Positions 1-64,000 of a stretch of 64,000 nt of DNA are shown piece after piece. The notes below the pieces were generated by a model. That model was not told where the DNA came from and did no database searches. It saw nothing but the letters and a program-made list of their open reading frames with translations. Source of the DNA: Rhodohalobacter sp. 614A (lineage in GTDB: Bacteria; Bacteroidota; Rhodothermia; Balneolales; Balneolaceae); the NCBI RefSeq assembly GCF_021462415.1, contig NZ_JAKEDS010000002.1:558001-622000 (forward strand). The letters are read 5' to 3'. The position numbers and the translations under genes were made by a program. Each line of letters opens with the position of its first letter. The stretch's first letter is position 1.

Positions 1-194
1 GAGGGAGAACAGTGTCTCAGGAGGAGCTTGCAAAAAATGTTTGGGGAATTGGTTTTAATACTCAGACCAATTATATCAACGTGTATATTAGCTACCTGAG
101 GAAGAAAATTCGGAAACATTCAGATTTTGAATATATACGAACGATCAGGAAAAAAGGCTTTAAGATTGTGTGTGGTCCCAAAGAGAAAGAATGA
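1..194 (+). CDS. OmpR/PhoB-type response regulator, C-terminal part (5' truncated)
   Basis: Only the last ~63 codons lie in the window, and the frame is open back to the first base. What is left is the second half of a winged-helix DNA-binding domain of the OmpR/PhoB family: the stretch TNYINVYISYLRKKI is the recognition helix and EYIRTIRKKGFKI the wing hairpin. The protein would bind promoter DNA when its upstream receiver domain (outside the window) is phosphorylated by a histidine kinase. A GTG at 12 gives an internal start, but the domain clearly continues upstream, so the gene is called partial. Target genes cannot be told from here. Confidence 0.85.
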   Translation, partial: GRTVSQEELAKNVWGIGFNTQTNYINVYISYLRKKIRKHSDFEYIRTIRKKGFKIVCGPKEKE

Positions 195-282
195 TAAATT
201 AACTCTTTCTCCTCTCTAACATATTTGTACATCAAACGAATCAGATCTGATCTCTTCAGAAACCAGCAAATATGAGAATTGT

Positions 283-1272
283 TTAGTCTGCGAAGGAGAG
301 AGGCTCTTCTTCTACGGTGTTAGATTCTGAATGTCTGAAAAGCAGATATTCTTCGGGAGTAACATCGGCAATTAAATAATTCAATGGATCAATCGGGCGA
401 TTTCTAACCAACACTTCATAATGCAAATGCGGACCTTCTGTAAGCCCTGAGTTTCCACTAAATCCGATTAACTCGCCTCTTTGAACTTTATCTCCTGTTC
501 GTAATCCATCAGCAAACGTTGACAGGTGAGCGTATCTGCTGACAAATCCAAAACCATGATCGATCTCTATAACATTTCCAAATGTTCCTTTTCTACCGGC
601 AAATTTTACAGTGCCGTCACCGGTTGCAAATACGTCAGTATTAATATCAGCACGAAAATCAATCCCCTCATGCATTCTCTTATAGCGTAGAACCGGGTGG
701 ATTCTCATTCCATATCCGCTAATAATAATACCATTTACAGGGCGTATGGCGGGGATGCTTTTGAGACGCTCCTGGTTTGAATTATAGTAGTTTTTTACCT
801 CGGCAAAAGAGACCTTTTGAACTCCCATTCTTCGTTCAAGACGATCTAATTTTGATGCCGTACTTCGCAGAATTTCTGAAGTTTCTTCGGTGTAATAATC
901 AAAATGTGAATATCGATCTGTACCGCCAATTCCTCCCATCCTCAAATCTTCGGTCACAGGATCCAGGCCAAGTATGGTTCGATACATTTCATTATCCAGT
1001 TCAGAAATAGCTTGTAGCTGGTTTTCAATATCAATAATGGATGATTCAGCACGCTTGAGTTGATCAATAAGAGCCTGATTCTCATCCTTAAGCATAATTT
1101 CTGCGGGAGTGCCAATATAATTTGTCAGAATAGAGAGGCCAAAAGCTGCTAAAACAATACCGTTAATGAGCCAAAAGGAGAGGGAGTGGGTGAGCTTTTT
1201 TTTGATGTCGTATTCAATAGGTACAAATTCACAACGTTCTGAGTCGTAGTAAAAGTGATTTTTCTTAGCCAT
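283..1272 (-). CDS. membrane-anchored M23 family murein endopeptidase
   Basis: 329 residues. A short cytoplasmic N-terminus is followed by one membrane segment (about 32-52), a heptad-rich coiled coil (about 62-95 and 135-150) and a C-terminal LytM/M23 zinc peptidase domain (about 180-300). The zinc and catalytic residues are all present: H201 and D205 in MHEGIDF, H249 in YAHL, and H282-x-H284 in GPHLHYE. An intact site suggests an active endopeptidase that cuts peptidoglycan cross-links at the outer face of the inner membrane. It lies downstream of hprK on the same strand with an 83-base gap, so it may share that transcript. The family is common in Bacteroidota, often linked to cell shape or division, but the exact role is unknown. 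Confidence 0.9.
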   Translation of the reverse strand: MAKKNHFYYDSERCEFVPIEYDIKKKLTHSLSFWLINGIVLAAFGLSILTNYIGTPAEIMLKDENQALIDQLKRAESSIIDIENQLQAISELDNEMYRTILGLDPVTEDLRMGGIGGTDRYSHFDYYTEETSEILRSTASKLDRLERRMGVQKVSFAEVKNYYNSNQERLKSIPAIRPVNGIIISGYGMRIHPVLRYKRMHEGIDFRADINTDVFATGDGTVKFAGRKGTFGNVIEIDHGFGFVSRYAHLSTFADGLRTGDKVQRGELIGFSGNSGLTEGPHLHYEVLVRNRPIDPLNYLIADVTPEEYLLFRHSESNTVEEEPLSFAD

Positions 1273-1355
1273 AGAAAATATTAAAGAGGTAGGTTTTAGC
1301 CTTAGAAATTTAGTCTTTATCTCCGTAAAATAAAAATTCAGATCGATATATTCTA

Positions 1356-2384
1356 TTATTCAAAATCGCCTTCAAAATATTCAACGGCTCTTCGCGGCAT
1401 TTCACTTCTTTTCTTCTTATCCGCGATATGTTTTTTAATTTTTTTCTGAAACGCTTCGGCGGCGTTATATCCGTAATGCTTGAGAAGGTAGTTCATCGCA
1501 ATAACTTCCGCAATAACCGTAATATTTTTACCCGGAGTAATGGGCAGGTGAATTAACGGAATATTCGTTCCAAGTATTTCAACTGTATCATGATCAAGAC
1601 CGGTTCTGTTGAGATTTTCGGTATCCTCCCAAAGGGATAATTCCAGGATCACTTCTAATCGTTTTTGATAGCGAACGGAACGAATCCCAAACATAGACAT
1701 GACATCAACAATGCCGAGGCCCCGTATCTCCATGAAATGTTTGTTCATTTCTGTGGCGGATGCCAGCAAAACATTGCTCTTTTTGGTTAGCATCACCACG
1801 TCGTCCGAAACAAGCCGATGCCCTCGTTCCACCAAATCCAGGGCTACTTCACTTTTCCCTAATCCGGATTTACCGCTTATCAGTATGCCAATTCCATACA
1901 CATCCACCATGGTTCCATGAAGCATGGTTTGAAGGGCAAAATAATCTTCAAGGAAATCCCGAAGCAGATACATGAATTTGGTGGTTTCCATTTCGGTTCT
2001 GAAGATGGGAATTTTTCGTTGCTCTGCTTTTTTGTAAAGGGTATCACTCAGTGTATTTCCACTGGTGAGAAAAATCACAGGCAAATCAAATGAGACAAGC
2101 GTTTCAAAAGATTTTTCGCGGCCTTCTTCAGTTAAATTTCGAAGAAAATTGCATTCGGTATTCCCAATTACCTGGATTCGCTGATAGGTAAATAGATCAA
2201 CATAACCAGCCAGGGCCAGGCCGGGTCGGTGCAGATCTGCCTCCGTAACCAATTTCTTTTCTGCCTGAGATGCCGCTGCGCACGGTTCAAGCCCTATCTG
2301 GATTCGTTCTCTTAATTTTTCAATGAGATATGAAACCTGAATGTCTTCTCGTCGCGGTATGGCTTCCTGGTTGTATAGAGACAT
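1356..2384 (-). CDS. hprK: HPr kinase/phosphorylase
   Basis: 342 residues, slightly longer than the usual 310-320. The enzyme phosphorylates and dephosphorylates the regulatory serine of HPr or an HPr-like protein in carbon regulation. The N-terminal HprK_N domain runs to about residue 135. The kinase domain holds the conserved LHGTMVDVYG (H156), the P-loop GKSGLGKS (171-178), the SDDVV stretch (193-197) and the family signature EIRGLGIVDV (about 219-228). It sits downstream of hpf on the same strand, an order seen in the rpoN-hpf-ptsN-hprK loci of Proteobacteria. No PTS sugar transporter is visible in the window, so the partner is probably a stand-alone HPr-like protein. Confidence 0.93.
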   Translation of the reverse strand: MSLYNQEAIPRREDIQVSYLIEKLRERIQIGLEPCAAASQAEKKLVTEADLHRPGLALAGYVDLFTYQRIQVIGNTECNFLRNLTEEGREKSFETLVSFDLPVIFLTSGNTLSDTLYKKAEQRKIPIFRTEMETTKFMYLLRDFLEDYFALQTMLHGTMVDVYGIGILISGKSGLGKSEVALDLVERGHRLVSDDVVMLTKKSNVLLASATEMNKHFMEIRGLGIVDVMSMFGIRSVRYQKRLEVILELSLWEDTENLNRTGLDHDTVEILGTNIPLIHLPITPGKNITVIAEVIAMNYLLKHYGYNAAEAFQKKIKKHIADKKKRSEMPRRAVEYFEGDFE

Positions 2385-2434
2385 CTACCTGTCGTTTGTT
2401 ATTGAGAGTCTAAAAATCGTTTGAAAATAAAGAA

Positions 2435-2486
2435 TTCCCGCAACTAAGAATACAGAATGTTAACTGGTTATCCTTAACTGCGGGAA
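2435..2486 (-). promoter_or_regulatory. hairpin between hpf and hprK, possible attenuator or processing site
   Basis: The arms TTCCCGCA (2435-2442) and TGCGGGAA (2479-2486) pair perfectly over 8 bp. After two mismatches a further 3 bp pair inside. The loop is about 26 bases. On the minus-strand transcript the hairpin follows the hpf stop and is followed by a T-rich run (TTCTTTATTTT). This could terminate a share of transcripts before hprK or stabilise an hpf-only mRNA. The structure is seen; the function is inferred. Confidence 0.5.
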
Positions 2487-2499
2487 GCTATCATATTTA

Positions 2500-2811
2500 T
2501 TATTGATGTTCGAAGTTCTTCGTTTTGTATTTACGTAATTGCCGGACCGCAGTATCTACAGCGGCTCCCATTGCCTGCTCATAAGTTGGGGCATCTTCGG
2601 ATACGTTAATTAATTTTCCCGGCACTTTTACATTCAGTTCAGCAGTTGAGGGGTTTTCATCATCCTGTCCGGGTTTAAGAATAATGTCGCAAACAATAAT
2701 TTTATCAAAAAACTGATCCAATTTTTCTACGGCATCCAGGCAATATTGCTTTAAATCCGGACTACTTTGAAAATGTCTTGCTGTGAATGTAGTTTTCATA
2801 TTTACCTCCAA
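2500..2811 (-). CDS. hpf: ribosome hibernation promoting factor, short HPF/RaiA family
   Basis: 103 residues, the length of the short HPF form, without the C-terminal dimerisation domain of long HPF. The protein binds the decoding centre of idle 30S subunits and protects or dimerises ribosomes in stationary phase. The beta-alpha-beta-beta-beta-alpha pattern is visible: the start MKTTFTARHFQSSPDLKQYC, a strand IIVCDIILK, a strand STAELNVKVPGKLI and the helix TYEQAMGAAVDTAVRQLRKY. Two ATG codons are possible; the second, three codons in (MKTTF), matches the family start. The start touches the stop of xerC at 2812, so the two are likely co-transcribed and translationally coupled. Confidence 0.9.
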   Translation of the reverse strand: MEVNMKTTFTARHFQSSPDLKQYCLDAVEKLDQFFDKIIVCDIILKPGQDDENPSTAELNVKVPGKLINVSEDAPTYEQAMGAAVDTAVRQLRKYKTKNFEHQ

Positions 2812-3735
2812 TTAGGATTTATTTTCTGCCCTTGGATGGGCTTGACTGTATATTTTTTGAAGTCGTTCAACACTTGTATGTGTATATATTTGTGTAGATG
2901 CAAGATTTGCATGACCAAGAAATTCCTTAATTAAACGGATATCGGCCCCGGCATCCAGCATATGGGTGGCAAAACTGTGGCGAAGTGTATGCGGACTTTT
3001 TTGAGTGACTTCGCTTACTTTTAAGAGATATTTTTTGATGATTCTCTGCACCATTCTTGGATAAATTCGATTACCGCCAACCGATAGGAAGAGAGCATTT
3101 TTTGCCTCTTTACTACTTTTCGTTGTAAAGAGCTCAGATCGTGTTTGCAGATGATTTTTTATAGCATCCAGAGCTTTATCACCAAGAGGTACAATCCGCT
3201 GTTTACTACCTTTCCCAAGCACGGTAAGTTGATGTTGATGAATTTGTATGTCCTTCACATTTAAATTTGTAAGCTCACTCAATCGTATTCCTGTTGAGTA
3301 AAATAGTTCCAAAATTGCCCGTTCCTGTACGGTTTCAGGAGCAGGGTCACTGGCAAGTTCCATCATTTCATTGATTTCACCGGCCTGTACAATTTTTGGT
3401 AATCTCTTTTCTTTTTTGGGGATGATGAGTAAATGAGCAGGGTTTTTTGTGATATAACTCCGTTTATAACAGTATTTAAAAAAAGAACGAACAGCAGCCA
3501 CTTTTCTTGCAATTGTATTTCTCGCCATGCCTTCTTCGGTCAATTCACCCAGCCACAGTCGAATGGTTAACCTGTCAATATCGGAAACATCAACTGAATC
3601 GGGTTCTTTTTCGAAGTGTTGAGCTGTAAAGTCCAGAAGCTGGGTCAGGTCGTTCTGGTACGAAGTAATGGTGTGATCGGAAGAATTTCGTTCAATTTTC
3701 AGATACTTCAGGTATTTATCGATCAGCTCCTTCAT
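2812..3735 (-). CDS. xerC: tyrosine recombinase XerC/XerD family
   Basis: 307 residues, typical for XerC/D. It joins and cuts DNA at dif-like sites to resolve chromosome dimers. The N-terminal SAM-like core-binding domain covers about 1-95. The C-terminal catalytic domain holds all active-site residues: R151 (GIRLSEL), K175 (LGKGSKQR), H249 and R252 (HTLRH), H275 (LGHANL) and the nucleophile Y284 (TQIYTH). The position in a housekeeping run with hpf and hprK, and the lack of any attachment site or phage gene nearby, favour the chromosomal Xer role over an integrase role. Whether it is XerC or XerD cannot be decided from sequence alone. Confidence 0.9.
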   Translation of the reverse strand: MKELIDKYLKYLKIERNSSDHTITSYQNDLTQLLDFTAQHFEKEPDSVDVSDIDRLTIRLWLGELTEEGMARNTIARKVAAVRSFFKYCYKRSYITKNPAHLLIIPKKEKRLPKIVQAGEINEMMELASDPAPETVQERAILELFYSTGIRLSELTNLNVKDIQIHQHQLTVLGKGSKQRIVPLGDKALDAIKNHLQTRSELFTTKSSKEAKNALFLSVGGNRIYPRMVQRIIKKYLLKVSEVTQKSPHTLRHSFATHMLDAGADIRLIKEFLGHANLASTQIYTHTSVERLQKIYSQAHPRAENKS

Positions 3736-3791
3736 CTCCTGAAATATGCAATGTTAATCATTAAAAATAAACAGCTAAACTCTTTGAAATT

Positions 3792-4964
3792 TTAGACTTT
3801 TCGTCCCTTCCAGTTAGTTGACGTTCCACCAAAATAATCCCGGATTTTTACGATAGCCAGCCATTCAAACCACAATACAGCAATCGGGTGGGTAAACGAA
3901 AAAAGCGGGTTCATTTTAAACCATATGGCAAGGATTAATCTTTGCATCAATATCAATACGATGGATGCAACAGATAAGAAGAAGATTGTGCGGTTAAAAG
4001 TTAGTAGCGAGATTAGAATAGTAATGAAAGGGAGCACGAATACTATCAGATGCAAGACTCCCATCAGAATAAAGACGAATATGGAATTGTTGAATCCAAG
4101 TAGAAAGTTTTTTCGAAACCCTTCAAAAATTTCATTTTCATTGTGATACATCCGGCAGGAAACAGTTCCAATCCCATCAAACATTCGCAAAACAAATCCT
4201 TCTTTTTTAATCCGTTTTGCCAGTTCAACATCTTCTATCACCTGGTTTTTTACCGATTCGTGTCCGCCAATTGTTTCATAAGCATGCCGTCTAAAAGCAA
4301 GACACTGGCCACAAGCGGCTGTAAATTTCGTATTCATTTTTTTTCTAAGAAAAGAAGGCATCCATTTGGGATTTCTGTAGACGTAAATCGCCGGCAAAAC
4401 ACTGAGTAAGGTGTAATAAACAACCGGAATGATTGTCTGTTCCCAAAAAGTGACGAGTTTCTGCCTGGGCCAAACGGTAAGCATGTCCAGATTATAATGA
4501 TCAAATGAAGCAACAATCTTTCTTAATGTACCCGGCTGGATTTGGGTATCCGCATCCAGGAAAAGAAGAATCTCTCCAGTACTTTTGTGGAATAACTGAT
4601 GGCAAGCCCACGGTTTTCCCAGCCAGTTAGCTGGCTTTTCTTTCCCTTTATAAACAAAGAATTTCCTGGGATATTTTTCTTGGAATGATTCAGCAATTTC
4701 AAAAGTTTGGTCGGTTGATTGATCGTCCATAACAAGAACTTCATAATTCGGCCAATCTTGATCTTTAAGTGATTGGAGCAAATTTCGAATCGAGCCTTCT
4801 TCATTCCTGGCGGGGATACAAACCGATACACGGAGTTGATTATCCAGGGAAGATTCGGCGTAAAGTGATGTCAGTTCAATCCGGTTTCTTAAAAAAATTA
4901 TTGACGTGATCAGCAGATAAAGTAAAGAGAAGAAAAGGAGCCAGGTTATGATTTGTAATGCCAT
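3792..4964 (-). CDS. membrane-bound family 2 glycosyltransferase, probably carotenoid-linked
   Basis: 390 residues with one N-terminal membrane segment (about 4-24) and a hydrophobic C-terminal region (about 285-370). The GT2 domain between them shows SVCIPARNEEGS (nucleotide-sugar binding), VMDDQSTDQT, the metal-binding DAD (137-139) and a QVIEDVELA motif for the acceptor-side ED. The layout resembles CrtQ- and CruC-like transferases that glycosylate carotenoid end groups. It is transcribed away from a CrtC-type carotenoid hydratase only 72 bases off, which supports that role by context. A glycolipid or hopanoid glycosyltransferase is the main alternative. Family assignment is firm; the substrate is inferred. 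Confidence 0.8.
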   Translation of the reverse strand: MALQIITWLLFFSLLYLLITSIIFLRNRIELTSLYAESSLDNQLRVSVCIPARNEEGSIRNLLQSLKDQDWPNYEVLVMDDQSTDQTFEIAESFQEKYPRKFFVYKGKEKPANWLGKPWACHQLFHKSTGEILLFLDADTQIQPGTLRKIVASFDHYNLDMLTVWPRQKLVTFWEQTIIPVVYYTLLSVLPAIYVYRNPKWMPSFLRKKMNTKFTAACGQCLAFRRHAYETIGGHESVKNQVIEDVELAKRIKKEGFVLRMFDGIGTVSCRMYHNENEIFEGFRKNFLLGFNNSIFVFILMGVLHLIVFVLPFITILISLLTFNRTIFFLSVASIVLILMQRLILAIWFKMNPLFSFTHPIAVLWFEWLAIVKIRDYFGGTSTNWKGRKV

Positions 4965-5036
4965 GAAATTGTAGTTACTATAACTATATAACTTGGTTGA
5001 GAACGATATTTATGCCGAATTGATTCAGGGTACAGC

Positions 5037-6098
5037 ATGAATATAATATCTAATTATTCCAGAGATGCTCAAACCGACAAACCAAAGCCAGGGAGTTATG
5101 AATGGTGGTACTTCGATGCGCAGTCGGTAGATGGGTATAAAATTGTAGTCATTTTTTACGAAGGCAATCCTTTTTCAAGTAAATACATCCATGCATTGCA
5201 AAATGGAGGGGGTTCAACGGCGGAGAAATACCCGGCCGTAAGTATTTCTGTCTATCAGGAAAGCAGACCTGTTTTTTATTCTTTCCGAGAAGTGGAACCG
5301 GAGCAGGCAGATTTCTCTTCTGAAATGCCTTTCGGAAAAATAGATAAGTGCTCCTTTCAAGGGATAAATCACCAGGCGAGAATTGAATATAAAATTGAAT
5401 TGGATCAGGAGCTTTCAACCGGAGATTCAATCCGTGCCAGCTTACTTTTTAGCAATGATATTCAGTCGATACCGAAATTCAAATCTTCGGGTAAAAACCG
5501 GGGTTCACATGAATGGAACCTGGTTTTGCCTTCTTGCCATGTGCTTGGCGAAATAAAGATTGATGGATATGAAAAAAAAGAAATTGCATTCAACGGATTA
5601 GGCTATCATGATCACAACACCGGGTTTGAGCCTTTAAAAAAGAGCTTTAAAGAATGGTACTGGGGAAGATATCACCTGGAAGATTCTACATTTATTTATT
5701 ACTTGATGAACCGCGGTGATTCCTGGGAAAACAGAGCATGGATCATTGATAAAAATGGCTCTCTTTTTGAATGTGAAGATGTTGAAATTTCCAGTTATAG
5801 TTTGTCACTATTTGGATTTAAATCAGCGAGGGTTATTGAATGCAAAGCCGGTGATGTTGAAATTTTTGTTCAACTGGATCAGGTATTGGATAACGGCCCT
5901 TTTTATCAGCGTTTTGGAGGACGATTACTTCTGAAAAATGAGAGTGGAATTAGCGAATCAAGGGGAATATCGGAGTATATCAGACCGGCCAGAATTCATC
6001 AAAAAATTTTCAGACCATTAGTAAATATGCGAATTACTTATCCTGGAAAAATTCATTGGGTTCAGAAAAATCCTCATCTGTACCGTTGGACATGGTGA
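5037..6098 (+). CDS. crtC: CrtC-type carotenoid 1,2-hydratase
   Basis: 353 residues, soluble, with no signal peptide. Family marks are the GSYEWWYFDAQS stretch near the N-terminus (19-30), typical of the CrtC/AttH fold, a GLGYHDHNTGFEPL motif in the middle, and the KEWYWGRYH stretch that follows. CrtC adds water across the C1-C2 double bond of a psi end group of carotenes, giving a tertiary hydroxyl that can be glycosylated. The divergent neighbour is a family-2 glycosyltransferase, as expected for carotenoid glycoside synthesis. AttH-like proteins of unknown function share the fold, so the enzyme activity is likely but not proven. crtC and tsaC converge with 38 bases between them. Confidence 0.78.
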   Translation: MNIISNYSRDAQTDKPKPGSYEWWYFDAQSVDGYKIVVIFYEGNPFSSKYIHALQNGGGSTAEKYPAVSISVYQESRPVFYSFREVEPEQADFSSEMPFGKIDKCSFQGINHQARIEYKIELDQELSTGDSIRASLLFSNDIQSIPKFKSSGKNRGSHEWNLVLPSCHVLGEIKIDGYEKKEIAFNGLGYHDHNTGFEPLKKSFKEWYWGRYHLEDSTFIYYLMNRGDSWENRAWIIDKNGSLFECEDVEISSYSLSLFGFKSARVIECKAGDVEIFVQLDQVLDNGPFYQRFGGRLLLKNESGISESRGISEYIRPARIHQKIFRPLVNMRITYPGKIHWVQKNPHLYRWTW

Positions 6099-6136
6099 TG
6101 AAATCTTCGAAGTAGTTTTTACTCCTGACTAACTTT

Positions 6137-7081
6137 TCAGGAACTAATTGCCTTTTCAATTCTGTCTTTCAGGGCGGGAATGATGGGATGAGATATTTCA
6201 CTTTCAAACGGTTCGATAAAAATAGTTGAACAGGAGAGATGGTCAGCCGTTCGAAAGTGATCGTAAAGATCTCGTGCTAAAGACGGGTAATCTTCATCAT
6301 AGGAATGGACATTCTTTTGAGAAGATTGTTGCCGTTGACGGTGAAAGAGATAGTAGTGATTTGAATCTGTAATTTTAAGAATCGGCTCCACAAGCCACTG
6401 TACATCGGCCCTGGGTTTGTAGTGAGTAAATCTTGTGCCAGGGCTTTTCTTTTGAGTTGATTCGTCTGACTGATCAGCCACCCATACTTTTTGACACAAT
6501 ACATCTTCAATCATTCTTGCATCTACAAATCCGGGGCGGAGAACGGTGATTTTTTCACCACTCAAATCCACAACAGTCGATTCCAAGCCGATTTTTGAAG
6601 AATCACCATCCAGAACGGGGAGCTCAGGGCCGAAGTCTTCTTCAATATGACGGATATTTGTAGGGCTCGGCCGACCGGATTTATTGGCACTTGGTGCTGT
6701 TAACGGAACGGTTTTTTTGATGAGTGAAAGTGTTAAAGGATGATCCGGCATACGAATGGCAACCGTATCCAAACCACCGGTTACGATATCCGGAACACTA
6801 TCTTTCTTTTTTAAAACGATACTTAACGGGCCCGGCCAGAACTGATCCGCCAATTTTTTTACGGTCTCGGGAATTTCACTCGCAAGCAAGTCTAACTGGT
6901 CAAAATCACTGATGTGGACAATCAAGGGATTCTCGGAAGGCCGGCCCTTTTGCTCAAAGATTTTTTTAACGGCATTTACATTAAATGCATCAGCGGCAAG
7001 GCCGTAGACAGTCTCAGTAGGTATCGCAACAGTATGCCCTTTTTTGATGAGATCGGTGGCTTTTTCGAGCGTTACCTTCAT
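6137..7081 (-). CDS. tsaC: L-threonylcarbamoyladenylate synthase (Sua5-type TsaC)
   Basis: 314 residues, the long Sua5 form: an N-terminal YrdC domain plus a C-terminal Sua5 domain. It makes threonylcarbamoyl-AMP from threonine, bicarbonate and ATP for the t6A base at position 37 of ANN-reading tRNAs. Conserved stretches are HTVAIPTETVYGLAADAF (about 15-32), KGRPSENPL (substrate site), APSANKSGRPSPT and the linker KSPGTRFTHYKPRA leading into the Sua5 domain. The start overlaps the mfd stop by 4 bases (7078-7081), so translation is probably coupled to mfd. Confidence 0.92.
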   Translation of the reverse strand: MKVTLEKATDLIKKGHTVAIPTETVYGLAADAFNVNAVKKIFEQKGRPSENPLIVHISDFDQLDLLASEIPETVKKLADQFWPGPLSIVLKKKDSVPDIVTGGLDTVAIRMPDHPLTLSLIKKTVPLTAPSANKSGRPSPTNIRHIEEDFGPELPVLDGDSSKIGLESTVVDLSGEKITVLRPGFVDARMIEDVLCQKVWVADQSDESTQKKSPGTRFTHYKPRADVQWLVEPILKITDSNHYYLFHRQRQQSSQKNVHSYDEDYPSLARDLYDHFRTADHLSCSTIFIEPFESEISHPIIPALKDRIEKAISS

Positions 7082-10000
7082 ACCGGTTCCGTTTCTTCAA
7101 CGTTGGTTTTTTGAAGTTTTTGCAGATAGGAAATCGCCGCATCCACATTCGGTATGTTTGAAATAACAAAGGTTACTGCATCATTTTTCTGGACAACCTG
7201 GTAAGGATGTTCCTTATAACTCTGAATTTTCTTTAGCGTGCTTTGGAAGAGCCCGGTGTCATAGAAATGATCACCAAGTTTACTCTCATTTTTAGGACAA
7301 AGTAACCACATTCTATCAGATCTGGCAGTCACTTTTTTGAAGAATAAGCGAGATGCAAGTAATTTGATTTTAGCCGCCTTCAATAAGTTGATGCCACTGT
7401 CGGGCATTTCTCCGAAGCGGTCTTCTAATTCTTCCTGCCACTCATCAATTTGTTTTAAACTTTCAGCTTCGGAAAGTTTTCGATATAAATTCAACCGCTC
7501 CACACTGTCTTCCACATACGAATTCTTCAGGTACGCAGACAGGTCGAATTCTACTTTTGTGTCGGGGTAATCTACCTTTTTCTCCTCATGTTTGAAGAGT
7601 GAACCGTACTCTGTTTCCTTCAATTCCCGGACGGCATCATCGAGGATTTTGGTATAGAGTTCAAATCCAATATCAGAAATGTAGCCACTTTGCTCCGCTC
7701 CGAGAATATCACCTGCGCCGCGAATATCAAGATCTCGCATCGCAATGTTGAAACCGGATCCCAGATCGGAAAATTCTTCGAGTGCAGTGAGCCGCTTTCG
7801 TGCTTCCGGGGTCAGTGTATTAACCGGCGGTGTGATCAAATAACAGTAAGCTTTTCGGTTTGAACGGCCCACACGCCCACGTAATTGATGTAGTTCAGAT
7901 AAGCCAAAATTGTTGGCATTGTTGATAATAATGGTGTTTGCATTGGCAATATCGATTCCGTTTTCAACAATATTTGTAGATACAAGTACATCAAATTTAT
8001 TGAGATAGAAATCCCGGATAATTTTTTCGAGTTTGGCAGGAGACATCTGTCCGTGTGCAAATCGAACCCGAATATCCGGGACGAGTTGTCGGATCATCCC
8101 AGCCATTTCTTCAATATTTTTTACCCTGTTATGAATGAAGAAAACCTGGCCGCCACGGGAAATCTCTTCAATGATAGCATCCCGAATTAATACTTCATCA
8201 TAACTGTGAATTTCCGTATAAACCGGTTGCCGGTTGGGGGGAGGGGTGTTGATAATACTGAGATCACGGGCTCCCATCAGGGAAAATTGAAGTGTTCTTG
8301 GGATGGGGGTCGCGGTAAGTGTCAACACATCCACAGAAGCACGAAATTCCTTTAGTTTCTCTTTGACGGTTACACCGAATCTCTGTTCCTCATCGGTAAT
8401 CATCAAACCAAGATCCTTGAACTTTATATCCTTTGAAACAATACGGTGGGTTCCGATCAAAATATCAGTCTTTCCTTCTTTGAGATCTTCGATGATCTGT
8501 TTTTGCTCCGCTTTTGATCGAAAACGGGAGATCACGTCCACTTTAACAGGATATTCCTCCATTCGGCGGCTAAATGTTTTGTAGTGCTGATCTGCCAAAA
8601 TAGTCGTGGGTACTAAAACCGCAACTTGTTTCTGATCCATCACGGCTTTGAAAGCTGCACGAATGGCAACTTCCGTTTTCCCAAATCCTACATCGCCGCA
8701 AACGAGCCGATCCATTGGTTGGGAAGATTCCATATCGTTTTTCACCGCATTGATGGCATCCATTTGGTCCGGTGTTTCCTCGAACTCAAATCGTGCTTCC
8801 ATCTCCGTTTGCCAGGCATTATCCGATGAATATTCGAATGCATCTTGTGCTTTTCTCTTGGCGTAGAGTTCAATCAGGTCTTTGGCAATGTCTTTAACTT
8901 TCTTCTTGGTACTTGCCTTTTTACGAGCCCATTCTCCGGAACCAAGTTTGGTTATTTTCGGAACTTTCCCCTCTTTACCGGAATATTTTTGAAGCTTGTG
9001 AAGGCTCGAAACATTCACATAGAGAATGGAGTCCTCCTGGTACCGAAGCACGGCCGCTTCCTGAACGGCTCCCCGAACTTCAATCTTTTTGAATCCCGCA
9101 AACTTCCCGATTCCATAATCTACGTGAACCACATAATCACCAATATTCAGGTCTTTCAGCTCTTTGAAAGAAATTCCACCACGAACTCTCTTCCGGTTGA
9201 TTCTGGGGCGGTGATACCGGTTAAAAATCTGGTGATCCGTTAAAATGGCCAATCCGTTTTCAGGAAGCAGAAATCCTTCCTGAAGATTCTGGATGAGAAC
9301 GGTGTATCGAAAATTGTTAGCCGAATCACCTAAAATATTTTCAAATCGGTCTTTTTGATTTTCGTGATCTGTTAGGATGTAAGTATGATTCCTTTTTTTT
9401 GTCTGATCAGATATAAACTCCTTGAGAAGTTTAAAACTTCCGTTGAAGGATGGGTGAGGAGATGCCTTCAACTGAATCGACTCATCCGGCTCAATCTTCT
9501 GATTGAATGTACCCAAAAGAATCATCCCGAAATTCTGGATTGTCTCATCCCATTCTGTAGTCGTTAAATATTCAGAGGAGGGTTTGGGATGATTTTCCTG
9601 ATCGAGCTGCTCATAAATTTCCGTCGCTTTTTCAAAATGTTCCTGGATTTGTTCGCGGATCAGGTCTGAATCTTCAGCAGCTATAATCGAATTTTTTGGC
9701 AAATAAGACATCAAACTGTCTTTATCTCCACTTTCGGAAGTTGCGGCATTCGGAACCAATCGGGTTTCATTCAGAAAAGCAATCGATCGCTGGGAATCCG
9801 GATCGAATTCACGAATTGAGTCAATTTCATCGCCAAAGAATTCCAGCCGGACCGGGTATTCTCCCGAAAATGGAAAGACATCAAAAATACCCCCACGAAT
9901 GGCAAATTCACCAGGAGCATCCACAAACCGGGTGGCCCGATAACCTTGCTCGGTAAGCTTTTCAGAGAGTTTGGCCGGAGCATGTTCGTCTCCCTTTTTC

Positions 10001-10428
10001 AAATGAATGGACGATTCGTAAAACTGGCTTGCAGGTACAAGTTTTTCCGTGATGGCATCCACCGAAGCGATAATTGTAAGCGACGGTTTTTCACTCAGCA
10101 TCTCTAAAACTTCGGAACGCTGAACCATAACCGACATATCCACAACCTTTTCCTGATCATACGGTTTGTTTCTTGTGGGCGGAAAAAGGTAAACATTGGA
10201 TGCTCCGAGATTCTCAAAATCAGATGCAACGGAAGCCGCTTTTTCAAAATCCTTTGCGATATAGAGGAGGGTTTGGGTTTTGCCCCGAATGTTTGAAAGG
10301 AGAAAATTCGCTGAAGAACCGATAAATCCCTTCCATTCGAGGATCGCTTTTCCCTCTAATTTTTCAGCAATATTTTGGGAAGAAACTCCTACGTTTTGCT
10401 GAATTGCCGATGTGATCTGGTCAATCAT
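7078..10428 (-). CDS. mfd: transcription-repair coupling factor
   Basis: 1116 residues, close to the usual 1150. Mfd displaces RNA polymerase stalled at DNA damage and recruits UvrA. Domains in order are a UvrB-like N-terminal module, the RNA polymerase interaction domain (about 415-500, with GDYVVHVDYGIGKFAG), the superfamily 2 translocase with Walker A GDVGFGKT (about 575), the DEEQRFGV box (about 678), LTLTATPIPRTL and the RGRVGRS motif VI, and the C-terminal TRCF domain that masks UvrA binding (about 950-1070). The N-terminal half is more divergent than the motor, as is usual. It overlaps tsaC and lies 32 bases after batA on the same strand. Confidence 0.96.
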   Translation of the reverse strand: MIDQITSAIQQNVGVSSQNIAEKLEGKAILEWKGFIGSSANFLLSNIRGKTQTLLYIAKDFEKAASVASDFENLGASNVYLFPPTRNKPYDQEKVVDMSVMVQRSEVLEMLSEKPSLTIIASVDAITEKLVPASQFYESSIHLKKGDEHAPAKLSEKLTEQGYRATRFVDAPGEFAIRGGIFDVFPFSGEYPVRLEFFGDEIDSIREFDPDSQRSIAFLNETRLVPNAATSESGDKDSLMSYLPKNSIIAAEDSDLIREQIQEHFEKATEIYEQLDQENHPKPSSEYLTTTEWDETIQNFGMILLGTFNQKIEPDESIQLKASPHPSFNGSFKLLKEFISDQTKKRNHTYILTDHENQKDRFENILGDSANNFRYTVLIQNLQEGFLLPENGLAILTDHQIFNRYHRPRINRKRVRGGISFKELKDLNIGDYVVHVDYGIGKFAGFKKIEVRGAVQEAAVLRYQEDSILYVNVSSLHKLQKYSGKEGKVPKITKLGSGEWARKKASTKKKVKDIAKDLIELYAKRKAQDAFEYSSDNAWQTEMEARFEFEETPDQMDAINAVKNDMESSQPMDRLVCGDVGFGKTEVAIRAAFKAVMDQKQVAVLVPTTILADQHYKTFSRRMEEYPVKVDVISRFRSKAEQKQIIEDLKEGKTDILIGTHRIVSKDIKFKDLGLMITDEEQRFGVTVKEKLKEFRASVDVLTLTATPIPRTLQFSLMGARDLSIINTPPPNRQPVYTEIHSYDEVLIRDAIIEEISRGGQVFFIHNRVKNIEEMAGMIRQLVPDIRVRFAHGQMSPAKLEKIIRDFYLNKFDVLVSTNIVENGIDIANANTIIINNANNFGLSELHQLRGRVGRSNRKAYCYLITPPVNTLTPEARKRLTALEEFSDLGSGFNIAMRDLDIRGAGDILGAEQSGYISDIGFELYTKILDDAVRELKETEYGSLFKHEEKKVDYPDTKVEFDLSAYLKNSYVEDSVERLNLYRKLSEAESLKQIDEWQEELEDRFGEMPDSGINLLKAAKIKLLASRLFFKKVTARSDRMWLLCPKNESKLGDHFYDTGLFQSTLKKIQSYKEHPYQVVQKNDAVTFVISNIPNVDAAISYLQKLQKTNVEETEPV

Positions 10429-10460
10429 TTTTTGTATTCAAAAACTGTAATTCGTTTCTC

Positions 10461-11459
10461 TCAGGAGTAAAACAATGGGGATCGTGTGAAGAATCGTTCA
10501 TTTAAAAATCCAAGTAAGAGTACCAAAATTCCCAATCCCAAATACCACGGATAGAGTTCCCGGTAATCGATGTAAATAATTTCTTCAATCTCTGATTGTT
10601 CCAGGCGGTCGATTTCATCATAAATATCAATCAGTTCCTGTAAATCAGTAGCCCGATAATAATTTCCCCCGGTTTGATTGGCTACCTGTGTTAGCATCTC
10701 TTCGTCGATATTTACTTCCACATTTTGGTAACGGCGGCCAAAAACTGGGTCGTCGACAGGGTAGGGGGCCGTTCCCCTGGTTCCTATTCCAAGCGTATAA
10801 ATCCGGATGCCAAAGGTTGCAGCCATCTCACCGGCGGTAATCGGGTCAATTTCACCGGCGTTATTCATTCCGTCTGTCAGAAGAATAATTACTTTACTTT
10901 CCGCTTCGCTATCCCTCAGCCGGTTGATGGATGTTGCGATTCCCATGCCAATGGCCGTACCGTCCCGAACCATGCCAAGATTCACAGATTCCAGCATATT
11001 TTTCACCAGATCGTGATCGAGTGTGGGAGGCACAACAGTAAAACTTTCGCGTGCAAAAACGTTGATTCCTATTCTGTCTGAAATTCTTTCGTTGATAAAA
11101 TCGGAAGCAACTGACTTTGCCGCTGCCAACCGGTTTGGAGAAATGTCTTCAGCCAGCATTGACGATGAAATATCAATACTTATGATGATATCAATTCCCT
11201 CGGCATTACGCTCAATATTTGAGTTTTGAAGTTGCGGCCGGGCCAATGCCATCACCAGGAGAACATAAGCGCCAATGTAAAGAATGGGTGTCAGCCAAAT
11301 TAAGTAGGCCCGATAATTTCCCGGCAGTTCTTTAAAGAACTTTGTGGAAGAGAAGGTTAGGGATGGATCTTTTTTGGTAAGGACAAACCATAGCTTATAC
11401 CCGATATAGAAAGGCACTAAAATCAGTAGCCAGAAAAATTCGGGATTTGCCCAACTCAT
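10461..11459 (-). CDS. batA: BatA-like von Willebrand factor A domain membrane protein
   Basis: 332 residues with membrane segments at about 8-26 and 54-72, a VWA domain (about 88-290) and a final membrane segment (about 303-325). The metal-ion-dependent adhesion site is complete: D96-x-S98-x-S100 in IDISSSM, a threonine in RDGTAIGMG and an aspartate in LLTDGMNNAG. Bat proteins form a membrane assembly with MoxR ATPases, tied to aerotolerance and envelope stress in Bacteroidota. The start overlaps the BatD-like stop by 4 bases. BatB and BatC are not found next to it; mfd follows instead. Confidence 0.88.
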   Translation of the reverse strand: MSWANPEFFWLLILVPFYIGYKLWFVLTKKDPSLTFSSTKFFKELPGNYRAYLIWLTPILYIGAYVLLVMALARPQLQNSNIERNAEGIDIIISIDISSSMLAEDISPNRLAAAKSVASDFINERISDRIGINVFARESFTVVPPTLDHDLVKNMLESVNLGMVRDGTAIGMGIATSINRLRDSEAESKVIILLTDGMNNAGEIDPITAGEMAATFGIRIYTLGIGTRGTAPYPVDDPVFGRRYQNVEVNIDEEMLTQVANQTGGNYYRATDLQELIDIYDEIDRLEQSEIEEIIYIDYRELYPWYLGLGILVLLLGFLNERFFTRSPLFYS

Positions 11460-12448
11460 GAAACTTCTTCTTTGTTTTTTATCTTATCGCCCTTCACAAT
11501 TCCATGCTTTACTTCGTACTTGTACTTCATATACTTGATCTGCTCGTGATTTACAACCTCGGCCGTTTCGATAAACAAACGAGCCGTATGCAATGCTTTT
11601 TGTGCACCTTCTGTGCCCGGATTGAAATTGGCAAATTTTACGATATCCGCTTCATTCAGAACTTTTCGGGTGATGGAGATTATTTTTGGTGGAGCGTGTT
11701 CATCCTGAAGAGAAAGAGTGATCTCTGATGTTGTCATTTCAAGAGCGTGGAATTCATAAACACGTTTTATGTATAGTCGGATGGCATCTCCCAATTCAAC
11801 ATAGAATCTTTCAAACTGTTCAAATGTTTCAAGAAATTCCACATCAAAGAGGCCTGAAATGGTTCCTTTCAGCTCTTCAATCGGATCCGAGAAGGGGGCG
11901 GGAGGAGCCACCGGTTCAGGTTCTGGCTCTTCAGTGATTTCTCGATTGGTGTACCATCTGTAGAAATAATATCCTGCAATTAAAAGAATAATCAATCCAA
12001 GAATATACGGCCACCATGCTCGTGCAAATGAGAAGATCGGTTTCATTGGCCGGAACTCATCATCGTCGGCAGCGAGAGAAGTTTTAAAATGAAGGGGGAC
12101 AGGAGTCGTGGTTACTGTGGTATCACGAGTTTCTGATTGTACGGAAATTTCTTTTGGACCTATCGTCAGATCCTCGATCCCGAAAAATTGAAGATTGTAA
12201 ACAATACTGTCTCTCCCGGCGGTTGACTGATATCGCTGGACTGAATTTACCGTCAAGTCTTCTTCAAAAGATTCTTCGGTTGGGAATTCAATACTGCTGT
12301 ATGAGCCGTTGAATACAATAGTGTACGTAAACTGATCGCCTACTTGCAGCGAGTCTGCATCCACATAGGTGTGGATTTGTTGAGCAGTACTGGCTGCTGA
12401 GAAGCAGAAGCTTAGAAACAGAAAGACAAAAAATGTTGCCGGTTTCAC
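11456..12448 (-). CDS. BatD-like exported protein with one membrane anchor
   Basis: 330 residues. A signal peptide (1-22, ending STAQ) is followed by an Ig-like periplasmic domain (about 24-130, starting IHTYVDADSLQVGDQFTYTI, typical of BatD N-termini), a membrane segment (about 147-167, WWPYILGLIILLIAGYYFYRW with acidic-proline linker after it) and a cytoplasmic helical tail (about 190-320). It is much shorter than full BatD and corresponds to the small protein between DUF58 and BatA in Bacteroidota Bat operons. It overlaps batA by 4 bases (translational coupling). Its function in the complex is not established. Confidence 0.72.
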   Translation of the reverse strand: MKPATFFVFLFLSFCFSAASTAQQIHTYVDADSLQVGDQFTYTIVFNGSYSSIEFPTEESFEEDLTVNSVQRYQSTAGRDSIVYNLQFFGIEDLTIGPKEISVQSETRDTTVTTTPVPLHFKTSLAADDDEFRPMKPIFSFARAWWPYILGLIILLIAGYYFYRWYTNREITEEPEPEPVAPPAPFSDPIEELKGTISGLFDVEFLETFEQFERFYVELGDAIRLYIKRVYEFHALEMTTSEITLSLQDEHAPPKIISITRKVLNEADIVKFANFNPGTEGAQKALHTARLFIETAEVVNHEQIKYMKYKYEVKHGIVKGDKIKNKEEVS

Positions 12449-12831
12449 GCAGATTTAAATGATTCAGAATTAACTCTAAAAAAATTCAAGTCCTAAAGAT
12501 AACGAATGCTTTAACGAAAGTGGAAACGGATTATTTAATCCACCGTTGAATTCTTATTTGATTCCACCAAGAGGATGAAAAGATGTGCCAAAAATAAAAA
12601 AAGTGAATGGGAGAACAACCCATTCGGAAAAGTATTTAGTGGAACAGTAAAAAAATCCGGTTACCAAATAACCGTTAAATGTATCAAGATTATTTACATA
12701 TAGAATTCAAAATTCGGGTTAGGTAATGATCAGACTATTTACTATGAAATTGGATTATGATTCCAGTTGGAATTCTATTATTTTTGTGCGGAAATCATCT
12801 GCCGGTATAGCCCTTCAAATTCACTTTATTT
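12449..12831. other. 383-base divergent intergenic region with two hairpins
   Basis: Region between the BatD-like gene (minus) and the M23 peptidase (plus); it must hold promoters for both. It contains a minus-strand intrinsic terminator (separate entry) and a second small dyad, CGGTTA / TAACCG at 12658-12674 with a 5-base loop. The last ~100 bases before the plus-strand gene are AT-rich. A short open frame starting at 12726 overlaps the peptidase start out of frame and is not considered a gene. No other gene was seen. Confidence 0.6.
12590..12625 (-). terminator. minus-strand intrinsic terminator upstream of the BatD-like gene
   Basis: Perfect 7-bp stem GAATGGG (12605-12611) / CCCATTC (12619-12625) with a 7-base loop. 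Read on the minus strand it is followed within two bases by a run of U broken by one A (complement of 12590-12602). It would stop minus-strand transcription arriving from the right. The only upstream minus-strand gene is the DUF58 gene, whose read-through would run antisense across the M23 gene. Confidence 0.6.
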
Positions 12832-14097
12832 ATGACAAAGAAACTTATAGCGCTCGTTTTTTTACTGTCTCTGTTCATTCTCATTGCTATGAATTGGGGG
12901 AACAATGAAATTCGCTTTCCTGAAAAAGAAACTATAACCATTCAAAATTTAAGTGAGATTCCTCCTTCACCCGGCGTGGATATTTACGGGCTGACTACAG
13001 ACAATTTTGAAGTTCTGGATGATGAGATTCAACGGAATGAATCGCTATATATCGTTTTGAACAGAAATGATGTTTCTCCCGAAAAGATTTTTGAGATACA
13101 ACAGGCCGCAAAAGGCGAGGTGAAACTTAACCGGATGATGCCCGGACAAAAATATCGATTATACAGGGATGAGGAAGGAGTTTTTGCATTTGTGTGGCAC
13201 CGGACGTCTACAGAATTTACCACCATCAACTGGAAAGATGAAATTACAATTGAGAACGGAGAAATACCTGTAGAAACAGTTATAAGAACGGTTTCCGGTA
13301 CGATTCACAGTTCTCTTGCCAGTGCTTTGATGGAGCAGGAAATATCTCAGAAACTTGTAGTGGAACTCGCAAATATTTATGCCTGGACGGTAGACTTTTA
13401 CGGACTACAAATGGGAGACCAGTTTAAAGCTGTGTACGAAGATCGATATGTGAATGGCGAGTATATTGGAATCGGCAAAGTAAGAGCAGCTGAATTTGTG
13501 CATCGCGGTAAAGAACTTCGTGCCTACTTTTTTGACGATGGTGAGCAAGCTGGATACTATGACAATGAAGGAAACAGTATGCGCCGTGTGATGATGCGTG
13601 TACCTTTTGAATATAATCCGAGAATTAGTTCAAGCTTTTCGAGAAACCGATACCATCCAATCCTTAAACGAAATCGCCCTCATTACGGAACCGACTACGC
13701 TGCACCAACAGGTACTCCGATACTTGCGGCAGGCGATGGTATTGTTACCGAAGCCCAGCGACGCGGGGGCAATGGAAATATTGTTCAGATCAAACATAAC
13801 AGTGTTTACCGAACAGCTTACCTTCATATGAGTCGATTTGCGTCCGGAATTCGTGCCGGTGTTCGAGTGAAACAGGGACAGGTTATCGGTTATGTTGGCC
13901 AGACAGGTTTGGCGACAGGGCCACACTTATGCTACAGATTATATAAGCATGATTCACCCGTCAATTCTGTAACCTATGATTTTCCGCCATCCGAAGGTCT
14001 TAAAGATATTTACATGGATGCGTACAAAACTACTATGGTTCGTTTTGATGATATGCTCAATAGCCTGGACGCTCCTGAAGAGCTTGCGATGAATTAA
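12832..14097 (+). CDS. M23 family peptidase with altered zinc site (HLC in place of HxH)
   Basis: 421 residues: an N-terminal membrane anchor or signal (about 4-21), a long periplasmic region (about 30-255) resembling the propeptide-like domains of Csd3/MepM endopeptidases, and an M23 domain (about 262-380). First metal motif H284 and D288 (RPHYGTDY) and H332 (YLHMS) are intact. The last motif, normally HxH, reads PHLCYRL, so H365 is kept but the second histidine (a zinc ligand) is C367. I recall similar cysteine forms in Bacteroidota M23 proteins, so this may be a subfamily trait; cysteine could still bind zinc. It converges with the DUF58 gene, overlapping by 4 bases. Confidence 0.85.
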   Translation: MTKKLIALVFLLSLFILIAMNWGNNEIRFPEKETITIQNLSEIPPSPGVDIYGLTTDNFEVLDDEIQRNESLYIVLNRNDVSPEKIFEIQQAAKGEVKLNRMMPGQKYRLYRDEEGVFAFVWHRTSTEFTTINWKDEITIENGEIPVETVIRTVSGTIHSSLASALMEQEISQKLVVELANIYAWTVDFYGLQMGDQFKAVYEDRYVNGEYIGIGKVRAAEFVHRGKELRAYFFDDGEQAGYYDNEGNSMRRVMMRVPFEYNPRISSSFSRNRYHPILKRNRPHYGTDYAAPTGTPILAAGDGIVTEAQRRGGNGNIVQIKHNSVYRTAYLHMSRFASGIRAGVRVKQGQVIGYVGQTGLATGPHLCYRLYKHDSPVNSVTYDFPPSEGLKDIYMDAYKTTMVRFDDMLNSLDAPEELAMN

Positions 14098-14969
14098 AAT
14101 CTCCGAATTCTTCTCTGGAAAAAGTTAATCAGAGGTTGGATGTAGGACTCATTTGTATACACATCAATGGAGTCCATTTTATTTTTCAGGAAGTATTCAG
14201 CGAGCACTTTTTTGCGATCTTCAACTCTCTTCCGGTAGGCTTCTCTAACTTTTTTACTGGATGTATCTACCAGGGCTTCCTTGCCCGATTCTGCATCCCT
14301 GAGCGGTACAATACCAATATTGGGCAAGTCTTCTTCCAGTTTGTCATTAATTACCAGATTTACAAGGTCGTGCTTGCGGGCGGTAATGCGGTGTTGCTTT
14401 TCAAAATTTTGATCCTGGAAATCGGATGCCAGCACGAGAATGGCCCTGCGTGTTAGTAACCGGTTTACATAAGACAGAGCATCTGCAATATTCGTGGTTT
14501 TTCCCTGGGGCTCGGTTGTGTAAAGTTCCCTGATGAGCCTGAGTACATGCGTACGCCCTTTCTTGGGAGGAACAACTTTTTCAACTTTATCAGAAAAAAG
14601 AACCAGTCCTACTTTGTCACCATTTTTGATGGCACTGAACGCCAGCACGGCACAAATCTCAATAGCCAGTTCCATTTTGGTTTGAGAGTGGCTCCCGAAA
14701 AATCCACTGGGTGAGATGTCCACGCAAAGCACCAGAGTCTGTTCCCGCTCTTCTTCAAAAACTTTGATATATGGTTCCGAACTTCTTGCAGTCACATTCC
14801 AGTCAATCTGCCGAACGTCATCGCCGAAGGTGTAGGCACGCACTTCGGAAAACTCCATTCCCCGGCCTTTAAATGCAGTTTGGTATTCGCCGCTGAAAAT
14901 GTTATTCACCAATCCCTTGGTGTGAATTTCCAGCTTCCTGATTTTCTTTAATATCTCTTTCGAAATCAT
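14094..14969 (-). CDS. DUF58 domain protein of the MoxR/Bat system
   Basis: 291 residues, soluble. The N-terminal part has the DUF58 signature GRGMEFSEVRAYTFGDDVRQIDWNVTAR (about residues 35-62), followed by a VWA-like fold with CVDIS (D-x-S start of a metal site), KNGDKVGLVLFS and a later VLASDFQD. DUF58 proteins are encoded with MoxR AAA+ ATPases and Bat proteins and are thought to act as adaptors. Here no moxR gene adjoins; the BatD-like and BatA genes lie 1.6 kb downstream on the same strand, beyond the inserted plus-strand M23 gene. Confidence 0.87.
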   Translation of the reverse strand: MISKEILKKIRKLEIHTKGLVNNIFSGEYQTAFKGRGMEFSEVRAYTFGDDVRQIDWNVTARSSEPYIKVFEEEREQTLVLCVDISPSGFFGSHSQTKMELAIEICAVLAFSAIKNGDKVGLVLFSDKVEKVVPPKKGRTHVLRLIRELYTTEPQGKTTNIADALSYVNRLLTRRAILVLASDFQDQNFEKQHRITARKHDLVNLVINDKLEEDLPNIGIVPLRDAESGKEALVDTSSKKVREAYRKRVEDRKKVLAEYFLKNKMDSIDVYTNESYIQPLINFFQRRIRRF

Positions 14970-15153
14970 AATAAAACGTTAGGCATCAATAATACTCAGA
15001 TATCCAGTTGGACTCAAAAATAATGAGTTCCGGGACCGCCTCAAAGTACACAATTCTTAACAATAGCTTAACAGTTAGGTAACGCTTTCATAAGCTCAAA
15101 TGGTGAATGTATATCAGCATTAAAACCCTTTAATTGTTTAATACTTGCAACGG

Positions 15154-15435
15154 ATGCTTATTGGAAAAGGATTCAATAAAAAGTGCGAACAGATTCTTAA
15201 AAGAGCCGCAGAAATTACTGATTACCAACCTGGACATAATATATCCGTTGAAGAACTCAATGAAGACCTAGGTTTCGGCAGGAGAGAGATTAAGTATTAC
15301 TTCGAATATATGAATGATCAAAAACTGATTGAACTCACAACGATAGGCGGTCCTTTTTTATACGGACACATCTCGATTACTCTGAAGGGAATCGCCAAAA
15401 TCAAAGCACTTCAAAAAAAGGAAAATAACTCCTGA
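15154..15435 (+). CDS. small winged-helix-like protein, function unknown
   Basis: 93 residues from the ATG at 15154 (a TTG at 15145 is an alternative start). I do not recognise a named family. The pattern is helix-rich, with SVEELNEDLGFGRREIKYYFEYMNDQKLIEL looking like a helix-turn-helix and the following GGPFLYGHISITLKGIAKIKAL like a wing and last helix, much like small transcription factors or restriction-associated winged helices. It lies alone upstream of alanine dehydrogenase on the same strand (129-base gap). A regulatory role is only a guess. Confidence 0.6.
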   Translation: MLIGKGFNKKCEQILKRAAEITDYQPGHNISVEELNEDLGFGRREIKYYFEYMNDQKLIELTTIGGPFLYGHISITLKGIAKIKALQKKENNS

Positions 15436-15564
15436 GCGGGAGCCTGTTTATTGCATCAAACCGTTCCTTGGTGCCTCAATTATTCCATCCCCCCAATTAA
15501 ACTTTTAGGTTAAAGTTTACTACATTTCTGAAGGAGGTTTTCATCTAAACTAAGTCAAGAAATA

Positions 15565-16677
15565 ATGATTATCGGAGTTCCAAAAGAGATTAAAACACAC
15601 GAGAACAGGGTTTCGCTACAACCGGCCGGAGTGCTTCAGATGAAAAGAAATGGGCATAAGGTTTTAGTAGAAAAGAATGCTGGTTTGGGCAGCGGATTTA
15701 CGAATGAAATGTATGAAGAACGGGGGGCTACGATCATTGATGATGTCGGGAAGATATGGCAGGAAGCAGACATGATCATGAAAGTAAAAGAACCAATCAA
15801 GGTTGAATATCCGCGGATGAGGGAAGGGCAGATTATATTTACCTACTTCCATTTTGCTGCCAGCCAGGAGTTGACCGAAGCCGTTCAGAACTCCGGTGCA
15901 ATTGCCATTGCCTATGAAACTGTTGAGAAGAAAGATGGTTCATTGCCGCTGCTTGTTCCGATGAGTGAAGTTGCCGGCCGTATGGCAGCACAGGAAGGCG
16001 CCAAATATTTGGAAAAAGCAACGGGTGGTCGCGGCATTCTGATGGGCGGTATTCCCGGCGTGCCTCCGGCAAATGTGATTGTACTTGGGGGGGGGATTGT
16101 AGGAATAAATGCAGCAAAAATTGCAGCAGGAATGGGTGCCAACACTACCATTCTGGATATCAACATTCCAAAGCTTCGATATCTTGATGACGTGATGCCC
16201 AAAAATGTGCATACACTTTATTCAACCGAAGGGAATATTCGTAATCTATTGCCTCTCACAGATTTAGTAATTGGAGCTGTTCTTATCCCCGGAGCAAAAG
16301 CGCCCAGCCTGATTCGCAAGGATATGCTAAAACTGATGCGGCCCGGAACAGTCATGGTGGATGTTGCTATTGACCAGGGGGGGTGTTTTGAAACATCAAA
16401 ACCGACCACTCATGACGATCCTATTTATATTATTGATGATGTGGTTCACTACTGCGTGGCAAATATGCCGGGAGCTGTTCCGTATACATCCACATTAGGA
16501 CTCACCAATGTAACAACTCCTTACGCCGTTCAAATTGCGAATAAAGGATGGAAACAAGCATTGACGGATGACCCTGAACTGAGAAAGGGATTGAACATTG
16601 TTGATGGCAAGATAGTCTACAAAGATGTCGCCGAAGCTTTTGGTATGGGCTACACGTCCATTGAAGAGGTGATTTAA
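15565..16677 (+). CDS. ald: alanine dehydrogenase
   Basis: 370 residues, the usual size. It converts L-alanine and NAD+ to pyruvate, ammonia and NADH. The N-terminal catalytic domain starts MIIGVPKEIKTHENRVSLQP and carries K75 (MKVKEP) and H96 (TYFHFAA). The Rossmann domain has NVIVLGGGIVGINAAKIAAGMGA (about 169-191), and DVAIDQGGCFETSKPTTHDDP (about 268-288) is a family signature. The gene ends in a strong bidirectional terminator shared with citrate synthase. AAGGAG lies 20-30 bases upstream of the ATG, which is far for a ribosome binding site. Confidence 0.96.
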   Translation: MIIGVPKEIKTHENRVSLQPAGVLQMKRNGHKVLVEKNAGLGSGFTNEMYEERGATIIDDVGKIWQEADMIMKVKEPIKVEYPRMREGQIIFTYFHFAASQELTEAVQNSGAIAIAYETVEKKDGSLPLLVPMSEVAGRMAAQEGAKYLEKATGGRGILMGGIPGVPPANVIVLGGGIVGINAAKIAAGMGANTTILDINIPKLRYLDDVMPKNVHTLYSTEGNIRNLLPLTDLVIGAVLIPGAKAPSLIRKDMLKLMRPGTVMVDVAIDQGGCFETSKPTTHDDPIYIIDDVVHYCVANMPGAVPYTSTLGLTNVTTPYAVQIANKGWKQALTDDPELRKGLNIVDGKIVYKDVAEAFGMGYTSIEEVI

Positions 16678-16709
16678 ATCTATCGCGGTTAAGAAACTTT
16701 CTTTTGATA

Positions 16710-16747
16710 AAAAAAAGCCCTGCACGAAGAACATGCAGGGCTTTTTT
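16710..16747. terminator. bidirectional intrinsic terminator between ald and citrate synthase
   Basis: Perfect 8-bp stem GCCCTGCA (16717-16724) / TGCAGGGC (16734-16741) with a 9-base loop, flanked by A6 on the left and T6 on the right, so it works as a terminator for ald on the plus strand and for the citrate synthase gene on the minus strand. Confidence 0.92.
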
Positions 16748-16767
16748 AAGTTCAGTAAGAAAATTAT

Positions 16768-17925
16768 TTATCGATCTTCAACCGGAACCCATTCGAGATT
16801 TTTCTCACCTACATAAAGAGCACGCGGACGAATCAGGCGGTTGTTTTCTTTTTGTTCAAAGAAGTGAGCGGTCCATCCTGAAATACGGCTCATTGTAAAA
16901 ATACAGGTGTACAAATCGGGTTTGATTCCAAGTGAATAATAGACCGTTGCAGAAAAGAAGTCTACATTGGGATCAATGCCTTTCTCATCTTTCATGGTTT
17001 TAACCATCGCTTCAGACCATTCATAGAGATATTCATGCCCGGTTTCTTCAGAAAGTTTTTTCGACATTTTTCGAAGATGTACGGCTCTTGGATCAAATGT
17101 TTTATAAACCCGGTGACCAAAACCCATCATTTTCTCTTTTTTGCTAAGTTTTTCTTTTGTGAAAGCGACCGGGTCTGCATCTTTTCCTTCTTTTTCCTCA
17201 AGGTCCAGAAGCATGTTCATAACGGCGGTATTGGCTCCACCATGAAGCGGGCCTTTCAGAGCTCCAATTGCTCCCGTTACTGCAGAGAACATATCAGACT
17301 GCGTAGCACAAATGGTTCTGGCTGTAAATGTTGATGCATTCATGCCATGCTCAGCGTGGATAACAAGGCAAAGATCCATTGTGCGCTCGGCTGCTTCGCC
17401 TGGTTCTTCACCATTCAACATGTAGAGGAAGTTGAATGCTGTACTCCCTTCATCCAGAGGTTCAATAATATCTTTATCGTTTCGGGCACGGTCAAATGCA
17501 GCAATGATTGTTGGAATTTGAGCGGTAACCGCAATGGCATGATCCATTGTATCGCTCGAGTCGTCCTGAAAATCAGCAAGCATAGAAACAGCCGTTCTCA
17601 ATACAGCCATCGGCTCAGCAGTCTTCCTTGTTGTTTTGATGTAGGTCAAAACCGGTTCCGGAAGCTTTCTCTCACTTCTCAGCTTTTGATGTAAATCATC
17701 CAGTTCCTGTTCATTCGGTAAACGATCATTCCACAACAAGAAGCAAACCTCTTCAAAAGTGGCATTTTCAGCAAGTGTATCAATGTGATACCCGGAAAAA
17801 ATCAGGTCTCCGGATTTTCCGTCAATAAAACTTTTTGTTGTTGAGAAAGCGACAATACCATCAAGTCCTTTATTGATGTGAGGGTATTTGTCGAGATCTA
17901 TATTCTGTAGATTGTGCTCCGCCAT
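16768..17925 (-). CDS. gltA: citrate synthase
   Basis: 385 residues, the short dimeric type. It condenses acetyl-CoA and oxaloacetate as the first step of the TCA cycle. Active-site regions are seen: HAEHGMNASTFTAR, GPLHGGANTAV, the GFGHRVYKTFDPRA stretch with the catalytic histidine, and a late NVDFFSATVYYSLGI with the catalytic aspartate. The C-terminus SGWTAHFFEQ with the following RPRALYVG is typical. Single gene, facing ald; 2-methylcitrate synthase is a close relative but nothing nearby (no prpB or prpD) points to propionate use. Confidence 0.93.
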   Translation of the reverse strand: MAEHNLQNIDLDKYPHINKGLDGIVAFSTTKSFIDGKSGDLIFSGYHIDTLAENATFEEVCFLLWNDRLPNEQELDDLHQKLRSERKLPEPVLTYIKTTRKTAEPMAVLRTAVSMLADFQDDSSDTMDHAIAVTAQIPTIIAAFDRARNDKDIIEPLDEGSTAFNFLYMLNGEEPGEAAERTMDLCLVIHAEHGMNASTFTARTICATQSDMFSAVTGAIGALKGPLHGGANTAVMNMLLDLEEKEGKDADPVAFTKEKLSKKEKMMGFGHRVYKTFDPRAVHLRKMSKKLSEETGHEYLYEWSEAMVKTMKDEKGIDPNVDFFSATVYYSLGIKPDLYTCIFTMSRISGWTAHFFEQKENNRLIRPRALYVGEKNLEWVPVEDR

Positions 17926-18129
17926 TTCTATAGTCTTTTTAAAGTTATCTGATCTTTGTTTGCAATCTTTTTACAACCTTGTATTTAACTCGGAATCCCG
18001 AAAAAATAGTGATTTAACTTAAGATTACTGTTTTTACAGGTTATTTCATTTACAATATTAAAATACAAAACAGAGGACGATTATAGAAGCCTCGCTGTAC
18101 TGTTTAATAGATTTATGTAACATAAACCA

Positions 18130-18900
18130 TCACAGTTTAGTTTTCGCTTCTTCCCAATATTTATCCATTTCCTCAAGGTTCGATTCTGTAATGGATTTTC
18201 CCTGTTCAGCAAGCTTTTCTTCAATATATCTGAAGCGGTCGTTAAACTTTTTGTTGGCCATGCGGAGAGAGTCCTCTGCATTCAGATCCAGCAATCGTCC
18301 CACATTCACGAGGCTAAACAGAAGATCACCAAATTCTTCACGCTGTTCTTCTTTAGATTGACGATTTACGGACTCCCGCCACTCATCAATTTCCTCATTT
18401 AGCTTTTCCCAGGCGAGTTGCCATTCGGCCCAGTCGAACCCCACATTGCCTGCTTTTTCCTGCATGCGTTGTGCCCGAATTAGTCCGGGCAGATGTTTGG
18501 GGACACCATCTAAAACAGACTTTTTGCCTTCTTTTAATTTTATAGATTCCCAGTTGGCGGCTACACCTTTTTCATCTTCCACTTCAACATCATCAAAAAC
18601 ATGGGGATGCCTTCGTATCAGTTTTTCGGAAATTCTGTAAATCACATCGTCAATTGTAAAAGTATTTGTTTCGGAAGCCATCTTGCTGTGAAATACCACA
18701 TGCAAAAGAAGATCGCCCAGTTCTTTGGATAGCTCGTCATACTCTTCCTCATCAATCGCTTCAACTGCTTCGTACGCTTCCTCAATCAGGTTGTCTTTGA
18801 TGGAGTGATGCGTTTGCTTTCGATCCCACGGACATTCTTTTCTGAGGATGGAAACAAGTTCAACAAAATCTTCAAATTTATCGGAAGGCTTCATTTTCAA
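18130..18900 (-). CDS. mazG: nucleoside triphosphate pyrophosphohydrolase MazG
   Basis: 256 residues with two MazG repeats, as in the E. coli enzyme. It hydrolyses (d)NTPs to monophosphates and pyrophosphate. The first repeat carries the metal-binding pattern EEAYEAVEAIDEEEYDELSKELGD with LLLHVVFH after it (about 37-70). The second repeat has KLNEEIDEWRESV and EEFGDLLFSLVNVGRLL (about 170-215). The stretch CPWDRKQTHHSI (about 19-30) is a MazG hallmark. It lies alone, 204 bases upstream of citrate synthase on the same strand. Confidence 0.93.
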   Translation of the reverse strand: MKMKPSDKFEDFVELVSILRKECPWDRKQTHHSIKDNLIEEAYEAVEAIDEEEYDELSKELGDLLLHVVFHSKMASETNTFTIDDVIYRISEKLIRRHPHVFDDVEVEDEKGVAANWESIKLKEGKKSVLDGVPKHLPGLIRAQRMQEKAGNVGFDWAEWQLAWEKLNEEIDEWRESVNRQSKEEQREEFGDLLFSLVNVGRLLDLNAEDSLRMANKKFNDRFRYIEEKLAEQGKSITESNLEEMDKYWEEAKTKL

Positions 18901-19134
18901 TCGTCAGTTAACAGTAAGCAGTTGACACGAATACAATTAGTCGAGTAGAAGGTATTAATTTTGATGATGATTTTTCAGGGAATTTGAAAATTTGAATTTC
19001 TTGAAATATTGTGAATTTACGATGTATTGATGTTGGGAGAATCCACAGGTAATGAGAAGAGATTTTTAGCTGGTAATCTATCGGGAGATTACATTACACT
19101 GCCTGCGATGATTTATTGTTTTCCAAAATCTGAG

Positions 19135-20409
19135 CTACGTTTGTTTTTTCTTCTTTTCGGCTGCCGGGAAGAGAATGTTGTTCAGGATCAACCGATAACC
19201 CGGGCTGTTTGTGTGGAGGTTTAAATCAGTTGGGGGATCTCCAACCCGATGTTGGTAGTCTTCGGGATCGTGACCTGCATAAAATGTAAAGGTTCCGCGG
19301 CCAATATTTCCATGAATATATTTTACCTGATCCCGTCCGGGAGATTCTGCAAGAACAACTACACTGCTTTTAACTTTATCCTTTTGAAAGGCTGTGGCTT
19401 GTCCGTAAAAGCCACGCAGACTATTTACATGATTTTGAGTGAGCATGGTTGGAACCGGATCCCATTTTGCCGAAAATTCAAAAAGGGTAAAATAATCAAG
19501 GCTTTCGCTGATTCGGTTTAAATCCACTTCGATATCAATATCGGAGTGTTCATAAATATACGGATCCGTTATGATTTCAAAATTTTCAAAAGCAAATGTG
19601 TTACTGAAGTTTAGTTTTTCATTCACATTTGGGTCGATCGGGTCGCCGTCCATTGGTGTGGGAAGGGCATCTACTCCTTCGGCTGCAAGTGCAAGATCGA
19701 ATGTGTCTGTAGCGGAACACATGGCAAACATGAAGCCACCCTCCGTTACGAAGTCCCGAATGTTGTGGACCACATCAAGTTTAAGTTGACTAACTTTATC
19801 ATACCCTAATTTTTGTGCGAGTTCTTCCTGTTCACGAACGCTTGCAATATACCAGGGTGATGTTCTGTAAATCGCCCAGAATTTTCCATACTGACCGGTA
19901 AAATCTTCATGGTGCAGGTGGAGCCAATCGTATTCTTCAAGCGCACCGCTGAGAACTTCAGTATCATAAATTTTATCGTAGGGAATTTCTGCGTAATCGA
20001 GTGCAAGAGTTACAGCGTCATCCCAGGGAAGAGCGCCAGGTGGAGTATATACTGCAACATTCGGTGATTTTTCCAGGTTGATGGCAGCCATATTTACATT
20101 GGGCTGCTCTACTTCGGCAATGATCGAAGCTGCTTCTGATTCTGAAATGGTTTCAACACTTACATTCTTGAGCCGGCTTTTTCGAACGATGTCATTTGTT
20201 GCCGAGGTAAGAAAACTACCGCCCCGATAGTTCAGCAACCACATTCCGGATTCACCCGAATCAATATGGTTAAAAATAATTCCATAAGCTTTCAGGTGGT
20301 TGGTTTGAGAACCATCCATCGGGATAAGCACTCGCTGAGCATTTGAGGATTCTGCAATTCCCCCACAAATCAAGGCAAACAAAAGAATATGAATAAGCCG
20401 TCTGGTCAT
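19135..20409 (-). CDS. exported 'asparagine synthetase B'-like protein, function unknown
   Basis: 424 residues with a clear signal peptide (1-24, ending SNAQ). The mature part begins RVLIPMDGSQTNHLKAYG. From memory, Bacteroidota proteins with this start are labelled asparagine synthetase B in databases, yet no glutamine amidotransferase Cys or PP-loop (SGGxDS) is seen here, so the label looks unsupported. The middle (GFMFAMCSATDTFDLAL, about 225-245) resembles a class I glutaminase or ThuA-like fold. It follows a TPR protein by 5 bases in a maf-TPR set. Periplasmic location is firm; the function is not known. Confidence 0.75.
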   Translation of the reverse strand: MTRRLIHILLFALICGGIAESSNAQRVLIPMDGSQTNHLKAYGIIFNHIDSGESGMWLLNYRGGSFLTSATNDIVRKSRLKNVSVETISESEAASIIAEVEQPNVNMAAINLEKSPNVAVYTPPGALPWDDAVTLALDYAEIPYDKIYDTEVLSGALEEYDWLHLHHEDFTGQYGKFWAIYRTSPWYIASVREQEELAQKLGYDKVSQLKLDVVHNIRDFVTEGGFMFAMCSATDTFDLALAAEGVDALPTPMDGDPIDPNVNEKLNFSNTFAFENFEIITDPYIYEHSDIDIEVDLNRISESLDYFTLFEFSAKWDPVPTMLTQNHVNSLRGFYGQATAFQKDKVKSSVVVLAESPGRDQVKYIHGNIGRGTFTFYAGHDPEDYQHRVGDPPTDLNLHTNSPGYRLILNNILFPAAEKKKKQT

Positions 20410-20414
20410 ATCAT

Positions 20415-22307
20415 TCAGGTAGAAGTTGTTTCTAAATTTTCGAGTTTATCTCTCACAAATGGCGCATAGAATCCATTCGGGAATTCAATAAGAAGTTCTT
20501 CAAACAAGTCAATAAGATTTTGCCTTGTGAATTGTAGATCCATTTCTGATTCAAGAAATTCAAATAAAAACGGACTTTGGGGAATACTCTCCACTTGTAA
20601 TGTGGATTCAACCAAAATAGCCTGATCCCAAAGCAAACGTTCTTTGAGCGGGCTGTAGGGTTGAGATTGAATGATCCTGTTCAATAGCTGAAGTTTCAAT
20701 TTATTGTATTGATCGGGAAGATCAGATGATATTTCCAGGGATAGATCGTCCGAAAAAGAGTGGTCGGGTTGCGCCAGAATAGGTTCCAGTTCAGCAAGTG
20801 CATCATCATAATTTCCCGTATGGATGGAATACAATGAATTTCCAATCGTTTCAAGCAAGCTTCCCGTTGAATCTGCCCGAAGACCATTCTTTATCCACAT
20901 TCTTAGTTTAATTGCATCGTTCGCATAGTATGACGTATTTCTTCGTTCAAGCGTTTTAAGCTGAATTTCGGCAAACTCAAAATCACCGGCGAAAAAATCG
21001 GAGAGGCTGAGATAGTACCGGGTTTTCTCGGACAACGCTGATTCATCCGACTGTTTGTCGGCCCTCGTCAAAGCTTGCCTTGCAGTCATAAAATCCTTTT
21101 TAAACAGGGCAATTCGTCCCTCGGCATAGTACAAGTAGGGATCCTCCCGTTCTGCATGACTTTGCATTTCACCGAACCAAAATTCGGCTTTCTCCAAATC
21201 TTTGTAGAAATCAACCGACAAATCAATCAAATTGGAGTAGATTTGAGAGGCGTTATCATAATTCGGAGCCGTCTCAATAAGTTGTTTGTAGCCTTCAAAA
21301 GCTCTTACAAATTTTTGATCCTGTTCAGCCGAAGTAAGAATATTGTTTTGCTTTAGATATTGTCCCCATTCCCGATAAGTGGCAGCCATATCCTCCATCG
21401 CTCGGAAACGAACGGAAGAATCATCCGCATCTGTGTAATATTGAAAAGCTTGTGTCGCCAGATCAAATTTCCTGGCAGAAGCCAGCTGATTTCCAAGAGT
21501 AAAAAGGGAATAAATGGTATAGGGAGTTTGATTTTCATACTGCCGCGCGAAAACAAAAGCCCGCTGATATTCATCCGTTTCCATTAAGAGCCAAATTAAA
21601 AGCTGGTATAAAGGCGAATACGCTCGGTGTCCCGTATCCAGATCCATCAATTGGTCTTCAAGTTCAAAAGCGGCAACTTCATACAATGTTTCATCCCGCA
21701 TTCTTAAAAAACGTTGTTGAACAATGCTCATTTGGTCCGGCGATATAATAATCAGCCGAAAATATTCGCGAACGGATTCTTCAAAGCGTCCGGCTTGCAT
21801 ATATGTATTTGCCAATTCATTAAGGAAAAGAGTATCGTCACCGAGATCTTTTCGTGCTTCTTTGAATAAGTCGATTGCCGCATCGAATTCCTGGCGGCTG
21901 GCGATCGAATTTCCAACGGCAAAATACGCCTGATGATTTCCGGGATTTTGATCAATAACACGCTGCCAGGTTTTCAGAGCTTCATCGCGATTACCTTTCA
22001 GGTGGAGAATTTCTGCCAGCTTGATGGATGCCTGTAGCCGAAAACGATTATCATTAGCCTGGCTTCGCGCAACGGCTTCCGCTTCATTAAATTTTTTCAG
22101 GTTGATGAGGCATTGTGTATATCGGTCAAAATAAACGAAGGAACGGGGATTTTCTTCATACAAGCTTTGTATGATAGGAAGTGCCTCCTCATACTCCTGC
22201 TGCTGCATAAGGATATTTACCGTTTGATAATCTTCAATCTGCCCAAATACTTGCGGGGAAAACAAGAGCAAAATGGCGGGAAGTAAAATTAGTTTTTTAA
22301 GATTCAT
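20415..22307 (-). CDS. exported TPR-repeat protein
   Basis: 630 residues with a signal peptide (about 1-22, ending VFGQ) and tetratricopeptide repeats along most of its length. Repeat units such as EEALPIIQSLYEENPRSF, DEALKTWQRVIDQNPGNHQAY and DAAIDLFKEARKDLGDDTLF lie in the first third; later repeats are more diverged. TPR proteins scaffold protein complexes; this one would act in the periplasm or at the outer membrane. The start overlaps maf by 11 bases and the next gene starts 5 bases after its stop, so the three form one tight operon. Partner proteins are unknown; the downstream asparagine-synthetase-B-like protein is the best candidate. Confidence 0.85.
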   Translation of the reverse strand: MNLKKLILLPAILLLFSPQVFGQIEDYQTVNILMQQQEYEEALPIIQSLYEENPRSFVYFDRYTQCLINLKKFNEAEAVARSQANDNRFRLQASIKLAEILHLKGNRDEALKTWQRVIDQNPGNHQAYFAVGNSIASRQEFDAAIDLFKEARKDLGDDTLFLNELANTYMQAGRFEESVREYFRLIIISPDQMSIVQQRFLRMRDETLYEVAAFELEDQLMDLDTGHRAYSPLYQLLIWLLMETDEYQRAFVFARQYENQTPYTIYSLFTLGNQLASARKFDLATQAFQYYTDADDSSVRFRAMEDMAATYREWGQYLKQNNILTSAEQDQKFVRAFEGYKQLIETAPNYDNASQIYSNLIDLSVDFYKDLEKAEFWFGEMQSHAEREDPYLYYAEGRIALFKKDFMTARQALTRADKQSDESALSEKTRYYLSLSDFFAGDFEFAEIQLKTLERRNTSYYANDAIKLRMWIKNGLRADSTGSLLETIGNSLYSIHTGNYDDALAELEPILAQPDHSFSDDLSLEISSDLPDQYNKLKLQLLNRIIQSQPYSPLKERLLWDQAILVESTLQVESIPQSPFLFEFLESEMDLQFTRQNLIDLFEELLIEFPNGFYAPFVRDKLENLETTST

Positions 22308-22914
22308 CAGGTGCGAAAAAGAGTTCCTTGTGTATATCTGGCATTTTATTTCTGAGATTCACATAAAAGCGATGCAGTGGAAAACCAACCACATTATAAT
22401 AATCGCCATCAATTCTTTCGACAAAAAGTGATCCAAGATCATCCTGGATTCCATACGAACCGGCTTTATCAAATGGCTGGCCAAACTGAACATACTGGTT
22501 TATTTCCTGTTCAGATAACGCAGAAAACGTGACTTTTGTTCTCTCGGAAAATGAAATGAACGAAGTAAACTCACTTGCGGAATTTGTGAGGCCGGCGTAG
22601 ACTCCGCTAAAAACATCGTGTGTATGACCGCTTAATCGTCTTAGAAATTCTTTCGCCTGATTTTCATCAGCAGGTTTTCCAAGAATTTCATTGTCTAAAC
22701 AGACAATGGTATCTGCCGCAATGATAAACCGTTCAGGTTGATGGACTGCGACATCTTCTGCTTTATGCCTGGCCAGTGTTTCAACAACTGTGTCGGGTTT
22801 GGTTTCATCCTCAATGATTTCATCAATCGAAGACGGCATGACCTCAAACCGAATGCCAACCTGTTCTAATAACCGCGCTCTTCGGGGGCTGGCGGATGCC
22901 AAAACAACTTTCAT
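22297..22914 (-). CDS. maf: Maf family nucleotide pyrophosphatase
   Basis: 205 residues. It hydrolyses dTTP/UTP or modified pyrimidine triphosphates to monophosphates, a house-cleaning role. Signature stretches are VVLASASPRRARLLEQVGI (residues 3-21), PSSIDE, ETLARHKAEDVA, FIIAADTIVCLDNEILGKP (about 63-81) and the late GSYGIQDDLGSLFVERIDGDYYNVVGFPL. The motif GSYGIQ around the second acidic residue fits the dTTPase/UTPase (YhdE) type rather than the 7-methyl-GTPase (YceF) type. First gene of the operon with the TPR and asparagine-synthetase-B-like genes. Confidence 0.92.
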   Translation of the reverse strand: MKVVLASASPRRARLLEQVGIRFEVMPSSIDEIIEDETKPDTVVETLARHKAEDVAVHQPERFIIAADTIVCLDNEILGKPADENQAKEFLRRLSGHTHDVFSGVYAGLTNSASEFTSFISFSERTKVTFSALSEQEINQYVQFGQPFDKAGSYGIQDDLGSLFVERIDGDYYNVVGFPLHRFYVNLRNKMPDIHKELFFAPDES

Positions 22915-23014
22915 AAATTTTGTATACTACTTCGAGTTCCGTTTTTTCAGTTTCAGATAATTAGATAACTTAATCAATCGAACTTACAAAACAGAAACCG
23001 TTTAAAAAGCACTC

Positions 23015-23275
23015 ATGTCAGCAAAAAAAAGAAATACCAAAGAAGAAAAATCCATGCTCTTTACTCCGCTTAATTATAAGTTGATGGGATTGGGTTTGTT
23101 GCTGCTCATTATTGGATTTACAGCCATGAGAATTGAAAATGAAGTGCATGGTTTTATCTCTCTATACATTTCACCGGTTGTTATTATTGCGGGCTACGCC
23201 GTAGTTGTGTATGCTATTTTGAAGAGAGATCACAAAGTTGAAAATCCATCCGCATCCACTCACAGTTCATCTTAG
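23015..23275 (+). CDS. DUF3098 small membrane protein
   Basis: 86 residues with two membrane segments (about 22-40 and 50-68). The LFTPLNYKLMGLGLLLLIIGF start and the later SPVVIIAGYAVVVYAIL match my memory of the DUF3098 family of Bacteroidota, often encoded near cell division or undecaprenol genes (ftsX, uppP); those are not seen here. It begins a plus-strand run with DUF92 and an SLC1 symporter. Its function is unknown. Confidence 0.75.
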   Translation: MSAKKRNTKEEKSMLFTPLNYKLMGLGLLLLIIGFTAMRIENEVHGFISLYISPVVIIAGYAVVVYAILKRDHKVENPSASTHSSS

Positions 23276-23346
23276 AACCATTGTATCGGCTCATCAACTA
23301 TTTATTTGGCTTAAACCTGATCTACCTGTTTATTCTTGAAGGAAAA

Positions 23347-24111
23347 ATGGGAGATCACGCCCTGATTTTGATCGGGTTGGGGCTCTCCGTTTTGGCGGCA
23401 TATATCGCTTTTTTATTTAACTGGATTTCTCTGGATGCCACGACAGCCGTAATCATTTTGGGAACGATGGTTTTAGGTTTGGGAGGCTGGGCTCTTGCTG
23501 CATCGGTCATCTTCTTTTTTGGCTTCAGCAGCATGCTCACTCGATTTAACGAACACGAACAACCCGACTTTGATAAGAAGCCAACCCGAAAACGCCGGGA
23601 TGGATACCAGGTGTGGGCAAACGGATTTTGGGTGGGAATTTTTTGTATTCTTTGGTTTGCACTCGGTACTTTGTCAGCCTTAATAGCCGCATTTGCAGTG
23701 GTTGCCACTGCTACGGCCGATACCTGGGCTACGGAAATCGGCACGTTAAAACCTGGTAAAACCTGGAATATTACTACGTTTGAGCCTGTAACTCCCGGTG
23801 TGGATGGCGGAATTAGTATAAAAGGGACATTGGCTGCACTGGCCGGGGCAATGGTAATAGCGTGTTTTGTCTTTTTTACGGATGTTTTATATCCCATCCG
23901 GTTTTTTGGGATTATTCTATTTTCCGGCTTTTTTGGTGCGTTTATCGATTCAATCGTTGGGGCTTTGTTTCGTCAGCGAAAGGTAGAACTCTCTGCTCCG
24001 GATGATTTCAGTAACTCTTCTGAATCTTTCACAAACAGTTTTGTAAACTGGGCGGCAACTGGTATTAGTGGTCTCTTAGCAAGCTTGATAACAGAAATAA
24101 TTCTTCTATGA
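23347..24111 (+). CDS. DUF92 family polytopic membrane protein
   Basis: 254 residues from the ATG at 23347; a TTG at 23281 would add 22 hydrophobic residues and closer spacing to the preceding gene. Several membrane segments. Family marks are AVVATATADTWATEIG (about 138-153), TFEPVTPGVDGGISIKGTLAALAGA (about 166-190) and a C-terminal GFFGAFIDSIVGALFRQRK. In plants the DUF92 member VTE6 phosphorylates phytyl phosphate; bacterial members are CTP-dependent prenyl-phosphate kinase candidates. A role in prenyl lipid recycling is inferred from the family. The stop overlaps the next start by 4 bases. Confidence 0.8.
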   Translation: MGDHALILIGLGLSVLAAYIAFLFNWISLDATTAVIILGTMVLGLGGWALAASVIFFFGFSSMLTRFNEHEQPDFDKKPTRKRRDGYQVWANGFWVGIFCILWFALGTLSALIAAFAVVATATADTWATEIGTLKPGKTWNITTFEPVTPGVDGGISIKGTLAALAGAMVIACFVFFTDVLYPIRFFGIILFSGFFGAFIDSIVGALFRQRKVELSAPDDFSNSSESFTNSFVNWAATGISGLLASLITEIILL

Positions 24112-25421
24112 AATGGTATAAAAAACTTCACTGGCAAATTATTATCGGTTTAATATTGGGCCTGCTTTGGGGACTTCTGTCCAGCGTTGCCGGATTCAAT
24201 GAATTTACAAGCAATTATATTCGTCCTTTTGGTGATATTTTTATCACTCTTTTAAAATTGATTGCCGTTCCCTTGGTTTTGGCATCGCTTGTCGTGGGGG
24301 TTTCCAGCCTGAATGATATGACAAAGCTTTCGCGGATGGGAGGAAAGACAATTGGTATTTATATGGTAACCACCGTTTTTGCCATTACCATTGGTTTGAC
24401 TTCTGTAAATGTTATTCAGCCCGGCAAAACACTCCCGGAAGAAACACGAACCTCATTAATGGAAAGTTACGGAGAAGGTGTACAGGGAAGAGGGGATGCC
24501 GCTCAACAGCTTTTGGATCAGAGTCCGCTTCAATTTATTGTGGATATAGTACCAGAAAATTTCTTCGCTGCCGCTTCGGATAACGGCAATATGCTTCAGA
24601 TTGTTTTTGTGGCTTTACTGCTTGGAATCGGGATTGTTCAAATCCCCATTCAAAAATCGCAGGTGCTCATTAATGTGTTTGAGGCTTTGAATGATGTGAT
24701 CATAAAAATAGTAGACTTAATTATGAAAGTGGCTCCTTATGGAGTTTTTGCCCTGATGGCGGTAGTCATTATCGATCTTGCCGGAGATGATATTGGTCAG
24801 GCTCTGATACTACTTAAAGCGCTGGGATGGTATTGTCTTGCCGTGATTATTGGTCTGCTGGTTCATGTATTTGTGGTTTATTCAACCCTTTTCAAAATCT
24901 TCAGTAAAATGAAACTCAGAGATTTTTTCAGGGCTATTCAGCCAGCAATTTTACTGGGGTTCAGTACAAGTTCCAGTGTAGCTACTTTGCCGGTAACAAT
25001 GGAACGAGTTGAAAAAAATCTGGGAGTTGAAGATGAGGTTTCCAGTTTTGTTTTACCCGTTGGAGCCACCATTAACATGGACGGAACCAGCCTTTACCAG
25101 GCAGTTGCAGCCGTTTTTATAGCTCAGGCTTTGGGAATGGATCTAACCATTGCTCAACAATTGATCATTGTTCTTACGGCAACTCTGGCTTCCATAGGGG
25201 CCGCAGGCGTTCCCGGAGCGGGAATTATCATGCTTGTAATTGTGCTTCAAGCCATCCAGGTTCCTCTTGAAGGGATTGCTTTAATTTTAGGAGTAGATCG
25301 GATTCTGGATATGCTCCGCACCTCTGTTAATATAACCGGTGATGCCGCCGTGTCAGTTGCTGTGGCTTATACAGAAGGTTTACTCGGGCCGCTTCATCTG
25401 GATGATGAAGACGTAGAATGA
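24108..25421 (+). CDS. dicarboxylate/amino acid:cation symporter (SLC1 family)
   Basis: 437 residues, typical size, polytopic. It takes up acidic amino acids or C4-dicarboxylates with sodium ions or protons. The re-entrant loop 1 shows GFSTSSSVATLPVTM, transmembrane 7 has the NMDGTSLYQ motif, and loop 2 GAAGVPGAGIIML; the C-terminal DRILDMLRTSVNITGD carries the substrate-binding aspartate and asparagine. The arginine in DMLRTS is absent in some neutral transporters, but the exact substrate is undecided. ATGA overlap with the DUF92 gene implies coupled translation. Confidence 0.93.
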   Translation: MKWYKKLHWQIIIGLILGLLWGLLSSVAGFNEFTSNYIRPFGDIFITLLKLIAVPLVLASLVVGVSSLNDMTKLSRMGGKTIGIYMVTTVFAITIGLTSVNVIQPGKTLPEETRTSLMESYGEGVQGRGDAAQQLLDQSPLQFIVDIVPENFFAAASDNGNMLQIVFVALLLGIGIVQIPIQKSQVLINVFEALNDVIIKIVDLIMKVAPYGVFALMAVVIIDLAGDDIGQALILLKALGWYCLAVIIGLLVHVFVVYSTLFKIFSKMKLRDFFRAIQPAILLGFSTSSSVATLPVTMERVEKNLGVEDEVSSFVLPVGATINMDGTSLYQAVAAVFIAQALGMDLTIAQQLIIVLTATLASIGAAGVPGAGIIMLVIVLQAIQVPLEGIALILGVDRILDMLRTSVNITGDAAVSVAVAYTEGLLGPLHLDDEDVE

Positions 25422-25436
25422 AACTTTTTCTCCTGA

Positions 25437-25460
25437 ATTTTCCTTTTCCTGAGGGAAAAT
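25437..25460 (+). promoter_or_regulatory. possible hairpin over the start region of the TPR gene
   Basis: ATTTTCC (25437-25443) can pair with GGAAAAT (25454-25460), covering the GAGGG ribosome-binding-like sequence and the first two bases of the ATG at 25459. The stem is only 7 bp and mostly AT, so it may be weak. A translational effect is inferred, not shown. Confidence 0.3.
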
Positions 25461-26388
25461 GACGGCTTTAAAGTTTAATTTTATGATGAGTATTGCAATA
25501 CTTGTACTGATGCTTCACATGCCATTGGTGAGCGATTCAACCGGATCAGCCAAATCAGAGACGGATTGGTATGATGAAAAGCTGAATCAAGGAATTGAAG
25601 CCTTTTATCAAACGGATTGGGATCGAGCGAACAGCATATTTGAAGAGATAAAAAACAGACATCCGGATGATCCTCGCCCATACTTTTTCGAAAGTATGAT
25701 GCCCTTTCTTGAATATTTCTTTATTGAGCAATCGGGAGAACTTGCCAATGATTTTTTAGATAAATCAGAAAAGGCAGTAGAGTTAAGTCATCAAAAACTC
25801 GAAAAGCAGTCCAGCGACACAACCATGGTTTTAATGTTGAGCGGACTGTATGGCTATCGCGGATTGGTAGCAGCAGGTCAGGGAGAACATCGTATTGCAT
25901 TACAAAGTGGATTGAAAGGTTTCAATTATACAAGAAAGTTACTCTCCATTGATTCAAACCGTCCGGATGCACGCATCGGGAAAGGAATGTTTTACTATAT
26001 GGTCGGCAGTGTTCCGAGCGGGATGAAATGGGCTACAAATATTTTTGGCTTCAGCGCCGATATTGAAGATGGATTTGCTGAACTGAAGATTGCGGCTAAC
26101 AGTAACAGTTATATCAGTAATGATGCCAAAATGATGCTGATGTATCTCTATGAAAAAGAGGGAAGATTGGGGGATGCTTTATATTATGCCAATGATCTGA
26201 CAAATACCTTGCCCGACAATGTAATTTTTTTGTTTAAAAAAGCAGAAATTCTTGAGAATCTTGGTAATAGAGAGGATGCAATTGACGTTTATAAGTCAAT
26301 AATTACGCATAATAATACAAACCTTGACCTGATAACTGTAAAAAGCAGAAAAAAAATTACAGAACTCGAAAAAATCACCCTAAAATAG
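25459..26388 (+). CDS. exported TPR-repeat protein
   Basis: 309 residues with a hydrophobic N-terminal signal (about 4-22) and TPR-like helices. The stretch NQGIEAFYQTDWDRANSIFEEIKNRHPDDPRPY (about 44-76) is a typical unit, and GNREDAIDVYKSIITHNN near the C-terminus is another. The middle (GKGMFYYMVGSVPSGMKWATNIFGFSADIEDG) is characteristic of a family of Bacteroidota and Balneolota proteins of unknown role. It stands between the symporter and a large secreted protein, all on the plus strand. Confidence 0.8.
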   Translation: MTALKFNFMMSIAILVLMLHMPLVSDSTGSAKSETDWYDEKLNQGIEAFYQTDWDRANSIFEEIKNRHPDDPRPYFFESMMPFLEYFFIEQSGELANDFLDKSEKAVELSHQKLEKQSSDTTMVLMLSGLYGYRGLVAAGQGEHRIALQSGLKGFNYTRKLLSIDSNRPDARIGKGMFYYMVGSVPSGMKWATNIFGFSADIEDGFAELKIAANSNSYISNDAKMMLMYLYEKEGRLGDALYYANDLTNTLPDNVIFLFKKAEILENLGNREDAIDVYKSIITHNNTNLDLITVKSRKKITELEKITLK

Positions 26389-26455
26389 TAGACAATAATC
26401 GAATAAATTCTAACTTTAGAGGGAACAGTAGTTGTTCATTCTGCTAAAACCGCCT

Positions 26456-28948
26456 ATGGGACAAAAGCTACAAGGATCTTTTTTTACATTATTCCTGCTT
26501 GTTTCCATCCTTTTGATTTGGGACGGTAGAACTGCAGCTGAGGCACAAATATCTCTTGAAAGTGCTTTACCTCTTGAAATTCAATTTTCTCAGGGAGAAA
26601 CTATAGTTGAGCAATCCTCGATAACTGTTGGCCTTTCAGATTTTCAATCTATTCTCTCTGATGATCTTTCTCTTCTACATGATCAGTGGCAGCCGTATGA
26701 TGGTGATCAGAATCCGGGTATTAATTATTTTGTATCTGAAAACAGCGCGTTCGTTGCCCCGGGAAAAGTTCAGATTAAAGATTTTCCATATCAAACATTT
26801 TTTGTCTCATCATTCCAAAACAATAGCGGCAACAGCATCGGGCATTTGATGCTTGCCTACGACTTTATCTATAATTTTTTTGAACGTTCGGAAAACAACG
26901 ATTTTGAATTGATGTACCGAATTAATGATGGTGAATGGAGTAGTGTTCAAAGTGGAAAAATCGAATCGTTTTCCCTCAGGTCTGATGAAGACAGCTGGCG
27001 TTCATTTTCCATTAATTTAAACATCGATGATATCTTCCTGCGCCAATCGGATGTGATTCATTTGATGTGGGTGATTGACGGAACTGAAACGATTTCAAAT
27101 GAAATTCCAATGGCGCTTCAGAGAATGGAAATATTTCCTGAAGTGGGTGAGCAGCTATCCTTGAACAGGGGAGATGTTATTATTACTGAAATATTGCCCA
27201 AATCGGATGTAAATGGCAGTGATTTCGAATACATAGAAATTTATAATCCCGCAGAACAACGGTTATCGTTAAAAGGAGTGGAAATTTTTACATCTCTTGG
27301 AGTCAAAGTTATTCAGCAGGATATCTATGTAGAGCCTTATGGCTTTACAGTAATATCCAATGCGGATATTTCCAGTCTTGAAGGTGTAAACAATAGTTAT
27401 TTTTATAGCGGGTCAATCATTTCTGAAAGCAGGGGACGGGTTGGGCTTGAGCGGAACGGACAACTTATTGCATCGGCCACTTATGAAGCTACGGAACCCG
27501 GAGTAGCTCTCGAACTGAACCGTGTATCAAGGGCGTATGATGGGTATTCAAGCTTACAGGATTTTGCTCCATCTCAATCCACATATTATCAGGATTTGTA
27601 TGGCTCTCCGGGTTCACGGGGAAATACGGTTCCTATGTATTCTAAAGGGCTGTCTGATAGTGGCTTATATCTCTTTACACTTCCCGGGAGATCCATTCAA
27701 AGATTGAACCGAAATTCTGCATTAGAGTTCTATGATCTGGCTGGTGAACCCATCAACATGGATACTGTAGAGCCTTATCAACCTGTTTTGGTTCAAAAGA
27801 CGGATAACTCGGCTGTTAAAATATTCACTGAATCAGAATATAGTTCAAACTCAACGGCGGTACCGGTATCTGAGTTAACTTCTGGTTCAGATTTTATTGC
27901 AACACCTGTTTATGCAGAGAATAGTGGACAAACAATGAATAAGTCCACAAATTTATCGAGAATAGCACCTGTTACGCAGATATGGAATCGACAGAAGCAG
28001 AAGTTTGATCTTCAGTTTCTTAGCCAGATAGAAAATGATTACTGGAGTCCATTTGTCTTGAATGAAAGTGTAGCCAATCTTCTTGGCAATTCCGATAACC
28101 GGATTACAGGCCCCTCTATGGAGCGTTTTATTGAATTCAGTTTACTTCCTGAAAATGGGAATGAGGGGTTGATCGCAGATGCGGTAATGCTTGGTTTTTT
28201 AGACAGCCCGGCGCAAAACTCGCAACTTCGTTTTGATCTTCCAAAACTTGAACTTTTACCTTCGGCCAATAATAATACCAACTTTAGATCTCCGCTTCTT
28301 TATCTTTCATCGACGCTTTCGTCAGAAAATTATAACTCATTTACCCATCTGCCATTTGATATTAATCAGGAATATGAAATAGGCCTGGGCGCCAAAATGA
28401 TAGACAATGCAGGTAGCGCTACCATAAAATGGAATCTGAACAATGAGCTGCCAGAAGAGTGGATTCTGACTCTCGAAGATACATTTAATGGTACTTCGGT
28501 AAATCTTCGAGAAGAGAATGAATATCGTTTTCGGTATAGCAGCAGCGTTTCGGCAATGAATGAAAACAATCAGAATGAAACACCAAAAATAACAGCGTTC
28601 ACTGCGCAGGGACGTCCCCGGTTTGTTTTGAAAGTACAGCCATATGAATCCTTTTCTGAAAATACGGAAGACGTGGAGACCCCGGACAAAATTGAACTCC
28701 GTCCAAATTATCCGAATCCTTTTAATCCATCTACAAATATAAATTTTTATATTCCCGAGGAACGAAGTGTCCGGGTTGGGATTTATAATATTGTTGGACA
28801 ACAAGTAGCACTTTTACTGGATGATACAATTCAGGCTGGAGAGCATTCTCTCGTTTGGGATGCATCTGATAAACCGAGTGGTATTTACATCGTTCAACTT
28901 GAAAGCGGAAATCGAATTTTTACAAGAAAAATTACATTGATTAAGTAA
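26456..28948 (+). CDS. large secreted protein with lamin-tail domain and C-terminal sorting tail
   Basis: 830 residues from the ATG at 26456; a TTG at 26432 with AGAGGG eight bases before it is an alternative start. A signal peptide (about 1-31, ending AEAQ) is followed by a region of unknown fold, a lamin-tail domain (about 238-340, beginning GDVIITEILPKSDVNGSDFEYIEIYNP) and a ~85-residue C-terminal Por/type-A-like sorting domain (NYPNPFNPST, then IYNIVGQQVALL and SGIYIVQLESG). In this phylum such tails direct export by the type IX system and attachment at the surface. Ligand unknown. No T9SS gene is seen in the window. Confidence 0.82.
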   Translation: MGQKLQGSFFTLFLLVSILLIWDGRTAAEAQISLESALPLEIQFSQGETIVEQSSITVGLSDFQSILSDDLSLLHDQWQPYDGDQNPGINYFVSENSAFVAPGKVQIKDFPYQTFFVSSFQNNSGNSIGHLMLAYDFIYNFFERSENNDFELMYRINDGEWSSVQSGKIESFSLRSDEDSWRSFSINLNIDDIFLRQSDVIHLMWVIDGTETISNEIPMALQRMEIFPEVGEQLSLNRGDVIITEILPKSDVNGSDFEYIEIYNPAEQRLSLKGVEIFTSLGVKVIQQDIYVEPYGFTVISNADISSLEGVNNSYFYSGSIISESRGRVGLERNGQLIASATYEATEPGVALELNRVSRAYDGYSSLQDFAPSQSTYYQDLYGSPGSRGNTVPMYSKGLSDSGLYLFTLPGRSIQRLNRNSALEFYDLAGEPINMDTVEPYQPVLVQKTDNSAVKIFTESEYSSNSTAVPVSELTSGSDFIATPVYAENSGQTMNKSTNLSRIAPVTQIWNRQKQKFDLQFLSQIENDYWSPFVLNESVANLLGNSDNRITGPSMERFIEFSLLPENGNEGLIADAVMLGFLDSPAQNSQLRFDLPKLELLPSANNNTNFRSPLLYLSSTLSSENYNSFTHLPFDINQEYEIGLGAKMIDNAGSATIKWNLNNELPEEWILTLEDTFNGTSVNLREENEYRFRYSSSVSAMNENNQNETPKITAFTAQGRPRFVLKVQPYESFSENTEDVETPDKIELRPNYPNPFNPSTNINFYIPEERSVRVGIYNIVGQQVALLLDDTIQAGEHSLVWDASDKPSGIYIVQLESGNRIFTRKITLIK

Positions 28949-29009
28949 CACGCTTTCAAAGCACACGAAGATAATTTTAATCAAACAGATATTCGTTTTA
29001 AAGTAATTC

Positions 29010-29831
29010 ATGCAGTTTAAAACAGCTCAGGGAGTAGATATTCCGGAAATTGGAATTGGAACCTACAGATTGTACGGCAGAGAGTGTAAACAGTCCGTTT
29101 CTGATGCTCTGGCTATTGGTTACAGGCACGTCGATACAGCCCAGATGTATAAAAATGAAAAGGAGGTTGGGGATGCCATTTATTCGTCGCCGGTAGATCG
29201 GGAAGATATTTTTCTAACCACCAAAGTGTGGCACACCAATCTCGATCATGATGATGTCCTTCAGTCGGTAGAAGACAGCCTTCGTCAATTGCGTACCCCA
29301 TATGTTGATTTGTTGTTGATTCACTGGCCTAACAAGCAAGTTTCCATACAGCAGACGTTTGAGGCCATGCTTACACTCCGCGATCAGGGCAAGGCGCTCA
29401 ATGTCGGTATCAGTAATTTTCCTTTGGGGTTAACCCAGGAAATCGTTGAAGAACTTCGAATTCCAATTTTGACAAATCAGGTTGAATACCATCCATTTTT
29501 AGCACAGTTTGACCTGATTGATTACTCTTACGATCACGATTTTTTGGTGACAGCTTACAGTCCGCTGGCCCAGGGAAAAGTGTTGAATAATGATAAGTTG
29601 ATCGAAATTGCAGAAGAGTATGGTAAAACACCTGCCCAGGTTTCTCTGCGATGGCTGATTGAACAGGAAAATGTTGTGGCTATTCCAAAAGCATCTTCAA
29701 AGGAACATTTGGAAGATAATATCGACATCTACGATTTTGAGTTATCAGATGAACATTTCGAACAAATTGATGCTCTTGATAAAACCACACGATTGGTGAA
29801 CCCATCCTTTGCCCCTAAATGGGATATGTAG
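29010..29831 (+). CDS. aldo/keto reductase
   Basis: 273 residues, a single TIM-barrel NADPH-dependent reductase of the 2,5-diketo-gluconate reductase type. The catalytic tetrad is visible: D in YRHVDTAQMY, Y in the same stretch (QMYKNEKEVG), K in FLTTKVWH and H in LLLIHWPN. The C-terminal cofactor loop VAIPKASSKEHLEDN binds the adenine phosphate. The substrate may be a reactive aldehyde or a keto sugar; context gives no clue. It is the last large gene of a plus-strand run. Confidence 0.9.
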   Translation: MQFKTAQGVDIPEIGIGTYRLYGRECKQSVSDALAIGYRHVDTAQMYKNEKEVGDAIYSSPVDREDIFLTTKVWHTNLDHDDVLQSVEDSLRQLRTPYVDLLLIHWPNKQVSIQQTFEAMLTLRDQGKALNVGISNFPLGLTQEIVEELRIPILTNQVEYHPFLAQFDLIDYSYDHDFLVTAYSPLAQGKVLNNDKLIEIAEEYGKTPAQVSLRWLIEQENVVAIPKASSKEHLEDNIDIYDFELSDEHFEQIDALDKTTRLVNPSFAPKWDM

Positions 29832-29912
29832 TCTCAATTGATTTCAAGAGCAGGAACGATCTTTCTTTTCGAAGTCTTTTATAAATAGAAGACATCAAAA
29901 AAAGATTTTAAT

Positions 29913-30089
29913 ATGCTCAATAAGTCAGACTATTATATTCTCGCAGCTGCTTTGGTCTCATTAATTCTATCCGTCTCCCTATGGTTTGGGATAGATCAGG
30001 ATGCGGGGCTTTTTGTTGGGCTATGGGTTCCATCTATTTTGGGATTTGGCGCTTACTTCAAGATTATTAAATATGGAGGTCGGTCATGA
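29913..30089 (+). CDS. 58-residue membrane micro-protein with two membrane segments
   Basis: ATG at 29913, stop TGA at 30087-30089. The 58 residues read as two membrane helices (YYILAAALVSLILSVSLWF, about 7-25, and GLFVGLWVPSILGFGAYF, about 32-49) joined by a short GIDQDA loop, ending in a basic KYGGRS tail. Its stop overlaps the start of the next micro-ORF by 4 bases (ATGA), a sign that both are translated. I do not recognise the family, and it could belong to a conserved hypothetical group of this phylum. Confidence 0.6.
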   Translation: MLNKSDYYILAAALVSLILSVSLWFGIDQDAGLFVGLWVPSILGFGAYFKIIKYGGRS

Positions 30090-30247
30090 ATATCCCATTT
30101 CTTTTTTCATCAGGTATTATTGTTGTTATCCTTTTTGTGATAGGAATTGTATACACCTTTAGAGAATTCAGTGAGATGGAAAGCCACCCCTCAGACTTCA
30201 GGCAAAATAAAAAAGAACAACCAGCCGAAGTTTCAGATGAGAATTGA
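30086..30247 (+). CDS. 53-residue single-span membrane micro-protein
   Basis: ATG at 30086 overlaps the previous stop by 4 bases; stop TGA at 30245-30247. One membrane helix (about 5-24, FLFSSGIIVVILFVIGIVY) is followed by a polar acidic tail (FREFSEMESHPSDFRQNKKEQ). It converges with the thioesterase gene only 4 bases away. Function unknown; the coupling suggests a two-subunit membrane unit with the preceding protein. Confidence 0.58.
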   Translation: MNIPFLFSSGIIVVILFVIGIVYTFREFSEMESHPSDFRQNKKEQPAEVSDEN

Positions 30248-30251
30248 CTGG

Positions 30252-31004
30252 CTATGCCCAGCGCGTCCGGGCATTTGCTATCACCCTATCAGCACCGTTT
30301 TTAAAAAGTGAATGATTCATTTCTTTGTCGGTGTTTTTATCAGTTTCGCCAAAAAGAAAAATCTTATCTCCATTCTTCGTTTCTGAAACATACTGAATAA
30401 CAATTTCGGTGCATTTTTTGTCTCTCAAGTGATCGGGCAAATTATAACCGGTTATCCAGTCAATATATCGAACGTTGTTCACGTGTCGATTCATATCCAG
30501 ATCATTAAGACTGACCGTTGTGATTAGCTCTGAATCTTGTCCATCTAGTTTGGGAAGGTTTTTTTTATGAAGATCCAAAACATGCTTGTCCGTTGCAAAG
30601 CGTTTGCTCATCAGTTCTTCCGGCATTTTTACCGGTCTCTTTTTTTGAATGTCCAACACCATCCACTGACTCAATCCTGCCGCGAGAAGTTTCCCTTCTT
30701 TATCAAATAGTTCATAATCCCGATATGCCCGGATTCCATCACCGGTAGAAGGCCATGTAGTTACTTTTATTGATTCCCATCTTTTGGGGAATTCGTGAAC
30801 CTTTACTTGCAGTTTGTACAGTATCCACGTGAGGCCCTTTTCCTGGAGATCTGATATGTCGAAATGAAGTTCCTGTGCATGGAGTCCTGCTGCTTCCTGA
30901 AAGTAATCGCATATAGTAGAAATGCTTGCTTCTTGCAGATGATCAACTTCGTATGAACGGACTTTGTAAGGAACCGAATATTTATACTCTTGCTTTGCTG
31001 ACAT
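30252..31004 (-). CDS. acyl-ACP thioesterase family protein (double hotdog)
   Basis: 250 residues, the size of plant-like FatA/FatB bacterial relatives. It would release fatty acids from acyl-ACP. The N-terminal hotdog runs to about 130, with the long helix TICDYFQEAAGLHAQEL and GLTWILYKLQVKVHEFPKRW; the C-terminal hotdog has DMNRHVNNVRYIDWITGY (about 167-184), which carries the catalytic asparagine and histidine (N-x-HVNN in plant enzymes). A broad acyl-CoA thioesterase is the alternative. The upstream side is the large gene-free region before nrdJ. Confidence 0.85.
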   Translation of the reverse strand: MSAKQEYKYSVPYKVRSYEVDHLQEASISTICDYFQEAAGLHAQELHFDISDLQEKGLTWILYKLQVKVHEFPKRWESIKVTTWPSTGDGIRAYRDYELFDKEGKLLAAGLSQWMVLDIQKKRPVKMPEELMSKRFATDKHVLDLHKKNLPKLDGQDSELITTVSLNDLDMNRHVNNVRYIDWITGYNLPDHLRDKKCTEIVIQYVSETKNGDKIFLFGETDKNTDKEMNHSLFKNGADRVIANARTRWA

Positions 31005-31400
31005 ATCTGTAGATTGATGATGTGACCTCTTTGAAACTTACGGCATTTGGTTTAATCATTCATCCTTACTGCATGATTTTTCTTTCTCAGATTTTTTTTC
31101 TGAACCGGTAGTTTGCCTCCGTGATTAAGAGTCGATCATAATTTGTATGCTGCAATTGGCACAGGTTCTTCTTTTTGAGGGATCATTTATAAATGAATTT
31201 CTCGTCTTGGTATTTAATTAGATTGGTTATGTAACTCCATTCAAAAATGCTTTTTAAGAAATAAGATATTATGAGCTGAATGGTTTTTATAATCGAATCT
31301 ACTGCTGTGTTAAATGGTCATTTTTTTTATCAAAAAATCGGGAGGGATTCGAATAACGCACGGGTAACATTTCAATGATTTGCACAGATTTTGTCGATTC

Positions 31401-31419
31401 ACCTAAAACAATTTTAGGT
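31401..31419. repeat. perfect 8-bp hairpin in the nrdJ upstream region
   Basis: ACCTAAAA (31401-31408) and TTTTAGGT (31412-31419) pair fully around a 3-base loop. No T-run follows on either strand, so it is not a terminator. It sits on the far side of the AT-rich tract from the DnaA boxes. Confidence 0.55.
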
Positions 31420-31484
31420 CTTGTGGGTAGTTGGGAATTCAACATAAGACAGTACGATTAATTCTGTGGCGATTGATTGGTTTT

Positions 31485-31625
31485 ATAGATGTAATAATGC
31501 TCTTTTTATTATATTTGTTGATGGTTTAATTTTATAAAAAAAAAGACTGTAAAGTATTTTGTTATTAAAATAAAATCATTTATAAAAAACATATAAATAA
31601 TTAATTTTAAAATGTAAATATTAAG
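31485..31625. other. AT-rich tract, candidate DNA unwinding element
   Basis: About 140 bases made almost wholly of A and T, with runs such as TTTTATAAAAAAAAAG and ATAAATAATTAATTTTAAAA. It borders the first DnaA box pair at 31649. Such tracts melt easily; at origins they lie next to the DnaA boxes. The composition is seen; the unwinding role is inferred. Confidence 0.45.
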
Positions 31626-31648
31626 GCTTTTTAAGATTGATTGTGATT

Positions 31649-31676
31649 TGTGGATAACTTTTTCACTTGTGAATAA
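31649..31676 (-). promoter_or_regulatory. pair of perfect DnaA boxes
   Basis: TGTGGATAA at 31649-31657 and TGTGAATAA at 31668-31676 are both exact matches to the reverse complement of the DnaA box consensus TTATNCACA. They point the same way and start 19 bases apart, close to two helical turns. A near match on the other strand, TTATCCCCA, lies at 31716-31724. Confidence 0.65.
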
Positions 31677-31842
31677 CTATACAAACCTTTCTTTGATGCT
31701 TGTTAGGGCTTATAATTATCCCCATAAGTCATATTTATATTTTTATAAATGATAATTTTCGAAAAATAATATAAGATTAATCGGTTTTCGATGAGGCCCT
31801 TCAACGTGTTTTTATGTCCTCAAATCCAGACACTTTTCTTAA

Positions 31843-31871
31843 TGTGGATAACTTGATTGAATTGTGGAAAA
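31843..31871 (-). promoter_or_regulatory. second DnaA box pair (one perfect, one with a mismatch)
   Basis: TGTGGATAA at 31843-31851 is exact and is followed by ACTT, as in the first pair. TGTGGAAAA at 31863-31871 has one mismatch. The two starts are 20 bases apart, repeating the spacing of the first pair about 194 bases away. Confidence 0.55.
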
Positions 31872-31903
31872 GTATTTGATTTTTTTCTTGCTGTCTCTGC
31901 TTC

Positions 31904-31920
31904 TCACAAATATATTGTGA
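31904..31920. promoter_or_regulatory. NrdR-like dyad upstream of nrdJ
   Basis: TCACAA (31904-31909) and TTGTGA (31915-31920) flank ATATA. This resembles the NrdR box (CAC, AT-rich centre, GTG), but the centre is 9 bases between CAC and GTG rather than 8, and no clear second box is found about 31 bases away. NrdR boxes normally lie upstream of ribonucleotide reductase genes, as here. Assignment is tentative. Confidence 0.4.
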
Positions 31921-32000
31921 AGTACAATTTCTAGCCAGGTCGCCAAATCATCAACGGCTAATTACACGATAATACCAGATACAAAGAGGAGATTATATTT

Positions 32001-35000
32001 ATGAAATTTAAGCGATTTTATACCAAAGAGGAATGGAGTTCACCGTACGAGGAGATTAAGTTTGAGAAAAGAAAATCAGAGATTAAAAATCCCGACGGTT
32101 CACTCATTTTTCAGATGGATAATGTAGTTGTGCCATCCAGTTGGTCACAGGTCGCTACCGATATCATTGCTCAAAAATATTTTAGAAAGGCCGGAGTTCC
32201 TGCCAAACTGAAAAAAATAAAAGAGAAAGGTGTCCCTGCCTGGCTTCAGCGATCGGAAGCAGATGAGAAAGCTCTCGAAAAAGTTGAAGAGGATGAAAGG
32301 TACAGCCATGAAATTGATAGCAAACAAGTGTTTCACCGTCTTGCAGGGTGCTGGACATATTGGGGATGGAAACACGATTATTTTGATTCCGAAGAGGATG
32401 CCAAATCTTTTTACGACGAACTTTCCTACATGCTCGCCAATCAAATGGCAGCACCGAATAGTCCGCAGTGGTTTAATACCGGATTGCATTGGGCGTATGG
32501 AATTAACGGTCCTGCTCAAGGCCATTACTATGTAGATGGTAAAACCGGCGAACTGAAAAAATCGGAAGATGCGTATTCACACCCTCAGCCGCATGCGTGC
32601 TTCATCCAAAGTATTGATGACGATCTTGTAAATGAAGGCGGTATTATGGATCTCTGGGTTCGTGAAGCCCGGCTTTTTAAATATGGCTCCGGAACAGGGA
32701 GTAACTTTTCGAAAATTCGTGGAGAAAATGAGCCTCTCAGTGGTGGCGGAAAATCATCCGGTTTGATGAGTTTCCTGAAAATAGGAGACCGTGCTGCCGG
32801 AGCAATCAAATCGGGTGGAACAACCCGGCGTGCAGCCAAAATGGTAACCCTTGATTTGGATCATCCAGATATTGAAGAATATATCAACTGGAAAGTCCGG
32901 GAAGAGCAGAAGGTAGCTGCAATTGTGGCTGGTTCAAAAGTTACGGAAAAGCACCTCAAAAAAATTATGCAGCTTTGTAATGAACCGGTAGAGATTGATG
33001 GAAAAAGTTTAAACGGTGCAGTAAGTCGCGATCCGCTGAAAAATGAAGATCTTGGAATAGCGATCAAAAAAGCAAAACGGGATCACGTTCCTTTGAATTA
33101 TATTGAACGCGTTATTCAACTTGCTGCCCAGGGTTTTAAAGATATTGAATTTGATACCTATGACACGGACTGGAATTCCGAAGCCTACATGACTGTAAGC
33201 GGACAGAATTCAAATAATTCCGTTCGTGTGCCAAACAGCTTTATGCAGGCCGTTGTGGATAACAGCGAATGGAATCTGTATGGCCGTGTTGAAAAGAAAA
33301 GAGCGGCAAAAGAAGGTCGTGATCCAGAACCGATGGAAACAATGCGGGCCCGTGATTTATGGGATCAAATCAGTTATGCGGCCTGGTCTTGTGCCGATCC
33401 CGGTACGCAATACCACGATACCATTAACGAATGGCATACATGCCCCGAAGACGGACCGATCAACGCAAGTAATCCATGTTCGGAGTATATGTTCCTGGAC
33501 AATACCGCGTGTAATCTCGCTTCTTTGAACCTGATGAAATATTTCAAAGATGAGGATTGCAGTACGTTTGATGTAGAGTCTCTTCGTCATGCATCCCGGC
33601 TTTGGACCACTGTTTTGGAAATTGCTGTATTGATGGCACAGTTTCCATCCAAAGAAATTGCTGAGCTTTCTTATGTATTCAGAACACTCGGTCTCGGCTT
33701 TGCCAATATCGGTGCAGCTCTGATGGTACAGGGTGTTCCCTATGACAGTGCTGAAGGCTGTGCTATTGCCGGTTCACTGACATCTATCATGCATATGAAG
33801 GCGTATGCTACAAGTGCTGAATTGGCAAATGAATTGGGTACGTTCGAAGGATATGAGCGTAATAAAGAGCATATGCTGCGGGTTCTTCGAAATCATAGAC
33901 GGGCCGCTTATAATGCAGAGGAGAACGAATATGAAGGTCTCACAATCAAACCTGTGGGAATCAGTGAGGATCACTGTCCAAAATATCTGTTGAAAGCTGC
34001 CCGCAAAGATTCTGATGAAGCCGTTGAATTGGGCGAGAAGTACGGATACAGAAATGCACAGGTAACCGTAATTGCCCCGACAGGAACTATTGGTTTGGTG
34101 ATGGACTGTGATACTACAGGTATAGAACCGGATTTTGCACTTGTGAAATTCAAAAAACTTGCCGGTGGCGGATACTTCAAAATTATCAACCAGAGTGTAC
34201 CGCTGGCTCTTAAAAATCTTGGATATGATGAAAAAGAGATTGATGAGATTGTTAAGTATGCGAAAGGTCATGCATCATTGGAAGGTTGTCCACATGTAAA
34301 TCCGGAAACGCTGAAAGAGAAAGGGTTTACGGATGAAAAATTGGAAGCTATTGAAAAAGCATTGCCCGGTAGTTTTGACATCAAATTTGCATTCAATCAC
34401 TGGACACTTGGTGAAGATTTCTGCAAAGAAGAGTTGGATTTAACGGAACAGCAGTTGTCCGATCATAACTTCGACATGCTTCGATATCTTGGATTCTCCA
34501 AAGATCAAATCCAGGAAGCTAACGATTATGTGTGTGGTACAATGACAATAGAAGGTGCTCCGCATCTGAAGGAAAAACATTACCCGGTATTCGATTGTGC
34601 GAATAAATGTGGGCGAATCGGCCAGCGGTTTATTTCAGCCGAAGGACACATCAATATGATGGCGGCTGCACAACCGTTTATTTCTGGTGCAATTTCCAAA
34701 ACCATTAATCTGCCGAATGAAGCAACTGTAGATGATTTCAAGGATGCATATATGCAATCCTGGCAAAAAATGTTAAAAGCCAATGCACTCTATCGAGATG
34801 GTTCCAAACTCAGCCAGCCACTCAACTCCATGAGTGATGTTCTTGATGAACTTGAAGATGAGGATGAAGAAACCGTTGCGGCACAAGACAAAGTGATTCA
34901 AACAGCCGAAAAAATTATTCATAAATATGTGGCCCGGCGTCAACGATTGCCATTCCGAAGAAGTGGGTATACCCAGAAAGTGAAGATTGGCGGTCAAAGT

Positions 35001-35588
35001 GTGTATCTGCGAACCGGTGAGTATGACAATGGTCAGCTGGGTGAAATCTTCATTGACATGCATCGCGAAGGTGCTGCATTCCGAAGTTTAACCAACTGCT
35101 TTGCTATTGCTATTTCCCTCGGTCTGCAGCATGGCGTGCCACTTGAAGAATTTGTGGATGCATTTGTATTCACCAAATTTGAACCGAGTGGAATGGTTGC
35201 GGGAAGCCCACACGTGAAAATGACGACATCCGTGATCGATTACATCTTCAGAGAACTTGCCGTTACTTACCTGGGAAGGGAAGACCTTGCTCACGTAGCG
35301 CCAGAAGATATTCTGAAGAGAAAATTACGACCATCGGAGGAGCAAGAACTTGCAGATGAAGTTGCAAAACAATCTCATCCAAAGCCTCAAACCTCAACGG
35401 TTAAGGAAAGTGCAAATGTTACCGAACGGCAGTATCAATCTGATAATGATGCTGACTCTGATTATGATCGTGCCAAACAACTTGGTTATACAGGCGACTC
35501 CTGCCCCGAATGCGGGAGCATGACTATGATTCGCAATGGAACATGTTTGAAGTGCATGACCTGTGGATCTACAACAGGCTGCTCCTAA
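32001..35588 (+). CDS. nrdJ: vitamin B12-dependent class II ribonucleotide reductase
   Basis: 1195 residues, the large NrdJ type. It reduces ribonucleotides to deoxyribonucleotides with adenosylcobalamin and needs no oxygen. Visible stretches are [20 protein letters not shown] (about 230-249), the [21 protein letters not shown] active-site region (about 491-511, with the radical cysteine) and [21 protein letters not shown] (about 692-712). The last 30 residues form a cysteine-rich tail ([16 protein letters not shown]) for thioredoxin-type reduction. Between about 860 and 1110 is the insert-rich C-terminal part. No NrdAB is seen nearby. A strong terminator follows. Confidence 0.95.
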
Positions 35589-35944
35589 TTTTAGACTACT
35601 GCATTTCCGACCCAATGATGGAAATGGAGACTTGACTAGTCACAAACCCGTTAGAAAGACCTTCTAACGGGTTTTTTTATAGATTGATTTTGATGTAAAT
35701 AGAAGTTCCGGAAAATGAACAAGGGGAGATCAAAAATCCTTTTTTTATGAGGGGATTTTTTTGAAAATTCTAAGTCACAATAAATGTTTACGAAATCAGT
35801 CTGAAAGTAATCGTGCGAAGGAAGGTGAAGGAAATTGCCAGCAACAAAAAGTACCTCTCAAGTCAAATTATTTTGAGAATCTATTGAAGCCTGAATCCAA
35901 AGGTTAAAAGAATAACTTTAACCCAAAAACCAATTCACTTTAAT
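35589..35944. other. 356-base convergent intergenic region with terminators
   Basis: Lies between nrdJ (plus) and the beta-helix lipoprotein (minus). It holds the nrdJ terminator at 35646-35678 and a weaker hairpin at 35732-35762, AAAAATCC paired with GGATTTTT around a 13-base loop and followed by two more T, which may end minus-strand transcription. No gene is seen. Confidence 0.6.
35646..35678 (+). terminator. intrinsic terminator of nrdJ
   Basis: Perfect 11-bp stem ACCCGTTAGAA (35646-35656) / TTCTAACGGGT (35662-35672), 5-base loop, followed by a run of seven T starting at 35672. It lies 58 bases after the nrdJ stop. Confidence 0.93.
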
Positions 35945-37078
35945 TTAATTGCCGGTTTTGATATTAGCTGCTTTAGACGATTCCCAAATATTGTGATTAA
36001 GGCTCTTATCTGGGTATCTGTTATTAAGAAGCACAGCATCGCATCTTTGGTCGGTCCAAATGTTATTTTGTTGGCCGTCATTATAATACCAGAAAGAACG
36101 GTTATTACTGATCGTATGATTGGAACAGGGGACAGGGCTTGAAAAATTCGCAGAGTAAAAGGCAACATTGCTATCTTCCCATTCCTCGCTATAAAGAATA
36201 TTTTTATTTACGGTGATATAATCTCCACCGGCAATTCCAATACCAACCTGTCCCGGTGTTACACCAACATTTCCTTCTGCAATTTGATAACTTCCACCTT
36301 CATCACCAAGCATAATAAATGAACCTGTATCCGAATAGCCATGGCCTCTTGCTCGGTTATGCATAATTCGAATCGGATCTTGCTCGGTTCCATTCGATCG
36401 GAAAATCGAAATCCAGTCAATAACATCATTTGCACCCGGACGCAGGAGTTCATCAATTCTCTCCATCGTATTATATTGCACCCGGATTCCTTCACCTTCA
36501 CATTTATCAAGTTGGATGAAGTTTCTGCCAATATTAATTCCTGTATTCCACTCAATATTTACCGGTCCGGTACAAGAAGTAGGTAAAATTCCTGCTGATA
36601 CTCTGGTAAAAAAGCTATGAGAGATATGAATTTGCTGAACATCGTTTAGCCGGATTGCGCCATTCAATTCACCATTTCCGGAACCGGAATCAGAAATTGT
36701 TAATCGTTTAAGAATTACGTTACTACCGGAATCAAAGAAGATACCGTTATCTACATAGTTTTTAATTTCAATACCCTGAATGGTTACATTTTCAGCATTG
36801 CCGGTGAATGCAGCAGAGATGTAATTATCACCATCAAGAATAGCACCTCCCTCACCCAGCCAAACATTGCCATTTTTTGGATTATGAACCCTTTGCTTAG
36901 AGTGTACTCCAGCCCTTACCAGAAAAACAGTTCCGCCAGGAAAATTATCATTTGCCTGCTGAAAATTGTCGCCCGGGTTTAAAGTAACCTGTCCAGAGCT
37001 TTCCATGCTACTACTGCATGCTTCAAGGAAAACCAGGGATAGCAATCCCGCAATTATAGGTTTGACCCACTTATTCAT
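35945..37078 (-). CDS. secreted right-handed beta-helix lipoprotein
   Basis: 377 residues. The signal peptide ends in a lipobox (LEAC, cysteine at about 21). The mature protein starts with GQVTLNPGDNFQQANDNFPGGTVFLVRAGVHS, the usual lead-in of pectate-lyase-like beta-helix proteins, followed by repeated strand patterns (NVTIQGIEIKNYVDNGIFFDSGSNVILKRLTISDSG, then IHISHSFFTR). Proteins of this fold bind or cleave acidic polysaccharides (pectate, alginate). No catalytic lysine or arginine can be assigned safely. Being a lipoprotein it would sit at the outer membrane. A role in polysaccharide use fits the nearby esterases and SusCD, but it is not linked by operon. Confidence 0.8.
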   Translation of the reverse strand: MNKWVKPIIAGLLSLVFLEACSSSMESSGQVTLNPGDNFQQANDNFPGGTVFLVRAGVHSKQRVHNPKNGNVWLGEGGAILDGDNYISAAFTGNAENVTIQGIEIKNYVDNGIFFDSGSNVILKRLTISDSGSGNGELNGAIRLNDVQQIHISHSFFTRVSAGILPTSCTGPVNIEWNTGINIGRNFIQLDKCEGEGIRVQYNTMERIDELLRPGANDVIDWISIFRSNGTEQDPIRIMHNRARGHGYSDTGSFIMLGDEGGSYQIAEGNVGVTPGQVGIGIAGGDYITVNKNILYSEEWEDSNVAFYSANFSSPVPCSNHTISNNRSFWYYNDGQQNNIWTDQRCDAVLLNNRYPDKSLNHNIWESSKAANIKTGN

Positions 37079-37405
37079 TTTTTTAACCCCAATTTTTTAC
37101 AGACCGAAAAAACCAATTACTTATTAAAAGCCAACTATAAATAAGTAATAAAATCCTTCAATTTATATGCTATTAATTTACTTATTCATAGTTTTATTTA
37201 AAACAGTAATGTAGATGTAAATTCAAAACTGTACGAATTCTTCAAAAAAATCATCGAAAATAATATCTAAATAGATATTTTCGTGATTATTAGTTTTAAT
37301 TAATATATAAGGCTCTCTTTAGATTATTGCTTTATACGGAGTGATCAGGACTAAAAATCTTAAAATATTTTGATTTAGCAGTTGGTAAAAGATTTGAAAT
37401 TCAAA
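37079..37405. other. 327-base intergenic region with two AT-rich inverted repeats
   Basis: Between the beta-helix gene and crtY, both on the minus strand. Just upstream of the beta-helix start is a perfect 10-bp inverted repeat, ATTACTTATT (37116-37125) / AATAAGTAAT (37140-37149), with a 14-base spacer, and the sequence TTACTTATT recurs near 37178. A second dyad, AATATCT / AGATATT, lies at 37262-37279. They may be operators for the beta-helix gene. No gene is seen. Confidence 0.5.
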
Positions 37406-38584
37406 TTAAGCACCTGTAAAAATTCTGTGCTTCATTTGATAAATAGACCGAAAGAAAGGCAGGTAAGGCATCCCGGAAAAAATCTTTAGTTCTTGCGGGA
37501 AACTTGTCTCCTCGGCAAGGAATTCCATCACCCGATCAAAACTGTTCTTGTGGAATAGATGATCAAAAACCGTTAGAGATTTTTGATTTTCGTGATTTAG
37601 AATATAAAGCATCATTAAATCATACACTCTGAAACGATAGCTTGAAGCCGGAGTTTCCGGTAACGTATTTCCACTTTCCAAAGCCGCAATAATTTTCTGA
37701 GAATGTTTTTGAATACGGCTAAACGTATAACCGGTTGAAGGTTTCGCCAGACCAGCAACAGTACCGATATTCAAAACTCCGTCGCAATACCATGCCGGGT
37801 ATTTCCGGTCTTCCATGGGAATAGCTCCAAATTCTTCACGATGAACCGAATACTGAAGGTGGTTCAATTGGTAATTCTTTTTTAAATATGCTTCGATTTC
37901 ACTTCTATAAATATTCTGTTCAAGAATTTTTTTTGAAAAAATAGTGTATTCAACCAAAGCTTTTGTCTTCGAAAAGGGAAGAGTGTACATGAATGTTACA
38001 CCCTGTTTTTGAGAGACCTCAAAATCCATGAAAGTAGCCGTTTTGGGATTAAACCGTTCGTATTCGGTTTCAATTTCCCATCCCAGGAAGTGCTGAGTTA
38101 ATTTATTGTCGACTTTCATCCGCTCAAAATTGGAGGGTTTTTTAACACTCTGGAAAATATATTTGGCGCTGAAATTTCCTTCTGTTGTTTGTACAGTTCC
38201 ACCCCCCGATTTCCCTGAAAAATCCAAAATATCAGTTCTTAATAAAGTTATGTTTGGATTCGCTTTGGCTCTTTTGAAAACAGCTCTTTCAAAATCAATA
38301 CTTCGCAAACATTGATATTGATAACGTTTCAGATTTTCTGAATAGGTTTTGCCGTTTACTCTAACCAATAAATTTTTCCATGCATGATGAATCAGATCTG
38401 GATCAGGCAAATCAAAATCTTCCCAGAAGCACCAGGTTTTATCATTTTTTGGTTCAAAAGATTGGTCAACGAGCAAGATTTTTAAATCCCGGAGTACAGG
38501 TGAATCCATAATTCGCCAAAGGAGACTGAGTCCTGCAGCACCGGCACCCGCTATGATGATATCGAATCTTTTTTGATCAGCCAC
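37406..38584 (-). CDS. crtY: lycopene cyclase, CrtY type
   Basis: 392 residues from a GTG at 38584, which puts the FAD-binding RFDIIIAGAGAAGLSLLWRI at the very N-terminus as in the family. A TTG at 38647 would add 21 residues. Family marks are NDKTWCFWEDFD (about 42-53, the WCFWE stretch), TFMYTLPFSKTKALVEYT (about 188-205), GAIPMEDRK (about 246-254) and GLAKPSTGYTFSRIQKHS (about 272-289). The enzyme closes psi ends of lycopene into beta rings; one ring gives gamma-carotene, two give beta-carotene. It is encoded just after a membrane HExxH protein on the same strand. Confidence 0.88.
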   Translation of the reverse strand: MADQKRFDIIIAGAGAAGLSLLWRIMDSPVLRDLKILLVDQSFEPKNDKTWCFWEDFDLPDPDLIHHAWKNLLVRVNGKTYSENLKRYQYQCLRSIDFERAVFKRAKANPNITLLRTDILDFSGKSGGGTVQTTEGNFSAKYIFQSVKKPSNFERMKVDNKLTQHFLGWEIETEYERFNPKTATFMDFEVSQKQGVTFMYTLPFSKTKALVEYTIFSKKILEQNIYRSEIEAYLKKNYQLNHLQYSVHREEFGAIPMEDRKYPAWYCDGVLNIGTVAGLAKPSTGYTFSRIQKHSQKIIAALESGNTLPETPASSYRFRVYDLMMLYILNHENQKSLTVFDHLFHKNSFDRVMEFLAEETSFPQELKIFSGMPYLPFFRSIYQMKHRIFTGA

Positions 38585-38656
38585 TTTCGAAATTATTTTT
38601 AAATGTAATGACGTAACTCTCTGTGGAAAAACACCATTCAGGTACAATTCATTGAT

Positions 38657-39244
38657 TTACAGGTCTAAATCCAAATCAATATTGTCAACCCGTTCCAACC
38701 AAACTGGTACTGTCAGCGCGGCTATATAAACAAGCGAGCCTATTATCACAAATGTTAGTGCAAAAGATGCATCGGCTTCAAGTATGTTGTAGTGTCTTAA
38801 AAGATTGTACCAGTCATGGGATTCCTTTCCAAGATTTCCTATAAGTGGTAGTTGTCTTTGTCCGCCGTCAGCCGCATAAAAAGCCACGCTGAACCAGGCG
38901 GATCCAAGAAGGTAGAGGGCGAATTGCGTTCCTTTTATGTATCGGTTGAAGATGGTAAAAATCACAATCAACAGCGGAAGTAGAATTTCATTAAGAGAAC
39001 CGCCAAGAATGGTTATGATTCTGGATCCGAAAATACTGAAGAACGTATGCCCGGCTTCATGTACAATCAGCAGAAAATTACTGACTAGAAACTTTTCAAC
39101 ATTTACCGGAAAAGGGAAGGAATAAGAGATACTGAAAAAGATGTTGAAATTGAGGGTCCAGTATGCCTGGTGGAGTTGGTATACTATAAAAGGGATCAGG
39201 AGAACGCTAACCCACCATTTTTTCAAAATCTGTTGCCAGTCCAA
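38657..39244 (-). CDS. integral membrane protein with HExxH motif, linked to crtY
   Basis: 195 residues with about five membrane segments. The second one holds HEAGH (about 62-66) followed by a glycine-rich GSRIITILGGSLNEILLPLL, a layout that recalls M50-like intramembrane zinc proteases. Later stretches are FYAADGGQRQLPL and ESHDWYNLLRHYNILEAD, whose histidine could complete a metal site. I recall a family of ~200-residue hypothetical proteins with this HEAGH...HDW pattern but know no function. The gene precedes crtY with about 70 bases to the preferred GTG start (9 to the alternative TTG), so it is likely in one transcript with the cyclase. Confidence 0.68.
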   Translation of the reverse strand: MDWQQILKKWWVSVLLIPFIVYQLHQAYWTLNFNIFFSISYSFPFPVNVEKFLVSNFLLIVHEAGHTFFSIFGSRIITILGGSLNEILLPLLIVIFTIFNRYIKGTQFALYLLGSAWFSVAFYAADGGQRQLPLIGNLGKESHDWYNLLRHYNILEADASFALTFVIIGSLVYIAALTVPVWLERVDNIDLDLDL

Positions 39245-39374
39245 ATTCTTAAACGATGCTAAAAATTACTAATACTGTTGAAAGTTAAATTCACAGATGT
39301 AAATAATCATAAAAATCATTCACTTTCAGTCGAAATCTATAAAATTTTTTGATATCTGGGTTTTATAATATTAC

Positions 39375-39397
39375 TATTGTTTAAAGGTGTAACAATA
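39375..39397. promoter_or_regulatory. dyad upstream of the carboxylesterase operon
   Basis: Perfect 7-bp inverted repeat TATTGTT (39375-39381) / AACAATA (39391-39397) with a 9-base spacer, 30 bases before the carboxylesterase start. Could be an operator. Function inferred from position only. Confidence 0.35.
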
Positions 39398-39427
39398 AAG
39401 GGGTATTGAATTTTAATCGTTTCCCAA

Positions 39428-40996
39428 ATGAGATATTTCAGCTACCTGATCATCGTTCTTTTTCTTTTCCAATCCTGTCAATCGACACAAAAGATTGATA
39501 CGGTTATTTCTACTGACAGCGGTAAGATAGAAGGGGTTTTTAATACCGAAACGGGGATTTACGCGTATAAAGGAATCCCGTTTGCGAAAGCTCCGGTGGG
39601 AGATTTAAGATGGAAAGCACCACAAACAGCTGAACCATGGGTGGCGACATTTAATGCAACTGAGTTTGGCCCTATTTGCATGCAGGGTGAACCGAGGCCA
39701 TTTTCGATGTGGACTCAAGAGTTCATAGCACCTGCCGGAAATATGAGCGAAGATTGCCTGAATCTGAATATATGGACAAAAGAAGGTCCAATAGATTCAA
39801 AACGCCCCGTTATTGTTTTTATTCATGGCGGTGGATTTTCAAGCGGATCGGGTTCTGTTCCTATTTACAATGGTGAAAGAATGGCTGAGAAAGATGTGGT
39901 GTTTGTAACGATAAATTATCGTGTTGGTATTTTCGGTTTTCTTGCACATCCGGAATTGTCAGAAGAGTCATCAAATAATGTATCCGGGAATTATGGCTTG
40001 CTAGACCAGATTGCCGCTTTAGAATGGGTGCAAAACAATATTACGAATTTTGGAGGAGATCCGGATCGGGTAACGATTGCGGGACAATCAGCGGGCTCAT
40101 TTAGCGTGAACTATCTTGTAGCCTCTCCATTAGCCGAAGGACTTTTTCACGGAGCAATTGCAGAAAGCGGAGCGGCCATGTTACCGGCTGCACGTTTAAC
40201 AACCGACAACTCCCTGAGCAGTGCAGAGGAAAGAGGTGAACAGGCACTTATGTCACTTAGGGTTGGCAACATTTCTGAAATGCGAGAATTACCTGCTGAT
40301 TCTTTACTGAGTGCGCAAGGGCAATCCGGGTCGCCAATTATCGATGGATATGTAATTCCGAAACCCATTCATTCTCTATTTATTGAAGGAAATTATAATG
40401 ACGTTCCACTTCTTACAGGATGGAATGAAGATGAAGGATTGTCCTTTGGCACCCCGCCCACTGCGGAACAATTTAAACAGAATTTGCGGGACCAGTATGG
40501 CGATTATGCTGATGAATTGCTGGAATTATTCCCCGCAGATACGGATTCAATCGCCCGGCAATTACAAAAAGATCTGAATATGCTGAATACTTTTGGATTG
40601 CAGAATTGGAAATGGGCACAGGTTCAAAATCAGACCGGCGATTCACCGGTCTATCTATACTACTTTACACGGGATGTGCCATATACAAATGAACAACAAG
40701 ATTTTGGTGCTTTTCATACCGGCGAGGTTCCTTACGCTTATAACAACCTCCATACAAGCAAACGCCCTTGGGAGAGCATTGATTATGAGCTGGCCGAAAC
40801 GATGTCATCCTTTTGGGTGAGTTTTGCAGAAGACGGTGATCCGAATGGTGAAGGAATGCCAGAATGGCCAAATGCCCGGCCGGATAATTACCCTGCCATG
40901 TTTTTCGGTGATAGCGTACATGTTCAGGGAGTTTCAATGAAAAGCCGGCTGGAACTACTGGATAAATTTTACTCTGAGAATTCAAACCTGAAATAG
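39428..40996 (+). CDS. secreted type-B carboxylesterase
   Basis: 522 residues of the alpha/beta-hydrolase COesterase family. The N-terminus is a signal peptide with a possible lipobox (FQSC, cysteine about 17). The family signature EDCLNLNIWT and the oxyanion hole GGGFSSGSG are present. Catalytic serine lies in GQSAGS (about 220), glutamate in WNEDEGLSF (about 332) and histidine in GAFHTGEVPY (about 428). It would hydrolyse carboxylic esters outside the cytoplasm. The following two genes encode further esterases on the same strand, so the three probably act together on acylated or feruloylated polysaccharides. Confidence 0.9.
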   Translation: MRYFSYLIIVLFLFQSCQSTQKIDTVISTDSGKIEGVFNTETGIYAYKGIPFAKAPVGDLRWKAPQTAEPWVATFNATEFGPICMQGEPRPFSMWTQEFIAPAGNMSEDCLNLNIWTKEGPIDSKRPVIVFIHGGGFSSGSGSVPIYNGERMAEKDVVFVTINYRVGIFGFLAHPELSEESSNNVSGNYGLLDQIAALEWVQNNITNFGGDPDRVTIAGQSAGSFSVNYLVASPLAEGLFHGAIAESGAAMLPAARLTTDNSLSSAEERGEQALMSLRVGNISEMRELPADSLLSAQGQSGSPIIDGYVIPKPIHSLFIEGNYNDVPLLTGWNEDEGLSFGTPPTAEQFKQNLRDQYGDYADELLELFPADTDSIARQLQKDLNMLNTFGLQNWKWAQVQNQTGDSPVYLYYFTRDVPYTNEQQDFGAFHTGEVPYAYNNLHTSKRPWESIDYELAETMSSFWVSFAEDGDPNGEGMPEWPNARPDNYPAMFFGDSVHVQGVSMKSRLELLDKFYSENSNLK

Positions 40997-41019
40997 ATGA
41001 TTAATCCTTAAATAATGCT

Positions 41020-41889
41020 ATGAAAATTAAAAGAATTTTACTGGTCACACTTTTTACAATTTTATCGCAAACGGCGATTGCTCAAATGCCTGACATGCCT
41101 CCTCAGGGAAGGGCGGAGGTAAAATCAATGAATAGCGAAATTTTGGGAGTTGAGCGCGGGTATTCCATCTATCTCCCCAAAAGTTATACCGTTGATGAGG
41201 ACAGATCTTTTCCGGTTCTGTACCTTTTGCATGGTGTTTTTGGCGATCACACAAACTGGGTTGAGCGCGGACATATCCAGGATGTTGCAAATCGGTTGAT
41301 TGATGGAGACGAAGCCGTTGAAATGATTATAGTAATGCCCGATGCCGGAACCGAATGGGACGGTTATTTTAATATGGATGGCTGGGCTTATGAGGACTAT
41401 TTCTTTGAGGAATTGGTACCATACATTGAGGAAAATTATCGGGTGAAAACCGGGAAAGAAAATACAGCCATTGCTGGACTTTCTATGGGCGGAGGCGGGG
41501 CTACCGTTTACGGTCAAAAGTATCCTGAAATGTTTTCAACCGTTTATGCGATGAGTGCACTGATGACACTTGGAGAAGGCGGAGGATTGAATCAGGAAGA
41601 TCCTAAATTCCGGGAGCTGAATCGAACAGTACGAGAGGAAAGTGCCGTGAATTTTGTAGCAAATGCTGATGAAGAAACCGTTGAGGAATTGAAATCAATC
41701 CGATGGTTTGTGGATTGCGGTGATGATGATTTCCTGTTGGATGCAAATATTTCATTTGTGGAAGAAATGAAAGAAAAAAGGATTCCACTTCAGTTCAGAG
41801 TTCGTGACGGCGGACACGATTGGGAATATTGGCATTCGGCACTTTACATCGCTTTACCCTATGTTTCTCATGGATTTATGAATAATTAA
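41020..41889 (+). CDS. secreted esterase, esterase D/feruloyl-esterase-like
   Basis: 289 residues with a signal peptide (1-21, ending AIAQ). Alpha/beta-hydrolase of the Esterase_D/XynZ type. Stretches are RGYSIYLPKSYTVDEDRSFPVLYLLHG, the nucleophile GLSMGGGG (serine about 155), an acid in DCGDDDFLLDAN and histidine in RDGGHDWEYWHSAL. Such enzymes remove acetyl or feruloyl groups from xylans. It shares YRVKTGKEN-x-A-GLSMGG with the next gene, so the two are paralogues that arose by tandem duplication. Confidence 0.88.
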   Translation: MKIKRILLVTLFTILSQTAIAQMPDMPPQGRAEVKSMNSEILGVERGYSIYLPKSYTVDEDRSFPVLYLLHGVFGDHTNWVERGHIQDVANRLIDGDEAVEMIIVMPDAGTEWDGYFNMDGWAYEDYFFEELVPYIEENYRVKTGKENTAIAGLSMGGGGATVYGQKYPEMFSTVYAMSALMTLGEGGGLNQEDPKFRELNRTVREESAVNFVANADEETVEELKSIRWFVDCGDDDFLLDANISFVEEMKEKRIPLQFRVRDGGHDWEYWHSALYIALPYVSHGFMNN

Positions 41890-41951
41890 TTTCGCGAAAA
41901 AAAGATGTCAAGAACAGAGTAATTATCTAATCATTTAAAATTGGAGCTATC

Positions 41952-43139
41952 ATGAAATCAAAACAAATCTTAAAGAAAGCTTTTCTACTCGTTGGCCTTT
42001 TTGGGTTACTATCGGGGTCGGCTGTTTCACAGTTTCAGCAGAATCCAGTCGTTTCTCCCGATATTCATGAAAATGGTTCAGTAACATTCCGCTTGATGGC
42101 ACCCACCGCGGATTCGGTTAAAATTAGCGGGAGCTGGATGCAAGGTTGGGGAGCCGCAATACAACTTGAAAAGGGTGAGGATGGAATCTGGGAGAGAACC
42201 TTCAACGATCTCACTCCTGACTATTACAACTACTTTTACAATGTGGACGGAGTTCGAACTGTTGATCCACATAATCCCTGGGTAATCAGAGATGTTCGAA
42301 ATACATTCAGTGCATTAATACTGCCGGGAGAAGAAAGTAAAAACGTTCAGCTCAACGATCAAAGGAATGGAACCATTCAGGAAGTTTGGTACCCGTCTCC
42401 AACGTTGAATATGGATCAACGACGAATGAAGATCTACCTGCCCCCCAATTACTATGAAAGCGATGAGAACTATCCGGTTCTGTACTTGCTTCACGGAGGT
42501 GGAGGGGATGAAAATGCCTGGACAGAACTGGGCTTCGCAAATCGAATTTTGGATAATGTTATTCATTCAGGCGATGCAAAACCGATGATTGTTGTTATGA
42601 CCAATGGAAATCCAAATCAAACCTCAGCATGGCACGTGGCTCCGGGACATGAACCGGTACGGGAGTCGGATTCGGTGAATCCAATGGCAACCGAGCTTTT
42701 TGAGGAGAGTTTGGTAAATGATGTAATTCCGTTTGTAGAATCCCGTTATCGGGTAAAAACCGGGAAAGAAAATCGCGCAGTCACTGGTCTTTCTATGGGA
42801 GGATGGCAAACACAAAAACTGGCTCTCAAACATCCGGATGTGTTCAATTATTTTGGCGTGATGAGTATGGGGATTATCGAAGAAACTCAATTTGGAATGA
42901 ATGCGCAGAATCACCTTGAACTTACCAGCCAGAATATTGATGATTTGAAAGAAAGCGGATATGAACTTTACTGGATTGCATGTGGAAGTGATGATTTTGT
43001 TTTTGAAAGTGTAAATAACATGAAGAGAGTCCTCGATAACCATAATTTCGATTATGTCTATCGCGAAAGCGGTGGCGGACACACCTGGGACAACTGGCGA
43101 TTGTACCTGTCAGAGTTTGCACCGATGTTATTTCAATGA
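41952..43139 (+). CDS. secreted esterase with N-terminal CBM48/E-set domain
   Basis: 395 residues with a signal peptide (about 1-25). An immunoglobulin-like E-set domain (about 35-125; TFRLMAPTADSVKISGSW, DYYNYFYNVDGVRTVDP) precedes the esterase domain. The catalytic site has the oxyanion YLLHGGGGDENAW, the nucleophile GLSMGGWQ (about 281), an acid in ACGSDDF and histidine in SGGGHTWDNWRLYL. The architecture matches feruloyl/acetyl xylan esterases of the GH10-linked Fae1 type. It lies 62 bases after its paralogue. Confidence 0.88.
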   Translation: MKSKQILKKAFLLVGLFGLLSGSAVSQFQQNPVVSPDIHENGSVTFRLMAPTADSVKISGSWMQGWGAAIQLEKGEDGIWERTFNDLTPDYYNYFYNVDGVRTVDPHNPWVIRDVRNTFSALILPGEESKNVQLNDQRNGTIQEVWYPSPTLNMDQRRMKIYLPPNYYESDENYPVLYLLHGGGGDENAWTELGFANRILDNVIHSGDAKPMIVVMTNGNPNQTSAWHVAPGHEPVRESDSVNPMATELFEESLVNDVIPFVESRYRVKTGKENRAVTGLSMGGWQTQKLALKHPDVFNYFGVMSMGIIEETQFGMNAQNHLELTSQNIDDLKESGYELYWIACGSDDFVFESVNNMKRVLDNHNFDYVYRESGGGHTWDNWRLYLSEFAPMLFQ

Positions 43140-43371
43140 TTTCTCATCATCGGTTGATTGATTTCAGCTCAATCTATCATGAAAACAAACAGACGATCTT
43201 ATTCCAGAAAATGCGCACTGAAGCTCCGGAATTGGTTTATCAGCCATTCCGGGGATTTTGGAAATGAGCGTCACCTAAGTGATCAGGTGCCAGTAGTTCA
43301 TTCTTATTATTCCACAGGGACACTCAAAGTTCAGCGATATTTGTGTCTCTGTTGTTAACTTTTCCAAAAAT

Positions 43372-44403
43372 TTAATCGTCTGGGTTAAAGTCTAACTCAT
43401 TAAACGTTTTCTTTCCCTTTAAAAAATATTCGATAATGAGAAGTCGATTCAGGATAAGGTATTCGGGTATCGGCTCTCTTGAAATTTGCCTTAATTTATT
43501 TCTCTTCCTTAATGTTTGCGGAATCTTTCCGTAGAAAGAAAAGTGTGCCTGAATGATGGCCAAGGTTTCTGCTGGTTTTCCTATCAATAAAGATCGAAGA
43601 CCAGATATTCCGTCCAAAACCAAACGAAAAAAAAGTTTCGGAATTACAAAGCGATCCAGATTTTTCAGAAGCATTGCCAGGCTGTTTCTGTAGTTGTAAA
43701 AAACTTTTCGGGGAGAGCCGTGAGCCAAAGATCCTCCCCCTAAGTGATACACAACACTTTTTGGCGCGTATTCAATTTTTTGCCCCAACCGGAGGCAACG
43801 CCAGCATAGATCAATTTCCTCCATATGAAACTCAAAATCTTCATCGAATCCACCGGTTTTAAGAAATAGCTCTTTTCGAATGGCAAAAGCAGCGCCAGAA
43901 GCCCAGAAAATTTCAGTCGGTTCATCATATTGTCCCTCGTCTTTTTCAACATGATCCATAATTCGTCCCCGGCAAAAGGGATATCCCATCCAGTCCATAT
44001 ATCCGCCACCTGCCCCGGCATACTCGAAATAATCAGGTTTTTCGCAAGAAAGAATTTTCGGTTGCACTACTCCCACAGATTCCTTGCTGAAGGCTTCGTT
44101 GAGATAGATAAGCCAATCGGTGTCAGGTTTTGCATCGTTGTTCAGAAAAACAAGAATATCACCTTTGGCATGTTCTACAGCCCGGTTATTTCCTCCAGCA
44201 TACCCATAGTTATCCTCGAACGTTACAATTCTACAATTTGGATAATGATTTTTGATCCAATCAACCGTGGAATCTTCCGAAGCATTATTAGCAATAATGA
44301 TCTCAAAATTATTATACTTTGACTCAACAACTGAAGGCAGGAATTTTTGCAGGTGATGTAATGCATTCCAAGTGACGATAATAATACTGAACGAATGTTG
44401 CAC
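43372..44403 (-). CDS. GT2 family glycosyltransferase, rhamnosyltransferase-like
   Basis: 343 residues from the GTG at 44403 (TTG at 44445 would add 14 residues). Cytoplasmic, GT-A fold. Marks are FSIIIVTWNALHHLQKFLPS, EIIIANNASEDSTVDWI, the nucleotide-binding metal site in VFLNNDAKPDTDWL (about 90-103), the acceptor region SGAAFAIRKELFLKTGGFDEDFEFHMEEIDLCWR and HLGGGSLAHGSPRKVFYNYRNSL. These are typical of rhamnosyl and related transferases in surface polysaccharide synthesis. It is divergent from a phosphodiesterase gene. The sugar is not known. Confidence 0.85.
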   Translation of the reverse strand: MQHSFSIIIVTWNALHHLQKFLPSVVESKYNNFEIIIANNASEDSTVDWIKNHYPNCRIVTFEDNYGYAGGNNRAVEHAKGDILVFLNNDAKPDTDWLIYLNEAFSKESVGVVQPKILSCEKPDYFEYAGAGGGYMDWMGYPFCRGRIMDHVEKDEGQYDEPTEIFWASGAAFAIRKELFLKTGGFDEDFEFHMEEIDLCWRCLRLGQKIEYAPKSVVYHLGGGSLAHGSPRKVFYNYRNSLAMLLKNLDRFVIPKLFFRLVLDGISGLRSLLIGKPAETLAIIQAHFSFYGKIPQTLRKRNKLRQISREPIPEYLILNRLLIIEYFLKGKKTFNELDFNPDD

Positions 44404-44492
44404 TGTGTAAAAATAGTCTAAAAAATTGGCCAAAAAGTTTTGCAAGCTTCTGTAGGATTCCTATCATCCCAATATACACCATTTACAGCGGC

Positions 44493-44996
44493 ATGAAGAA
44501 GATAGGACTTATAGCAGATACTCATAATTATCTCGATCCGCAAATTAGCGATTTTTTTTCTGATCGGGATGAAATTTGGCATGCAGGAGATTTTGGAAGC
44601 ATTCACATTGCAGAGGCTCTTCGGGAAGTTGCCCCTGTAATTGGTGTTTATGGCAATATTGATGGAAGAGACATCAGGGATGTTTATCCACTACATCAAC
44701 GGTTTAATTGTGAGGGAATTGATGTTTGGATGACTCATATAGGTGGGATTCCCGGCCGTTATTGTATTCCTATTCGAGAAGAGATAGAAAAAAACACTCC
44801 GGATTTATTTATTTGTGGTCATTCACATATTCTGAAAATTGCGAGAGATCAATCCTTAAACAAAATGCTCTATATGAACCCCGGCGCTGCTGGTAAACAT
44901 GGCTTCCAGGTTTATAGAACGATTGTCCGTTTCTCCATTAACCAAGGCAAGATTCAGGATGTGGAGGTTATCAACCTTGGAAGAGTGGGTGATTGA
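44493..44996 (+). CDS. YfcE/MJ0936-type metallophosphoesterase
   Basis: 167 residues. Metal-binding blocks of the calcineurin-like fold are complete: IADTHNYLD (residues 6-14), HAGDFGS (about 31-37), VYGNIDGRD (about 51-59), THIGG and CGHSHILKI (about 109-117), with NPGAAGKHG closing the site. Enzymes of this family cleave phosphodiesters such as bis-p-nitrophenyl phosphate; the real substrate is unknown. It starts 89 bases from the divergent glycosyltransferase. Confidence 0.9.
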   Translation: MKKIGLIADTHNYLDPQISDFFSDRDEIWHAGDFGSIHIAEALREVAPVIGVYGNIDGRDIRDVYPLHQRFNCEGIDVWMTHIGGIPGRYCIPIREEIEKNTPDLFICGHSHILKIARDQSLNKMLYMNPGAAGKHGFQVYRTIVRFSINQGKIQDVEVINLGRVGD

Positions 44997-45048
44997 TTAA
45001 AGCTTTAATCACACTTTAATGGGTTTACTAAATCTATATTCTTTTAGC

Positions 45049-48000
45049 ATGGCAAAACTTTTACTTATTGTAATAGTTATTCTTGCCGGTTGTAATAGAG
45101 AAGTATATCATTTTGAATCTATTTCCAGTGATATCAGTCAGGTAACTTTTCAAAATAATGTCACAGAAACACGCTCCAACAATATTTTAAATAACGAATA
45201 TTTTTATAACGGTGCGGGTATAGGAGTCGCAGACTTTGATAAAGATGGATATCCGGATCTTTATTTTGCCGGTAATCAGGTAAAAAACCGGATGTACCTC
45301 AATAAGGGAGATTTTGTTTTTGAAGATATCACTGAAAGTGTGAAAGTAGAGGGAAAAGAAGAAAAGTGGTATAGCGGGGTTTCTGTGGTAGACATTAATA
45401 TGGATGGCTGGCCAGATGTATACTTATCAGTAACCGGTTCAAAAGACGCGGCTCTTCGGAAAAATGAACTTTATATCAATCAGGGACCGGATAACTCTGG
45501 AAAAATACAATTTATGGAGATGGCCGGGGAATATGGAATTGATGATTCTTCCTACACAACCCACGCAATATTTACAGATATAGATAGAGATGGGGATCTC
45601 GATTTATATCTGCTTGTTGCAGATACGGATCAGGGAATGTCAGCTCTCAGTAACCGGGTAAATATTGATCGCTTATATCGAAATGAAGGAGCCGATTCAA
45701 CCGGACAAATTATTTATACGGACATCAGCGAAGAAGCCGGAATTACCAAAGCAGGATTCGCTCTTGGTGGATTGGCTACAGATATCAACCAAGATGGATT
45801 TGTAGATATTTATGTAGCAAATGATTATATGGACCCTGATTTTTTTTGGATAAACAATGGAGATGGTACATTTACGGATAGAATTTATGAGATGTTTTCG
45901 CATACCAGTTTTTCCTCAATGGGAACAGATGCCGCTGATATTGACTGGAATGGGCGTATAGATCTGTTTACACTGGATATGTATCCGGATGTAAATGTGA
46001 GGAGGAAAATGATGGCAAATCCAAATAATTACCAGAATTATATAACAAACGGATTTGAAGGAAATGGAGATCAATTTACCAGAAATACATTACAATATAA
46101 TGTTGGAAGCATTGAAGAGCATGGCATTCCAACTTTTAGTGAAATTGCATGGTTGGCGGGAGTAGAGGCTACAGACTGGAGTTGGGGCTCTCTTTTTTTT
46201 GATATGAATAATGATGCCTATTCAGATCTTTTCGTGACTAATGGCATTCCTAAAGATATTACAGATAAAGATTTTTGGAGAGAATATGGCCGTGTTCGTT
46301 CTGTAATTTCAGTTGAAAATGCTCTCCGAATGATGTCGGGAGCCAAAATATCCAACAAGGCGTTTGTAAATAATCGGGATCTTACGTTTTCTGATGTTAC
46401 AAATCCATGGGGATTCAATACAAAAACGTATTCCACAGGAGTTGTCTATGCCGATCTTGATAAAAATGGAGCTATAGATCTCATTGTTCAGAACATCAAT
46501 CAGCCGGTATCCATTTACAGAAATAATCTTTACCAGAAAGAAAAAGAGAATGCAGAAAATTGGTTAAAACTTTCTTTTGAAGGACCCGAGAACAACTCAA
46601 TGGGAGTTGGAGCCGTAATTGATGTGTATAGCCAAAAACTGGGGCATCAACGAATAGAGAACACTCCTTACAGAGGCTATTTATCCAGTGTAGATCCGTT
46701 GCTGCATATCGGTCTTGGTCAGATTGCAACTGTAGATTCTTTGATTGTAACGTGGCCTATTGGAGAAGAATCATATCAAAACCGATACAAAAATATAGGT
46801 TCAAATCAGATTTTAACGATCAGCTTTGATGAAGCTGAACAAGAAAAAAATACCATTAGAACTATCAGTGAACCTTTTTTCAAGAAGGTGGATGATATTA
46901 CAGGAATTTCCTATCAACACAAGGCTGAATATACCAACGATTTTTATAGCCAACCCTTATTGCCATATAAAATTTCTGATTTTGGCCCGGTGCTGGCTTC
47001 CGGAGATATTGATGGAAATGGACTTGAAGATCTCTTTATTGGAGCTACAAGAAACAACGAAGCGGAGATCTATTTTCAACAAGAAGACGGTACATTTATT
47101 TCTGCTTTCCTACGTGAATTAGTCGATCACCCGGAACAACTTTCTTTAGGAGAACACACATCCGTTTTGCTGGCAGATTTTGATGGTGATGATTATCCGG
47201 ACCTTTATTTTGGAACAGTTTCTACATCAGATTATTCATCACCTGCAGAAGCCGAAGACTTTGTTTTTAAAAATAATGGAGATGGCACCTTTACACTTAT
47301 TCAGCATGCATTTCCTTATCCCAATATCCAGGTAACCTCAGTAGTAGAAGAGGCTGATTATAACAACGATGGACTCCCAGATTTATTTATTGGTGGAGGG
47401 TACTTGCCAGATCAATATCCAATGAATACTCCAAATAAACTTTTTATCAATCGATCTGACACCAGCACTCTTCGATTTGAAGAAGACACGACACGAATGA
47501 CATCCGCATTGTCTCAAACGGGAACGGTTTTGGATGCCGTTTGGCTGGATTTTAATCACGATGAAGTACTTGATTTAGTGGTGGCGGGAGAATGGATGAG
47601 AGTGAGTTTTTTTGAAAATCAGCAGGAAGGCTTTGTAGATGTGACGGATAAAGTGGCACCAGCATCTCAACCAGGAATGTGGAAACATTTGCAAAAGGCC
47701 GACCTTAATGGTGATGGTTTGATGGATCTTTTTGCAGGAAATCATGGGCTCAATTCACTTTATTCCGGCACTTCCAATGAACCAGTTTCTATTTATTATG
47801 GAGATTTATTTGCGGATAATTTTTTTGAAGCGTTACCAACGGTTTTTTTAAAAGATACGTCCGGACAAAAACATGAATATCCTGCGCATTATTTTGAGGA
47901 TGTTAGACGGCTAATTCCTGGCTTGGCAAATCGGTATGCTACGTACAGAGAATTTGGAGAAACAACGATAGAAGAGCTTTTAAGAGATAGTAACTCTACA

Positions 48001-48384
48001 CAAAAAATAATCACTGATTCTAAAAGTGTAGTTTGGCTGCAAAATAAGACCGGTCAGTTTCATTATTTTCCTCTGCCAAAAGAGGCACAATTTGGTCCGG
48101 TTTATGATTCCCTTGCAAAAGACTTTACCAAGAATGGAAACATAGATATTCTTCTTATTGGTAACCAAACTGGGGTCGATTTGCAGCTCGGATCAAATAG
48201 TCAGTTGAAACTATTACTCTATGAGGGGGATGGTAACGGATCTTTTTCTACTGTTCCGCTAAAAAAAAGTGGTTTAAGTCTGCAAACGGATGATCTTCGA
48301 TCACTTATTACTATGAAAATCGATACTAGTAGAAAGATCATTATTTCCCGTCAAAATGGAAAACTGGAGATCTTTGAGTTTTAG
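45049..48384 (+). CDS. VCBS/FG-GAP and ASPIC-domain (CRTAC1-type) lipoprotein
   Basis: 1111 residues from the ATG at 45049, which gives a short lipoprotein signal (lipobox LAGC, cysteine about 15); the ATG at 45019 adds 10. Twelve calcium-binding FG-GAP-like loops are visible, e.g. DFDKDGYPDLYF, DIDRDGDLDLYLL, DIDGNGLEDLFIG and DFDGDDYPDLYFG; between the two groups (about 510-600) is an ASPIC/UnbV domain (GVGAVIDVYSQKLGHQRIE, PLLHIGLGQIATVDSLIVTWP). The protein probably forms two beta-propellers at the cell surface. It precedes SusC and SusD on the same strand, with a 764-base gap; CRTAC1-type proteins often lie next to SusCD loci. Confidence 0.88.
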   Translation: MAKLLLIVIVILAGCNREVYHFESISSDISQVTFQNNVTETRSNNILNNEYFYNGAGIGVADFDKDGYPDLYFAGNQVKNRMYLNKGDFVFEDITESVKVEGKEEKWYSGVSVVDINMDGWPDVYLSVTGSKDAALRKNELYINQGPDNSGKIQFMEMAGEYGIDDSSYTTHAIFTDIDRDGDLDLYLLVADTDQGMSALSNRVNIDRLYRNEGADSTGQIIYTDISEEAGITKAGFALGGLATDINQDGFVDIYVANDYMDPDFFWINNGDGTFTDRIYEMFSHTSFSSMGTDAADIDWNGRIDLFTLDMYPDVNVRRKMMANPNNYQNYITNGFEGNGDQFTRNTLQYNVGSIEEHGIPTFSEIAWLAGVEATDWSWGSLFFDMNNDAYSDLFVTNGIPKDITDKDFWREYGRVRSVISVENALRMMSGAKISNKAFVNNRDLTFSDVTNPWGFNTKTYSTGVVYADLDKNGAIDLIVQNINQPVSIYRNNLYQKEKENAENWLKLSFEGPENNSMGVGAVIDVYSQKLGHQRIENTPYRGYLSSVDPLLHIGLGQIATVDSLIVTWPIGEESYQNRYKNIGSNQILTISFDEAEQEKNTIRTISEPFFKKVDDITGISYQHKAEYTNDFYSQPLLPYKISDFGPVLASGDIDGNGLEDLFIGATRNNEAEIYFQQEDGTFISAFLRELVDHPEQLSLGEHTSVLLADFDGDDYPDLYFGTVSTSDYSSPAEAEDFVFKNNGDGTFTLIQHAFPYPNIQVTSVVEEADYNNDGLPDLFIGGGYLPDQYPMNTPNKLFINRSDTSTLRFEEDTTRMTSALSQTGTVLDAVWLDFNHDEVLDLVVAGEWMRVSFFENQQEGFVDVTDKVAPASQPGMWKHLQKADLNGDGLMDLFAGNHGLNSLYSGTSNEPVSIYYGDLFADNFFEALPTVFLKDTSGQKHEYPAHYFEDVRRLIPGLANRYATYREFGETTIEELLRDSNSTQKIITDSKSVVWLQNKTGQFHYFPLPKEAQFGPVYDSLAKDFTKNGNIDILLIGNQTGVDLQLGSNSQLKLLLYEGDGNGSFSTVPLKKSGLSLQTDDLRSLITMKIDTSRKIIISRQNGKLEIFEF

Positions 48385-49148
48385 AAATGATCTTTATTCT
48401 TCAGGAACTCGTCAATTCCATTTATTTTATGAAGTTTAACGTTCAAAGCAGTTCCACTCTGAGTTTATTCAAAATCATCTTATAATGGGTTTTAGTTTCG
48501 ATGATTAAAGCTGAATTCAATTTATTTGAAGTGCACATAAATGATACTCCTCAAAATTGAGCTAGGCTGATTGCTCAGATCAGCGAGCAATATGCGGCGC
48601 CATTTCTTAAAGATTACTGTAACTGACTGTAGGGAATAGCGGTCTATTCGGTGGTTTTGCGTAGCGGTAAGATTTAATGGGAGATACTTGATTAGATGTC
48701 GAAATGAAGCCTTTTCAATATGAATACGTTTGTAAATGCTTATTATCCAATGTATAGCAATATGTTACAAGGCTTTATAACACGCTATACTTTAAAAGTA
48801 TATTATGAAGAATATAACTTCTTTATTTTATTGTTTTTCAATCCATTTCCTCTGTGTTTTACAATTTTTAAAAGTGAATAATGTCTTTTAAAACCGCTTT
48901 TTTAACTGATTAAAAAACTTTTTTTATTTCTTTTAAAATTGGAAGCGCTTCTTTATAATTGACTCGAACCACATGTAAAAAATGTAAATAGTGAGACAAG
49001 CATGTACGTTAAAAAAAGAGCATGATGGCTTTTAATGCTTCAATATTTTTCCGTTAAAGCAATTCCTCTCTATTTACATACTCGTCCGCTTGTTTTGTTA
49101 GCGGAATTTTATAATCCAATAACCTCAACCATAACCACAACTATTGAT
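48385..49148. other. 764-base intergenic region upstream of susC, with regulatory-looking dyads
   Basis: No convincing gene. A hairpin ATTGCTC (48570-48576) / GAGCAAT (48585-48591), a dyad TATACTTT / AAAGTATA (48786-48802), and a LacI-type palindrome (48940-48953) are present. The last ~300 bases are AT-rich. The 38 codons before the chosen SusC start (49035-49148) are open but hold no signal-like sequence and are taken as leader. Confidence 0.55.
48940..48953. promoter_or_regulatory. LacI/GalR-type operator-like palindrome upstream of susC
   Basis: TGGAAGCGCTTCTT; GAAGCGCTTC (48942-48951) is a perfect 10-base palindrome with the central CG typical of LacI-family operators and close to catabolite-response elements. 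It lies about 196 bases before the susC start. No LacI-family gene is in the window, so the regulator would be encoded elsewhere. Role inferred. Confidence 0.45.
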
Positions 49149-52100
49149 ATGAACGATACAAAACTATGGGTACATCTGTCTATACATAAATATATAGACA
49201 GATTTGTGTATTTGTCTTTCCAGAAAAAACCTTTTTGGAGAGTAAGTTCAGTGCTTTTTACTGCATTAACTATCTGTTTTTCCGTGGCCATAACCCAAAG
49301 TTATGCTCAGAATTTGGAAATCAGCGGTCAAGTAATTGATGCTAACTCCGGGGAAGCCCTTCCAGGTGTGAATATTCTCATTGTTGGTACTGATGATGGA
49401 ACAATAACTAATGTTGACGGAGAATATTCTATCTCTGCACCTGAAGACGGATCTTTGCGATTTACATTTATTGGATATAAGCCGATCACAATACCAATAA
49501 GTGGTAGATCAACAATTGATGTAGAAATGGAACAAGACATAATCAGTGGCGATGAGCTATTAGTTATTGGTTATAGTGTACAGGAACGAAGGGATATGAC
49601 AGGCTCTATTTCAGTAGTTGATATGGATCAATTTGAGACCAGAGCTGTAACCGGTGATATGGTTTCGAAACAACTGCAGGGTATGGCTTCAGGAGTTTCG
49701 GTTGTATCATCTGGCCAGCCGGGAGAGACACCAGACATCCGGATTCGCGGAATTAATACGTTTGGCAACAATGCACCTCTTGTAGTTATAGACGGCGTGC
49801 CTGGGAATATGAATAATTTGAATTCAAATGATATTGAGTCCATTCAGGTTCTTAAGGATGCTTCTTCTGCATCGATTTATGGAGCACGAGCTGCCAATGG
49901 TGTAATTGTTATTACCACCAAAAAAGGTGGAGGAAGTGTACAGGTAAATTATAGTGGCACCTACGGAGTAGATTGGCAAGGAAGGGACAACCCATGGGAT
50001 ATTGCTTCACCACAAGATCATGCAAATTTGGTTTGGACAGCCCAACAAAATTCAGGTCAAACGCCAAGTCATGTCTTATACGGGAACGGTTCGAATCCCA
50101 CACTTCCGGATTTTATATCACCAGCTGGCGCAAGTGAAGCAGATGTCAATCTTGATAGTTATTATTTGATACCCGAGTATACAGATCCAGCAATGTTGGG
50201 AACATTTAATCAGTTAACACGAGCAAATAAAGAAGGGACCGACTGGTTTAATGAAATTTTTAGACCTGCAGCGACAATGCAGCATAATATTTCTGTAAAT
50301 GGCGGTAGCGAAATTGGGAACTTTTTGTTTTCAGTTAATTATTTGGATCAGGAAGGAACGTTAAAGTATAACTTCCGCGATCGGGTAACTTTACGTGCAA
50401 ATACGTCTTTTAATTTAGGAGAAAATTTTAGAATTGGAGAGAATCTTTCGTATTCAGTTTCGGAATCTCCCACGGTTGCTGCTCTAACGGAAGGCAGTTC
50501 TATTGGTTTTTCATACAGAATACAGCCTATCGTTCCTGTTTATGATATTGCAGGAAACTTCGGTGGGCAAGCAGGGGCAAGTCTTGGAAATGCAGCAAAT
50601 CCTGTAGCTATGATGTATAGAACTCGGAATAACGAATCACAAACTAGAAATTTGTTCGGAAATGTTTTTGCTGAATGGGATTTTCTCGAAAATGTTATGG
50701 TACGAACCAGTTTTGGAGGAGAATTATGGGGTTGGGAGTCCAAAAGCATCAACTATCCCTCCTATGAAGAACAAGAGCCCACGACAACAAATGGAATGGA
50801 TGCAAATTCTGACTCGGGTTATAATTGGACATGGACAAATACACTTCGATATACTCAAACCCTTGATAGGCATGAAATCGAATTACTTGTAGGCGCTGAG
50901 GCACAACAAGAAGGAGGGAATGCAAGAAGGGCAAATGTACAAGGATTTTTCTCTCTTGATCCCAATTATGTTAGCCTCTCCACCGGTTCGGGAACTCCTG
51001 TTGTAAGTGGGTGGGAATGGCAAAGTTCCTTACTGTCATTTTTTACTCGCCTGGATTACATTTTCAATGACAGATATATTGTTGGAGCCACCATTCGTCG
51101 CGATGGTTCTTCAAGATTTGCGAATAATCAGTGGGGTTGGTTTCCTGCAGTAAGTGTAGGTTGGAGAATAAGTCAGGAAAACTTTATGCAGGATATAGAT
51201 TGGCTTACGGATCTTAAATTGATTGCTGGTTATGGAGTAATGGGTAATCAGATTAATGTTGATCCTGCCAATGCATTTACGCTTTTCACTAGTGATCAAG
51301 GAAACTCTTTTTATGCTATAGACGGTAGCAATTCAAGTCCTTCAGAAGGGTTTCGGCTTGATAGGATTGGTAACCCAGATGCTGAATGGGAGCGTAATGT
51401 AACAGCAAATATAGGTATTGAAGCCAGTCTTTTTAATGATCAACTTCAAACGAGCATTGAATATTACTGGAAAGATGTTACGGATCTTCTCTATAACCCA
51501 GAACTAATTGGAACTTTTGGAGTAGCTTCTCAGCCCTATGTAAATGTTGGGAATATGACAAATCGTGGATTAGATATGAGTTTGTCAACAAATGGCGGGT
51601 CAATTGGTGGTCTGCAATATAATGCAACGTTGACTTTCACTTCATACAATAATGAAATTGTCAAAATATCTAATGACGCAGACTTCTTTGATCAAGAAAC
51701 CCGAAGATTTGGTGTGCCATTTATCAGGAATCAGGTTGGTGAGTCGATTTCCTCATTCTATGGATATGACATCGAGGGATTTTGGCAAGATCAGGGCGAA
51801 ATTGATCAGACAAATTCTGCTGTAGTTCAACAAACAGGAAATTCAGAGGCTGTCTATCAATCAGATATGGCTGTTGGAAGATTCCGCTATAAAGATGTGA
51901 ACGGTGATGGTCAGATTACACCGGATGATCGTACGTTCCTTGGAAATCCTAATCCAGATTTTACATATGGTTTGAATCTGGGATTAAACTATAAAGCCTT
52001 TGATCTGAACATGTTCTGGTATGGTTCTCAGGGGAATGATATCTGGAATGGAGTAAAATGGTTTACAGACTTTTATGGCAATTTTAATGGAGCTAAGAGT

Positions 52101-52475
52101 AATCGCGCTGTAAATGATTCCTGGACACCAGAAAATCGAAACGCTCAACTTCCAATTCAAGAAGCGAGTGGGTCATTCAGTTCAGGTGAAGAACCCAATT
52201 CTTACTTTGTCGAAGATGGTTCCTATTTGAGATTACGAAGCCTGCAACTGGGGTATACACTACCTGCTGATTTGTTACAGAGAGCAGGCATCCGAAATGT
52301 GAGATTATATGTTCAGGGGAATAATTTGATAACCTTTACAGGTTATAATGGCCCCGATCCCGAAATTGGATTTTTCAGTGGGGATGGTGGAGGTGGTTCC
52401 ACCAATTTTGGAATTGATGAAGGGCAGTATCCAACTCCCAAACAGTTCCTTTTCGGAATCAATATCTCAATTTGA
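49149..52475 (+). CDS. SusC/RagA family TonB-dependent outer-membrane transporter
   Basis: 1108 residues from the ATG at 49149 (an earlier in-frame start at 49035 adds 38 unlikely residues). A long N-terminal region with a signal anchor (VLFTALTICFSVAITQSYAQ) precedes a carboxypeptidase-D-like regulatory domain (about 55-130; SGQVIDANSGEALPGVNI, DVEMEQD), the TonB plug (IRIRGINTFGNNAPLVVIDGVPG, DASSASIYGARAANGVIVITTKKGG) and the beta-barrel ending KQFLFGINISI. It takes up oligosaccharides or other large nutrients, with the SusD lipoprotein acting as lid. The susD gene follows after 34 bases. Confidence 0.93.
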   Translation: MNDTKLWVHLSIHKYIDRFVYLSFQKKPFWRVSSVLFTALTICFSVAITQSYAQNLEISGQVIDANSGEALPGVNILIVGTDDGTITNVDGEYSISAPEDGSLRFTFIGYKPITIPISGRSTIDVEMEQDIISGDELLVIGYSVQERRDMTGSISVVDMDQFETRAVTGDMVSKQLQGMASGVSVVSSGQPGETPDIRIRGINTFGNNAPLVVIDGVPGNMNNLNSNDIESIQVLKDASSASIYGARAANGVIVITTKKGGGSVQVNYSGTYGVDWQGRDNPWDIASPQDHANLVWTAQQNSGQTPSHVLYGNGSNPTLPDFISPAGASEADVNLDSYYLIPEYTDPAMLGTFNQLTRANKEGTDWFNEIFRPAATMQHNISVNGGSEIGNFLFSVNYLDQEGTLKYNFRDRVTLRANTSFNLGENFRIGENLSYSVSESPTVAALTEGSSIGFSYRIQPIVPVYDIAGNFGGQAGASLGNAANPVAMMYRTRNNESQTRNLFGNVFAEWDFLENVMVRTSFGGELWGWESKSINYPSYEEQEPTTTNGMDANSDSGYNWTWTNTLRYTQTLDRHEIELLVGAEAQQEGGNARRANVQGFFSLDPNYVSLSTGSGTPVVSGWEWQSSLLSFFTRLDYIFNDRYIVGATIRRDGSSRFANNQWGWFPAVSVGWRISQENFMQDIDWLTDLKLIAGYGVMGNQINVDPANAFTLFTSDQGNSFYAIDGSNSSPSEGFRLDRIGNPDAEWERNVTANIGIEASLFNDQLQTSIEYYWKDVTDLLYNPELIGTFGVASQPYVNVGNMTNRGLDMSLSTNGGSIGGLQYNATLTFTSYNNEIVKISNDADFFDQETRRFGVPFIRNQVGESISSFYGYDIEGFWQDQGEIDQTNSAVVQQTGNSEAVYQSDMAVGRFRYKDVNGDGQITPDDRTFLGNPNPDFTYGLNLGLNYKAFDLNMFWYGSQGNDIWNGVKWFTDFYGNFNGAKSNRAVNDSWTPENRNAQLPIQEASGSFSSGEEPNSYFVEDGSYLRLRSLQLGYTLPADLLQRAGIRNVRLYVQGNNLITFTGYNGPDPEIGFFSGDGGGGSTNFGIDEGQYPTPKQFLFGINISI

Positions 52476-52509
52476 TCGAGAATAATTTTAAAATTATATA
52501 GCGAAGACT

Positions 52510-54369
52510 ATGAAAAACCAAAAATATACTTATATAGTAGCACCTATAATAATTGCAGTACTGTTATTTTATGGCTGCGAGGATTTCCTAAGCGTACCTG
52601 CCAAAGGATCCTTAGGCGAAGAGGTTTTAGCGAATACTCAGGGAGTTGAGACCTCACTTTTAGGAGCATATGCCGCTCTTGACGGGGCCGGATTAGGATA
52701 TAATGCGTGGGAAACTTCTCCTCATAATTGGGTTTATGGAAGTGTAGTAGGAGGGGATGCCCATAAAGGAAGCGAACCCGCAGATCAGGCTCCCATTAAT
52801 GAAATGATGGCAGGAAACTTTATTCCTACATCTTCATTCTTCAATAATAAATGGAAAGCTCTTTATGAAGGAATAAGTAGAGCAAATGCTACTCTATCTC
52901 TACTGGAACAGGTAGAAGACATGTCGGAGGATCAAATTGCAAGAGCAAGAGGTGAAGCCCGTTTTTTGCGAGGACACTATTATTTTGAACTTCGGAAAAT
53001 GTTCAACAAAGTTCCTTGGATTGACGAAACCACAGAAGATCTGAACCAACCAAATGATTCGGAAATTTGGCCAAATATTGAAGCTGATTTTCAATATGCA
53101 TTCGATAATTTACCAGAAACCCATGGTGAACGGGGACGGGTAAATAGATGGGCTGCTGCTGCCTATTTAGCAAGAACATATGTCTATCAGGAAAAATGGA
53201 ATGAGGCCAAATCGTTGTATGATCAGATAATTCCCAATGGGGTAACAAGTCAAGGGGTTTCATATGATCTTGCAAATGGGTTTTGGGATAATTGGAATCC
53301 CGGCATGGAAGATGGATTGCCCGAGGCAGTCTTTTCTATAGAACAAGTGGCCAATGATGGTACGGGAGGCATTAATAATGCAAATTTTGGTATGATGTTA
53401 AATTTTCCCCAAGATGCCTCTACCTTTCGTTGCTGCGGTTTTTATTCCCCAACCCAGGATCTTGTGAACTCTTATCGTACTCAAGACGGCTTACCTTTAA
53501 TTGATGGGTATAATAATGAAATAGTAAAAAATGATCTTGGCGTAACCTCAAGTCAACAATTTGATATGTATGGCGGGGAACTTGATCCCAGACTTGACTG
53601 GACGGTTGGCCGTAGAGGAGTTCCATATCATGATTGGGGCCCTTTCCCCGGACAAAGATGGGTTCGTGATCAGAATTTCGGTGGGCCATATTATGCAAAG
53701 AAAAATATCTATTGGAAATCGCAAGAGGCCCAATATGCAGATAATCGATCCTGGGCTCCGGGAACAGCAATTAATATCCCTGTTATTCGGTTTGCGGACG
53801 TATTATTAATGGCGGCTGAAGCAGAAGTTGAAACTGGTTCTTTAGAACAAGCGCAAACCTATGTAAATCGCGTCAGAGAGCGTGCTTCCAGACCGGAATC
53901 ATGGGTTGATAATGATTTGAATAGGGGCTTTGCTAGCGCTGTTGTGAACAATGAGTCTGAAATGCTTACTACAGAAGTAGAAGCTGGTGAATGGGTGGTT
54001 CGCGAAGATACTGGTACAACTTTTACATTCATCGGAGGTGATCCAGGTAATATTAGTAGCTGGAATGAATATTCTGAACCAAATTATAATATTTCTCAAT
54101 ATACAATACCTTGGTCAGACACTAATACAGCCAGAGAAGCGGTTCGATTTGAACGAAAACTCGAGTTAGCCATGGAAGGGCATAGATTCTTCGACCTTGT
54201 AAGATGGGGAGTTGCTCAAGAAGTGCTATCCGACTTTTATATTTATGAAGGTAGTGTATTCCCTGGTTCTGAATTTGCGAATGGCCAGTTTAGAAATGAA
54301 TACTATCCAATACCTCAACGTCAGATTGACCTTAGTGAAGGTACATTGCAACAAAACCTCGGGTATTAA
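52510..54369 (+). CDS. SusD/RagB family nutrient-binding outer-membrane lipoprotein
   Basis: 619 residues. Signal peptide with lipobox (LFYGC, cysteine about 23), then the SusD pattern: DFLSVPAKGSLGEEVL, the TPR-like region WKALYEGISRANATLSLLEQV and ARGEARFLRGHYYFELRKMFNKVPWI, IRFADVLLMAAEAEVETGSLEQAQTYVNRVRERA, and the C-terminal ERKLELAMEGHRFFDLVRWG with YYPIPQRQIDLS. It binds the ligand at the cell surface and closes over SusC. Transcribed with susC; a terminator follows at 54400-54430. Confidence 0.93.
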   Translation: MKNQKYTYIVAPIIIAVLLFYGCEDFLSVPAKGSLGEEVLANTQGVETSLLGAYAALDGAGLGYNAWETSPHNWVYGSVVGGDAHKGSEPADQAPINEMMAGNFIPTSSFFNNKWKALYEGISRANATLSLLEQVEDMSEDQIARARGEARFLRGHYYFELRKMFNKVPWIDETTEDLNQPNDSEIWPNIEADFQYAFDNLPETHGERGRVNRWAAAAYLARTYVYQEKWNEAKSLYDQIIPNGVTSQGVSYDLANGFWDNWNPGMEDGLPEAVFSIEQVANDGTGGINNANFGMMLNFPQDASTFRCCGFYSPTQDLVNSYRTQDGLPLIDGYNNEIVKNDLGVTSSQQFDMYGGELDPRLDWTVGRRGVPYHDWGPFPGQRWVRDQNFGGPYYAKKNIYWKSQEAQYADNRSWAPGTAINIPVIRFADVLLMAAEAEVETGSLEQAQTYVNRVRERASRPESWVDNDLNRGFASAVVNNESEMLTTEVEAGEWVVREDTGTTFTFIGGDPGNISSWNEYSEPNYNISQYTIPWSDTNTAREAVRFERKLELAMEGHRFFDLVRWGVAQEVLSDFYIYEGSVFPGSEFANGQFRNEYYPIPQRQIDLSEGTLQQNLGY

Positions 54370-54399
54370 TTTCTTTATAATTTTTAATTTAGGAATGAA

Positions 54400-54430
54400 G
54401 GCGTGTGTTTTAATACATACGCCTTTTTTT
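54400..54430 (+). terminator. intrinsic terminator after susD
   Basis: Stem GGCGTGTG (54400-54407) / CATACGCC (54416-54423), 8 bp with one G-U pair, 8-base loop, followed by seven T (54424-54430). The left arm lies just before the convergent CrtI-family gene's stop at 54410. Confidence 0.85.
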
Positions 54431-55906
54431 ATGACTACGATTCAAAAGGGAGACAGCATTAAATGCTGACTGAATGACCAGCGGAATTCCTCCCCCGGGA
54501 TGTGTACTTCCACCAACAAGGTATAAATTTTCGAATGTTCTCTCTTTATTTCGTGGCCTTACAAATGCTGATAATTTATTATTAGATGAGGTTCCATAAA
54601 TACTGCCCTTGTTAGATTTGTATTTTTTAAAAAAGTCATTGGGAGTTATAACCTTTTGGTATTCAATGGATTCTCGCAATTCAATCAGACTTCTTTCTTC
54701 CAGGTTTCTGATTAGAAGATCTCTATACGTATTTTCTATTTCGTCCCAATTTTGTTTATTCGTGAGATACGGAGCATTGACTAATACGAACAAATTTGAG
54801 CTTCCATTTGGAGCGTCATCAGGATCGGTAGCTGATGTATTTGCTACATATATCGTGGGATCGGTTGGCATAACTTTCCGATCAAAAATGTCCTCAAATT
54901 CTCTTTTATAATCATTCGAAAAGAAAATATTATGGTGCTTTAGGGAGGTCCATTTTTTCCTGCAGCCTAATAGCATTACAAATCCTGAGCAAGAAGGCTC
55001 AATGGTTTTTTGTCTGCTACGTCTTCGCTTTGATACACTATTCTCCGGCAGAAGATTCAGAAACGTTTCCGTTGCATCCGCATTCGAAAAAAGAAGATCT
55101 GTATCAAAAATACTACCGTCGGTCAGTTCAATTGCGGAAACCCTTTTTTCTGTTTGATGAATCGTTTTTACTTCAGCATTAAATCGAAAAGTTGCACCTT
55201 GTTTTTCGGCAAGTCTGTGAATCGATTCAGCAATTTTATAGAGCCCGCCTTTCACATAATTACCGCCCTGGTTTAATTCCACATGTGGAATGACATTCAA
55301 CGTAGCCGGTGCTTTAAAAGGAGAGGAGCCGTTGTATGTTGTAAATCTTTTAAAAAAATTTCGAAGATAGGGCGTTGAAAAATAGCTGTCTACTTTTTTT
55401 GAAACACTGGTAAAGGCATCGATCCTGAGTAAATCCATGAAGTTTAGATTGGACAAATCCCGAGCCCTGTAAAGCGGATTAAAGAGGAAAGCATTAGCCG
55501 TACGATCGTAAAGTTCTTCGGAATAGTTAAGGAATTTTTGATACGATCCAGCGTCTTTTGGGGCGAAATTCTCTATTTGCTGAATGCTTTTGTCCGGATC
55601 TGAATAATTGTCAAATATAACTCCATCAGGATAAAAGTATCTGCATAAGAGATTTAAATCTATAAGAGTGAGATAATTATCAATATCATCCTCACACTCA
55701 TCAAATAGTTTTTGAAGAACGAAGGGCATTGTAAGGAGGCTGGGGCCCGTATCAAACCGGTAGCCGCCCATTTCAACCTGATTCATTTTTCCGCCCGGCA
55801 TCGAATTCTTTTCAAAAACCGTTACTTCGTAACCTTTATGGGCAAGGAGGGAGGCAACGGCCAAACCTCCGATTCCGGCACCAATAATGGCTACTTTTTT
55901 AGACAT
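54410..55906 (-). CDS. CrtI-family carotenoid desaturase, possibly CrtD
   Basis: 498 residues. FAD/NAD-binding oxidoreductase of the phytoene-desaturase family. N-terminal dinucleotide fold KVAIIGAGIGGLAVASLLAHKGYEVTVFEKNSMPGGK, then GGYRFDTGPSLLTMP, and C-terminal NLYLVGGSTHPGGGIPLVIQSA, typical of the family. The stretch LCRYFYPDG near residue 88 reminds me of CrtD-type hydroxycarotenoid 3,4-desaturases rather than classical phytoene desaturase; this is a recollection, so both remain possible. It closes a minus-strand run (TamA/BamA-like, cNMP protein, rlmD) and has a 50-base gap to rlmD. With CrtC and CrtY in the window it fits a carotenoid pathway. Confidence 0.85.
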   Translation of the reverse strand: MSKKVAIIGAGIGGLAVASLLAHKGYEVTVFEKNSMPGGKMNQVEMGGYRFDTGPSLLTMPFVLQKLFDECEDDIDNYLTLIDLNLLCRYFYPDGVIFDNYSDPDKSIQQIENFAPKDAGSYQKFLNYSEELYDRTANAFLFNPLYRARDLSNLNFMDLLRIDAFTSVSKKVDSYFSTPYLRNFFKRFTTYNGSSPFKAPATLNVIPHVELNQGGNYVKGGLYKIAESIHRLAEKQGATFRFNAEVKTIHQTEKRVSAIELTDGSIFDTDLLFSNADATETFLNLLPENSVSKRRRSRQKTIEPSCSGFVMLLGCRKKWTSLKHHNIFFSNDYKREFEDIFDRKVMPTDPTIYVANTSATDPDDAPNGSSNLFVLVNAPYLTNKQNWDEIENTYRDLLIRNLEERSLIELRESIEYQKVITPNDFFKKYKSNKGSIYGTSSNNKLSAFVRPRNKERTFENLYLVGGSTHPGGGIPLVIQSAFNAVSLLNRSHKKRRMY

Positions 55907-55956
55907 TTGTTTGAACCAAAAAAGGTTTTAATGGAACTTTGGTTTGTGAGAATCCC

Positions 55957-57372
55957 TCAAGTGGAGACTTTCTCTGTGCACCTGGCCACAGTTTCTATGT
56001 GATATGTTTGTGGAAACATATCCACAGGTTGAACCTGTTCGATATGGTAGTTGTTTTTTAACTCCTTTAAATCGCGCGCCATTGTGGAAGGATTACAGCT
56101 TACATAAACAAGCGTATCCACGGCTAGGTCGGAAAGTTGTTGAACTACATCCGGATGCATACCTGATCGTGGCGGATCGGTAATAATACAATCCGGGCGA
56201 CCATACTTTTCAAGGAACGGTTCGTTAAAGGTATCCTTCATATCACCCAGAACAAATTCGGTATTCTCTACGGAGTTTTCCCTAGCATTGAATTTGGCAT
56301 TTTTAATGGCCACATCAACCAGTTCAATCCCAACCGCTTTTTCTACAGAATCAGCCATAAAAAGTGTGAGAGTTCCCACACCACAGTAGAGATCGAAGAG
56401 CTTTGAGCCGGATTTTAAATCAGCATATTCTTTCGCCACGGAATATAGTTTTTCTGCTTGGCGTGTATTGGTTTGAAAGAATGCATTCGCATCTATTTTA
56501 AATGAATGCTGACCTATATTATCCACAATATAGCCGGGCCCGTAAATCACATTTTCGTACCGGCCAACGGCTGTGGGATTGGGTTGATCATTGATATTAT
56601 TAATAATCGTTGTGATCTCCGGAAAATTTTCCTGAAGTGCATTCGCCAACGGCTGAATGATATCAGCATCGTCTTTGTAAGTCACAAAATTTACCATCAA
56701 ATCATCTGTATGATGAGAGGTACGAATGACCAGGTGGCGCATGAAGCCTGTTTTTTCATGAGTATCGAAAGCCGGGATGGAATGCTCTTTGCAATAATTT
56801 CGAACAAAGTCCAGAAGTCTATATGAGATCGGATCCTGGAGATGACACTCCCGAAGATTTAAGATCTTGTCATATCGTCCGGGAGCATGAAGGCCGGCTG
56901 CAAATCCCGAATCATCTACGAACTTATCAGCCTGGATTTCTTCATCAGACAGCCAACGGCGGGTTCCAAAACTGTATTCCATTTTGTTGCGGTAGTATAA
57001 AGACCGGTCACAGCCTATGATCGTTTGAACAATATCGGGATCGAGACCGGCAATTCGCTCCATATGATCGCGCACATGCTGTTCCTTAAACTCAAGCTGT
57101 TTTTCGTAAGGAATATGCTGCCATGTACAACCGCCACAAGTACTGGCGTGAGAACAGGTTGGAGTGATTCGAATAGGAGATGGATCTAAAATCTCAAGAA
57201 CTTTAGCTTCCCGAAACTTTTTCTTCTTGCGAACGATCCGTGCTTCAACCGTATCGCCGGGAGCTGTGCCGGGTACAAACACTGCAATTCCATCGTGTTT
57301 GGCAATGCCTTTTCCTTTGAATGCTGTGGACTCAATCTCCAGATTAATAACCTGGCCCTTCTTTAATGACAT
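55957..57372 (-). CDS. rlmD: 23S rRNA (uracil-C5)-methyltransferase, RlmD/RumA family
   Basis: 471 residues from the ATG at 57372; an earlier start at 57447 would overlap the preceding gene by 58 bases and is rejected. An N-terminal TRAM domain (KGQVINLEIESTAFKGKGIA) is followed by a 4Fe-4S cluster region CSHASTCGGCTWQHIP and an AdoMet methyltransferase domain with FDLYCGVGTLTLFMAD, DPPRSGMHPDV and YVSCNPSTMARDL, in which the cysteine is the nucleophile. It methylates a uracil in 23S rRNA; U1939 or U747 sites are the usual targets and cannot be told apart here. Confidence 0.93.
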   Translation of the reverse strand: MSLKKGQVINLEIESTAFKGKGIAKHDGIAVFVPGTAPGDTVEARIVRKKKKFREAKVLEILDPSPIRITPTCSHASTCGGCTWQHIPYEKQLEFKEQHVRDHMERIAGLDPDIVQTIIGCDRSLYYRNKMEYSFGTRRWLSDEEIQADKFVDDSGFAAGLHAPGRYDKILNLRECHLQDPISYRLLDFVRNYCKEHSIPAFDTHEKTGFMRHLVIRTSHHTDDLMVNFVTYKDDADIIQPLANALQENFPEITTIINNINDQPNPTAVGRYENVIYGPGYIVDNIGQHSFKIDANAFFQTNTRQAEKLYSVAKEYADLKSGSKLFDLYCGVGTLTLFMADSVEKAVGIELVDVAIKNAKFNARENSVENTEFVLGDMKDTFNEPFLEKYGRPDCIITDPPRSGMHPDVVQQLSDLAVDTLVYVSCNPSTMARDLKELKNNYHIEQVQPVDMFPQTYHIETVARCTEKVST

Positions 57373-57389
57373 GAATACTACTCGATTTC

Positions 57390-57923
57390 TTAGGATTCCT
57401 GGTGTTCGTGAAAGAGAATGGAAAAAGCTGTTTTTAGATCCGAACACTCTTTCAGTTTATCAATGCTTTGCTCAAACCGCTTCATTGTTTGAGTAGAAAC
57501 GGCTTCAAGGAATTTTACTGCGGTTTCTGGATTTCTCTTTTTTAAGGTCTCAAAATCGGGTTTGAAAAAACCCAAAAGCGTGCTTTCGGTGATACATTGT
57601 GCGGTTGACATTCGCGGGATTTCATATCCAACCGCCATAATACCAATTTCGGATGGCGCATGAATATCGAGCGTGAATTTTTCATCATCCGATAATTCTG
57701 AGTTGCGTGATACAATCAACCTTACAGTCCCTTCTTCAATAAAATACATGCCGGCCCCGGGATCATTCTGATGATAGATGAATTCTCCTTCCTTAAATTT
57801 TCTTCGATGGCAGAGCTGCAACAACTCGTATCTTTCAAACGGTGTCAAATCTTTCAACAAATTGGATTTGAATACGATGTTGCCTTGATTCCGCATTTTT
57901 TTAAAATCACTTTTCTTAAACAT
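57390..57923 (-). CDS. cyclic-nucleotide-binding-domain protein without DNA-binding domain
   Basis: 177 residues. A single cNMP/CAP-like beta-roll domain covers about 24-135 (KFKEGEFIYHQNDPGAGMYFIEEGTVRLIVS, the usual glycine turns), followed by a helix region (about 140-177). No Crp-type helix-turn-helix is found, and the length is too short for one. The phosphate-binding RxA motif is not clear, so ligand binding is unproven. It is sandwiched between a TamA/BamA-like gene (11 bases) and rlmD (17 bases) in one transcript. Confidence 0.82.
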   Translation of the reverse strand: MFKKSDFKKMRNQGNIVFKSNLLKDLTPFERYELLQLCHRRKFKEGEFIYHQNDPGAGMYFIEEGTVRLIVSRNSELSDDEKFTLDIHAPSEIGIMAVGYEIPRMSTAQCITESTLLGFFKPDFETLKKRNPETAVKFLEAVSTQTMKRFEQSIDKLKECSDLKTAFSILFHEHQES

Positions 57924-57934
57924 ACCTGATAGAT

Positions 57935-60319
57935 TTAAAATGAATGGCCAATTCCAAAACTAAAATATGCAGCCCGATTATTAAACCAGCCTTCTTCCAG
58001 GTCGTGAACCCTGAATGTTAAATCGAATCGGGCGACTATATACTCCCAATCGAACCTAAGTCCGAAACCCGAACCCACTGCAATCTGCTTATAAAAGGAA
58101 TCTAAGTAAAATTTACCATCATTGAGCAGTTCTATATTTTCTTCACTTCGGAAGGTGTTTTCTGGTCCGTACCAAACATTCCCGGCATCGGTATGCCAGG
58201 CAGCCATCCAATTGGCGCCTAATACGTTACGCATGATTGTGTGTCGGAACTCTTTAAAAAGAGCCAGTTTGATTTCACCGCCGGGAATGCTCACTTCGTC
58301 GGGACTGATACTGCCAGGCCCAAGTCGAAACGGATTCCATCCGCGAATATCGTTACTGCCGCCGGCAAAAAAGCGTCGGTTTAACGGAATCGTTTCACTG
58401 CCTCCGTAAGGATGGGCAATTCCGACAAATCCACGGATGGCAAAAACAGTGTTTGGCGAGAGCGGAAAATATCGCCGATAATCTGCCGAGAGTTTGATAA
58501 ATCGACTATATGCTAATTCATTGGTCGAAATGCCGAAAGGCGAGGGAATGGCACCTTCAATGGTTCCCGGGGTTACTATAAAACGGTCAATCGTATGGGG
58601 AACGTTTCCGGCAATTGCGATGGAATATTCGAAAAAATAACCGTAATCCCGTTGAATGAGATCTGTGTTCTGGCTTCTGAGAGTATACCTTAAAATGGAC
58701 GAAAACTGGGGTTCGAAATCCTGTTGAATGCGCAAAAGTTCAATTGATCCCTCACCAAATTCATCAATCAGATTTAGACGGAATTGAGACGACGGTGTTG
58801 TATCCACTACGTCCAGTTCAATGAGATCAAGAAAACTAATCAGTCTTGGTGAATGTCTGAACTCATAGCGAAGATTAAACCGAATATCCGAATTGATATC
58901 AAAATAAAGTTGATTGGACTGGCTATACGACAATGTATATCGTGTTCGGGCACTTTCGATGAAATCAGCATCCGTCAAAAAAACGAATGGAAAATTGAGT
59001 CTGGGTACAGAATATTCGGCACGAACTTCATAGCTCTGGAAAATTTCTGAACCGGTTGATGTTCGCCTTCCGGAGCTGTCTTCCGGGGCAATTTCGCTGA
59101 GAGTCCGTGCGGAAACAAACTCAAAATTTGTATTGATCCCAAGTGTAAAACTTTCAGAACGGCCAAAAAGATTGTTGTTGTTATAATTTGCTCCGACACC
59201 GGTTCCGAATCCATATCGTTTCATTCCGAAAAATTCCATTCGTAAAGAATGTTTTGGGAGAGTTTGAAGGCTGAAATGTACCGGGATATCCGTTTGAGTA
59301 TAGTCGGGGAGCGAGTTTTCTTCACTCAAACCAAATCTGTCAATAACCATATTTCCAAGATTCTGGAAAGAATTGATGGTTTGGAGATAGGCGGATTGAT
59401 CGAAAGTAGCACCGGGGGTAAAACGGATTTGTTCTGTGAGAAGACTGAATTTAGACTGAGCTGAATCTTCTTTTCTCATGTAAATGGTATATCCCGGTTC
59501 AGTATGGGGTGGACCTTCGGCTGTGGTAGAGTCATCAAACACTTCTTCGCTGTCTGGTCCGCGAAGGTCAATGTGTACATCGCCGAACCTGAAAATTTCT
59601 CCGGGATTAACTGCAAAAAGAACATCCAGTTGTTGAGGGGCGTTTTCTTGCTCTTTGACCAAAGCCCGAACTGAATCCCGGGAGACGGAAGCATAGCCGT
59701 TATTTTTCAAAAAATCGATGATACGCGTCTGTTCTTCGCGTAATTGCTGCGCCCGATAATTGTCATTAAAAACAAATGTAGAATCGTTTAATCTTTCACC
59801 CTCAAAAACACTTTGTCTATAGAAGTTCTCGAGTTTTCCTTCTTGTTGGAATTCAGGTAGTCCGGTAAAAGACACCGTTTGTATATAAGACGCCTCGCCC
59901 TCATCAATCAGGAAGGATACTTCAAACCGGTTTTGGCTGTACTCAACGATTGTAGTATCAACGCTTACATCGAAATAGCCAAGGTTCTCGTAATAAACCT
60001 CAATTCTATTGATGTCGTTAGCAACCACAGCACGATCCAGCAGAGCCGGTTCTTCTCCAACTCCAAACCATCTGTTAAAGTAATACCATGGCGTAAACCT
60101 GGGAATCCCTAGGAATTCCCGGTTAGTACGCGTTCTTACAAGTGTTTGCAGTGTGGTATTGGAGACGTTTTCGTTTCCTGTAAACCGTACAATCCGTACA
60201 ACCTCATTTTCTCCATCAGAAGAGCCTTCGCCCTGTTGGCCTGTATTTTGAGCATTTGCCAAACAGGGTAAAAGAATCAAAAACAGCAGGCAAAGGAATA
60301 GCGGTAAGAAATTTCTCAC
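57935..60319 (-). CDS. TamA/BamA-like outer-membrane Omp85 protein
   Basis: 794 residues with a signal peptide (1-23, ending ANAQ). Two to three POTRA domains follow (about 35-280; VVRIVRFTGNENVSNTTLQTLV is a standard POTRA opening), then the C-terminal Omp85 barrel (about 340-794; GFGTGVGANYNNNNLFGRSESFTLGINT, RRFFAGGSNDIRGWNPFRLGPGS with the VRGF-like motif, terminal FSFGIGHSF). Such proteins insert or export outer-membrane proteins. The few POTRA domains and lack of the usual BamA neighbours (skp, lpx genes) suggest a TamA-like role. No tamB is in the window. Confidence 0.88.
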   Translation of the reverse strand: MRNFLPLFLCLLFLILLPCLANAQNTGQQGEGSSDGENEVVRIVRFTGNENVSNTTLQTLVRTRTNREFLGIPRFTPWYYFNRWFGVGEEPALLDRAVVANDINRIEVYYENLGYFDVSVDTTIVEYSQNRFEVSFLIDEGEASYIQTVSFTGLPEFQQEGKLENFYRQSVFEGERLNDSTFVFNDNYRAQQLREEQTRIIDFLKNNGYASVSRDSVRALVKEQENAPQQLDVLFAVNPGEIFRFGDVHIDLRGPDSEEVFDDSTTAEGPPHTEPGYTIYMRKEDSAQSKFSLLTEQIRFTPGATFDQSAYLQTINSFQNLGNMVIDRFGLSEENSLPDYTQTDIPVHFSLQTLPKHSLRMEFFGMKRYGFGTGVGANYNNNNLFGRSESFTLGINTNFEFVSARTLSEIAPEDSSGRRTSTGSEIFQSYEVRAEYSVPRLNFPFVFLTDADFIESARTRYTLSYSQSNQLYFDINSDIRFNLRYEFRHSPRLISFLDLIELDVVDTTPSSQFRLNLIDEFGEGSIELLRIQQDFEPQFSSILRYTLRSQNTDLIQRDYGYFFEYSIAIAGNVPHTIDRFIVTPGTIEGAIPSPFGISTNELAYSRFIKLSADYRRYFPLSPNTVFAIRGFVGIAHPYGGSETIPLNRRFFAGGSNDIRGWNPFRLGPGSISPDEVSIPGGEIKLALFKEFRHTIMRNVLGANWMAAWHTDAGNVWYGPENTFRSEENIELLNDGKFYLDSFYKQIAVGSGFGLRFDWEYIVARFDLTFRVHDLEEGWFNNRAAYFSFGIGHSF

Positions 60320-60418
60320 GCAATCAGATTAATAGTGTCAAATGATATTTTCTTAATTACGAACGGTTATAATTGCAGGAAATTGAATAGAAAAAGTATA
60401 AAGACTATTTTTACGTCT

Positions 60419-60673
60419 TTATACGTCGTCGTAATCAAACCCTTCGTCTTCTTCGCCGTGAAAGAAATCTTCTTTACGGATGTAATCGGGCCAAATATCT
60501 TCAATTCCTTCATAAATTGTTTCTTCACCTTCTTCGATTTCATCGAGCTCGTAAAGGTTATTAATGGCTTGCTGCGGGAGTCCGTTTCTCTCAGCCCATT
60601 CGATCAATTCTTCTCTTGTGGCTGGGAAGGGTGCTTCATCAAGTGCAGCAGCTAATTCAACTGTCCAAATCAT
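60419..60673 (-). CDS. DUF2795 family small acidic protein
   Basis: 84 residues, soluble. Matches my memory of the DUF2795 pattern MWTVELAAxLDxAPFPATREELIEWAERNGLP with a following QAINNLYELD helix and a strongly acidic tail. Members are widespread in Bacteroidota and of unknown function. The gene stands in front of its own TAnnTTTG promoter and is divergent from tatA. Confidence 0.8.
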   Translation of the reverse strand: MIWTVELAAALDEAPFPATREELIEWAERNGLPQQAINNLYELDEIEEGEETIYEGIEDIWPDYIRKEDFFHGEEDEGFDYDDV

Positions 60674-60705
60674 AATAAAATATTTTTAATCTTAATCTGT
60701 TAATG

Positions 60706-60713
60706 CAAATATA
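60706..60713 (-). promoter_or_regulatory. TAnnTTTG -7 element for the DUF2795 gene
   Basis: Read on the minus strand this is TATATTTG, a match to the Bacteroidota -7 consensus TAnnTTTG, 33 bases before the start codon at 60673. No clear -33 TTG is seen. The predicted start of transcription is near 60699. Confidence 0.45.
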
Positions 60714-60818
60714 TTTCGAATAGCTATAAAAGAGTTGTGAGGAAGAAATGCAAATAAAATTCGAATAAAATTTAAAACATTTTTTCGGACACTTCTAATA
60801 GGTAAGGCAAATATTTTT

Positions 60819-60826
60819 TATCTTTG
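60819..60826 (+). promoter_or_regulatory. TAnnTTTG -7 element for the tatA gene
   Basis: TATCTTTG, a match to the Bacteroidota -7 consensus, 44 bases before the tatA start codon at 60870. No clear -33 element. A transcript from near 60833 would cover tatA-gatA-SDR. Confidence 0.5.
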
Positions 60827-60869
60827 CCCTAGTTACATTATAACAATTCAAATTAATGAGGATTATTGT

Positions 60870-61094
60870 ATGAGTATGCCAGGCGGTTTTGAAATGGTGA
60901 TCATTGTTCTTGTGATCTTACTCCTGTTCGGCGCAAAGCGGATTCCAGAGCTTGCACGCGGAATTGGTCAAGGTATTAATGAATTTCGAAAAGCTTCCGA
61001 TGATATCAAGAAAGAAATTGATAAAGGGAAGCAAGATGTCTCGAATTCCACCAAATACACTGAAAAAGAACAAGAACAAGTAGAAAAAAATTAA
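60870..61094 (+). CDS. tatA: Sec-independent protein translocase TatA/TatE
   Basis: 74 residues. One N-terminal membrane helix (about 6-24, FEMVIIVLVILLLFGAKRIPE) with the conserved FG hinge and the following amphipathic helix LARGIGQGINEFRKASDDIKKEI, then a polar tail. TatA forms the pore of the twin-arginine pathway that exports folded proteins. tatB and tatC are not in the window. It is followed by gatA after 9 bases, so the two are likely co-transcribed. Confidence 0.93.
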   Translation: MSMPGGFEMVIIVLVILLLFGAKRIPELARGIGQGINEFRKASDDIKKEIDKGKQDVSNSTKYTEKEQEQVEKN

Positions 61095-61103
61095 CATTTC
61101 TCA

Positions 61104-62606
61104 ATGAATACTCTGCTCTCCGTTCAAGAGCAACTACAATCAGGCAAACGAAAGATTACCGATATCTGCGAAGAATATCTCCAGGAAATTGGTAAATCTA
61201 ACACGGAGGTAAATGCCTTCGTTCATGTAAATGAAGATGATGTTCGAAAACAGGCATCGGAAGTACAGCAAAAAATAAAGGCCGGTACGGCTGGAAAGCT
61301 TGCCGGCATGGTAGTTGGTGTTAAAGATGTTATCTGCGAAAAAGGCAAAAAAGTGACTTGCGCCAGTCATATCCTTCACAATTTTGAAAGCGTTTATGAT
61401 GCCACTGTCATAAAGAAATTGAAGAAGGAAGATGCCATTCTGATCGGGCGTACCAATATGGATGAATTCGCAATGGGTTCATCAACCGAAAATTCCATTT
61501 ACGGTCCTTCAAAGAATCCAGTAAATACGGATTATGTTGTGGGAGGGTCGAGTGGAGGAAGTGCCGCTGCAGTGGCCGCCAATATGTGTGATACAGCACT
61601 CGGCTCTGATACCGGTGGTTCAATCCGCCAGCCTGCATCGTATTGCGGTGTAGTTGGCTTGAAACCTACTTACAGCCGCGTTTCCAGATATGGCCTTGTA
61701 GCTTATGCTTCTTCCTTTGACTGTATTGGTCCATTTGCAAAAAATGTAACGGATGCTGCTCTTCTTCTCGAACAGTTAGCCGGTGATGATCCGATGGATA
61801 ATTCTTCTTCTGATAAGCCGGTGGAGAATTATTCAAAAGCAATTGAGGATTCATCCGGAAAATTGAAAATCGGTGTTCCCAAAGAATATTTTGGCGAAGG
61901 TTTGGATGATGAAATCCGGGAAGGAATTGAGTCACGCCTCAAAGATCTTGAAAAAGATGGGGCTGAATTGGTTCCTGTAACACTTCCTCATATGAAATAC
62001 GGCATAGCCACATATTATATTTTGGCTACGGCTGAAGCGTCAAGCAATCTTGCCCGGTATGATGGTATTCGATATGGCCATCGCGCCGATTTCGAGAAAG
62101 TGGAGGAAGAACTCGCGAAAGAACGCAAAGAATTAAAAAAGGCAGCTGAGAACGCCTCGGCTTTTGAAACAGCCAATATCGATTCGCCATTGATCCGTCT
62201 CTATAAAAAATCCCGAACAGAAGGATTTGGTACAGAAGTGAAGCGGAGAATTATTCTCGGTACTTATGTTTTAAGTGCGGGGTATTATGATGCGTATTAT
62301 GGCAAAGCTCAAAAAGTCCGTCGGCTGATTAAACAGGATTTCCTGGATGCTTTCAATAAAGTAGATGTCATTGTTTCTCCAACGGCGCCGACAACGGCTT
62401 TTAAACTTGGCGAAAATCAAGATGATCCTCTTCAAATGTATCTGAATGACGTGTATACGATTTCAGCGAACTTAGCCGGAATTTGCGGAATTAGTGTCCC
62501 GGCCGGAACTCATTCAAACGGACTTCCTTATGGAATTCAGTTTATGGGAAATACCTTCCGCGAAGTAGATATTCTTAGAGCCGCAAAGCAACTCGAGTCA
62601 TTGTAA
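61104..62606 (+). CDS. gatA: aspartyl/glutamyl-tRNA amidotransferase subunit A
   Basis: 500 residues, the usual size. Part of GatCAB, which turns Asp-tRNAAsn or Glu-tRNAGln into the amidated form using glutamine. The amidase signature is complete: the lysine in VGVKDVI (about 70-76), the cis-serine in [14 protein letters not shown] and the nucleophile in [17 protein letters not shown] (about 171-187). [22 protein letters not shown] follows. gatB and gatC are not adjacent, which is usual in this phylum. The next gene starts 11 bases after its stop. Confidence 0.95.
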
Positions 62607-62617
62607 ACCACGGTTTG

Positions 62618-63382
62618 ATGAACCGATTGAAGGACAAATGGATTCTGATTACCGGGGCCACCTCCGGAATCGGGAAAGCTTCGGCTGAAGTATTTGCTGA
62701 ATCCGGAGCGAACCTGATCCTAACTGGCCGTCGTGAAGAACGTTTGAAAACCGTTCAAAAAGACCTCCGGGAAAAACACTCCATCGATGTTCAAATCTTT
62801 TCTTTTGATGTGAGAGACCGTGAGGCCTGCAAAAAATGTGTCGATTCTATTTCTCAACCTATCGACATTCTTTTAAATAATGCAGGCTTGGCTTCGGGAA
62901 AGGATTCCATAGATGAAGCCGATTTTGAAGACTGGGACAAAATGATCGATACGAATATCAAAGGCCTTCTTTCTATGACCCGATTTGTTTCAGAGAGAAT
63001 GAAGGAAAGAAATGAAGGCCATATTATTAATATTGGATCGATTTCCGGCCATGAAGCCTATCCGGGAGGCTCTGTATACTGCGGAACCAAACACGCTGTA
63101 AAAGCTATCACACAGGCCACAAAAATGGATTTAACGGGCACTAATATTCGGGTAAGTGCAGTATCGCCGGGCTTGGTTGATACAGAATTCAGTGAAGTTC
63201 GTTTTCATGGCGATAAAGAACAGGCGAAAGAGGTCTATAAAAATATGAAACCTCTCACCGGCAGGGATATCGCAGAGATTATCTATTTTGTGGCGAACCG
63301 CCCGGCTCATGTTAATATCTTGGATACGATTGTTTTTCCGGTTCATCAATCCTCTGCAACAATTGTAGCAAGATCCGGATAG
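62618..63382 (+). CDS. SDR family oxidoreductase, YdfG-like
   Basis: 254 residues from the ATG at 62618 (TTG at 62615 adds one residue). Classical short-chain dehydrogenase: NADP-binding TGATSGIGKASAEVFAESGANLILTGRREERL, NNAG motif, catalytic serine in NIGSISGHEAYPGG and tyrosine/lysine in YCGTKHAVK. The close match to the YdfG type suggests an NADP-dependent 3-hydroxy-acid or serine dehydrogenase. It follows gatA by 11 bases; the link looks like operon economy rather than a shared pathway. Confidence 0.9.
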   Translation: MNRLKDKWILITGATSGIGKASAEVFAESGANLILTGRREERLKTVQKDLREKHSIDVQIFSFDVRDREACKKCVDSISQPIDILLNNAGLASGKDSIDEADFEDWDKMIDTNIKGLLSMTRFVSERMKERNEGHIINIGSISGHEAYPGGSVYCGTKHAVKAITQATKMDLTGTNIRVSAVSPGLVDTEFSEVRFHGDKEQAKEVYKNMKPLTGRDIAEIIYFVANRPAHVNILDTIVFPVHQSSATIVARSG

Positions 63383-63496
63383 CTTTCTTATGAGCGAGAG
63401 AAAATCTTATCTTGAATGAATCTCTTGTGTTTTGTCCATATGTGAAGCGCCTACTCTCTATCTTCATCAGTTTGTATATTCCTCAAAAAACCAACA

Positions 63497-64000
63497 ATGG
63501 TGAAACTTCGATTTTTACTTGTATTCATACTTCTGACTCTGATCATCGGTTGCAATTCCGAACCTAATCTCAAATTCCAGAAACAGGGCAGAGAAGTCCC
63601 TGAATTTTCGGCTGATCATGCCTATCAATATGTTGAAGATCAGGTAGCATTCGGCCCCCGGGTACCAAATTCGGAGGCACACAGAGAGACCGTCCAATAT
63701 CTGCGCAATCATTTTTTAGAAACTGCGGGAAAACAATCCGTATACGTTCAATCTTTTGAAACGGAAGTATATGGTGATTCTTTACAACTCTACAATATCC
63801 TGGCGGCATTTGGACCTGAAAAGCAGGATCGAATTTTGCTAGCTGCACATTGGGATTCCCGTCCCAGGTCTGATGAAGAAGACGATCCGGAAAAACGTAA
63901 TCAGCCGATTTTGGGAGCAGATGACGGAGCCAGCGGAGTAGCTGTTTTGATGGAACTCGCAACGATCTTTTCCGAGTATGAACTCCCGATCGGTGTTGAT
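63497..64000 (+). CDS. M28 family peptidase/glutaminyl cyclase-like lipoprotein (3' truncated)
   Basis: 168 residues visible; the frame is open to the end of the window. Signal peptide with lipobox (LIIGC, cysteine about 19), then DHAYQYVEDQVAFGPRVPNSEAHRETVQYL, typical for the start of the M28 glutaminyl-cyclase-like group. The zinc site is opening: H in LLAAHWDSRP (about 115) and D in GADDGASGVAVLMELA (about 138). Either an aminopeptidase or a glutaminyl-peptide cyclotransferase; the decisive residues lie outside the window. Confidence 0.85.
   Translation, partial: MVKLRFLLVFILLTLIIGCNSEPNLKFQKQGREVPEFSADHAYQYVEDQVAFGPRVPNSEAHRETVQYLRNHFLETAGKQSVYVQSFETEVYGDSLQLYNILAAFGPEKQDRILLAAHWDSRPRSDEEDDPEKRNQPILGADDGASGVAVLMELATIFSEYELPIGVD

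What the first reader, a model, noticed from the sequence alone, without database searches (positions are those of the whole stretch)
31401..31920. Origin-like module: hairpin, AT-rich tract and spaced DnaA boxes upstream of a ribonucleotide reductase
Within a 996-base gene-free region lie, in order, a perfect 8-bp hairpin (31401-31419), a ~140-base AT-rich tract, three exact DnaA boxes in one orientation (31649, 31668, 31843) and two near matches (31716, 31863). The boxes come in two pairs, each with a 19-20-base start-to-start spacing. The exact 9-mer is rare by chance (8 fixed positions), so three in 200 bases is striking. This is the layout of an unwinding element beside DnaA boxes, so it could be the chromosomal origin. 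The alternative is DnaA control of nrdJ, which is known for nrdAB in E. coli.
Basis: partly seen in the sequence, partly recalled or inferred. Interest (0 to 1): 0.62.

Follow-up and report, generated by a model that had tools for sequence, protein, structure and literature searches.

The report
DnaA-controlled ribonucleotide reductase promoter
The DnaA-box cluster is very probably not where this bacterium starts copying its chromosome; it is a conserved control region that most likely lets the replication initiator DnaA set how much of the DNA-building-block enzyme NrdJ is made.

Summary
The boxes are real: three TTATNCACA in the 996-bp gap upstream of nrdJ (class II, B12-dependent ribonucleotide reductase) occur in 0 of 1000 shuffles. 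The host is a Balneolaceae bacterium. The origin reading fails: sampled GC skew turns near C1:901 kb, beside a 417-bp gap dense in DnaA boxes, and again near C2:953 kb; nrdJ lies at C2:590 kb within one arm. The array is conserved: 95 TTATCCACA upstream of nrdJ in 49 genomes, own included, against 0.28 expected. In 26 of 27 Balneolaceae loci two boxes 20 bp apart sit at a fixed 48 bp from a TATnnT -10. NrdR, the usual RNR repressor, is over cut-off in 0 of 58 genomes. Best explanation: DnaA regulates the nrdJ promoter, as known for E. coli nrdAB, but on a class II enzyme, with another box spacing, without NrdR. The hairpin is chance-level; the AT-rich tract recurs in only about half of relatives. 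In two relatives copies of the promoter module precede Pycsar-type or Thoeris-TIR-type defence genes. DnaA binding and the sign of regulation are inferred, not shown.

The parts
31649..31657 (-). DnaA box A, exact TTATCCACA (reads TGTGGATAA on +)
   Evidence: 21 of 27 Balneolaceae nrdJ loci have an exact box 161-197 bp upstream of D (one search counts 20; L129, where the script locked on another pair, is read)
31668..31676 (-). DnaA box B, TTATTCACA; 19 bp from A here; in 13 of 27 loci A and B are both exact and exactly 20 bp apart
31716..31724 (+). DnaA box C, TTATCCCCA (one mismatch here); a TTATNCACA box in 13 of 27 loci, 66-68 bp from the A position
31843..31851 (-). DnaA box D, exact TTATCCACA; exact in 26 of 27 Balneolaceae loci
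31863..31871 (-). DnaA box E, TTTTCCACA (one mismatch), 20 bp start-to-start from D; its non-consensus form is itself conserved
31888..31893 (+). predicted -35 hexamer TTGCTG (3 of 6 to TTGACA), 25 bp from box E start
   Evidence: conservation; not reported by the consensus scan, so it rests on conservation
31911..31916 (+). predicted -10 hexamer TATATT, 17-bp spacer, 48 bp from box E start
32001..35588 (+). nrdJ, vitamin B12-dependent class II ribonucleotide reductase, 1195 aa
   Evidence: NF005736 2029.8 bits, cut-off 1737; TIGR02504 598.7, cut-off 399.95
31401..31419 (.).
31501..31640 (.). AT-rich tract (87% AT); the matching 140 bp is 61-90% AT in 22 loci (own included), at least 80% in 11 of 22; sequence not conserved

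Best explanation
This is the regulatory region of nrdJ. DnaA binds the paired boxes D and E (20 bp apart, about two helical turns), centred about 76 and 56 bp upstream of the predicted start of transcription. From there it acts on RNA polymerase at a promoter with a weak -35 and a good -10. The upstream array A-B-C adds further DnaA and probably tunes the response, by cooperative filling, looping or repression at high DnaA-ATP. The effect is to tie dNTP synthesis to the level or nucleotide state of the replication initiator, as DnaA does for nrdAB in E. coli. Shown here: the boxes, their conservation, the fixed geometry to a conserved promoter, the absence of a recognisable NrdR, and the location away from the skew minimum. 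Inferred: DnaA binding, the sign of regulation (net activation at moderate DnaA is my guess, about 60%), and the role of A-B-C.
For: (1) 95 TTATCCACA in up to 450 bp upstream of nrdJ in 49 Balneolota genomes, own included (21.8 kb), against 0.28 per shuffled set; in 29 of those loci the coding part has 2 in 103.8 kb and the downstream flank 2 in 37.5 kb. 42 of 49 have at least one, 29 of 49 at least two. (2) Outgroups: of 10 Ignavibacteria-type loci none has a TTATCCACA; of 66 others 9 have one and none has two. (3) Geometry: 26 of 27 Balneolaceae loci have D, E 20 bp on, and TATnnT 48 bp after E (one search shows 25; L129; same 26). 34 of 92 family genomes match a stricter pattern that let the D-E and E/-35 gaps vary; all 34 have the same 74-nt length, once per genome. 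In a phylum draw 42 of 45 family genomes match D-E-TTG against 2 of 349 others. (4) In G067 and G070 the TTG is shifted by 1 bp, yet E to -10 stays 48 bp. (5) Of 74 TTATCCACA in this genome, only four places hold two or more within 300 bp: the origin candidate, the dnaA upstream region, nrdJ, and one inside a permease gene. (6) The genome's DnaA has the DNA-binding domain (PF08299, 102 bits). (7) NrdR (TIGR00244) is absent here and over cut-off in 0 of 58 genomes. (8) Precedent: E. coli nrdAB, and nrdDG by ChIP-seq (passages of PMC8203912, and PMC11317965).
Against: No binding or expression data. The -35 is 3 of 6 to consensus and the consensus scan, which found 5 sites against 5.4 expected, does not list this promoter. 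The D-E gap (11 bp) is not the 2-3 bp gap that E. coli DnaA prefers. Related genomes are not independent, and many outgroups may differ in base composition. 58 of 92 family genomes do not match the strict pattern. Outside the family the layout changes and 6 of 21 loci have no exact box. G029 (L105) lacks D. One outgroup locus (L053) has one TTATCCACA and one TTATTCACA. The A-to-D distance is not helically phased across genus medians, so looping is unproven.
Confidence: 0.85

Rival explanations
1. The region is the chromosomal origin: DnaA opens the AT-rich tract beside the boxes.
For: DnaA-box cluster, AT-rich tract and large gene-free gap. In one relative, G043, nrdJ is only about 33 kb from dnaA if its single contig is circular.
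Against: Skew does not change sign here; the skew minimum is on another contig beside a denser box cluster that recurs in relatives. The AT tract reaches 80% or more in only 11 of 22 loci. nrdJ is not tied to dnaA: about 735 kb apart on one contig in G034.
Confidence: 0.02
2. The array is mainly a DnaA titration or reactivation site (datA- or DARS-like) that happens to lie upstream of nrdJ; any effect on nrdJ is secondary.
For: Five boxes in about 220 bp; in E. coli DARS1 and DARS2 also lie upstream of genes (passage of PMC11317965). A-B-C-D-E is more than a simple promoter needs.
Against: D and E keep a fixed distance to the -10, which a titration site does not need.
Confidence: 0.1
3. Another DNA-binding protein, specific to nrdJ, reads TGTGGATAA-N11-TGTGGAAAA, and the match to DnaA boxes is coincidental.
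For: Box E departs from TTATCCACA in a conserved way (TTTTCCACA), and the 11-bp gap is unlike the E. coli double box.
Against: The same 9-mer clusters upstream of dnaA (30 of 30 loci examined have two or more TTATNCACA) and at the origin candidate (28 of 30 have at least one). Families outside Balneolaceae use the same 9-mer in other layouts.
Confidence: 0.04
4. nrdJ is controlled here by NrdR or by a cobalamin riboswitch, and the boxes are incidental.
For: NrdR boxes are described for almost all RNR genes (passage of PMC4009431); part of 31906-31921 resembles one half of an NrdR box.
Against: No NrdR match in this genome. No Rfam match at gathering score in the window and only three weak sub-threshold matches to eukaryotic families in the gap. 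The NrdR-like half site is the -10 and its other half is not conserved.
Confidence: 0.02

Closest known systems
Escherichia coli nrdAB promoter (DnaA-regulated class Ia RNR)
   Same: Clustered DnaA boxes upstream of an RNR gene: TTATCCACA at -162 and TTATGCACT at -150 of nrdA. DnaA activates or represses by level and nucleotide state (passage of PMC8203912). An upstream AT-rich sequence is named in the title of a 1994 nrd paper in that review's reference list (paper not read).
   Different: Here the enzyme is class II; pairs are 20 bp apart rather than 12 bp start-to-start; a second group of boxes lies about 160-200 bp further up; E. coli also uses NrdR, which was not found here.
E. coli nrdDG (class III RNR) DnaA site
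   Same: RNR operon with a DnaA site by ChIP-seq (passage of PMC11317965).
   Different: Another class; E. coli double boxes have a 2-3 bp gap.
Proposed DnaA control of RNR genes in Bacillus subtilis and Caulobacter
   Same: DnaA proposed to regulate RNR genes (passage of PMC8203912).
   Different: Other phyla; I did not compare their box layouts.
Origin candidate and dnaA upstream region of the same genome
   Same: Same 9-mer clusters, recurring in relatives.
   Different: The D-E-promoter pattern occurs once in this genome, at nrdJ.

Membership tests
Chromosomal origin (oriC) | Lies at the GC-skew minimum | tested here: not met
   Sampled skew: minimum about C1:901 kb, maximum about C2:953 kb, nrdJ at C2:590 kb; contigs C4-C10 not sampled
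Chromosomal origin (oriC) | DnaA-box cluster beside an AT-rich unwinding element | tested here: inconclusive
   Boxes and AT-rich tract present; tract at least 80% AT in only 11 of 22 loci
Chromosomal origin (oriC) | Replication starts there (marker frequency) | not testable with these tools
   No read data
DnaA-regulated RNR promoter (E. coli nrdAB type) | DnaA boxes at a fixed position upstream of an RNR promoter | tested here: met
   the promoter itself is predicted from conservation
DnaA-regulated RNR promoter (E. coli nrdAB type) | Boxes conserved in relatives beyond chance | tested here: met
   95 against 0.28 expected; 42 of 49 loci with at least one
DnaA-regulated RNR promoter (E. coli nrdAB type) | E. 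coli-type double box with a 2-3 bp gap | tested here: not met
   Gap is 11 bp in Balneolaceae; 11-bp start-to-start pairs occur in L117 and L127
DnaA-regulated RNR promoter (E. coli nrdAB type) | DnaA binds and changes transcription | not testable with these tools
   Needs footprinting and reporter assays
NrdR-regulated RNR promoter | NrdR gene present | tested here: not met
   0 of 58 genomes over cut-off; 1 of 58 (G029) has a weak partial match; 9 of 14 control genomes positive
Cobalamin riboswitch-controlled RNR | RF00174 match upstream | tested here: not met
   No gathering-score match in the window; a riboswitch sits upstream of metE-nrdB-nrdA elsewhere in the genome
DnaA titration/reactivation site (datA, DARS) | Alters DnaA nucleotide state or availability | not testable with these tools
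   Needs genetics and biochemistry

The most novel reading that the evidence does not exclude
In Balneolaceae DnaA takes the place of NrdR as the main transcriptional controller of the housekeeping class II RNR, through a rigid two-turn double box. In genus g7 this replication-linked promoter has been copied in front of anti-phage operons (Pycsar-like PycTM-PycC; MazG/ThsB-like TIR/SLATT), so that defence expression follows the DnaA or replication state of the cell.
Probability: 0.3. Interest if true: 0.72.

Novelty: new variant of a known kind. Interest (0 to 1): 0.46.

Why it matters
How bacteria without NrdR match dNTP supply to replication is a gap that this makes testable. A whole family shows a nearly invariant DnaA double box locked to the nrdJ promoter, which offers initiator control of a class II RNR and a second geometry for DnaA as a transcription factor. 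It also corrects the reading of this site as an origin and points to a likely true origin about 360 kb from dnaA.

Tried and rejected
Origin reading: rejected by skew sampling. In relative G043 the sampled skew was too noisy to place an origin, and there nrdJ lies about 33 kb from dnaA if the contig is circular. NrdR-box reading of 31906-31921: rejected. Riboswitch: rejected. Looping by helical phasing of A to D: over 51 distances (furthest exact box; 33 genomes and 18 more; G020, where only B matched, left out) Rayleigh R is 0.42 at 10.5 bp with p about 0.00015, but over 12 genus medians it is 0.25, p about 0.48, and periods of 11 and 12 bp score higher; treated as unproven. Hairpin and AT tract as an unwinding element: hairpin at chance level, tract in about half of relatives. 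Copies of the module in viral contigs: 0 found. Literature searches: DnaA box, ribonucleotide reductase, nrdJ: 1 paper; DnaA, nrdAB: 10; Balneol, DnaA: 7; NrdR, DnaA, Bacteroidetes: 0; DnaA, class II RNR: 10; DnaA boxes, nrd, regulon: 7; Balneolota origin: 0; DnaA, nrdJ, promoter: 6; Pycsar, promoter, RNR: 1. No title or abstract start that I saw describes DnaA control of nrdJ. I read passages of four papers (PMC8203912, PMC11317965, PMC12176259, PMC4009431); the rest I saw only in listings. One search read loci without orienting them; redone. In one search the script locked on the upstream pair of L129, so that row is taken.

Full report
What was checked. The window lies at G000:C2:558001-622000 of a 4.69-Mb, 10-contig genome. 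Its nrdJ is 79-85% identical to four named Balneola or Balneolaceae records (L003-L006), so the host is a Balneolaceae bacterium (Balneolota). Three TTATNCACA in the 996-bp gap occur in 0 of 1000 dinucleotide shuffles; the 8-bp hairpin is expected 0.39 times by chance.

Not the origin. On C1, raw skew is negative in 9 of 12 sampled 20-kb stretches that start at or before 820 kb, and the strand-corrected third-position skew is negative in all 7 of those where it could be computed; it is positive in 8 of 8 stretches from 940 kb on. On C2, raw skew is positive in all 13 stretches that start at or before 800 kb (window included), slightly negative at 900 kb, and negative in 3 of 3 from 1,000 kb on. 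On C3, 3 of 3 are negative. C4-C10 were not sampled. Contiguous 140-kb and 120-kb stretches across the two changes put the minimum at C1:901,171 and the maximum at C2:952,685. nrdJ at C2:590 kb lies in the positive arm. Contig joins are unknown, but each sign change is internal to one contig. The gap at C1:894,807-895,223, beside dtd (D-Tyr-tRNA deacylase) and 6 kb from the skew minimum, has 11 DnaA boxes with at most two mismatches in 417 bp and 6 with at most one; background in window 1-31000 is 4.16 and 0.23 per kb; the 996-bp nrdJ gap has 7 and 5. Boxes recur there in relatives: of 30 dtd loci examined (52 of 58 genomes have dtd), 28 have at least one TTATNCACA within 450 bp, with boxes at about -362 in 17, -109 in 12 and -22 in 19. 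dnaA is at C1:532,885, about 360 kb from that candidate, and 30 of 30 dnaA loci examined have two or more TTATNCACA upstream.

What it is. nrdJ was found in 53 of 58 genomes, own included. I examined upstream DNA for 49: three others (G009, G011, G016) have no 5' end in the match, and one (G049) I did not fetch. The last 450 bp or what is available hold 95 TTATCCACA against 0.28 per shuffled set. In 29 of those loci the coding part holds 2 in 103.8 kb and the downstream flank 2 in 37.5 kb. At least one exact box is present in 42 of 49 and at least two in 29 of 49. One locus (L127, from G004) is labelled same genus but is 76% identical and has another family's layout, so it may be mis-binned. 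It counted as family; without it the figures are 41 and 28 of 48, and within the family 26 and 21 of 27. Among 76 outgroup loci, 0 of 10 Ignavibacteria-type (one of them only labelled 'bacterium') has an exact box, 9 of 66 others have one, and none has two.

Geometry. Alignment of 20 sequences (19 genomes; L006 and L087 are the same contig) shows two blocks. Upstream, A and B are exact and exactly 20 bp apart in 13 of 27 family loci (19 bp here, with B as TTATTCACA), an exact A or B is present in 21 of 27, and C in 13 of 27. Downstream come D, E 20 bp on, a T-rich stretch, TTGCTG, 17 bp and TATATT. D, E and a TATnnT at 48 bp from E hold in 26 of 27; L105 lacks D. In 92 family genomes a pattern that let the D-E and E/-35 gaps vary matched 34, and every match has the same 74-nt length. 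In 394 genomes drawn from the phylum a looser D-E-TTG pattern matched 42 of 45 Balneolaceae and 2 of 349 others. Of the three Balneolaceae misses, G021 has no nrdJ match and G011 only the 3' part. For 15 of the 42 I confirmed by position that a match lies just upstream of nrdJ; for the rest I infer it. In G067 and G070 (genus g7) TTG is one base further from E with a 16-bp spacer, so E to -10 stays 48 bp. This fits a protein bound at D-E that must face RNA polymerase. The A-to-D distance runs from 160 to 198 bp over 51 genomes, bimodal in the own genus (182-184 or 194-197), without convincing helical phasing across genera.

Mechanism. Box E is centred about 56 bp and D about 76 bp before the predicted start (near 31923), positions like those of class I activators (recalled). 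The -35 is poor, 3 of 6, and one search does not report this promoter, which fits a promoter needing an activator but also means that the promoter rests on conservation. NrdR is over cut-off in 0 of 58 genomes, with one weak partial match in G029, while 9 of 14 control genomes are positive. A 2014 review passage states that all known eubacteria have nrdR except Rickettsia, Helicobacter and Desulfovibrio (PMC4009431); Balneolota would be a further exception. I therefore propose that DnaA is a main controller of nrdJ. E. coli nrdAB shows that DnaA can activate at low level and repress when DnaA-ATP is high (passage of PMC8203912). Direct binding and the sign of regulation are not shown here.

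Known versus new. DnaA control of RNR is known for E. coli nrdAB, supported by ChIP-seq for nrdDG, and proposed in B. subtilis and Caulobacter (passages). E. coli DnaA prefers box pairs with a 2-3 bp gap; E. coli nrdA has 12 bp start-to-start. Here the pair is 20 bp start-to-start and locked to the promoter, and the enzyme is class II. My searches listed no paper whose title or abstract start describes this. I call it a new variant of a known kind.

Side finding. In two g7 genomes the D-E-promoter module occurs in three extra copies without nrdJ: G067 C16 and C32, and G070 C1:169,071. In each the 100 bases after the -10 region fold strongly as RNA (-30.8, -39.5 and -35.3 kcal/mol, against -7.8 and -8.5 for the nrdJ leaders of the same genomes; no shuffles were run). 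About 0.5 kb downstream of the G067 C16 copy begin PycTM and PycC homologues (Pycsar), and further on a phage-type integrase; about 0.5 kb downstream of the G070 copy begin MazG, a ThsB-like TIR protein, an Nmad2-domain protein, a second ThsB-like protein and a SLATT protein. The third copy has no evident defence gene, but only one nearby protein was tested there. The copies match nrdJ promoters over 51-269 bp. Whether they drive the defence genes, through the hairpins, is untested.

Noticed in passing
L265 (G067:C16), L266 (G067:C32), L267 (G070:C1:168900-174000): Three orphan copies of the nrdJ D-E-promoter module followed by strongly folding RNA; two of three lie about 0.5 kb upstream of defence-type genes (PycTM-PycC; MazG/ThsB-like TIR/Nmad2/SLATT). 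A phage-type integrase lies near the first.
   Followed up: partly
G000:C2:205598-211873 (L185:5598-11873): Cobalamin riboswitch (RF00174, 126 bits), metE, nrdB, nrdA: a B12-independent backup RNR downstream of a B12 riboswitch, with no exact TTATCCACA in that 20-kb stretch (nrdB scores below its family cut-offs).
   Followed up: partly
G000:C1:894807-895223 (L199:2307-2723): Likely true oriC beside dtd, at the sampled GC-skew minimum and about 360 kb from dnaA; boxes recur in relatives.
   Followed up: partly
L116, L117, L123, L125, L127, L131: In another Balneolota family layout nrdJ upstreams carry boxes in the opposite orientation; L117 and L127 have an 11-bp start-to-start pair like the E. 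coli double box.
   Followed up: no
L127 (G004:C230): nrdJ of a 'same genus' genome is only 76% identical and has another family's box layout; possibly a mis-binned contig.
   Followed up: no
G000:C4:146909-146976 (L197:2409-2476): Two TTATCCACA 59 bp apart inside a MacB/FtsX-type permease gene; significance unknown.
   Followed up: no
window 33254-33262: A further exact TTATCCACA inside the nrdJ coding sequence.
   Followed up: no
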